Assembly: GCA_016871615.1 (NCBI GenBank)
Contig: VHCX01000025.1
Span: 1-45,448, forward strand
Length of the DNA stretch: 45,448 nt
Source of the DNA: Verrucomicrobiota bacterium
Lineage (GTDB): Bacteria > Verrucomicrobiota > Verrucomicrobiia > Limisphaerales > UBA9464
Reading direction: 5' to 3'
The translations under genes were made by a program, and so were the position numbers. This document shows positions 1 to 45,448 of the stretch, in pieces. The stretch's first letter is position 1. Each line of letters opens with the position of its first letter. The notes below the pieces were generated by a model. It did no database searches, was not told the DNA's origin, and worked only from the letters and a program-made list of their open reading frames with translations.

Positions 1-869
1 ACCTCCCGGGCTTCCTGACCATCAACCCCACCCTGGGGCATGGCGGGGTGGGCAACTGGTCGAGCGCCTTCCTGCCGGCGGTCCACCAGGGAACCCCGAT
101 CGGCGGCGGCGTGCCGGTCGACCGGGCGACCATCCACTACCTCCACGACCCCGACGGCGAGGCACGCACCCAGCGCGCGCAACTCGACCTGTTGGGCCGG
201 ATGAACCGGGACCACCAGGGTGCGGTCGGGGCCGACCCGGTATTGGAGGCCCAGATCGAGGCCTTCGAATTGGCCTTCCGCATGCAGTCCGAGGCGCCCG
301 AGGCGATGGACGTCGGGCGCGAATCCGAGGCCACCCGGCGCCTCTACGGCCTCGACGACCCGAAGACCTCCTCCTTCGCGCGGCAGTGCCTGCTGGCCCG
401 CCGCTTCAGCGAGCGTGGGGTGCGATTCGTCCAGGCGACCCACGGCTATTGGGACCAGCATTCGGACCTCATCCGCGACCATGGACGATTGGCCTCGGAG
501 GTCGATCGCCCCATCGCCGGGCTCCTGCAGGACCTCAAGGCCCGGGGACTCTGGGACGAGACGCTGGTGATGTGGGGTGGGGAGTTCGGCCGGACCCCGA
601 CGCTGCAGGGCGACGATGGACGCGATCACCACCCGCACGCCTTCACGATGTGGCTGGCCGGCGGGGCCGTGAAGAACGGCTTCAGCTACGGGCTCACCGA
701 CGACTACGGGTTCTACGGCGTCGACCAGAAGGTGCACGTGCACGACCTGCACGCCACGCTGCTGGCCCTGCTGGGCCTCGACCACGAGGACCTGACCTAC
801 CGCCATGCCGGCCGCGACTTCCGCCTGACCGATGTCCACGGCCGCGTGGTCGACGAGATCTTCGCCTGA
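1..869 (+). CDS. DUF1501 family protein, 3' part (5' end outside window)
   Basis: The reading frame is open from the first bases of the window (codons begin at base 3), so this is the C-terminal part of a longer gene; the GTG at 48 is an internal valine codon, not a start. The protein begins in PGFLTINPTLGHGG and continues with FLPAVHQGT, then GGEFGRTP and DHHPHAFTMW, which are hallmarks of DUF1501 proteins, exported sulfatase/alkaline-phosphatase-fold proteins abundant in Planctomycetes and Verrucomicrobia. In those phyla they usually lie behind a DUF1549/DUF1553 cytochrome-type gene, which would be upstream of this window. The substrate is unknown. The gene converges on the CotH exoprotein gene with only 19 bases between the two stop codons. 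Confidence 0.9.
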   Translation, partial: LPGFLTINPTLGHGGVGNWSSAFLPAVHQGTPIGGGVPVDRATIHYLHDPDGEARTQRAQLDLLGRMNRDHQGAVGADPVLEAQIEAFELAFRMQSEAPEAMDVGRESEATRRLYGLDDPKTSSFARQCLLARRFSERGVRFVQATHGYWDQHSDLIRDHGRLASEVDRPIAGLLQDLKARGLWDETLVMWGGEFGRTPTLQGDDGRDHHPHAFTMWLAGGAVKNGFSYGLTDDYGFYGVDQKVHVHDLHATLLALLGLDHEDLTYRHAGRDFRLTDVHGRVVDEIFA

Positions 870-888
870 ACCGGGCAGCCCACGGCCC

Positions 889-3800
889 TCAGGGCACGAC
901 CACCATCCGGTAGAACCGCTGGCCCGCATCCCACGTCAGGGGCAGCGACACCTCCCGGGCCATCGTGCCTGCGGCGATGTCCTGAGAGCGGTCCCAGGGG
1001 CCGGCCACGCTGTCGGAAATCTCCAGGCGATACGACCGGTCCGCCTGCGCGGTGAAGCGCAGGGACCACCCGCGGCCCTCACGGGCCACCGAAAGGCGGA
1101 AGACGCTCCCGGGGTTGCGTGGGTCGGTGCCGGCGAGAAATTCCCGCAGGTTGGTCGCCCCGTCGCCGTCCGGGTCGCCGGCGCCGTCGGCGGCGTCGGG
1201 ACGCAGGCCGTTGCGGGTTTCCCAGTCGTCGGGCATCCCGTCGCCGTCGGAGTCGGCCTCCGGCTGCGCGTTGGAACGGCCCGGGGTGGCCCGGCCGGGG
1301 AAGCGCACCCGGGTGGTCGATCCATCGGGGAGGAACCCTTCCGAGACCCCCTCGTCCTGCACCGTGTAGTCCACGGAGTCCACGACGCCCCCGTGGCCGG
1401 CCACCAGACGGAGGGTCTCCCCGAGGGCGTTGAGGCGGAAGTCCAGCCGGGATCCCGGCACCTCGGCGGTGCTTCCGTCCATGCGGAAGCGGGCGAAGCC
1501 CTTGCCGGCGAGGAAACCCGGTGCGGGCAGGGTGCGGTTGGTGGCCCCGCGGATGCTGGGATCGTCGGTGAGCACCCACCGGGAAAGGTCCACCGGAAGA
1601 GGGTCGGCATTGTGCAGTTCGACGAATTCCATCGCGCGGCCGCCGGTGGCCAGCCACTCGTTGATCCGCACCCCGGAACCGTCCGACATCGCCGCCGGGG
1701 TGAACGGCGGCTCCGGCCCGTCGGATCCGGAGGCGAGCACCCAGTTGGGGCCGTTGCGCCAGACCGGTCGACCCGGGACCTGTGGACCGTAGTCGACCCG
1801 GTCCCAGACCCGGCCATCGTCGCCCTCGAGGCGCACCTCGCCACCGTCGTCGGGCAGGGTGGCCAGGGGCGACCAGAGCCGGAGCGGGTCGGCCACGGGC
1901 ACGGCCGGTGCCCCGCCCAGGATCCGCAGGCGTTGGCCGGGCGCGAGCGGTGCCGGCCCGTCCAGTTCGACCGTGCGGGACGGCAGGTCGGGTGGGTCGA
2001 TCACCAACCGAAGGCCCGCCCGGGAGACCGGGACCCCGGCGAAATTCTCCACGTCCACCCAGTCGACGCCGGAACGGGCGAGGAACGCCGAAAGGCGCAG
2101 GGTCTGCCCGGGAACTTCGACCCGGTTGCTCAAGCCCGGACTTCCGGGGGAGGCAAGAGCCTGGATCGCGCCGGAACCGTCGGGGATCCGGGCCAGCGTG
2201 GTGCCGCGGACCGGGGCGGCGTAGGACAGACGCTCCACCTCGGCCCCGCCGGGTTCCTGCAGCGCCAGGAACCCCGCACCGGCGGGCAGGTCCCCGTCGA
2301 TCCGCGTCGGTGACGAGCCCGGGCCGAGCCGGAGCACCAGGAAGCCCCCGGGGGCGACGAACGCCGGGCCGGGAAGGCGGAACACGGTGTTGGACGCCAG
2401 GAGCATCCAACCGGAGACGGCCGCCGGTCGCGCGTCCGGGTTGTGCACCTCGATCCACGGCAGACCCGCCGGCGGCGACAACTGCCATTCATTGAGCCTG
2501 AGGGCGGTGGAGAGCTCCCGCGATGCCAGCGGTTGGTTGGCGGCGCCCGGCGTGGGGTGGGCCAGCACCCAGGTGCCGGAGCCGTCGCGGGCCATCGAGA
2601 ATCCCGGGACCTGGGGCCCGAAACGCACCCCGTCCACCCGCTCCCCGTCGGCATCCAGCAGCACGAGGGTCTCCCCGTCGGCGTCGAGGGCGAAGGGGAG
2701 GCGGTCGGGGGCGGTGACGCCGCCCTCGGCGCTCGAGAACACCCGGAATGCACCCGGGCCCAGCCGGGTTCCCGCCGGGATCACGAAGCGTCGCGCCTCC
2801 CCGTTGTCGGTGACCGAGAAGCCGCCGACGTCCACGGCGGTGGAACCCGGGTTGTGCAATTCCACCCAGTCGGGCAGGCCGGAGGCGTGCACCTCGTGGA
2901 TGCGCACCGCAGGGGTGATGGAAGCCGGTTGCGGCGGTCGTCCCGGGGTGCCCCCGGGGGCACCGGCCGTCCAGGCGGTCGGATCTCCGGGATCGGCCGA
3001 GGGATCCCGGAATTCCAGCGAGCTGCCGCCGCCATCGGCCGAGCGGGGCCACGGCGGCGAATCGCCGTAGCCGGCTGCGGCGACCAGCCGGCCGGCTGCA
3101 TCCCGCAGTTCCAGCCGCTCGCCCCCGTTGGAAAGGCTGCCCTCGTACCAGCCGAAGACGGCGGTCCCGGGATGGCGCTGACGGAAGAGGTCGGGGCGCG
3201 TCCCGTTGCCCAGGACGAACCGGGCGCCGGCCGCCAGGATCGCCCGCTGGCTGGGGAAGCGGAAGGTGATGCCCGAGAACTGGTGGCCCGAGAGGTCCAC
3301 CGGTGTGGTCCCCGGATTCCAGAGTTCGAGGAACTCGTAGGCGTCCCCGCCGACCGGGTTGTACTGGATCTCGGAGAAGACCACCGGTCGCGGTGCGGCG
3401 GCGGCCTGGAAATCCGCCGAGGTCAGCGCGCTCCAGTTGGTGCCGTCGAGCGTCCTGGCCCGGATCCTCAGCGGCGGACGCAACGACAGGGCGTCGGCGT
3501 AGCGGAGGGCCTCTGACGACACGGCGGAGCTGAACGGGATGCGGGGATCGTTGCCGTTGGTGGTGTACCAGACAATGCCGCTGCGGCGGGTCATCGTCAG
3601 CCTGGTGCCATCGACCACCCGGCCGCCGAAGACGTTGAGCACGGGGGCGTTGGACGACGCGAGGAACCCGGCCTTCTGGAAGGCGTTGGTCATGTGGCGC
3701 CGCCGTCCGTTGATCCAGGGCGTGATGACGTCGGAGAAGCCGCTGATCGACGGGGACAGCCGGGCCCGCATCGCGGTGTAGGCGGCGCGGATGCGCTCGT

Positions 3801-6204
3801 CGGTGAGCGGTCCGCCGTTGAAGAAGGCCCGGTGCACCCGGTCGGCGAAGAGCAGGCGGAACTCCGGGGAGCGCTTGAGGCTGTTGAAGAGCTGCTGGTA
3901 GTCGGTGGTCCCCCAGGGTGGCGAGGTGCTTGAGAGCGTGTTGGCGATGGTGTCGTAGGAGACGCCGTGCGAGCCGAAGGAGAACTCCGCGTCCCAGGGA
4001 TAGAACCGGAACTTCGATCCCGGAACCCGCTCCCGGGCCGCCCGGGTGTTGTTGTGCGGCCAGTCGTCGTTGTCCGACCAGAGGTGCGGAAGCAGGTAGT
4101 CGACGAAGTTCTCGAGATCCATCCGGGCGGCGACGTCGAGGTAGTTGGTCCGGATCGTCAGGTCGCGCCGCGCCGCCGTACGCAGGGCGGTCCAGGCGAT
4201 CGAATCACCGCCGAGTGCCACGTTGCCGACCCCGATGACGTCCCAGAGCGCGCCGCCCCCGTGGTAGGCCTGCAGGAAGTCCTCGTTGACGCGCTCGGCC
4301 GGGTTGTAGATGCCCCGGTAGGCCCCGTTCAGGAAGAGATGCACGAAGGTGCCATGGCTGGCCACGATGCCGACCTGGTCGCAGAGGGTCCGGACGAACT
4401 CGTCCTTGAGCAGCGGATTGCTGTGGTCGTTCATGCCCGCCCGAAGGTGCAGCGTGTCGAACTCCGGGACCGTGGTGCCGGGGAAGACCGGGTAGCGGAG
4501 CTTCCCCTCGCCGTATTCGCCGCGGAAATACAGCCGGAACGAGTATTTGCTCTGGGGCAGCGCCGTGGTGTTGTAGGCATACCGGCCCCGGATGTAGTCG
4601 CCGCCGGCGACCCGGATCCCGGCATCCACCTGGAATCCGCCGTTGTCCTCGGGCCGGATCCACTCCACCGACACCGGCCGCTCCCAGGCGATCCCATGGT
4701 TGAGGGTGTTCCTCGGATTGAACTCCAGGATGCCCGTGCGCCCGTAGAGGTGGTTGGTCGCCGTGACGAGGCTCACGACCGGCAGGAGCCGCCGGTTGTT
4801 CGCAAGATTGTAGAGGTAGGTGTGCGTCTGGACCCGGGAGGGCAGCTGGTTGGAGGCGAAGCCGGCGGCCCGGATCACGCGGTTGGCCGTGATCGGGATG
4901 GGTTGCGTGTAGCGGAGGCCGTTGGTCGGCGTCGGCACGCTGCCGTTGGTGGTGTAGCGGATCTCGACCCCGGGCAGCGGCGAGGCGATCGAAAGCGTGA
5001 AGGGGTGGGCGAAGAACCCGCGCGGGACGCTGAAGTGAAGGTCGGGCAGGGCATTGGTCACGAGGCTGGTGCCGTTGGCCTTGCCCGGCGTCGGAACCGG
5101 GAAGAAACGAAAGACCCGGTTCGTCTCCGGGCCACTCAGGCCGTAGGAGAAGTTCGGTGCCTGCCGGGGGTAGTCGAGCCGGTCGACGGGCATCCGTGGC
5201 AGCTCCGGGCCTGACAGCAGCAGCGTGCCGCCGTTGTCGGCGAGGCGGAAGTTGGTGTGCAGGTAGCGGCTGGTGGGCTGGTTGGTCCGGTCCTTCGCCG
5301 ACGCCCAGAGCAGGGTCGATCCCGACGGCGGGAGCACCAGGCTCGGGAAGACCCAAAGATCCGGGAGGTCGGGGTCGTTGGTCAGGCTCCAGCCGGCGAG
5401 GTCCACCTCGGTGTCTCCGCCATTGAACAGCTCGATCCAGTCCTCGGGGTCGCCCTCCTCGTCCTTCAGGCCCGACAGGTTCTCCGCGAGGATCTCCCGC
5501 AGGACGACCCCGGGAGGGGGGCGCAGGGGGCTCACCGGATAGGACCAGCCCTCCCCCTCGAATCGCCTCGCCTCGTCCCCCTCGGCACGGATCCCGTGGC
5601 CCGGCGTCCAGGCGAGCTGGGCCTGGCCGCTCCGTGCCGCATCGAACCGGAACCGGTACGGCCCCGCACCGAGGCCCTCCACCTCCAGGGCGGCCACCCC
5701 GTCGAGGCGAAGGTCGCCCGAGTCGACCCCGGTCACCGGGCGGTTGAAGACGACCTGCACCGAGGTCAGGTGCCGGAGAGCGGTCCCCGGAACCGGCAAC
5801 ACCGAGTCGACGGCGGGCGGGCGGGGGTCGACGAGATCATAGCTCCAGTTCGATCCCGCCACCGAGGCGTCGAAGCGGGTGGGCGGTTGACCCAGATCCT
5901 GGATGGCGTGCAGCGGGCCCCAGGTCACCGTCACGGCGCCGTAGGGGGGTTGGCGGAAGACGAAGGTGTAGGTCCTGCCGCCGCCGGAGTGCGAGGTGGC
6001 GGGGACGCCGTTGACCAGGAAGTCGGCGGCCGAGACGCCATTGACCGGGACGCTGAAGGTCACGCTGACACGATCCAGCATCTCGACCGTCCCCGGGGTC
6101 GGGTCGATGGCGACGATTCCGACCTGGGCCCGGGCAATCCGGCATCCCAGGGCCAGGCAACAGAGGATCCAACGGGTGACGTGGACGAAGCGGAGGCGCG
6201 ACAT
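889..6204 (-). CDS. Giant exported CotH-kinase / lamin-tail-domain protein
   Basis: A 1771-residue secreted protein. I chose the ATG at 6204, which gives a clean signal peptide (residues 1-27, ending ARA-Q); the frame extends upstream to 6312 but would then overlap the divergent gene. Domains in order: two bacterial Ig-like domains (about 28-125 and 129-224), a lamin-tail domain (233-370), a chitobiase-type C-terminal domain (395-455, EIRYTTNGSVPTP), a CotH-like kinase region (475-830), a second chitobiase-type domain (855-935, WYTTNGNDPR), then about five more lamin-tail-like repeats (940-1085, 1099-1220, 1233-1355, 1367-1490, 1510-1645; the fourth is weak), and a thrombospondin-3/EF-like calcium loop (1649-1700, DSDGDGMPDDWE). 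CotH proteins phosphorylate spore-coat proteins in Bacillus; the role of the exported form in this group is not established. An extracellular adhesion, surface-assembly or polysaccharide-related role is inference. Confidence 0.87.
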   Translation of the reverse strand: MSRLRFVHVTRWILCCLALGCRIARAQVGIVAIDPTPGTVEMLDRVSVTFSVPVNGVSAADFLVNGVPATSHSGGGRTYTFVFRQPPYGAVTVTWGPLHAIQDLGQPPTRFDASVAGSNWSYDLVDPRPPAVDSVLPVPGTALRHLTSVQVVFNRPVTGVDSGDLRLDGVAALEVEGLGAGPYRFRFDAARSGQAQLAWTPGHGIRAEGDEARRFEGEGWSYPVSPLRPPPGVVLREILAENLSGLKDEEGDPEDWIELFNGGDTEVDLAGWSLTNDPDLPDLWVFPSLVLPPSGSTLLWASAKDRTNQPTSRYLHTNFRLADNGGTLLLSGPELPRMPVDRLDYPRQAPNFSYGLSGPETNRVFRFFPVPTPGKANGTSLVTNALPDLHFSVPRGFFAHPFTLSIASPLPGVEIRYTTNGSVPTPTNGLRYTQPIPITANRVIRAAGFASNQLPSRVQTHTYLYNLANNRRLLPVVSLVTATNHLYGRTGILEFNPRNTLNHGIAWERPVSVEWIRPEDNGGFQVDAGIRVAGGDYIRGRYAYNTTALPQSKYSFRLYFRGEYGEGKLRYPVFPGTTVPEFDTLHLRAGMNDHSNPLLKDEFVRTLCDQVGIVASHGTFVHLFLNGAYRGIYNPAERVNEDFLQAYHGGGALWDVIGVGNVALGGDSIAWTALRTAARRDLTIRTNYLDVAARMDLENFVDYLLPHLWSDNDDWPHNNTRAARERVPGSKFRFYPWDAEFSFGSHGVSYDTIANTLSSTSPPWGTTDYQQLFNSLKRSPEFRLLFADRVHRAFFNGGPLTDERIRAAYTAMRARLSPSISGFSDVITPWINGRRRHMTNAFQKAGFLASSNAPVLNVFGGRVVDGTRLTMTRRSGIVWYTTNGNDPRIPFSSAVSSEALRYADALSLRPPLRIRARTLDGTNWSALTSADFQAAAAPRPVVFSEIQYNPVGGDAYEFLELWNPGTTPVDLSGHQFSGITFRFPSQRAILAAGARFVLGNGTRPDLFRQRHPGTAVFGWYEGSLSNGGERLELRDAAGRLVAAAGYGDSPPWPRSADGGGSSLEFRDPSADPGDPTAWTAGAPGGTPGRPPQPASITPAVRIHEVHASGLPDWVELHNPGSTAVDVGGFSVTDNGEARRFVIPAGTRLGPGAFRVFSSAEGGVTAPDRLPFALDADGETLVLLDADGERVDGVRFGPQVPGFSMARDGSGTWVLAHPTPGAANQPLASRELSTALRLNEWQLSPPAGLPWIEVHNPDARPAAVSGWMLLASNTVFRLPGPAFVAPGGFLVLRLGPGSSPTRIDGDLPAGAGFLALQEPGGAEVERLSYAAPVRGTTLARIPDGSGAIQALASPGSPGLSNRVEVPGQTLRLSAFLARSGVDWVDVENFAGVPVSRAGLRLVIDPPDLPSRTVELDGPAPLAPGQRLRILGGAPAVPVADPLRLWSPLATLPDDGGEVRLEGDDGRVWDRVDYGPQVPGRPVWRNGPNWVLASGSDGPEPPFTPAAMSDGSGVRINEWLATGGRAMEFVELHNADPLPVDLSRWVLTDDPSIRGATNRTLPAPGFLAGKGFARFRMDGSTAEVPGSRLDFRLNALGETLRLVAGHGGVVDSVDYTVQDEGVSEGFLPDGSTTRVRFPGRATPGRSNAQPEADSDGDGMPDDWETRNGLRPDAADGAGDPDGDGATNLREFLAGTDPRNPGSVFRLSVAREGRGWSLRFTAQADRSYRLEISDSVAGPWDRSQDIAAGTMAREVSLPLTWDAGQRFYRMVVVP

Positions 6205-6310
6205 GCAAGTGTGGCCTTCAGGCTCGCCGGAGGTGCCGTCAGCGTCAAAGCCCGAAGCGGAGCAGGAACGCCATTGAAGGCGATGGGCCGTTGGTGTTCC
6301 GTTCGCACCC

Positions 6311-7156
6311 ATGGTTTGTCGGATTCAGACCCTCCTGCTCGGGTTCCTGGCCTGGGCCGCCTTCGCGCGGGCGGAGCTCCCCGGGGAGCTTCCCGAGGTG
6401 CCCATGGGCGTCGCGTGGAAGGATCCCAAGGCGTTGACCCCCGGCAGCCGCGTGGTGGTCGAGATGGGGCTGTACCGATGGGCCCTCCGATGGGTTCCTC
6501 CGGGCCGTTTCCGGATGGGAAGCCCACCGGACGAACCGCTTCGCGACAAGGACGAGATTCCGCATGAGGTGACCTTCGAGCGGGGCTTCTTCATGGCCGA
6601 GACCGAGTGCACCCAGGCCCAGTGGATGGCCATCCTCACCAACAACCCGAGCCACGGGAAGGCCCCCGACCAGCCGGTGAACCAGGTGTCGTGGCCGGAG
6701 GCCAAGGAATACTGCCGGCGACTCACCCTGGCCCAACGGGATCGGGGACTGATCCCGGACCGATGGGAGTGGGATCTGCCGACCGAGGCCCAGTGGGAAT
6801 ACGCCTGCCGGGCCGGGACGACCGGGGCGTTCGCCGGGGACCTGCCAAGCATGGCCTGGATCGAATCGAATTCCGAGGGTCGGGCGCATGCCGTGAAGAC
6901 CCGTGCGCCGAACGCGTGGGGCCTCCACGACCTGCATGGCAGCGTCTGGGAATGGTGCCGCGACTGGTATGGCGACTACCCCTTGGACCCCGTGGTGGAC
7001 CCGACCGGCCCGGCGGCCGGCACCTTCCGGACCTATCGCGGAGGCAGCCGGATCTACGGAGCGCGTCGCGCCCGCTCGGCCATTCGCGGGGCCATGACCC
7101 CGGAGTTGAAGGGCGACTACCTCGGGTTCCGCCCGGTGCTCCTGCCGCCCCGTTGA
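6311..7156 (+). CDS. Secreted formylglycine-generating-enzyme-like (SUMF1-fold) protein
   Basis: A 281-residue protein with a signal peptide (residues 1-21, ending ARA-E). The fold signature is clear: WVPPGRFRMGS, ETECTQAQW, PVNQVSWPEAKEYCRRL, LPTEAQWEYACRAGTTG, LHGSVWEWCRDWYGDY and a final GFRPVL. In true formylglycine-generating enzymes a Cys pair in the segment after RGGS binds copper and oxidises the sulfatase cysteine. Here that segment reads RGGSRIYGARRARSAIRG, with no cysteine, so sulfatase activation is unlikely; a binding or other non-oxidase role is more probable. It is transcribed away from the CotH gene, with 106 bases between the two starts. The ATG at 6311 places the signal peptide correctly. 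Family assignment is firm, function is open. Confidence 0.88.
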   Translation: MVCRIQTLLLGFLAWAAFARAELPGELPEVPMGVAWKDPKALTPGSRVVVEMGLYRWALRWVPPGRFRMGSPPDEPLRDKDEIPHEVTFERGFFMAETECTQAQWMAILTNNPSHGKAPDQPVNQVSWPEAKEYCRRLTLAQRDRGLIPDRWEWDLPTEAQWEYACRAGTTGAFAGDLPSMAWIESNSEGRAHAVKTRAPNAWGLHDLHGSVWEWCRDWYGDYPLDPVVDPTGPAAGTFRTYRGGSRIYGARRARSAIRGAMTPELKGDYLGFRPVLLPPR

Positions 7157-7209
7157 GGCCCGCCGGGCGACCTCAACGGTGACCCCCGGTATGGGTCCGC
7201 AACGAGCAG

Positions 7210-7239
7210 TTGCCGCCCCTCCGGTCGCGCCCCTATCCT
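7210..7239 (+). promoter_or_regulatory. Candidate sigma-70 promoter of the Gfo/Idh/MocA gene
   Basis: TTGCCG (7210-7215) and TATCCT (7234-7239) each match four of six consensus bases and are separated by 18 bases. The predicted start of transcription would lie about 20 bases before the ATG at 7268. In DNA this GC-rich such matches arise by chance, so this is a weak call. Confidence 0.25.
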
Positions 7240-7267
7240 TGGCCCGTCTTCCCAACCACGGGTATCT

Positions 7268-8419
7268 ATGGCTAAAAAACAACTCCGCATCGGTCTCATC
7301 GGCTACGGCTTCATGGGACGCGCCCATTCCAACGCATTCGCCCAGGTCGGCCACTTCTTCCCGTCGAGCTATGAGATCGTCCTGAAGGCGGTCTGCGCGC
7401 GCGACGCGGTCAAGGCCCAGGAATTCGCCGACCGCTGGGGCTACGAGTCGATCGAAACCGACTGGAAGAAGCTCCTGGCCCGCAAGGACATCGACGTGGT
7501 GGACATCGCCGTGCCCAACAACCTGCACGCCGAGATCGCCATCGCCGCGGCCAAGGCCGGAAAGATGATCCTGTGCGAGAAGCCCCTGGCCCTCAATTCG
7601 AAGCAGGCCGAGGGCATGGTCAAGGCCATCGAGAAGGCCAAGGTGCCCAACATGGTCTGGTACAACTACCGGCGTTGCCCGGCCGTCGTCCTGGCCAAGC
7701 AGCTCATCGACTCGGGCAAGCTCGGCAAGGTGTTCCACTACCGCGCCAACTTCCTCCAGGACTGGACCATCAATCCCGAGCTGCCGCAGGGCGGGGCGGC
7801 CCTGTGGCGCCTCGACGTCAAGGCCGCCGGCTCCGGCGTCACGGGCGACCTCCTGGCCCATTGCATCGACACGGCCATGTGGCTCAACGGCGGCATCAAG
7901 GATGTCAGCGCGATGACCGAGACCTTCATCAAGGAGCGCAAGCACACCCTCACCGGCAAGGTCGAGAAGGTGGGCATCGACGACGCCTGCGCGTTCCTGT
8001 GCCATTTCAACAACGGCTCGCTGGGCCTCTTCGAGTCGACCCGCTACGCCCGCGGCCACAAGGCGCTCTACACCTTCGAGATCAACGGCGAGAACATGAG
8101 CCTCAAGTGGGACCTGCACGATTTGCACCGCCTCCAGATCTTCGATTACAGCGATGTCGGGGCCGAGCGCGGCTGGAAGAGCGTCCACGTCTCCGACGGT
8201 GACCACCCGTACACCGGGAAGTGGTGGGTGCCCGGTCTGCAGCTGGGCTACGAGCACAGCTTCATCCATCAGGTCGTGGAGTTCATCTCGGGTCTCGAGA
8301 GCGGCAAGAACGCCAAGCCGGACTTCAGGGACGGCCTGGCCACCGACTACGTCGTCGATGCCGTCCTGGCCTCGGCCAAGACGCACAAGTGGACCAAGGT
8401 CAAGCAGGTGAAGGGCTGA
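7268..8419 (+). CDS. Gfo/Idh/MocA family NAD(P)-dependent oxidoreductase
   Basis: A 383-residue cytoplasmic protein with the N-terminal Rossmann motif GYGFMG (G12, G14, G17) and the family signature EKPLAL, in which E104-K105-P106 carries the conserved catalytic lysine. The C-terminal half is the usual alpha/beta substrate and dimerisation domain. Members oxidise or reduce sugars, inositols and related polyols with NAD(P); the sequence does not tell me the substrate. There is no signal peptide, unlike the many Tat-exported members in this phylum. The gene stands alone between an FGE-like gene and gatB, with more than 100 bases on both sides, so it is probably transcribed by itself. Confidence 0.93.
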
Positions 8420-8556
8420 GGCCTCAGGCAGTTTCCCGTGGCGGGAACGACGCGGGCGGGCGGGGCGATGCAGGGCCCTTCCCGCCCGTTTTGCGCCGGC
8501 GCCCGGCGAAGTTCGGTTTGGCCTCGGTCGGCCTCCCGTGGCATACCAGCGGGCGC

Positions 8557-9996
8557 ATGGAATACGAAGCGGTCATCGGTCTGGAGACCCACGTCCAACT
8601 CAAGACCCACTCGAAGATGTGGTGCGGGTGCGCCAACGCCTTCGGATCGGATCCCAACACCAACGTCTGCCCGATCTGCCTGGGCATGCCGGGCGTGCTG
8701 CCGGTGCCCAACGCCGAGGCCATCCGCCTGACCGTGCTGACCGGATACCTGCTCAACTGCGAGATTCCCCGCTTCGCCAAGTTCGACCGCAAGAACTACT
8801 TCTACCCCGATTCGGCCAAGAACTACCAGGTCACCCAGTACGACAAACCCTCGACGGCCAACGGCTGGATCGAGTTCGAGTTCGACGGGCCCGGCTCGGT
8901 GGACGGCCTCGCCCGGGTCCGGATCACCCGGGCGCACCTTGAGGAGGACGTCGGCAAGAACAGCCACTTCGACCGCTTCAGCGGGGTGGACTTCAACCGC
9001 GCCGGCGTGCCGCTGCTGGAGATCGTGTCCGAGCCCGACCTCAACGGTCCCGACATGGCCTATGCCTACCTCCGCGCCCTCACCGACGTGCTGTACCGGG
9101 GCGGCATCAGCGACTGCGACCTGGAGAAGGGCATGGTGCGCTGCGACGTGAACGTCTCGGTGCGTCCCAAGGGCAGCACGAAGCTCGGGGCCAAGATCGA
9201 GATCAAGAACATGAACTCCTTCTCCGGGGTGCGATGCGCCCTCGAGTACGAGATCCCGCGACAGATCGAGGCCGTGAAGCGCGGTGAGACGCTGCGCCAG
9301 GAGACGCGCCGGTGGGACGACCTCGCCGGCATCACCGAGGCGATGCGCTCCAAGGAGGATGCCCACGACTACCGGTACTTCCCCGAGCCGGACCTCATGC
9401 CCCTGGCGCCGACCGACGAGTGGCTGGCTTCCGTGCGGGCGCAGGTGGTCGAATTGCCCCTCGCCCGCAAGCGGCGGTTCCTCCGCGAGTACGGCCTGCC
9501 CGACGGCGACGCGGAGATCTTCCGCGACAACCTGCCGCTGGCCGGTTTCTTCGAGAAGGCCGCGCAGGGCGCCTCCCAGCCGAAGGCGATCGCCAACTGG
9601 GTGATCAACAATCTGCAGGCGCGCCTGAGCGACTCGGGCACAGCCGTGGACGAGGTGCGCATCCGGCCGGAGCAGGTGCGGGAACTGGTCGGCCTCGTGG
9701 ACGGCGGATCCATCAGCAGCAAGATCGCGCAGGACGTCTTCGCCGAGATGTTCACCACGGGGGACTCACCCAAGGCCATCGTCGAGCGCAACGGCTGGTC
9801 GCAGGTCAGCGATGTGGGTGCCCTCGAGGCCCTCTGCGACCAGGCCATCGCCGCCAACCCCGGGCCCGCCGCCGACTTCCGGGCCGGCAAGTCGGCCGCC
9901 CTCAACGCCCTCAAGGGCCAGGTGATGAAGCTCTCCAAGGGCAAGGCCAACCCCGCCTTGGCCGGCGAAATCCTCGAGCGCAAGCTGCGCGCATAG
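8557..9996 (+). CDS. gatB: Aspartyl/glutamyl-tRNA(Asn/Gln) amidotransferase subunit B
   Basis: Subunit B of the GatCAB complex, which converts Glu-tRNA(Gln) and/or Asp-tRNA(Asn) to the amidated form for translation. From the ATG at 8557 the product has 479 residues, the usual GatB length, and begins with the family N-terminus MEYEAVIGLETHVQL. Further family segments are KNYFYPDSAKNYQVTQYD, FNRAGVPLLEIVSEPD and DYRYFPEPDLMPL. The C-terminal third is the YqeY-like tRNA-binding tail, ending in LKGQVMKLSKGKANP. The frame is open further upstream, but those residues are low complexity and not GatB-like. gatA and gatC are not adjacent, so the subunits are encoded at separate loci. Confidence 0.97.
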   Translation: MEYEAVIGLETHVQLKTHSKMWCGCANAFGSDPNTNVCPICLGMPGVLPVPNAEAIRLTVLTGYLLNCEIPRFAKFDRKNYFYPDSAKNYQVTQYDKPSTANGWIEFEFDGPGSVDGLARVRITRAHLEEDVGKNSHFDRFSGVDFNRAGVPLLEIVSEPDLNGPDMAYAYLRALTDVLYRGGISDCDLEKGMVRCDVNVSVRPKGSTKLGAKIEIKNMNSFSGVRCALEYEIPRQIEAVKRGETLRQETRRWDDLAGITEAMRSKEDAHDYRYFPEPDLMPLAPTDEWLASVRAQVVELPLARKRRFLREYGLPDGDAEIFRDNLPLAGFFEKAAQGASQPKAIANWVINNLQARLSDSGTAVDEVRIRPEQVRELVGLVDGGSISSKIAQDVFAEMFTTGDSPKAIVERNGWSQVSDVGALEALCDQAIAANPGPAADFRAGKSAALNALKGQVMKLSKGKANPALAGEILERKLRA

Positions 9997-10088
9997 ACAC
10001 GCCGGGCCGTTGTCGGGGAGTCCGAGCCGGGGCAGTCCGAGCCCAACGGTCGGGGGCGGCGCGCGCAATGGACTCCATGGCACGCAAA

Positions 10089-10121
10089 CGGCCCCGGGAA
10101 CCTTCGGGCTCCACGGGGCCG
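10089..10121. terminator. GC-rich hairpin between convergent gatB and NIPSNAP genes
   Basis: CGGCCCCG (10089-10096) pairs perfectly with CGGGGCCG (10114-10121) across a 17-base loop. It lies between two genes that run toward each other. No T-tract follows on either strand, so it is a structure compatible with termination rather than a canonical intrinsic terminator. Confidence 0.35.
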
Positions 10122-10130
10122 CATCGTCGT

Positions 10131-10160
10131 CGGCCCGATTGGGTCGATCGGGCCGGTTTC
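10131..10160. terminator. Second hairpin, candidate bidirectional terminator
   Basis: CGGCCCGAT (10131-10139) pairs with ATCGGGCCG (10147-10155) over a seven-base loop, a nine-base-pair perfect stem followed by GTTTC on the plus strand. It sits 18 bases beyond the stop of the minus-strand NIPSNAP gene and after gatB, so it could end both transcripts. Confidence 0.45.
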
Positions 10161-10172
10161 AGGCGGGCGGAA

Positions 10173-10955
10173 TCAGCGCGTCGGCGAGTAGTCGGTGGGC
10201 ACGAGGAACACCGACTTCACGCCGCCGGCCACGGTGAGCGATCCGCCGGCGGCCTTCTCGCTGGCCTCCCGGGCGGCCTTCCAGGCCGGATCCTTGCCGA
10301 AGGCCGAGAAGCTCGCCTTGGCCGCGTCCTGGGATTTGTGGGTCAGGAAGTAGAGCAGGGTGCGGTCGCCCTCGGGCTGGTCGGCCATCTTGTGGAAGTA
10401 GCCCTGGTTGCCCATGCCATACTTCGCGAACAGGCCGATGGTGTGGTCCCGGAACCGGGCATCCAGGTGCGAGAGCCGCTCCGGGGTGCTGGTGTAGGTG
10501 CGGACTTCCCACACGCCGCCCTTGGAGACATTGCCGGTGCGGACCTTCGGCGAGTAGTCGGTCTCGACCAGGAAGGGGTTCTCGGACTTGGCCACGATGG
10601 GCCCGGCGGCTTCGCTGGCCTTCTGGGCGGTCTTCCACTCCGGGTCGGAGGTGAAGGCCTTCCAGGCCGTCTCCCGCGCCTCGCGGCTGGGGTAGCGCAG
10701 CAGGAAGTGCAGCCGCTGGTCGGCCGGGTCGGCCGGCATCCAGTAACCGATGCTTTCGATGCCGTGCTTCTTGAAGAGGCGCAGGGTGTGGTTGCGGAAG
10801 CGGTTGTGCAGCGCCTCCGCACGGCCGGGGAGGATGGTGTAGATGCGCAGTTCGTAGACGGCGGCGGTGTGGCCGGAGCCGGTGGACTGGCACCCGGTGA
10901 GCAGGGCCGCTCCTGCGACGGAGGCGGTCTTCAGGAAATTGCGACGGTGGATCAT
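10173..10955 (-). CDS. Tat-exported NIPSNAP-domain lipoprotein (two NIPSNAP domains)
   Basis: A 260-residue protein from the ATG at 10955. It opens with a twin-arginine signal, RRNFLK, and a lipobox LLTGC (C22), predicting a folded lipoprotein exported by Tat. Two tandem NIPSNAP-type ferredoxin-like domains follow, at about 33-133 (YELRIYTILPGRAEALHNRF) and 148-255 (WEVRTYTSTPERLSHLDARF). Each ends with a similar phrase, VETDYSPK and VPTDYSP, so they look like an internal duplication. NIPSNAP domains are small dimeric alpha/beta barrels with no generally established activity; secreted versions like this are frequent in Verrucomicrobia and Planctomycetes. A frame extension to 10991 would bury the Tat motif and was not used. 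It diverges from hisB. Confidence 0.9.
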   Translation of the reverse strand: MIHRRNFLKTASVAGAALLTGCQSTGSGHTAAVYELRIYTILPGRAEALHNRFRNHTLRLFKKHGIESIGYWMPADPADQRLHFLLRYPSREARETAWKAFTSDPEWKTAQKASEAAGPIVAKSENPFLVETDYSPKVRTGNVSKGGVWEVRTYTSTPERLSHLDARFRDHTIGLFAKYGMGNQGYFHKMADQPEGDRTLLYFLTHKSQDAAKASFSAFGKDPAWKAAREASEKAAGGSLTVAGGVKSVFLVPTDYSPTR

Positions 10956-11038
10956 CAAGACCAAGCCTCCGGCCGGGCGACGTGGCGTCAAACAAAAACC
11001 TTGTTGCCGGCCCCGGCCACCGTTACCGCTTCCCGCAC

Positions 11039-11701
11039 ATGACCGAGCGGCGCGCCAAGATCCAGCGGAAGACCAGCGAGACCTCCATCCGCGTGGACCT
11101 CGACATCGACGGTCGGGGCCGGGCCCGGGTGAAGACCGGGGTCGGTTTCCTGGACCACATGCTCTGTGCCTTTGCCAAGCACTCGGTGTGCGACCTCAAG
11201 CTCACGTGCTCGGGGGACCTGCACATCGACGCCCACCACACGGTCGAGGACTGTGGCATCGCCCTCGGGCAGGCCTTCCTGCAGGCCCTCGGCGACAAGC
11301 GAGGCATCCGACGCTACGGAACGGGCTTCGACCCCCGCAATCCCTTCACCGGCGAGGCCCATGTGCCCATGGACGAGGTGCTGGCCCGCTGCGTGATCGA
11401 TTTCAGCGGGCGACCTTGCCTGGTCTGGCGTGGCATGGATTCGATGGCCCAGCGGCGGATCCCGGAGGCCGACCGGAATCAGGACATGTCCTCCCGGTTC
11501 CGCTTTGGCCTCGCCCGGGAGTTCTTCCAGGGATTCACCAACGAGGCGCGGTGCAATCTGCACCTCGAGCTTTTGTACGGGGGCGAACCCCACCATGTGG
11601 CGGAGGCCCTCTTCAAGGCCTTCGCCAAGGCAGTGGACGTCGCCTGCCAGCGGGATCCGCGGATCGCCGGGGTGATCCCCAGCAGCAAGGGGGCCCTTTG
11701 A
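11039..11701 (+). CDS. hisB: Imidazoleglycerol-phosphate dehydratase
   Basis: The sixth step of histidine biosynthesis: dehydration of imidazole glycerol phosphate to imidazole acetol phosphate, in the cytoplasm. From the ATG at 11039 the product has 220 residues and consists of the dehydratase only, without the histidinol-phosphatase domain of the E. coli fusion. The manganese-binding signatures are intact: FLDHML (H40), DAHHTVED (H66, H67, E70) and HHVAEALFKAF. No other his genes are in the window, so the pathway is dispersed. An in-frame start at 10982 would add 19 non-conserved residues and reach almost to the divergent NIPSNAP start, so I prefer 11039. Confidence 0.96.
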   Translation: MTERRAKIQRKTSETSIRVDLDIDGRGRARVKTGVGFLDHMLCAFAKHSVCDLKLTCSGDLHIDAHHTVEDCGIALGQAFLQALGDKRGIRRYGTGFDPRNPFTGEAHVPMDEVLARCVIDFSGRPCLVWRGMDSMAQRRIPEADRNQDMSSRFRFGLAREFFQGFTNEARCNLHLELLYGGEPHHVAEALFKAFAKAVDVACQRDPRIAGVIPSSKGAL

Positions 11702-11744
11702 GAGGCACCGTGGCCGTACCCGGCCGGCGACCTGCCCGGCCGTC

Positions 11745-11758
11745 GTTCCGGCCGGAAC
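11745..11758. promoter_or_regulatory. Perfect 14-base palindrome ahead of the sigma-factor operon
   Basis: GTTCCGGCCGGAAC is exactly self-complementary. It lies 43 bases after the hisB stop and 33 bases before the sigma-factor start. It could be an operator of the sigma operon or a short hairpin ending hisB transcription. The right half begins GGAACTT, which resembles the -35 element of ECF-type promoters, but I do not see a matching -10 element at the usual distance. Confidence 0.35.
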
Positions 11759-11791
11759 TTCTCCCTGAATAATCGCCCAACCGCACCGTCG

Positions 11792-12400
11792 ATGCCCCTG
11801 TCGGTGAAACACGATTATCCGTCAGCAGCCGACGAGACTCTGGTCCAGTGGGCTCAACGGGGGGATACCGAGGCGTTCGAGGAACTGGTGCACCGGCACC
11901 GGGACAAGATCTACGCCAGGGCCCTGATGATGATGCGGAATGACGACCAGGCGCTCGAATTTTCACAGGAAGCATGGGTCAAGGCGTGGCAACGGTTGGT
12001 TCAATTCCAGGGCGACTCGAGTTTCGCCACGTGGGTGACGCGCATCGTCATCAACCTCTGCCTCGACCAGTTGCGGCGGCAGAAGCGCGTCCGCACCGAA
12101 TCCATCGAGGCCATGGACGAGGAGTCCGGCGGGGTGGAGCGGCACCTGCCGGTGCCGGAGTCCAACCCCACTGCCGGTCTCGAGCAGGACGAACTCCGGA
12201 GGCGCATCGATGAAGCGCTGGGGAAACTCACCGACGCCCATCGGACCGTGGTGGTCCTTCATGAGTTTGAGGGGCTGGAGTACAAGGAGATCGCCAAGCG
12301 CGTCGGCATCTCGATCGGAACGGTCATGTCGCGCCTCTTTTACGCGCGCCGCCGGCTGGCATTCCTTCTACAATCTTTGAAGCGGGAGCGTTCCGAATGA
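11792..12400 (+). CDS. ECF-type RNA polymerase sigma factor
   Basis: A 202-residue sigma-70 family protein with only regions 2 and 4. Region 2 covers about 25-95 (ELVHRHRDKIYARALMMM, then FATWVTRIVINLCLDQLRR). Region 4 covers about 140-195 (LTDAHRTVVVLHEFEGLEYK, EIAKRVGISIGTVMSRLFYARRRL), the helix-turn-helix that reads the -35 element. Its stop overlaps the start of the next gene by four bases (ATGA), a translational coupling typical of sigma/anti-sigma pairs. The signal that activates it is unknown; the operon encodes a membrane anti-sigma factor and an exported protein, which suggests an envelope or extracellular cue. The closest named subgroup I can suggest is RpoE-like. Confidence 0.94.
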   Translation: MPLSVKHDYPSAADETLVQWAQRGDTEAFEELVHRHRDKIYARALMMMRNDDQALEFSQEAWVKAWQRLVQFQGDSSFATWVTRIVINLCLDQLRRQKRVRTESIEAMDEESGGVERHLPVPESNPTAGLEQDELRRRIDEALGKLTDAHRTVVVLHEFEGLEYKEIAKRVGISIGTVMSRLFYARRRLAFLLQSLKRERSE

Positions 12401-12888
12401 AAACCAACGAGCAACTCATCGACCTGCAGGCCTACGTCGACGGTGAACTGTCCGACGAGAAGCGCCGACGGGTCGAGGCGGCACTTCCCGCCGACATCGA
12501 CGCCCGGGAGCTGGTCGAAGGGCTGCGCCGTCTCTCCGGCCTCCTGCGCGACCACGAACCCAAGGCCGCCGTTCCCTGGAGCCGGGAGTTCTACTGGAGC
12601 CAGATCCGACGCCGGATCGACGCCGACGCCGCCGGAAGCCAGGCCACCTCCGCCCCGGCCCATGCGGCCTCCACGGCCTCTGCCTCGTCGGCCCTCGGAT
12701 GGCTCCGGTGGCTGATCCCGGCGCTGGGGGTCGCCACGGTGGCCGTCGTCGTCTCAACCCGCTCGACCGGGCCCGCCCACCGGGAGTTCGCCGTCGCCGC
12801 CGGCGGCGACGACATCACGATGGCCGACGTGTCCTCCACCGTCTTCCGCTCGGAAAGCGACGGCGTGACGGTGCACTGGATCCAATAA
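12397..12888 (+). CDS. Probable membrane anti-sigma factor
   Basis: A 163-residue protein whose ATG overlaps the stop of the sigma gene. The N-terminus LIDLQAYVDGELSDEKRRRV has the anti-sigma form (a helix around AYVDGEL). It is followed by an Ala/Ser-rich linker (78-98), one membrane segment (about 104-120, LIPALGVATVAVVVS) and a periplasmic tail of about 40 residues. The HxxxCxxC zinc motif of ZAS-type anti-sigma factors is absent; there is no cysteine in the whole protein. By position and architecture it should hold the upstream sigma factor at the membrane. Function is inferred from gene order and topology, not from close sequence similarity. Confidence 0.8.
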   Translation: MKTNEQLIDLQAYVDGELSDEKRRRVEAALPADIDARELVEGLRRLSGLLRDHEPKAAVPWSREFYWSQIRRRIDADAAGSQATSAPAHAASTASASSALGWLRWLIPALGVATVAVVVSTRSTGPAHREFAVAAGGDDITMADVSSTVFRSESDGVTVHWIQ

Positions 12889-12953
12889 AACATTGGCGTC
12901 CGGCCCTCCGGATGCCTTGATCCGTCCCGAACACCGACCTTCCGCGGCCCTGA

Positions 12954-13481
12954 ATGAAACGTTCCTCGATGATCCGGTTGACGAGCCCGAGGCTGGGTTG
13001 GCTCCCCATGGGCCGACCGATGTCCGTCCTCATGTCCGTCCTCATGGCCTCGATCACGGCCCTGACTCCCTTGGGCGCCCTCGCTGGCGATCTTCGGCTG
13101 CGCCTTGAGCTGGCCTGGGGTACCGACGGGGTCGCTCCCGAGGGCAAGAACCTCAAGGAGTTGGATGCCAAGGGACGCGAAAAGCTCCGGCACTTCCGCT
13201 GGAAGAACTACTGGGTGGTCAAGTCGACCCCGGTGATCCTCGATGCCAAGACCGTGCAGAAGGTCGCCTTGGACCGTTGCCAGGTCGATTTCAAGACCAC
13301 CGCCGACGGGCATGTCGAGGTGAAGCTCCACAGCATCAACGAGGCGAAGGAGGCCAAACTGGTGAAGACCCTCCAGCACTCCCACGAGGCCCTCAAGCGG
13401 GGCGAATTCCTGATCATCGCCGGCGATGACAAGGACAAGTGGAACGACGCCTGGTTTGTCATCATCCGGGCCGAGCCCTGA
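12954..13481 (+). CDS. Small exported protein of the sigma operon, function unknown
   Basis: A 175-residue protein that begins 65 bases after the anti-sigma gene, on the same strand. The N-terminus is long and basic and ends in a hydrophobic stretch (about 22-45, SVLMASITALTPLGALAG), consistent with a signal peptide; a shorter start at one of the internal Met residues would leave a more standard signal. The mature part is rich in Lys and Asp and reads as a small alpha/beta domain (RLRLELAWGTDG, HFRWKNYWVVKS, GEFLIIAGDDKDKW, AWFVIIRAE). I do not recognise a named family. Its place in the operon suggests it contributes to the response controlled by the sigma factor, or that it senses the signal in the periplasm. 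Confidence 0.8.
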   Translation: MKRSSMIRLTSPRLGWLPMGRPMSVLMSVLMASITALTPLGALAGDLRLRLELAWGTDGVAPEGKNLKELDAKGREKLRHFRWKNYWVVKSTPVILDAKTVQKVALDRCQVDFKTTADGHVEVKLHSINEAKEAKLVKTLQHSHEALKRGEFLIIAGDDKDKWNDAWFVIIRAEP

Positions 13482-13486
13482 CCGGG

Positions 13487-13515
13487 CCACAATTGGGGGT
13501 TCCGTGCCCCCGTGG
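13487..13515 (+). terminator. Terminator-like hairpin after the sigma operon
   Basis: Directly after the stop at 13481, CCAC (13487-13490) and GGGGG (13495-13499) pair with CCCCC (13507-13511) and GTGG (13512-13515), leaving an AATT bulge and a seven-base loop. There is no T-tract, so this is a probable stem-loop with uncertain termination activity. Confidence 0.35.
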
Positions 13516-13551
13516 TCCGGCATCCTTCGTCGCAGCTGCCACAACCGGTAG

Positions 13552-16173
<2,622 letters not shown>

Positions 16174-16251
16174 ACCCAAGCGTCGGTGGCCGACCGGGAC
16201 CGCGCGGTCAAGCCTCCCGAACCGTCACCCCAACGACACGTTTTTCCGCAC

Positions 16252-18876
<2,625 letters not shown>

Positions 18877-19063
18877 TGGCCGCCGGTGCGCAGGGGTCCA
18901 CCCGGCCGACGCCACGCCTCCCACGCCGGGTCACCCGGGAACCGAAGGAGGGCACGTGGGGCTGGACATCGACCGCGGTTGGAACAGGGTCGAGGAGGGA
19001 CTAGGACCGACGCGAAGGGTCAAAGCCCATGGTCCGGCGGCGCAAGGTCCGGCGATGGGGCGG

Positions 19064-19275
19064 TCAGCCGATGCGCCAGATGATCCGGGCCTTGTTCAGG
19101 TCGTAGGGGGACATCTCCATCTTGACCCGTCGCCGGGCGTCAGGCGCACGAAGCGCTTGCGCATCTTGCCGGAGATCGTCGCCAGGACGATGTGCTTGTT
19201 GTCGAGTTCGACGCGGAACATCGTCCCGGCCAGAACCGCGATCACCTTGCCCTCAACCTCGATGTGTTCTTCCAT
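19064..19275 (-). pseudogene. infA: Translation initiation factor IF-1, interrupted by a one-base frameshift
   Basis: From the ATG at 19275 the protein reads [37 protein letters not shown] and [11 protein letters not shown], an unmistakable IF-1 OB-fold. It then runs out of frame ([10 protein letters not shown]) and stops at 19096 after 59 residues. Adding one base near 19128-19131 (a C on the coding strand, giving GACCGGGTC instead of GACGGGTC) restores [19 protein letters not shown] and then RIG, with a stop at 19064-19066: a 70-residue protein of normal IF-1 length. IF-1 is essential for translation initiation in bacteria, so a sequencing or consensus error is the simplest explanation, unless another intact copy exists. 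It lies 104 bases after folB on the same strand. Confidence 0.9.
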
Positions 19276-19379
19276 GAGATACCGTGTCGATGTGCCGGGG
19301 AGTCCGGGAAGGCCCGGAGCCGGCTGAGGGCGGGACGTTGACGGCTCAATCGGCCCTGACAAGCCGGTTTTCGTGCCTG

Positions 19380-19745
19380 TCAACCCGCGCGGTCCGGATG
19401 GCAGGGTCTCGTGATGCGGACCGAGACGTGGCGTGCCTCGGGGATGATGAACTTGCGCACCTCCACATGGACCCGTCGTGCGCCGAACTCCCGGAGCACC
19501 AGGTCGGCGATTTCCGAGACGAGGGTCTCGATCAGGCGCCACGACCGACCTCGGCCCAGTCCCAGGAGCCGCTGGCTGACGGCGTAGTAGTTGATGGTGT
19601 GGGCCAGGTCGTCACCGGCGGCGGCGGGTCGGATGTCGGTCTCCATCTCCACCGAGATCAGCAGGCGCTGGGGGTGGACCCGTTCCTCGTCGGGAACACC
19701 GATGTGGTAGTGGACCTCGAGGTCGCGCAGCGTGATGGTGTCCAT
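19380..19745 (-). CDS. folB: Dihydroneopterin aldolase
   Basis: A 121-residue enzyme of folate biosynthesis that splits 7,8-dihydroneopterin into 6-hydroxymethyl-7,8-dihydropterin and glycolaldehyde. The N-terminus [20 protein letters not shown], then [12 protein letters not shown], the INYYAV segment and [14 protein letters not shown] are typical of FolB, with candidate catalytic residues Glu20/21, Tyr53/54, Glu73 and Lys98. The usual Lys-Pro near the catalytic lysine is replaced by KFIIP. It begins 14 bases after the HAD-Nudix gene, in the same operon, which suggests those enzymes make its substrate. The short basic C-terminus after ITRP is not conserved in the family. Confidence 0.9.
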
Positions 19746-19759
19746 GGAGAGCGAGGACG

Positions 19760-20839
19760 CTAGGCCAGCGGCGACTGGAGGGTCTGCGCCTGGACCGCTT
19801 CGAGCAGGCGTCGGGTCGGTGCGTTGAGGGGCAGGGTGAAGGCCTGGTCCCAGTCGACCCAGACGTGGTCCTGGGCTTCATCGTTGAGCCGGACCGTCTG
19901 CCCGGGAAGCGCCCGGCAGGTGTAGTTGAGCAGGATGAAGTGGGCCTCCCGGTAGAACTCCGTCGACCGGATCGAGTCCTGCACCAGGACGAACTCGATG
20001 TCGTCCACCTCGAGCCCCGTCTCTTCGCGGAGCTCCCGTCGCAGGGCGTCCTCGGACGCCTCGCCCCACTTGATCTTGCCTCCGGGAATCCCCCACAACC
20101 CCGACCACTTGGCCGTCTTGAAGAGCAGCATCCGCCCGGCATCGTCGCGGATGAGCGCCCCCACCGTGGGGATGGGGTAGGGCGTCCGGGCCGGGGCCGC
20201 CGGAGCGAGGCGGAGTCCGTTGTCCTCCAGGTGCCGGCGCAGTTCGGACAGGTGCTCGACGATGAGGTGGGGCTTGGCCTCGCGGAGCTTGTCGAGGTTG
20301 TCGTAACCCGTCAGCACCCCCACCGCATGGACGCCTCCGTGGTGCGCTGTCTCGATGTCGTGCCGCATGTCGCCGATGAAGATCGTCTGCGCCGGATCCA
20401 GCGTGTTCTCCTCGAGGATCCGGTGGATGAGGTCCTTCTTGTCGTGGGCGCCGAGGTAGGTCCGGTCCAGGAGACCGACGAAGCCGGAGGCGCACTCCTG
20501 ATGGGCAAAGAGAGCCGGGTGCACGGCACTGAGCAGGAAGGTCCGCAGGTTCCGCTCGCGGCAGAACTCCAGGAAGTCGCGGGCGTGGGGCAGCGGCGTG
20601 ACCGAGTCCTGGACCTGCCGAAAGCCGTCTAGGAACCAGCGCTCGAGGTCGGGCAGGGCCTCCTTCGGCACCCGCTCGACGTAGAAGTCGCGCGCCGGCA
20701 ACCGGAACTCCCGGCGGAACTGCTCCAGTGGCATGGCCGGGACACCGGCCTGCTCGAGCGCATGGTTCGAGGCCCGCCAGACGGCCGGCAAGTCGTCCAC
20801 CAGGGTGCCGGACCAGTCAAAGATCACGTTGCGGATCAC
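19760..20839 (-). CDS. HAD-phosphatase-like / Nudix hydrolase fusion protein
   Basis: A 359-residue two-domain enzyme. Residues 1-215 form a HAD domain of the phosphoglycolate-phosphatase type: motif I FDWSGTLVDD (nucleophile D8), motif II LLSAV (S104), a lysine at 135/136 and motif IV GDMRHD (D157, D161). The usual second Asp of motif I is Ser10, a variation recalling the DxA of phosphonatase. Residues 222-355 form a Nudix domain with a complete Nudix box: G254-x5-E260-x7-R268-E-L-R-E-E-T-G-L. It starts with GTG inside the TGA of the upstream zinc-ribbon Nudix gene and is followed by folB after 14 bases. I infer a role in removing phosphates from a nucleotide or pterin phosphate; the context favours dihydroneopterin triphosphate. 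A housekeeping role in damaged-nucleotide clean-up is the main alternative. Confidence 0.88.
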   Translation of the reverse strand: MIRNVIFDWSGTLVDDLPAVWRASNHALEQAGVPAMPLEQFRREFRLPARDFYVERVPKEALPDLERWFLDGFRQVQDSVTPLPHARDFLEFCRERNLRTFLLSAVHPALFAHQECASGFVGLLDRTYLGAHDKKDLIHRILEENTLDPAQTIFIGDMRHDIETAHHGGVHAVGVLTGYDNLDKLREAKPHLIVEHLSELRRHLEDNGLRLAPAAPARTPYPIPTVGALIRDDAGRMLLFKTAKWSGLWGIPGGKIKWGEASEDALRRELREETGLEVDDIEFVLVQDSIRSTEFYREAHFILLNYTCRALPGQTVRLNDEAQDHVWVDWDQAFTLPLNAPTRRLLEAVQAQTLQSPLA

Positions 20840-21405
20840 AGCCGGACCCTATCCCCAGGGCAGCCGCCCGCAAACGCGGGATTTGCCTGAAGCCAGTCCT
20901 GCCATGCGGCCCGCATCGAGGGAAAGGCCAGGTCCCCGGGGGCCACGTCGGACGGCGCGTGCCAGCCGACCGCCTCGACCTCACCCGCGTCCACCTCGCC
21001 GGAGGTCGCTGCCGGATCCGCCAGTCGGGCGGTGAAGAACAGGTCGAGCACGGGGTAGAGCACGCCCCCGAAGAGGTACTCGTTGGGCTGGGATCCCAGG
21101 AACCGGAGGTCCGTCAACCGCAGGCCGACCTCCTCATGCACCTCGCGGTGGACGGCATCCTCGGCGCGTTCGCCCACATCGATGAAGCCTCCGGGCGGGG
21201 CCAGCTTGCCGGCGCCCGGTTCCTTCGCGCGTCGGATCAAGAGCACCCTGCCGGCGGCATCCTGGACGAACACCGCGACGGCCACCGCCGGGTTGAAGTA
21301 CAACCGGAACCCACAGGCCATGCAAGCCATGGGCCCCTTGCCGTCCGGCGGCACGATCGGTTGACCGCATCGTGGACAATGTCGGAAGTGTCGGTGGGGA
21401 AACAT
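20836..21405 (-). CDS. Zinc-ribbon Nudix hydrolase
   Basis: A 189-residue protein from the ATG at 21405. It begins with a zinc ribbon, CPRCG (C10, C13) and CMACG (C28, C31), of the kind seen in NadH-pyrophosphatase-like and COG1051 Nudix proteins. The catalytic Nudix box follows: G73-x5-E79-x7-R87-E-V-H-E-E-V-G-L. Such enzymes split nucleoside diphosphates linked to another group (ADP-ribose, NADH and similar); the substrate cannot be read from the sequence. Its stop overlaps the GTG start of the HAD-Nudix gene (GTGA), so the two are translationally coupled. The frame is open further upstream to 21789, into hemL on the other strand, but only the part from 21405 is Nudix-like. Confidence 0.88.
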   Translation of the reverse strand: MFPHRHFRHCPRCGQPIVPPDGKGPMACMACGFRLYFNPAVAVAVFVQDAAGRVLLIRRAKEPGAGKLAPPGGFIDVGERAEDAVHREVHEEVGLRLTDLRFLGSQPNEYLFGGVLYPVLDLFFTARLADPAATSGEVDAGEVEAVGWHAPSDVAPGDLAFPSMRAAWQDWLQANPAFAGGCPGDRVRL

Positions 21406-21529
21406 GCCGTTGGCGAAGGGCGACCCGGGAAGTTCCGGATCCGGTTCTGATCGTAGGCCGCGCTGGCCCCGGGCTCGAAACCAAAAACCGTGCCCGACGA
21501 TGGGTTGATTCCAAATCGCACCGCCTGCC

Positions 21530-21547
21530 GCCTGCCGTGTGGCAGGC
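21530..21547. promoter_or_regulatory. Perfect hairpin in the divergent Nudix/hemL intergenic region
   Basis: GCCTGCC (21530-21536) and GGCAGGC (21541-21547) form a seven-base-pair stem with a GTGT loop. It lies 84 bases before hemL and 125 bases before the Nudix start, in a 226-base region between divergent genes, so it may be an operator or a leader structure. The evidence is symmetry only. Confidence 0.3.
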
Positions 21548-21631
21548 TTGAGGACAATCTGAACTCCTTGCCGACCGGAGGGGTGCCGAAGCTTTCCGGG
21601 GAAGCCGATCTGCGGCATCCTGCACCCGTTC

Positions 21632-22918
21632 ATGAGTGTTCGTACCCGCTCCGAGGCCCTGTTCGCCGAAGCCCTCCGGCACACCCCGGGAGGGGTCCAT
21701 TCGCCGGTGAGGGCATTCCGGGCCGTTGGTGGCAGCCCGTTCTTCGCGGCCTCGGCCGCCGGCGCCCGGGTCATGGATGCCGACGGCAACGCCTACATCG
21801 ACTATGTCGGCACCTGGGGACCTGCCATCCTCGGGCATGCGGCCGGGCCCGTCGTTGAGGCCGTGCAGGCGGCGGCGGCGCGCGGGACGAGCTTCGGCAT
21901 CCCGCATGAGGGGGAGGTGGCCTTGGCACGTCAGGTGAAGGCGATGGTGCCGTCGGTGGAGAAGGTGCGTTTCTGCAACAGCGGCACCGAGTCCACGATG
22001 GCAGCGATCCGCCTGGCCCGGGGATTCACCGGTCGTGACCTGATCGTGAAGTTCGCCGGGTGCTACCACGGCCACTCCGACGCGCTGCTGGTCAAGGCGG
22101 GATCGGGCGCGCTCACCCTGGGCACCCCCGACAGCGCCGGCGTGCCGGAGGCCGTGGCCCGCCAGACCCTGGTGCTGCCGTTCAACGATCCGGAGGCCCT
22201 TCGGGCGACGTTCCGCGACCATGGACGATCGCTGGCGGCGGTCATCCTCGAGTTGGTGCCCGCCAATGCGGGCCTCTATTTGCCGAGGCCTGGGTTCCTC
22301 GAGGAGTTGCGCCGCCTCACCCACGACCACGGCACGGTGCTCATCGCCGACGAGGTGATGACCGGATTCCGGCTTGGTCCGGCCGGTGCCCAGGGCGTCT
22401 TCGGACTGACACCCGACCTGAGCTGCTTCGGCAAAATCATCGGCGGCGGGCTTCCGGTGGGAGCCTTCGGCGGTCGGGGCGACATCATGGACCGGCTGGC
22501 CCCGCTGGGGCCGGTCTACCAGGCGGGCACCCTGAGCGGGAACCCGTTGGCCATGGCCGCCGGCCTGGCGGCTCTGGAGACCTTGCGCACGACCGACGCC
22601 TGGAACCGGCTGGAGGCGCTCGGGGCCGAACTGGAGCAGGGGATGGTGGCCGGCGCCAAGGCTGCCCGGATCCCGGTCCGCTTTCAGGGCATCGGCTCCA
22701 TGTTCTGCGCCTACTTCACCGACCGGCCGGTGTGGAACCTCGATGACGCGATGCACAGCGACCGCACCCGTTTCGCGCGATTCTTCCATGGCATGCTCGA
22801 CCGCGGCGTGTACCTGGCCCCGTCCCAGTTCGAGGCCGGGTTCCTTTCGACAGCGCACACGTCGGATGACATCGAAACCACGGTGCGGGCCGCCGAGGCG
22901 GTGTTCGCGACGCTTTGA
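21632..22918 (+). CDS. hemL: Glutamate-1-semialdehyde 2,1-aminomutase
   Basis: The PLP enzyme that makes 5-aminolevulinate from glutamate-1-semialdehyde in the C5 route to heme and other tetrapyrroles. The 428-residue product matches the family length. Evidence: TPGGVHSPVRAF at the N-terminus, FCNSGTESTMAAIRLAR, GCYHGHSDALLVKAGSGALT, the ADEVMTGFR segment (Asp240 contacts the PLP ring), and the PLP lysine K268 in CFGKIIGGGLPVGA. No other C5-pathway gene lies beside it; the uroporphyrinogen methyltransferase/synthase fusion at 41847-43373 is the only other tetrapyrrole gene here. The esterase gene follows on the same strand after 98 bases. Confidence 0.97.
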   Translation: MSVRTRSEALFAEALRHTPGGVHSPVRAFRAVGGSPFFAASAAGARVMDADGNAYIDYVGTWGPAILGHAAGPVVEAVQAAAARGTSFGIPHEGEVALARQVKAMVPSVEKVRFCNSGTESTMAAIRLARGFTGRDLIVKFAGCYHGHSDALLVKAGSGALTLGTPDSAGVPEAVARQTLVLPFNDPEALRATFRDHGRSLAAVILELVPANAGLYLPRPGFLEELRRLTHDHGTVLIADEVMTGFRLGPAGAQGVFGLTPDLSCFGKIIGGGLPVGAFGGRGDIMDRLAPLGPVYQAGTLSGNPLAMAAGLAALETLRTTDAWNRLEALGAELEQGMVAGAKAARIPVRFQGIGSMFCAYFTDRPVWNLDDAMHSDRTRFARFFHGMLDRGVYLAPSQFEAGFLSTAHTSDDIETTVRAAEAVFATL

Positions 22919-23016
22919 GGCTTCCGCCTGAGTTGCGACAACCGGCGCCTGGTGATGGCGTTCCGGGGCGCATTCCCGGGATTGTCTGCCGCGGATGGAA
23001 CGGTAGTCTCGCCGCC

Positions 23017-25119
<2,103 letters not shown>

Positions 25120-25238
25120 GTGGGCCCGGCCGAACAGGCAACCCCGCGGTCTGCGGCAAAATACCGCACGCGCCAACGGGGGAGGCGGCCTGCTGGAGGT
25201 TGACCAGCCTCCGGCGGGCGCGGTCCCTTGGGTCTGCT

Positions 25239-25625
25239 GTGCGGCATCGTTGGCGCCAATGGGTGGTGGTCGGGCTCGTGGGGATTTCCCTCGGGCTCCA
25301 GTGGACCCTGCTCCAGTCGATCGCCTGGACGGTCATGCTGCTGGACCGCGGCGCGGAGATGGGCTGGCAGCGGGCGCTGGAGACCACCTTCGACGGTCGT
25401 CATCCCTGCGCGCTGTGTCGTGTGGTCCGCAAGGGGCGGGATGCCGAGAAGCAGCACACGGGCACCCTGGTGATCTCCCTCCAGCAGACCGACATGGTGG
25501 CCTCCGACGAGTCCCCGGCGTGGGCGGCTCCCCGGCGGTTTTGCCTGGGTCTCCCCCCGGTGCGTGACGAGGGTGCCGCCTTCAAGCGGTTCCCGCCTCC
25601 CTGGCAGCCTCCGCGCCGGGCCTGA
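25239..25625 (+). CDS. Small membrane protein with a TFDGxHPCxLC motif
   Basis: From the GTG at 25239 the product has 128 residues: a basic N-terminus, one long hydrophobic segment (about 9-34, VVVGLVGISLGLQWTLLQSI), then a soluble tail with TFDGRHPCALC (C57, C60) and a Lys/Arg-rich stretch. The frame continues upstream to a TTG at 25200, but GGAGG abuts that codon too closely to serve as its ribosome site, so the start is uncertain. I do not know a function. The Cys pair, probably periplasmic, could bind a metal or heme or form a disulfide. It precedes a TonB-dependent receptor by 234 bases on the same strand, a possible functional link. Confidence 0.65.
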   Translation: MRHRWRQWVVVGLVGISLGLQWTLLQSIAWTVMLLDRGAEMGWQRALETTFDGRHPCALCRVVRKGRDAEKQHTGTLVISLQQTDMVASDESPAWAAPRRFCLGLPPVRDEGAAFKRFPPPWQPPRRA

Positions 25626-25859
25626 CACCGGCTTACCCCAGAGGCTCCGGGTCGCGTCCCGGCAGTCGCCTCCGTTCGGCCTGGGCTTCCGATCCGTCCT
25701 CCGGTGAGGAATCCCGACTTGGGCCCGTTCCGCAGGTTTCTGGGGTGGGTCGTGCCACCTCCCGATGACGTCGACGGCGCCTCGTTTCCGGCCGGGCACC
25801 GTCCTTTCCCGGGAACCCCGTCCGGAAACCACCGCAGCCATCCTCTCCAGAACCGTCCC

Positions 25860-27965
25860 ATGAACCGTCCGTTTTCCATCGTTTCCATCCCGTCCTGTGT
25901 CACCGCCATCCTCGGGGCCTCCGCGCTCCAGGCGGCCGAATCGCAAGCCCTGCCCAAGGTCCTCATCGAAGGATCGTCAGAACCGACCCTGACCGTGTCG
26001 TCCTTGGCCGCCGCCTCCGCAGCCCTCGCGCAGGTGCCCGGCGGCACTTCGCTCGTCGATGGCGGGGTGATCCGCCAGGGGCGCGCCTCGACGCTCCGCG
26101 ACGCCCTGGACTTCACCACGGGCGTCTTCGTGCAATCGCGATTCGGTGCCGAGGAGGCCCGCATCTCGATCCGTGGATCCGGCCTCCAGCGCACCTTCCA
26201 TGGACGGGGTCTCAAGATCCTGCAGGATGGCGTGCCCCTGAACCTCGCCGACGGCGGCGTGGACACGCAGTCGATCGAGCCGTTGGCAACCCGCTACATC
26301 GAGGTGTGGCGCGGCGCCAATGCGCTTCGCGACGGCGGTACCACGCTCGGAGGCGCGGTGAACTTCGTCAGTCCCACCGGCCGGGACGCCAGCCCGTTCC
26401 AATCGCGCCTCGAACTCGGTTCCTTCGGCTACCTGAGGGGCCAGGTCAGCAGCGGCTTTGCTTCGGGTCCTGCCGACTACTACGCCAGCCTGACGCGGTT
26501 CACCCAGGACGGATATCGCCAGCACGCGGCGCAGGAAGCCGACCGGGTCCTGGCCAACGTGGGCTACCGGATCTCGGACGCGTTGGACAACCGACTGTGG
26601 CTCACCGCCGTGCGCACCGATTCGCAGTTGTCGGGATCCCTGTCGTTGAGCAATGCCTTGAACCATCCCCGGTTGGGCAGCTTCGCCGGCGATCAGAAGC
26701 GGGACTATTCGCTGTTCCGCGTGAGCGACCTCCTGGCCTGGACCTCGGACCCGACCCAGGCGCAGGTGTCGGTTTTCTGGAGCCACAAGGATCTCGACTA
26801 TCCCATCTTCCAGGTGCTGGACCAGAACTCCAACGACCTCGGACTGGATGCGCGCCTGGTCCACTCGGGTGCGATCGCCGGATGGAACAACCGCTTCACC
26901 GCCGGCTTCGCGCCCGTCTACGGCTGGGTCGAGGACAACCGCTTCGTGAACGGCGTCTTCGCCGGCCGTCCGCGTCGAGGCGCCAAGACGGCCGAGCGCA
27001 CCCAGACCTCGATGAACCTCGACACCTACTTCGAGGGCACCCTGAGTCTCGGAGACCGGTGGAGCCTGGTGGCGGGGACGTCCATCTCCTACGCCCGTCG
27101 CGAATTTGCCGACCGATTCCTGTCGGACGCCGACCAGACCGACACCCAGGATTACCTCGACATCAACCCCAAGGTCGGAGCCATCTGGCAGGCGACGCCG
27201 GAGGTGCAGGTCTTCGGCAACGTCAGCCGCAACTTCGAGCCGCCGACCTTCGGCGAACTCAGTCGCCCGGCCACCCCGGGCGCGGTCAACGGGCTGGTGC
27301 AACTCGAGGCCCAGACGGGCACCACGGTGGAAGTCGGCACCCGTGGCAAGGCCGGACGCTTCGACTGGGATGCGTCCTTGTACCAGGCCTGGATGGAGGA
27401 CGAATTGCTGAGCCTCCAGGTCGGCAACTTCAACCCGCCCATCACCCAGACCCTCAACGCAGGCCGCACGATCCACGGGGGCCTCGAGCTGGGCGGCGGT
27501 TGGCGGATCCTCGATGGTGGCCTCCTGGCCACAGGGTCGGAGGCCAAGCCCGACGGAATCCGCCTCCAGGGCAACTACCTGCTGGACGACTTCCGCTTCG
27601 ACGGGGACGCCGTGCATGGCGACAACCGCCTGCCGGGCATTCCGCAGCACTACCTGCGCGGAGAGCTGCGGTACGAACACCCGTGCGGGTTCTACTGCGG
27701 CCCCAACGTCGAGTGGGCCCCGGACTCCTACGCCATCGACCTCGCCAACACCCGGGCGGCCAATGCCCCGGGCTACGCGATCCTCGGCCTTCGCGCCGGC
27801 TACCAGACCTCGCGCGGGCTGTCCGTGTTCTTCGACGCCCGCAATCTCACCGACGAGGCCTACATCGCCACCACCGGCGTGCTGAATCGCGCCACCCCGG
27901 CCTCCGCGGCCTACAACCCCGGTGACGGTCGCTCATTCTTCGGCGGCGTGGAGATCCGGTTCTGA
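25860..27965 (+). CDS. TonB-dependent outer-membrane receptor
   Basis: A 701-residue outer-membrane protein from the ATG at 25860, with a signal peptide (about 1-26, ending QAA-E). The plug domain (about 35-165) shows VPGGTSLVDGG, RDALDFTTGVFVQSRFG, ISIRGSGLQRTFHGRGLKI and GGAVNFVSP. The rest is a beta barrel of alternating residues, with NVSRNFEPPTFGELS and FDARNLTDEAYIATTGVLN, ending in the terminal aromatic GGVEIRF needed for barrel assembly. Such receptors take up iron chelates, cobalamin, copper or glycans using the proton motive force; the overall look is of the FecA/PfrA-like siderophore group, but the ligand is inference. I see no cobalamin riboswitch in the 234 bases upstream. Confidence 0.92.
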   Translation: MNRPFSIVSIPSCVTAILGASALQAAESQALPKVLIEGSSEPTLTVSSLAAASAALAQVPGGTSLVDGGVIRQGRASTLRDALDFTTGVFVQSRFGAEEARISIRGSGLQRTFHGRGLKILQDGVPLNLADGGVDTQSIEPLATRYIEVWRGANALRDGGTTLGGAVNFVSPTGRDASPFQSRLELGSFGYLRGQVSSGFASGPADYYASLTRFTQDGYRQHAAQEADRVLANVGYRISDALDNRLWLTAVRTDSQLSGSLSLSNALNHPRLGSFAGDQKRDYSLFRVSDLLAWTSDPTQAQVSVFWSHKDLDYPIFQVLDQNSNDLGLDARLVHSGAIAGWNNRFTAGFAPVYGWVEDNRFVNGVFAGRPRRGAKTAERTQTSMNLDTYFEGTLSLGDRWSLVAGTSISYARREFADRFLSDADQTDTQDYLDINPKVGAIWQATPEVQVFGNVSRNFEPPTFGELSRPATPGAVNGLVQLEAQTGTTVEVGTRGKAGRFDWDASLYQAWMEDELLSLQVGNFNPPITQTLNAGRTIHGGLELGGGWRILDGGLLATGSEAKPDGIRLQGNYLLDDFRFDGDAVHGDNRLPGIPQHYLRGELRYEHPCGFYCGPNVEWAPDSYAIDLANTRAANAPGYAILGLRAGYQTSRGLSVFFDARNLTDEAYIATTGVLNRATPASAAYNPGDGRSFFGGVEIRF

Positions 27966-27971
27966 GCTGCC

Positions 27972-28475
27972 ATGCGCAGGAAGATTTTGGCCGGCTGCCG
28001 GCTCATGAACCCGGACTTGCAGCACGATCCAACGGCCGGCTGCGGCCCTGTCCCGGCACGGGAGCGGCCGAAGCAGGGATGGGTGATCCTGGCGCCGGCG
28101 GACGCGGCGGACCTCCCGCGAGCCTTCGAGGCTCTGGAGGCCAGCGGTCTTCGCCCGATTCCCTGGGAACCAACGCCGGATGCATCCCCGCAGACCGATC
28201 CCGGCGCCGCCCAGGTTCCGGTTGCGGAGCTCATCGCGCCGCAGATGTGGATTGTCCGGCCTGCCGATGCCCTCCGGTTCCTCGGGGCCGCATCGACCGA
28301 TGGGCAGGGCTCGTCGGGCGAATCCACCACTCCCTCCCTCTGGAGGCTCGAGTGGAACCACATCCAGCGGGTGCTGGCCGACTGCGGGGGCAACATCTCG
28401 GCGGCGGCGCGGCGCCTGGGCATGCACCGGCGATCGCTCCAGCGGAAACTGGCCAAGCATCCGCCCGCGCGCTGA
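27972..28475 (+). CDS. Fis/RegA-type helix-turn-helix protein without a recognisable receiver domain
   Basis: A 167-residue protein that starts 6 bases after the receptor stop, so the two are probably cotranscribed. The C-terminus (about 127-165) reads EWNHIQRVLADCGGNISAAA followed by RRLGMHRRSLQRKLAKHPP, essentially the DNA-binding domain of the RegA/ActR/PrrA response regulators. The N-terminal 110 residues do not show the conserved Asp and Lys pattern of a receiver; a short hydrophobic alpha/beta segment (GWVILAPADAADLPRAFEAL) is the only trace. It might be a decayed receiver or another sensor. A start at 28005 is possible. Likely a DNA-binding regulator, perhaps of the receptor gene. Confidence 0.78.
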   Translation: MRRKILAGCRLMNPDLQHDPTAGCGPVPARERPKQGWVILAPADAADLPRAFEALEASGLRPIPWEPTPDASPQTDPGAAQVPVAELIAPQMWIVRPADALRFLGAASTDGQGSSGESTTPSLWRLEWNHIQRVLADCGGNISAAARRLGMHRRSLQRKLAKHPPAR

Positions 28476-28554
28476 GGAGGGCGTGAGGGAGGGAGGCGGT
28501 CGGCGCCTCCGGCGGAAAACGGGACGGGGGAACGGACGGGGGGAGGAAATCCCC

Positions 28555-30834
28555 TCAGTTCCGGGCTTCGAGCGCCTGGATCGCTTCCCGGATCCGGGCC
28601 TGGGCCGGCCCCTCGGGCGTGCCCTCAAGCACCCGCCGGAGATCGGCCGCAGCACCCTCGCGATCGCCGAGTTGGGTCTTGAGCCGGGCCCGGTCGACCC
28701 GCTCGGCCGACTCGGTGCGGGCATCCGGAGCCAGCGCCACGAGCAGGTCCGCATACGGCAAGGCCGACTCGACCCCGGACCGTTCGAGGGTGAAGGCACG
28801 GAGGTTGTGGATCATCCGCAGCACGATGGCCCGGGGCGGGGCCGCCTCGAGGAACTCGCTGCGGACCGGCACGCCGGCGCTCTGGCTGCCGAGGTCGTCG
28901 GCATCGGAGAAGGTGATGGGCACCCCGCCGTTGAAGGGGTCGAAGAGGCGCGCCGGTCCACCCGGGGGGGCATGGCGCACCAGGAAATGCCCGGGCAGCG
29001 GCAATCCCTCCAGGTGGGCGATGCCCGCCGCCTTGGCCACCTCGAGAACGACGATGCTCAGGGTGATGGGGATGCCCTCACGATCCTCGAGGACGGACGG
29101 GAGATGGCTGTTGGCCGGATTGCGGTAGTCCCCACGGCTGCCATGGAATCCCTGCTCCTCGAAGAGGAACCGGCGGAGGAGCGCGACCGGATCGGCCGCC
29201 GGCGCGCCCGAGGCACCGGCCTGCGCCATCCAGGCCCGGGCCTCGCTGCCGAGGGTTGCCAGTTGCCGCTCGGCCTCGTCCAGGTCCATGGCCGGCAGGT
29301 CATGCCAGGCCAACAGCAGCGCCGCCCTCGCCACCCGGATCTCGTCGGCCGGTTTGGCCAGTTCAGCAATCAGTGCCTCGCGGGCGGCTTCCCGGTGGAG
29401 GTCCTTCGCCAGCTTGCGCAGGCGCTGGGCTTCGCCCTCGAGGCGCTCGGCCCGCCCCTGCAGGAACCGGTTTGCGGCCTTGGGGTGGGCCTTCAGGGCC
29501 TCGCGGGGCTCCCGGCCCGCGGTGAACCCTGCCACGACCTCCGGCGGAAGCTCGTCGGATCCGGCAGCCGGCTGGCCGACCCGGAAGTCCCGGAACTCGG
29601 CCCGGGTGTTTCGAAACTTGGCCAACCCCACCCGGGCACCCCGCAGGGCGGCATCCCGGGTACGGAAGACCACCTCGCCATTCACTGAGCATTCCCAGGC
29701 CCCCTCGGCCCACCGCACGCGCAGGGTGTTCCAGTCGCCGCTTCGGTAGGCTGCCGCCGGCACGGTGCCGAGGATGCGCCACGATAGGACGTCCGGTCCT
29801 TCAAAGGCCGTCAGGCGCAGCTCCCCTCCGGTGGGATAGAACCCGTAGTGCCGCCCATCGCCGTCCCCGGCGAAGATCAATCCCGCCGCGCCCGCCTCGT
29901 CATCCAGACGCACCGTGACTTCCAATTCAGAGGCTTCCGCGGCCGGCTCCCGCCGCAACAGGTAGGAGCGACCGCCAAAGCCGGCGCCCACCCCATCCAC
30001 GAGAACCCTCGATCCTTTTTGTCGCCAGCTCGCCCCGAGGAACGGCTCCCACCGGGAGGCATCGAGGGCCCCCAGACGAAGCCACCGCTCCATGGACATG
30101 GGGTTGGGTCGTTCGAGCAACACCCGGAGGTGGTTGGCCGGCGTGGCAAACCCGAGGTTCTGGGTGAGCAGGCTTTTGGCGTTGACGATGCCATGCACCC
30201 GGCCCGAGCGGTCGAGCAGCGGTCCACCGCTGTTCCCGGGTTCGATGGGCATGGCCAACTGGAGCATGGGATGGCCGTCGAGGTCCCTCCGGGCCGAGAG
30301 CACCCCCTCGACGACGCTGTGGGTGAGCCCCAGCGGGTGACCCACGGCCACTACCGGGGCTCCCTGGGGCAGGGAATCACTGTCCCCGAGGGGGACGGCG
30401 ACGAGGTTCATGGCACGCACCTTGAGGATGGCCAGGTCGTGGGGCCGGTCCCAGGCGTGCACCCCGAGCACCTCAGGCGTGCTGCCGTCCGCCAGGCGGA
30501 CCTGCAGCGCACGGCCTTCGCCGATGACATGCAGGCTGGTGGCGACGAGGCCGTCGGCATCGATGACAAAGCCCGTGCCGACGCCTTCCTGGGTGCCGTC
30601 GCGGCCCCTGCCGTCGATCCGGACGATGGCCGCGCGGGTCTGCTCCACCAACCGTTCGGTCGACAGTCCTGCGGCGGCCGGGGAGACGGACCGACCGGAT
30701 CGCGTTCCGGGTCTGACCGTCGATTTGGATGCGGATTTGGCGGTCGAATTGGGGGCCCCGGCCGTCTCCTTGGGTGACGCGGCCTCGGCGACGGACCATC
30801 CGATCAGAAGGAGGAGGGGCAGGATGGGGCGCAC
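28555..30834 (-). CDS. Exported trypsin-like protease fused to LamG-like and SirB1 (transglutaminase-like) domains
   Basis: A 759-residue protein with a signal peptide (1-19, ending EAA-S). A Ser/Thr/Lys-rich linker is followed by an HtrA-type (S1C) protease domain (about 58-240) with the full triad: H102 in TSLHVIGEG, D133 in PHDLAILKV, S202 in GNSGGPL. There is no PDZ domain. Residues about 262-420 form a jelly-roll of the DUF1080/LamG type (AGLIFAGDGDGRHYGFYP, WNTLRVRWAEG). Residues about 545-680 match the SirB1/YchA transglutaminase-like family (LSIVVLEVAKAAGI, LPLPGHFLVR, LFDPFNGG), and a short TPR-like tail ends the protein. It begins 9 bases after the glucuronate-isomerase-like gene. 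An envelope protease with a substrate-binding module is the simplest reading; the purpose of the SirB1 part is unknown. Confidence 0.87.
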   Translation of the reverse strand: MRPILPLLLLIGWSVAEAASPKETAGAPNSTAKSASKSTVRPGTRSGRSVSPAAAGLSTERLVEQTRAAIVRIDGRGRDGTQEGVGTGFVIDADGLVATSLHVIGEGRALQVRLADGSTPEVLGVHAWDRPHDLAILKVRAMNLVAVPLGDSDSLPQGAPVVAVGHPLGLTHSVVEGVLSARRDLDGHPMLQLAMPIEPGNSGGPLLDRSGRVHGIVNAKSLLTQNLGFATPANHLRVLLERPNPMSMERWLRLGALDASRWEPFLGASWRQKGSRVLVDGVGAGFGGRSYLLRREPAAEASELEVTVRLDDEAGAAGLIFAGDGDGRHYGFYPTGGELRLTAFEGPDVLSWRILGTVPAAAYRSGDWNTLRVRWAEGAWECSVNGEVVFRTRDAALRGARVGLAKFRNTRAEFRDFRVGQPAAGSDELPPEVVAGFTAGREPREALKAHPKAANRFLQGRAERLEGEAQRLRKLAKDLHREAAREALIAELAKPADEIRVARAALLLAWHDLPAMDLDEAERQLATLGSEARAWMAQAGASGAPAADPVALLRRFLFEEQGFHGSRGDYRNPANSHLPSVLEDREGIPITLSIVVLEVAKAAGIAHLEGLPLPGHFLVRHAPPGGPARLFDPFNGGVPITFSDADDLGSQSAGVPVRSEFLEAAPPRAIVLRMIHNLRAFTLERSGVESALPYADLLVALAPDARTESAERVDRARLKTQLGDREGAAADLRRVLEGTPEGPAQARIREAIQALEARN

Positions 30835-30843
30835 GGTCGGATC

Positions 30844-32100
30844 CTAGCGCCTTTCGGCCGGGATGCGAGCCCCGGCGAGGAAGCGCTCGAAGCCGCCCCC
30901 CAGCAATTCGGCGGCATCCCGTTGGATTTCAGCGTCGGTGACCTCCCACCCGGCGGCCGCCGCCGCGGCGTACTTGTCGGTGAGCACCTCGGCGAGGATC
31001 GACCGGGAGTGGTGCCACTTGTAGAGCACCTGATCCAGCACCCGCGCGTCGGAGTGCTGCGGCGTGAACGAAGTGCCCAATAACTCGAGGCGCATCGTGG
31101 TGATCTCTCGGATCAGTTGCGGGGTGTTCGTGAACCACCAACAGCCGAAGGGGTGAAGGTTCGGGAACTTCCGGGCCAGCACCACCAGTTCGTGCTGGTT
31201 CTCGCGGGCGAGGCAGGTGACGAGGAAGCGGTTGTCCGGATGGGCCGCGCACAGCGCCTGCAGGGCGGTGAGATTGGCCAGTCCGACGCCGTCGCCCGCC
31301 ATGCGCAGGCGCGGGTTCACGGCGCGTTGGACCCCCATCATCAGGGCGAAGGCCTGGCCGTGATCCCGGCAGTGCGGCAGCACAGCGCCCTCGATCAATC
31401 GCGCGATGTCGGTGTCGGCCGGCCAGGCGAAGGACGGCGGCAGCGACACCATGCAGTAGCGGCTGTCGATGCGGGCGGTCCAGTCGGCGAGGAAGCGGCG
31501 GACCTCTCCGAGGGTTTGGGCCGTCAGTTCCCGGGTCACGGCACAGCCTTGTTCTCGAAGCCAACCGGCGGTCTCGGGCCACGCGACGAGCAGGGGGTCG
31601 ATGCGCAAGGCGGCAACGAAGCGGGGATCGCGGGTGAAACCGCGGTCCCAGGTGGGCCGTTCGACCGGATCGAACGGCGAGTTCGTCATGCAGATGGAGG
31701 CGAGGTTCGCGGTCTGCATCACCCGGTCGATGAACCGGTCCGGGTTTTGGGCCGCGTACCAGCCGCGGAGGCTCTCGAGGTCGTGCTTCCGGGGTTCGAT
31801 GCCGAGCAGGTTGAGGGTGGTGATGACGCCGCGGCAGGCCTCGGAAACGGGGGAATGATCGACGAAGAGGGCTTTCCAGACGAATTCGGCCTGCTCTTGT
31901 TTGGAGGCGTTCCAGAAGCGTTCGATCGGCACCTCCATCTGTCGTGAGGCTTCGCTGACCAGGTAGTGGTAGACCAGCAGCTCATCGATCCCCCAGAGCA
32001 GCAGTTCACCCTGGGCGGGATCGTACAAGTGGGTGTGGATGTCGTGGACCGGGGTGGCCTGGACGATGCGTGAAACCCGTGCGAGGAGCGGATCAGCCAT
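30844..32100 (-). CDS. Glucuronate-isomerase-like (uronate isomerase family) amidohydrolase-fold protein
   Basis: A 418-residue cytoplasmic protein from the ATG at 32100 (an earlier in-frame ATG at 32118 is less likely). The N-terminus VHDIHTHLYDPAQGELLLWG carries the HxH metal motif, and DELLVYHYLVSEAS resembles the start of uronate isomerase (UxaC), as do the C-terminal segments GTSFTPQHSDARVLDQVLYK and WHHSRSILAEVL. It is shorter and clearly diverged from E. coli UxaC (about 470 residues), so aldose-ketose isomerisation of a uronate is plausible but not certain. It is followed by the protease fusion after 9 bases and diverges from a TIM-barrel sugar-isomerase-like gene across 140 bases. 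Confidence 0.8.
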   Translation of the reverse strand: MADPLLARVSRIVQATPVHDIHTHLYDPAQGELLLWGIDELLVYHYLVSEASRQMEVPIERFWNASKQEQAEFVWKALFVDHSPVSEACRGVITTLNLLGIEPRKHDLESLRGWYAAQNPDRFIDRVMQTANLASICMTNSPFDPVERPTWDRGFTRDPRFVAALRIDPLLVAWPETAGWLREQGCAVTRELTAQTLGEVRRFLADWTARIDSRYCMVSLPPSFAWPADTDIARLIEGAVLPHCRDHGQAFALMMGVQRAVNPRLRMAGDGVGLANLTALQALCAAHPDNRFLVTCLARENQHELVVLARKFPNLHPFGCWWFTNTPQLIREITTMRLELLGTSFTPQHSDARVLDQVLYKWHHSRSILAEVLTDKYAAAAAAGWEVTDAEIQRDAAELLGGGFERFLAGARIPAERR

Positions 32101-32240
32101 GGTGCGTGGCGGCATCAAACGTCAGGCCCTCTCCGCGGGCAACCTTCGAGACGCTCCGATCGAGGTCGCGCCGGCGGCCGGGAAGGGGAAGCCACCGATT
32201 GGGGCTTGGAGGTGTCGACGATCCGGCGTTGAGTGGGCGC

Positions 32241-33146
32241 ATGAAGCATTGGACCCGGAGGGACTTCCTGAAGGCGGCGTCGACGGGGGCGTCCATGGTG
32301 GCGGCGGGATGTGCGACGGAGGGAGGGGGAGCCCCAGACGGGGGCCTGGTCGGGAGCCAGCTTTACGGATGGGGGCAATACTACCACCGGGAGGGCAAGG
32401 ATCTGAACGCCCACCTGGACGAGGTGTTTTCGGCGCTTCGGGACGCCGGATACGACTACGCCGAGGGCAATCTGGATTCGGGTCGGCCGGAGAAGAACGC
32501 GGAGTTTGCGGACAAGCTACGGGCCAAGGGGTTGCGGCCGGTGAGTCTGTACACCGGGGGCGCCTTGCACGGCGACGGTGCCGAGGTCGTGGTAGATCGG
32601 TTGGTGGTGGCCTCAACGGTGGCGGCGCATTCGGGATTCGAGGTGATCGTCTGCAATGCCGACCCCATCGGGCGCGACAAGACCGACGAGGAGCTCAAGC
32701 GCCAGGGGCGTTCGCTGGCCATGCTCGGCCGGGAACTCAAGGCCCTGAAGCTGCGCCTCGGCGTGCATCACCACACGCCGGAGTTGGTCCGCGACGGCCG
32801 CGAATACCACCACAACTTCGCCGTCACACAGGCCGGTGAGGTCGACTTCTGCATCGACACGCACTGGATGCTGCGGGGAGGCATCGTGCCGATGGACGCG
32901 CTGCGGCAATACGGGGATCGGATGGTCTCATGGCATTTGCGCCAAAGTCGCGACAAGACCTGGTGGGAGGACCTCGATGAGGGGGACATCGACTACGCCG
33001 AGATCGCCGCGTTTGCCAGGTCCCGCCGGATGGCCCGCCGCTACTCGGTGGAGTTGGCTCTGGAAGGCGGCACCCGGATCACCCGGTCGGTCGTCGAGAA
33101 CCATCGCCGGAGCCGGGAATTCGTGCGGCGCGTGTTCGGGGCGTAA
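32241..33146 (+). CDS. Tat-exported xylose-isomerase-like TIM-barrel protein
   Basis: A 301-residue protein from the ATG at 32241. It has a twin-arginine signal RRDFLK and a weak lipobox (VAAGC, C24), so it is exported folded and may be a lipoprotein. The rest is a xylose-isomerase-like (AP endonuclease family 2) TIM barrel: VFSALRDAGYDYAEGNLDSG, KGLRPVSLYTGG, LGVHHHTPEL, EVDFCIDTHWMLRGG, MVSWHLRQS, YSVELALEGG. The His, Glu and Asp residues at the strand ends are consistent with metal binding. Family members act as sugar epimerases, isomerases or dehydratases; many exported ones in this phylum have no assigned substrate. It diverges from the glucuronate-isomerase-like gene, which suggests related sugar metabolism. 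Confidence 0.88.
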   Translation: MKHWTRRDFLKAASTGASMVAAGCATEGGGAPDGGLVGSQLYGWGQYYHREGKDLNAHLDEVFSALRDAGYDYAEGNLDSGRPEKNAEFADKLRAKGLRPVSLYTGGALHGDGAEVVVDRLVVASTVAAHSGFEVIVCNADPIGRDKTDEELKRQGRSLAMLGRELKALKLRLGVHHHTPELVRDGREYHHNFAVTQAGEVDFCIDTHWMLRGGIVPMDALRQYGDRMVSWHLRQSRDKTWWEDLDEGDIDYAEIAAFARSRRMARRYSVELALEGGTRITRSVVENHRRSREFVRRVFGA

Positions 33147-33167
33147 ACCCCGGATCACCCCCTCCGG

Positions 33168-33192
33168 GATCCGCCTTGGCGGATCTGTTGTG
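33168..33192 (+). terminator. Terminator candidate after the TIM-barrel gene
   Basis: GATCCGCC (33168-33175) and GGCGGATC (33178-33185) form a perfect eight-base inverted repeat (seven pairs with a four-base loop in practice), followed by TGTTGTG. It lies 21 bases after the stop codon. The T-tract is imperfect. Confidence 0.5.
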
Positions 33193-33310
33193 AGGAACCG
33201 CGGGCACTGGGCCAAGTGGGGGGCCTCCTGCATCCGTTGCCATGGGCGCGGGCGTGGTGCGCTCCTGGGGGGAACCGGTGGGCGGGACGGCGCGGACGGC
33301 CCGATGGACG

Positions 33311-33343
33311 GGCCCCGGGGCGGCCTGGCGAGCCCCGGGGGCC
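33311..33343 (-). terminator. Strong GC hairpin downstream of the convergent secreted-protein gene
   Basis: GGCCCCGGGGC (33311-33321) pairs with GCCCCGGGGGCC (33332-33343) with one bulged base and a ten-base loop. It sits about 70 bases beyond the stop of the minus-strand gene at 33411. No T-tract is visible, so the role as terminator is tentative. The rest of 33147-33410 holds no gene that I can support. Confidence 0.35.
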
Positions 33344-33410
33344 GCTGGCCGATGGACGATGGACGGAGCTTGGGGTCAACGCGAGGGCCAAGACGCCCTC
33401 GCCCGTGGGA

Positions 33411-34709
33411 TCACCGGTCGGCTTTGCGCGCGGCCTTTTCGGCCTTGGCGTTCTCCTCGAGCAGGCGGGTCAGGGATTCCGAGGGCTTCAGGCCCAGGGC
33501 GGTCGCGGCGTGCTTGACGGCGTCGGGACCAAATTCCTTGGTCTTCTTGGCTGAGCCCAGCCGCACCGGCCAGTCGCGGGCGCCCTGCTGCTTGCGGGCC
33601 AGCCACAGGAATCCGTCGGCACCGGCCGGCCACGCCTCACCGACCGACACCCACAGTCGCACCGCCGTGCTGGGAGGCAGGCGCGTGGCCAGGGGCGGCA
33701 ACTGGCTGGCCGTCAACGGCAGTTGGACCAACTGGCAGCGCAGCAGCGACGGATCCCGCGGGGACACGCCGGCCGCCACGTAGCCGTCCGGTTCGGAGAA
33801 CAGCGCCGTGAGCGCCTGTCCGTTGGCCGGGGCCGGCCACTCGAATCGGACCACGTCGAGCACGTTGGTCTCGAAGTCGCGGCCCTCGCCGGGCAGCGTC
33901 ACGGTCAAGGAAGCGGCCCCCAGCCCGACCTTCGGGAGACCGGGCTCCTCGGACAAGGTGGGTGCGATGGCCGTGAAGGAGACCGGGGCGGCCGACAACC
34001 GGGCCCGCATCAGGGCCACCGCGTCGTCCAGGGAGACCACGTGGTGCACGTCGCCCGTGACGGGCGTGGGTGGATGCTGGCGACGCGGCGGGGTGGCCCC
34101 GAAGAACTGGTCGGCTGAGCCGCTGCGGGAGGCCCCGCCCGCCAGGCGGATCGCGTGGTTCATGGCCTTGGCGAGGGCCTGGGCCTGGGCCTCGTCATCG
34201 ACGCCGATCCAACCGGAGGAGACCGACCGGGCAGGCATCTCCTCGTTGACATCCTGCCACTTCCGCACACCGGTCACCCGACCCGAATCGCTCAGCCACA
34301 CCGCAAACGCCCGCCGATCCCCGGCGAACCACAGGCGGACATGCGTGGCGTCCGGGTCGAGATCGGCGAGCGAGAACTCGGTGGATTCGCTCCGGTCCAG
34401 GCCTCCGGGAATCCCGTCGCTGGCGGTGGTGCGGAAGCGCAGGCGCCGCCCCAGCACCTGCGACAGCTTCACGCGCAGGCGGCCGCCGCCGCCGATGTTC
34501 CGGAACTGCCCATGCTCCTCGACCGTGCGCCGGATGAAATCGATGGTTTCGTCGAAGGTGGGATCGGCCTGCAATGGGACCGGGGCCCCGGTGGCCAGGG
34601 CGATCGACAACCGGAGCACCGGCCACCAGGTTGCCAGTCCCCGGGGCAATGTTTCCCGCCCACGCACCCCGACGGTGGCGGTCCGGGAGTGCGACAGGGC
34701 GGTGGGCAT
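33411..34709 (-). CDS. Exported protein of unknown function
   Basis: A 432-residue protein from the ATG at 34709. The N-terminus is long and basic with a hydrophobic core at about 25-44 (GLATWWPVLRLSIALATGAP), ending PLQADP, consistent with a signal peptide of unusual length; a shorter start is possible. The mature part begins TFDETIDFIRRTVEEHGQFR and contains a lipocalin-like or beta-rich region (LSQVLGRRLRFRTTASD, ATHVRLWFAGDRRAFAVWLS). The C-terminus is rich in Ala, Lys and Glu (LLEENAKAEKAARKADR). I recognise no named family. It is the last gene of a minus-strand series, 67 bases after the glutaredoxin-like gene. Confidence 0.75.
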   Translation of the reverse strand: MPTALSHSRTATVGVRGRETLPRGLATWWPVLRLSIALATGAPVPLQADPTFDETIDFIRRTVEEHGQFRNIGGGGRLRVKLSQVLGRRLRFRTTASDGIPGGLDRSESTEFSLADLDPDATHVRLWFAGDRRAFAVWLSDSGRVTGVRKWQDVNEEMPARSVSSGWIGVDDEAQAQALAKAMNHAIRLAGGASRSGSADQFFGATPPRRQHPPTPVTGDVHHVVSLDDAVALMRARLSAAPVSFTAIAPTLSEEPGLPKVGLGAASLTVTLPGEGRDFETNVLDVVRFEWPAPANGQALTALFSEPDGYVAAGVSPRDPSLLRCQLVQLPLTASQLPPLATRLPPSTAVRLWVSVGEAWPAGADGFLWLARKQQGARDWPVRLGSAKKTKEFGPDAVKHAATALGLKPSESLTRLLEENAKAEKAARKADR

Positions 34710-34776
34710 GCGGAATGGGGGACGATGGCCGCGGGCCGTGATCCGGTGGACCGAAAGACGGCCAGGGCGGACGCCT

Positions 34777-35136
34777 TCAGCGCTTGAAGGCCAGCGGCGC
34801 CGGTTGCGGGGCCGCCGGGGCCGCCCCGGGCATCTCGTGGGCGCAAGGCTGGTTGATGGGCACCTCGGGCGCGCGGTTGTTCGGATGAACGATGCGGTTC
34901 TGGAGCATCCACGCCTCGACCTCTTCGCCCGAGACATCGGCCAGCATCTTGCCGTCGATCTCGACGGTCGGTTGCTTGGTCTGGCCGGTCTTCTGGACCA
35001 TTTGGTCGAAGAACTCCGGGCGGTTGATGATGTCGCGCTCCTCGAAGGCGAGGTCGTACTTCTTGAAGACGGCGCGAACCCCGGCGCTCCATCCGCACCA
35101 GGGTTTCAGGTAGGCGATGATCGTAGGCTTCGACAT
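34777..35136 (-). CDS. Glutaredoxin-like protein with a CGWS active site
   Basis: A 119-residue thioredoxin-fold protein. It begins MSKPTIIAYLKPWCGWSAGV, with the active site C14-G-W-S17, so only one cysteine is present at the redox site as in monothiol (CxxS) glutaredoxins. The cis-proline region is QTKQPTVEIDG, and the helix GEEVEAWMLQNR follows. A Pro/Ala-rich C-terminal extension after the fold contains one more cysteine (QPCAHEM). Monothiol glutaredoxins usually bind or deliver [2Fe-2S] clusters; the CGWS site differs from the usual CGFS, so that role is not certain. It is 112 bases downstream of metH on the same strand. Confidence 0.85.
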   Translation of the reverse strand: MSKPTIIAYLKPWCGWSAGVRAVFKKYDLAFEERDIINRPEFFDQMVQKTGQTKQPTVEIDGKMLADVSGEEVEAWMLQNRIVHPNNRAPEVPINQPCAHEMPGAAPAAPQPAPLAFKR

Positions 35137-35248
35137 ATTTCACGGGGAAACTGGCAGTTCATCCGTCCGGCGCAACCCGGGAAACATCGGGCGGCACTCA
35201 GGGTCTCACGGCCGCCCCGCAACCCTCGGCAGGGCTCCGGACCAACGC

Positions 35249-39052
<3,804 letters not shown>

Positions 39053-39054
39053 GG

Positions 39055-39071
39055 CCGGAGGGTATCTCCGG
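39055..39071 (-). promoter_or_regulatory. metH: Hairpin abutting the metH start codon
   Basis: On the coding strand CCGGAG, loop ATACC, CTCCGG, then CC and the ATG: a perfect six-base-pair stem. The GGAG in its 5' arm is the only Shine-Dalgarno-like sequence near the start, so the fold would hide it. This is compatible with translational control, but could be chance in GC-rich DNA. Confidence 0.35.
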
Positions 39072-39384
39072 AAGGTGGTCAATCCAAGGGATAAATCATC
39101 CCATCCCGATTCGTTGATATGTGCGAGAGGCGCTTCTCGGACACCGAGGTGTCGGTGTTTTCCGGCCGCGTGAAGACTTCGACGTCACCTGGATGGATGG
39201 ATCCGCCGGGGAACGATCGCGTAGCCGACTGGTGACCGTGGGTCGAATGGTGCCGGACGGCCCTGAACATCGCATCGTGGTCGCGTTCGTTCTGACCGAA
39301 ATGTCGCCGACCCGTCACCTGATTGTCACAGGCGGCTGGGACGTTGGCTCCATGGGCGTAAACTCCGAACCCTCAAGGGACGGC
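39072..39384. other. Region between divergent metH and the InsH-like gene
   Basis: About 310 bases without a gene I can support, if the downstream gene starts at 39385. The frame of that gene is open back to a GTG at 39121, but the added residues look like non-coding translation. The part next to metH is relatively AT-rich (39080-39120) and probably holds its promoter. It also contains two small inverted repeats, CGAGA/TCTCG and GACACC/GGTGTC, at 39124-39152. I see no riboswitch that I can defend. Confidence 0.4.
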
Positions 39385-39792
39385 ATGGCCAACCAGTGGC
39401 TTGCCAGCGACCTCCTGTCACGCGTGTTCCATGCGGTGGGTGCGACACCGTGGTCAGGCCTCGGATTCCAGGCCGAGCCGGGAGGTCCCACGGCGGCCAC
39501 CCGCATGCTGGCGAGCGTCCTCGTCTTGGCCTATTCGCGAGGCGTGGTCGGATCCGATGAGATTGCCGAGGCCTGCGGGAACGTTCCTGAACTGGAATAC
39601 CTCTGCTCGGGGGATGTGCCGGAACCGCGGGTGCTCCGTCGATTCCGCCGCCACCACACCCCGGCCCTGGTCGAGGGATTGGCCAGGTTCTGGACCGGTT
39701 CCGTGGATGGTATCTCGCCTTTGGCCATGGAACGGGCTCGGCGATGCTTGGAGATGGCAGTGGCGGCCGACAGCCTGGCCATGGACTTCTGA
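39385..39792 (+). CDS. Stand-alone protein resembling the N-terminal domain of IS5-type transposases
   Basis: From the ATG at 39385 (preceded by AAGGGA four bases away) the product has 135 residues; starts at 39352 and 39301 are also possible. The middle reads TRMLASVLVLAYSRGVVGSD, EIAEACGNVPELEYLC and VLRRFRRHHTPALVEGLARFW. This matches the pattern of the InsH N-terminal domain (DUF772), in which a helix bundle with 'Y-RGV-SS-I--AC' and 'L-RFR--H' precedes the DDE nuclease. There is no DDE domain after it, the frame ends cleanly, and no inverted repeats flank it. It may be a domesticated DNA-binding protein. It is transcribed away from metH. Confidence 0.65.
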   Translation: MANQWLASDLLSRVFHAVGATPWSGLGFQAEPGGPTAATRMLASVLVLAYSRGVVGSDEIAEACGNVPELEYLCSGDVPEPRVLRRFRRHHTPALVEGLARFWTGSVDGISPLAMERARRCLEMAVAADSLAMDF

Positions 39793-39961
39793 GCGAGAAC
39801 CCGGTTCGGGCCAGGAATCCGGTTACCGTGGCTCCGGCGGTCCGTGGCCGATGCGACGCCGAAGGTCCGCTCCCAGGAGCCTGCCACCAGGGCCATCGTC
39901 CGGCGCCAGATCCGCGCCAGACCGACGTTACCGAGGGGCAGGCTTGATCGGCTGGCCGGCT

Positions 39962-41332
39962 TTACCGGGGAGGAGTGGCAGGCGCCAGTTCCAGGATGCT
40001 TGCGACCAGGGCGGTGATGCCGGTCCTCATGGCGGGTCCGGGCTGCGGTCGGAAGAACGGCGAGTGCAGGGAGGGCAGCGGCCTGCCGGTCCGGACCGCC
40101 TCGGCGTTGATCTCCGGCGAAACCACCCCCAGCCAGAACTGGCAGATGGGGATCTTGTCGGCGGTGCGGCCGAATTCGCTGAAGTCCTCGCCGCCCATCA
40201 CCGGCTGGAGGGCCAGCACCCGACCGGCCCCGAGCCAGGTGGAGGCCGTGCGCGACAGGCGACGGGTCAAGGTCGGATCGTTGTACAGGGCCGGGGTGAA
40301 CTCGTTGGCCACCTGGACCTGGGGGTGCAGGTCCGCCGGCAGGCCTGCGCTCTCGGCCAGACCGCGGCAGATCCGGCGGATCGAGGCGAGGGTGTTCTGG
40401 CGGACCTCCTCGGTGTAGCTGCGCAGGGTGAGCTGCAGGTGCACGCTGTCCGGGATGATGTTGTGCTTCGAGCCGCCATGGATGGAACCCACGGTCACGA
40501 CGGCAGGCTCGCCCGGGCGGGTCTCTCGGCTCACCACCGTCTGGAGCGCCAGGACGATTTGCGAAGCCAGCACGATGGGATCCTTGGTGAGATGCGGATA
40601 GGCCCCATGCCCGCCGACGCCCCGCACGGTGATGTCCACGGAGTCGACGTTGGCGAAGGTGAAGCCCTCGACGAACCCGACGCTGCCCGTGAGCAGCGAC
40701 GCGTTGCAATGCAGCGCGATGCAGGCGGTGGGCTTCGGGAAGCGCTCGAAGAGACCGTCCTTCAGCACGGCTCTGGCGCCCCCGCCACGTTCCTCGGCCG
40801 GTTGGCCCAGGAAGACAAGCGTGCCGCGCCACGAGTCCTTCATGGCCGACAGGAGCCGGGCGGTCCCGACCAGGCACCCCATGTGGATGTCATGGCCGCA
40901 GGCATGCATGGTGGGCACCCGTTCGCCCACGTCGTTGGTCATCTGATGCGTGCTCGAGAAGGGCAGGCCGGTCTGTTCGCGCACCGGGAGCCCATCGAGG
41001 TCGGATCGCAGAAGGATCACGGGCCCGGGCCCGTTGGTGAGCACCCCCACGACGCCATGCCCGCCGACGCGGCGGGTCACCGTCAGGCCGGCCTTCTCCA
41101 GTTCTGCGGCGATCCGAAGGCCGGTCTCCACCTCCCGGAAGGACAATTCGGGCTGCCGGTGGAGGTCACGGTAGAGGGCCTCGAGGGACGGCAGCTCCCG
41201 GTCTATCCGCTGGGCCACGTCGTCGGCTGGGGCCGCCGCCGCGGTTCGGGGCGGGCACCCCACCAGGGCCCATGCCAGGCTGATGAAGCCCCACCAACGG
41301 GGCTGCCACGCGACCAACGGGATGGAAGTCAT
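39962..41332 (-). CDS. Exported M20-family metallo-amidohydrolase (hippurate-hydrolase-like)
   Basis: A 456-residue protein with an N-terminal signal and a possible lipobox LVGC (C26), so it is exported and perhaps anchored as a lipoprotein. The M20D metal and catalytic motifs are present: RSDLDGLPV (D111, D113), MHACGHDIHMG (C145, H147, H150), GQPAEERGGGA (E180, E181), ALHCN (H208) and the C-terminal MGGEDFSEF. Relatives remove acyl groups from N-acyl amino acids or hydrolyse amide bonds of aromatic and amino-acid conjugates. An exported version may recycle peptides or N-acyl amino acids outside the cell; the substrate is not known. The gene is separated from the ferredoxin gene by a strong terminator. 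Confidence 0.92.
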   Translation of the reverse strand: MTSIPLVAWQPRWWGFISLAWALVGCPPRTAAAAPADDVAQRIDRELPSLEALYRDLHRQPELSFREVETGLRIAAELEKAGLTVTRRVGGHGVVGVLTNGPGPVILLRSDLDGLPVREQTGLPFSSTHQMTNDVGERVPTMHACGHDIHMGCLVGTARLLSAMKDSWRGTLVFLGQPAEERGGGARAVLKDGLFERFPKPTACIALHCNASLLTGSVGFVEGFTFANVDSVDITVRGVGGHGAYPHLTKDPIVLASQIVLALQTVVSRETRPGEPAVVTVGSIHGGSKHNIIPDSVHLQLTLRSYTEEVRQNTLASIRRICRGLAESAGLPADLHPQVQVANEFTPALYNDPTLTRRLSRTASTWLGAGRVLALQPVMGGEDFSEFGRTADKIPICQFWLGVVSPEINAEAVRTGRPLPSLHSPFFRPQPGPAMRTGITALVASILELAPATPPR

Positions 41333-41410
41333 GTCCAGAGGTTGCCATCGGGCACGGTCAAGTCATGCCGATTCCCGACGGGCGCGGCGAGGGGAACGAC
41401 GAGGCCATCC

Positions 41411-41442
41411 CCAACGAAACAACCCGGCCGAGGCCGGGTTGT
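41411..41442 (-). terminator. Intrinsic terminator of the ferredoxin transcript
   Basis: ACAACCCGGCC (41419-41429) and GGCCGGGTTGT (41432-41442) form an eleven-base perfect inverted repeat. Read on the minus strand, the direction of the ferredoxin gene, the stem is followed by TTTCGTT. This is the most convincing terminator in the window. It lies 45 bases after the ferredoxin stop. Confidence 0.75.
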
Positions 41443-41486
41443 GTCTGCGTGATGGAATGACGTCCGGGAGACCCGGGATCGGCACC

Positions 41487-41717
41487 TCAGCCGTTGTTGC
41501 CAATCGCCTCGACCGGGCAGCCCTCCATGGCCTCCTTGCAGGCAGCTTCTTCTTCGGGGGAGGTCGGCTGATTCATCACGTAGGAGTAGCCGCCGTCATC
41601 CCAGCGGGTGAAGTTCTTCGGCGCGGTCTCGCGGCAGAGGTCGCAGTCGATGCATTGGTTGTCGACGAAATACTTGCCCGTGACGTTTTCGGAATACCGG
41701 TTAGAGATGTCAGCCAT
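41487..41717 (-). CDS. [4Fe-4S] ferredoxin
   Basis: A 76-residue soluble protein with a single cluster site: C22-x2-C25-x2-C28 (QCIDCDLCRE) and C67 in EGCPVEAI. A fifth cysteine, C60, sits in the second half, where two-cluster relatives have more. This is the form of small monocluster ferredoxins that carry electrons between dehydrogenases and reductases. The partner is unknown; the nearest upstream gene on the same strand encodes the uroporphyrinogen methyltransferase/synthase fusion, 129 bases away. The start ATG is preceded by an AT-rich stretch (GTTTTGATTT) without a clear ribosome-binding site. Confidence 0.93.
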   Translation of the reverse strand: MADISNRYSENVTGKYFVDNQCIDCDLCRETAPKNFTRWDDGGYSYVMNQPTSPEEEAACKEAMEGCPVEAIGNNG

Positions 41718-41846
41718 AAATCAAAACTTGGCTCGCATCTTCGGCACCGCAAGGCGTGACGGCAAGCGGCATTTTCCCCGGGGTCCTGCCGCGCTTCCGT
41801 GCCCGCGGTGATCGTGGAAAGCACCGGGCGGGATCGGCGGGGCGAT

Positions 41847-43373
41847 TCACGCCGCGGACTTCTTGAGGAGGGTGTCCACCATGCCGTCGATGGTGTGGAC
41901 CTTCGCCTCGGCCGTCGGGTCGATGCCGAGGGCCCGGAGGGCCTTGCTCGTCTCCGGACCGATGGTGAGGGACTTCAGGCCCGGGTGTTTGCGGAGCACC
42001 ACCGGCAGGTCGAACCGCTGGTGGAAGAACTGGACCGCCGAGCCGCTGGCGAAGGTGAGCCAGTCGGCCCCGGAGGCCAGCAGGCTGGCTGCGGCCCCCT
42101 TCGGATCCATCGTCTCGGGCACGGTCCGGTAGCTGGCCACCTCGTCGACGATGCCGCCGCGCTCCTCGAGCAGGCGCCCGAGTTCCGAGGGTGATTCCTC
42201 CGGTCGGATGAGCAGCACCCGCAGGTTCTCGACCGATTCCACCCGCTCGATGGCGTCGGCGATCTTCGCGGCAACGAAGGTGTCCGGCATGGCGTCGACC
42301 TGGAGGTGCAGTTCGGCCAGGCGGGCCGTGGTGGCCGGGCCCACGGCGGCGATGCGCAACCCGCCTAGGCTCCGGATGTCCGGGTAGGCCTTGAAAAAGG
42401 TGTCGAAGAAGCGGGTCACCCCGTTGGGGCTGGTGAACACCAGCCAGTTGTACTCGGTGATGCCCACGATGGCCTCGACGAGGGGCTGCAAGGCCTTGGG
42501 AGGTTCGGTGCGCAGGGTGGGGATTTCCAGAACCTCGGCACCGAGCTCTCCGAGGCGGCGGGCCAGCTCCGAGGCCCCCGTGCGTGTGCGGGTCACCACC
42601 ACCCGTCGGCCATGGAGCGGGCGGCGACCGAACCAGTCCAGTGTCGCGCGCTCGGTCACCACGGGGCCCACGACGATGACCGCCGGACTGGACAGGTCGG
42701 CCTGCTCGACCGCGTCGGCGAGGGTGCTGAGCGTGGCCTCGACGCAGCGCTGCCGGGGCGTCGTGCCCCATTGGACCATCGCCGCCGGGGTGCCGGGATC
42801 CTTGCCGCCCTCGACCAGGCGGAGGCAGATCTCGCGCACCCGCTCGACGCCCATCAGCACCACCAGCGTCCCGGGCGCGGCGGCCAGCTTGGCGAAGTCG
42901 ATGGATTGCCCCCCCTTGGCCGGATCCTCGTGGCCGGTGACCACGGTGAATCCCGACGCATGATCCCGGTGGGTCACCGGGATGCCCGCGTAGTTGAGCA
43001 CCGCCGTCACGGACGACACGCCGGGGACCACCTCGAAGGGCACGCCGGCACGATCCAATTCGGCGGCCTCCTCGCCACCGCGGCCCAGCACGTAGGGATC
43101 GCCGCCCTTGAGCCGCACGACGGTGAGGCCGGCGCGGGCCTTCTCGACCAGCAGCCGGTTCATCTCGTCCTGCGGGATGGCGTGGGATCCCGCGCGCTTG
43201 CCGGCGTCGATGCGCTCGGCATCGGCCGGCGCGAGCGCCAGCACCGACGGCTGGACCAGCGCGTCGTGGACCACCACCTGGGCACGGGCCAGCAGCTCGG
43301 CACCCCGCCGCGTGAGCAGCCCAGCGTCTCCCGGACCGGCTCCGACCAGATACACTCGTCCCTGCGACTTCAT
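41847..43373 (-). CDS. cobA-hemD: Uroporphyrinogen-III C-methyltransferase / uroporphyrinogen-III synthase fusion
   Basis: A 508-residue bifunctional protein from the ATG at 43373. Residues 1-245 are the SAM-dependent methyltransferase (SUMT): VYLVGAGPGDAGLLT, VRLKGGDPYVLGRGGEEAAE, VPGVSSVTAVLNYAGIPVTH and VVLMGVERV. It would make precorrin-2 for siroheme or cobalamin. Residues about 255-505 are uroporphyrinogen-III synthase (HemD): GRRVVVTRTRTGASELARRL, WLVFTSPNGVTRFF, ASGADWLTFASGSAVQFF, and LTIGPETSKALRALG near the end. The pair channels tetrapyrrole from uroporphyrinogen III into the methylated branch. The insertion sequence starts only 67 bases upstream, so the original promoter may have been separated from the gene. 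Confidence 0.94.
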   Translation of the reverse strand: MKSQGRVYLVGAGPGDAGLLTRRGAELLARAQVVVHDALVQPSVLALAPADAERIDAGKRAGSHAIPQDEMNRLLVEKARAGLTVVRLKGGDPYVLGRGGEEAAELDRAGVPFEVVPGVSSVTAVLNYAGIPVTHRDHASGFTVVTGHEDPAKGGQSIDFAKLAAAPGTLVVLMGVERVREICLRLVEGGKDPGTPAAMVQWGTTPRQRCVEATLSTLADAVEQADLSSPAVIVVGPVVTERATLDWFGRRPLHGRRVVVTRTRTGASELARRLGELGAEVLEIPTLRTEPPKALQPLVEAIVGITEYNWLVFTSPNGVTRFFDTFFKAYPDIRSLGGLRIAAVGPATTARLAELHLQVDAMPDTFVAAKIADAIERVESVENLRVLLIRPEESPSELGRLLEERGGIVDEVASYRTVPETMDPKGAAASLLASGADWLTFASGSAVQFFHQRFDLPVVLRKHPGLKSLTIGPETSKALRALGIDPTAEAKVHTIDGMVDTLLKKSAA

Positions 43374-43440
43374 CAGACCGCAGAGCCTACCTTGGGGCCT
43401 CCGGGCCACCAAGAGCGGAACGAACGCGGGCCGTGAACGC

Positions 43441-43460
43441 GCCAGGGTCTTTTGTTCTGA
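43441..43460 (+). repeat. Left terminal inverted repeat of the IS
   Basis: GCCAGGGTCTTTTGTTCTGA. It matches the complement of the right end at 45322-45341 in 19 of 20 positions. The single mismatch is C in place of T at position 17. Confidence 0.88.
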
Positions 43461-43538
43461 GAGCCTCGTAGTGGCGTAAAGTGGGCAGGTTTTCTTTTTT
43501 GTAGACCTACGCCCCTCTTTGAGCTCCAGTGATGCGGG

Positions 43539-45316
43539 ATGAAACGCCTGCACCAATCTTCATCAGGTTCAACTTCCGCAACGACCTCCGTCCGCTTGGC
43601 ATCTTCCAAGGAAGACCAAGCATGGTTCGATGCCCAACTGGATTCTTTCCATGACCTGGGTGCCACGTCACCCATCGGGGACTTTCTCCGTCAGATCGTC
43701 GAGATCGACTCGAAGCCGGTGGCCCTTCTGGCCTGGGGTCCGGCCTGTTATGCCCTCAAGGATCGCGATCGCTGGATCAGTTGGAGCGCTCCCCAGCGGG
43801 TCGCTCGCCTCAAACTCATCGTCCAGAACCGCCGACTGCTGATCCTTTCACCCAAAGGTGCTTCCCCCAATCTGGCATCACAAGCCATGGGCGCCGCACT
43901 CCGAGCCCTTCCTGCCCAATGGTTGGAAGTCTTCGGCTACCAACCGCTCCTGGCCGAGAGTTTCACCGATCCAGAGGGCTACGCCGGCACCACCTACAAG
44001 GCTACCAATTGGCAACTCCTCGGCACCACCCAGGGCTATGCCCGAAGCCGCCTCGACTTCTACGTCCCCAATGAAAGCCCCAAGCGCCTCTGGTGCCTGG
44101 AGCTCCACCCCAAGGCCCGCGGCATCCTGCGCTCACAGGTCCTGCCCGATTCCTACGCCAAAGCCCTGTCCACTGTTCCCCAAGGACTGCTGCCTTTGTC
44201 CACCGGCCAGTTCGAAACCCTCCGCAAAGCCTTTGCCGCCGTCCCAGATCCCCGCCGCAAGGCGGGCAATCACCAGTTCTCCATCGGCATGGTCCTGAGT
44301 CTGGTCGCCATGGCCCTCTTGTCCGGTCGCAGGGAAATCGCCGAAATCAGCCGCTTTGCCCAAAGCCTCAGCCAAGATCAGCGCAAACGCCTTGGACTGC
44401 CCTATTCACGCACTTCGACCAAATGCCGCCGTGTCCCCGGCTACTCGGTCATTTACCAGATCCTCCGACGCGTGGACCCGGCCGAATTGAATCGGGTTCT
44501 CAACGACTGGTTGACCGCCCATGCCTCACAACTGCCACAGGCCTTGGCCTTGGATGGAAAGATGGTTCGCGACCACTTCGGCGTCCTGAGCCTGGCCCGC
44601 CACGGTGACGGAGCCCCCGAAGCCATGGCCCTGTACGATCAAAAGGAAGGCACCGAGCGCAGCGAGCAACAGGCTGCGACTGAGCTGCTCGATTCCATGG
44701 GAAGCCTCGATGGAAAGGTGATCACTGCCGATGCGCTGCATTGCCAGCGCAAGATCGCCCGGACCATAGCCGAGAAAGGGGGCGATTATCTCCTGCAGGT
44801 CAAAGGCAACCAACCCTATCTGGAGAAACAGGCCCTGAAGAAGGCGTCGGCCCCGGGTACCCCCTTTTTGAAGCAAGCCAAGTAGGCCACGGCCGTGTCG
44901 ACAGCCGAGCCATCCACGCCTTCGCCACCGATGGCATGGCGGTGGATTTTCCGTACGCACGTAGTCTGGTGGTCGTTCGAAGTCGGAGGTCCGAGAAGCG
45001 CTCCGGCAAGACCACTGAGGAGATACGTTACTACATCAGCAGCCTCGAACCGGAGGATCTGACGCCAGAACAATGGCTCCAGTTGATCCGAGGCCACTGG
45101 GCCGGTGTTGAAAACCGCAACCACTGGCGGCGGGATGCACTGATGGGAGAGGACCGCTCCCGGAGCCGAAGCCGATCTCTCCTGACCAACCTGGCCCTGA
45201 TCCGCAACGGGCTCCTGAGGGTCCTCAATCGCTGTTTTCCAGGCGATTCAATCCCCGTCATCCGGGAACGCATCCAAGCCAAAACCTCCCTCGCATTCAG
45301 AGCCCTCGAGGCCTGA
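43539..45316 (+). pseudogene. ISAs1-type DDE transposase with an N-terminal DUF4338 (DruA-like) domain, frameshifted
   Basis: The first frame (43539-44885, 448 residues) contains a DUF4338 domain like that of the Druantia anti-phage protein DruA (about 45-195: RDRWISWSAPQRVARLKLIV, NLASQAMGAALRALP, YAGTTYKATNWQLLGTTQGY). Next come an ISAs1-associated domain (about 228-310: LRKAFAAVPDPRRKAGNHQF) and the first two catalytic residues, D339 (LDGK) and D398 (TADALHC). It then stops at TAG 44883-44885. The next frame carries the rest (GHGRVDSRAIHAFATDG, GHWAGVENRNHWRRDALM, with the third catalytic residue, Glu at 45110-45112). One added base in the C5T5 run at 44860-44869 joins them into about 592 residues. 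It is either an inactivated transposase, a base-calling error, or less likely a programmed -1 frameshift. Confidence 0.86.
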
Positions 45317-45321
45317 ACCGG

Positions 45322-45341
45322 TCAAAACAAAAGACCCTGGC
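45322..45341 (-). repeat. Right terminal inverted repeat of the IS
   Basis: Read on the minus strand: GCCAGGGTCTTTTGTTTTGA, matching the left end in 19 of 20 bases. It lies 5 bases after the transposase stop. Confidence 0.88.
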
Positions 45342-45359
45342 ACGCGACAGCGCGTATGC

Positions 45360-45448
45360 ATGAAGCCATCAGGCGAGCTTTGGGTCGCTGTGGGTAACGA
45401 AGGCAATCGCCCTCGCGAGATTGTTCTCGCCCATGGCCGCCTGAAAGT
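45360..45448 (+). CDS. Possible start of a gene running off the window
   Basis: From the ATG at 45360 the frame stays open to the end of the window: MKPSGELWVAVGNEGNRPRE, then IVLAHGRLK. Only 29 residues are visible, without a recognisable motif or ribosome-binding site, so this may be chance. An overlapping minus-strand frame is also open. Confidence 0.2.
   Translation, partial: MKPSGELWVAVGNEGNRPREIVLAHGRLK

Follow-up and report, generated by a model that had tools for sequence, protein, structure and literature searches.

A candidate Mom-like DNA-modification domain in ISAs1-family transposases and a predicted slippage run that joins their split reading frames

Why should a domain filed under the name of an anti-phage defence protein, DruA, stand at the head of a transposase gene? 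This question is raised by an insertion sequence at one end of a 45,448-nt stretch of DNA from a Verrucomicrobiota bacterium (contig VHCX01000025.1; the whole stretch that was analyzed is called the window below). Our answer, to which we give an even chance of being right, is that the element belongs to a large and old subfamily of ISAs1-family insertion sequences with an N-terminal Mom-like GNAT domain, which is filed in Pfam as DruA.

Organization of the element

The ORF that starts at position 43539 matches PF14236 (DruA, formerly DUF4338) over residues 19-168 (43593..44042, plus strand), with an E-value of 3.9e-16 and 59.5 bits against a cut-off of 27 in a Pfam profile search; the structural domain covers approximately residues 12-200. 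The PADLOC DruA model recognized the same domain at an E-value of only 0.007. The DruA match is followed by DDE_Tnp_1_assoc (PF13808, the ISAs1 N-terminal part; 44229..44513, plus strand) and by the first part of DDE_Tnp_1. By repeat search, the element is approximately 1.9 kb long and is bounded by inverted repeats at 43443 and 45339. The left repeat (CAGGGTCTTTTGTTCTGA; 43443..43460, plus strand) and the right repeat (45322..45339, minus strand) follow the 18-bp sequence CAGGGTCTTTTGTT[C/T]TGA and have the CAGGG start of ISAs1-type ends, which is shared by elements with 10-bp target duplications in two other genomes (G422 and G419). The original prediction that a DruA-like domain precedes an ISAs1 DDE transposase, within an element with its own inverted repeats, was therefore correct, and the N-terminal similarity to DruA on which it relied is significant.

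The window element is a single copy in its own genome, the contig ends 109 bp downstream, and no recognizable target duplication was found at the element ends. It codes for transposase ORFs only, and the Druantia operon genes DruE and DruD are absent. Another DruA copy in the same genome is a degraded remnant that is interrupted by an internal stop and lies near an integrase-type ORF (L002:201-701, G000:C117).

The fusion had been described as one reading frame, but the region 43539-45316 consists of two overlapping frames. ORF A (43539..44885, plus strand) encodes 448 aa that include the DruA-like domain, the ISAs1 N-terminal part and the DDE domain up to its second Asp. The final third of the DDE domain contains the catalytic Glu and is encoded in the -1 frame relative to ORF A by ORF B (44741..45316, plus strand), which would be used from approximately 44870 in a trans-frame product of ~590 aa. 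The NCBIfam ISAs1 profile NF033564 (cut-off 70 bits) scores 98 bits on ORF A, which covers its N-terminal half, and 81 bits on ORF B. The DDE triad is complete but split: D339 (LALDGK; 44553..44555) and D398 (ADALHC; 44730..44732) lie in ORF A and the Glu of the HWAGVEN motif (45110..45112) in ORF B, all on the plus strand.

With other ISAs1-family elements (NF033564; PF13808 and PF01609) the fusion subfamily shares the DDE transposase, the CAGGG ends and, in intact relatives, the 10-bp target duplications. It differs from plain ISAs1 elements in the additional N-terminal Mom-like domain of ~200 aa and in a conserved C/T run that splits many of its members, whereas the full-length plain ISAs1 frames that were seen are single ORFs of 380-389 aa.

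Distribution and mobility of the DruA-ISAs1 fusions

A contig scan identified at least 539 relatives in genome contigs of Verrucomicrobiota, Kiritimatiellota, Lentisphaerae, Bacillota, Pseudomonadota, Acidobacteriota, Chloroflexota and others; many of them are metagenome-assembled, and host names are given as deposited. Within the phylum, the ORF A query is matched in 55 of 387 genomes when either half is counted, and PF14236 itself in 41 of the 387. The fusion is thus not confined to a single sequence. In the genomes searched, the domain was found more frequently in mobile elements than in defence loci, which supports the mobile-element part of the original interpretation. Plasmids of Candidatus Thiodictyon also carry the fusion, annotated merely as an ISAs1 family transposase. 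Uninterrupted ORFs of 590-650 aa are common among the members from Pseudomonadota and Acidobacteriota, and single-ORF relatives include elements with perfect 10-bp target duplications.

Single genomes may contain many copies of the domain: a Bryobacterales MAG has 32 of them and a Paracoccaceae MAG has 18. Eight DruA-ISAs1 elements of Bryobacterales (2.15 kb, 97-99.5% identity) and three identical elements of Paracoccaceae possess CAGGG ends and perfect 10-bp target duplications; the relatives with such duplications come from G422 and G419. Four identical frameshifted copies of 1906 bp with different flanks are present in one Puniceicoccaceae genome (G048), and no target duplications were detectable around these four copies. 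At least a dozen DruA-ISAs1 copies, several of them broken, were observed in Candidatus Synoicihabitans palmerolidicus (L081-L142, contigs JAGGDC01), suggesting a burst in a symbiont genome. Judged from the sequences collected, the DruA-ISAs1 fusion is widespread and old.

Other transposase partners of the domain

The domain is also found with other transposases. In the Tn5-type fusion it is combined with Tnp_DNA_bind, DDE_Tnp_1 and Dimer_Tnp_Tn5, and in the IS701-type fusion with a DDE_5 transposase, while in IS66 elements it is encoded by a separate gene that abuts or overlaps tnpC. Such genes are located at IS66 tnpC on the same strand in L243 and L275 (G420) and in L255 and L257 (G422), where they have ~120 or more extra N-terminal residues of no recognized kind. 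Among 129 distinct domain copies, 83 are ISAs1-fused, 16 Tn5-fused, one IS701-fused and nine are adjacent to IS66, the rest being fragments or unassigned; because of the query used, ISAs1 fusions are over-represented in these counts. By its domain content, the same kind of fusion is recognizable in at least three unrelated transposon families (ISAs1, Tn5-type and IS701).

In a quick tree of the 129 domains, a branch with a support of 98 separates the ISAs1-type copies from the Tn5, IS66 and IS701 types, suggesting one old ISAs1 fusion and not many recent ones. In the open-licence literature, we found no paper that links DUF4338/DruA to transposases.

Similarity of the domain to Mom of phage Mu

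The AlphaFold model of the window domain, built from 65 sequences, has a pLDDT of 92.4 and a pTM of 0.86; in the full-length fusion model (8 sequences), the DruA part is of low confidence. The best Foldseek match of the domain model in the PDB is Mom of phage Mu (8bv8, E-value 1.9e-8), a GNAT-superfamily adenine modification enzyme (PF25680). A comparison by VIA-align gave Mom a Z-score of 14.6 over 169 residues, followed by the next GNAT at 12.1, and identity to Mom in the structural alignment is 17%. At the profile level, hhalign matched the whole domain to ten Mom-family proteins with a probability of 96.1 and an E-value of 2.9e-9, and a wider alignment (A1) matched the Mom profile with 97.6 and 2.9e-12. 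The Pfam Mom model gave weak matches in 29 of the 65 domain members, the single-sequence matches being below cut-off, and the generic Acetyltransf Pfam models were not among the matches of the domain at E<0.1.

The residues aligned with Mom are His, Arg, Asn, Ser124, Asp and the motif G-x-x-Y-x-A-x-N/G-F/W. The Ser, Arg, His, Asp, Gly and Tyr aligned with the Mom active site are conserved across the subfamily. Ser114 (43878..43880, plus strand), which is aligned with Ser124 of Mom, is present in 82 of 83 ISAs1 fusions, 16 of 16 Tn5 fusions and 9 of 9 IS66 neighbours; the PDB entry 8bv8 is the inactive S124A mutant. Arg99 was found in 83 of 83 ISAs1 fusions, as well as in all 16 Tn5 fusions and 9 IS66 neighbours, G150 and Y153 likewise in 83 of 83 ISAs1 fusions, and His38 in 78 of 80. 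At position 39, a Tyr is present in 70 of 80 ISAs1-type relatives and in Mom, and the window copy has Asp39 in place of this Tyr of the HY pair, so that this particular copy may be impaired. Conservation is higher in the domain than in the transposase part (0.55 vs 0.47 and 0.56 vs 0.44), indicating that the domain is not a passenger.

Mom and the DruA-like domain are further alike in that both sit in transposing elements. They differ in that Mom occurs as a separate protein and has a dedicated regulator, Com, whereas the DruA-like domain is here fused to an IS transposase. Mom puts an acyl group on adenine N6 (PMC7824862). DUF4338 had already been assigned as a GNAT domain in the context of DndF (PMC10853773); its apparent relation to Mom and its transposon setting were not found in open-licence papers.

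Two other functions have to be weighed against base modification. The domain could be a non-catalytic DNA-binding module for IS ends or targets, which retains the GNAT fold and performs no chemistry; its N-terminal position in the transposase, the usual place of DNA-binding domains in many transposases, and its association with several transposase families would suit this role. We regard it as rather unlikely, because the Mom-type residues, including the catalytic-equivalent Ser and the Arg, are near-invariant in four transposase contexts, as is unexpected for a pure binder, and because the Tn5-type partners already bring Tnp_DNA_bind, by which end binding is covered. The original proposal of end recognition received no positive support: a GNAT model closest to Mom, with the aligned active-site residues kept, speaks for modification of a base and not for binding. 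Against base modification it may be held that proteins, RNA and small molecules can also be substrates of a GNAT fold, and the domain might thus regulate transposition by acylating RNA or a protein, such as the transposase, RNA polymerase or another host factor. The protein and small-molecule acetyltransferases that Foldseek also returned for the domain model are consistent with this possibility, as are known phage GNATs that acetylate RNA polymerase (PMC7824862), but it appears somewhat less probable still, since Mom stands clear of other GNATs by the structural scores given above, the Mom profile match spans the whole domain and the aligned signature is that of Mom.

Relation to Druantia and other DruA loci

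A bona fide Druantia I locus (L315) was identified by a DruA1 match with an E-value of 1e-196, together with DruD1 and DruE1. The DruA1 proteins (L315 and four similar, five sequences) could be aligned with the transposon domain over the first half only, with an hhalign probability of 95. They possess LGGKL or LCGKL where the transposon domain has N-L-A-S. Its E-x-F-x-D/GTCYxA region is replaced in them by GK/RSSxYNR, a motif that was not found in the window domain. The profile of the five DruA1 sequences gave no match to Mom (probability 0.4). Druantia type I DruA (PADLOC PDLC00001/00002; PF14236) is therefore homologous to the transposon domain over its N-terminal half and lacks the Ser and E-x-F-x-D positions, having its own GK/RSSxYNR motif and no Mom signature. 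The kinship between transposons and Druantia that had been proposed holds for that half of the domain, and Druantia DruA appears to have lost the Mom signature. On these five sequences, the defence DruA is a distinct and probably altered branch, and function cannot be transferred from one to the other.

Several other DruA relatives were observed. In DUF4338-DndF fusions, DUF4338 was termed a GNAT domain (PMC10853773); these belong to a defence context and to the DruA1 subtype without the Mom signature. A DruA1 domain fused N-terminally to an SspF-like protein, with an SspH-like gene adjoining (L239:6078-9698, G282:C127), fits this description. Two loci (L316:7876-11997, G602:C25; L317:3269-7397, G464:C74) contain a DruA1-type gene, a gene for ~400 aa of unknown function and a HerA-like ATPase gene replacing DruE, a possible uncharacterized DruA+HerA operon. 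Finally, a stand-alone 318-aa distant DruA relative (L240:8288-9244, G129:C341) has the defence-type motif GKSSLYNR.

A conserved C/T run at the frame junction

The predicted slippage site of the window element is CCCCCTTTTT (C5T5; 44860..44869, plus strand); the 45-kb window contains no other 10-nt pyrimidine two-block. Relatives that are 30-70% identical possess a run of ~10 nt at the same place. A pyrimidine two-block or a homopolymer of 7-9 nt was found in 36 of 42 junction windows, compared with 0.28 per kb elsewhere in the same ORFs. In 25 of 26 elements, the longest pyrimidine block is this run, which typically measures 10 nt. In split relatives, the frame changes just upstream of the GHGR motif, ~225-232 nt upstream of the HWxxE motif. 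The window element thus combines overlapping frames with a conserved slip-prone run at their junction, as is characteristic of insertion sequences that use slippage.

The direction of the shift follows the order of the run: CnTm sites are associated with the -1 frame and TnCm sites with the +1 frame, as expected for realignment via a single rU:dG pair. The exceptions are two elements with C10 runs, which are +1, and a few decayed copies without a run or with odd frames. One ISAs1 gene (L031:1474-2583, G209:C284) no longer has the DruA domain but retains its C-terminal tail; it reads in a single frame and carries C7T4 at the slip position, as a naturally frame-corrected derivative. Stem-loops directly 5' of the slip site found no support as a general stimulator, with a mean z-score of -0.25 over 36 sites.

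Transcriptional slippage at T5C5 with a 1-nt deletion was shown for a Roseiflexus insertion sequence (PMC5009743). This IS630-type element, with its 10-nt T/C block, 1-nt deletion to the +1 frame and one rU:dG mismatch, is similar to the +1 group described here, but it belongs to a different IS family and needs a stem-loop (PMC5009743), which is not general here. The CnTm/-1 type of the window is the mirror image of the Roseiflexus T5C5 and would need a 1-nt insertion.

A ribosomal shift, either a programmed -1 shift at C/T runs or a +1 shift at CCC before a stop or slow codon, could join the frames without slippage of RNA polymerase. The +1 group agrees with it in part: T4-6C4-8 members have CCC followed by T in the 0 frame at every site, five of them being CCC TGA, a shift-prone combination already known (PMC5009743). 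According to the same paper, however, no IS with +1 ribosomal frameshifting had been identified (PMC5009743). We consider ribosomal shifting about as doubtful as the DNA-binding role of the domain, since the total run length stays at ~10 nt and the direction follows run order, as for one rU:dG mismatch, and since the codon phase at the C/T boundary is not fixed in the -1 group, where CCC|TTT, CCT|TTT and CCC|CTT all occur. Canonical -1 ribosomal heptamers were rejected as candidates, because this varying phase argues against them. Decay of the window copy to a pseudogene with an indel in a homopolymer, a known hot spot in which indels are common, would agree with its single copy, missing target duplication, Asp39 substitution and proximity to the contig end (109 bp), but is the least probable alternative, since some 36 relatives down to ~30% identity are out of frame at the same site with a ~10-nt run, the two run orders pair with opposite shift directions, and the mobility of such elements is evident from the four identical frameshifted copies within one genome. 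Many ISAs1 fusions apparently depend on a programmed slip at a single short C/T run to make the full enzyme.

Proposed function and implications

The best reading of the domain, on which we are evenly divided, is a Mom-like DNA-base-modifying module that was recruited repeatedly by transposons. The fold and the fusion are computationally well supported. The evidence is computational throughout and consists of homology, a fold prediction, the conservation of residues, the association with several transposases, signs of mobility in the relatives, and a conserved run with consistent direction. From these we infer the enzymatic activity and its purpose, DNA as the substrate, protection in cis, and slippage rather than ribosomal shifting.

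Most likely, a base in DNA would receive an acyl-type group from the domain, as adenine N6 does from Mom. The attachment of the domain to the transposase would direct this modification to the ends of its own element or to transposition intermediates. Mom shields the DNA of Mu, another transposing element, from restriction, and the purpose of the domain would most plausibly be a similar shielding of element DNA from host restriction. A slip of RNA polymerase at the ~10-nt C/T run would restore the frame before the catalytic Glu and give the full transposase; it would be needed in the window copy and in most Verrucomicrobiota and Bacillota copies. Without the slip, the product would be a protein of DruA and half of the DDE domain, without the Glu, which could still modify or bind DNA and could not transpose. 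The level of slippage might thus set the ratio of this short form to the full transposase.

It can be speculated further, with slightly less than even confidence, that at least four transposon families are joined with a Mom-like hypermodification enzyme that marks their own DNA, either by fusion (ISAs1, Tn5-type and IS701) or as a neighbour (IS66). PF14236 would then be mainly a transposon epigenetic module and Druantia DruA a catalytically altered offshoot of it, and the order of C and T would set the slip direction by which one gene gives two products, a short one that modifies DNA and a long one that transposes.

These observations have consequences for annotation: labelling PF14236 matches as 'Druantia DruA' mistakes transposons for defence genes, because the bona fide DruA is a different subtype. 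For work on transcriptional slippage, the junctions are a large natural collection of C/T-run sites, with the mirror-image CnTm class among them. DruA/DUF4338, described as a domain of unknown function, gains a concrete and testable chemistry hypothesis. Simple insertion sequences may resemble phage Mu in having a DNA-modification enzyme of their own, in their case linked to the transposase.
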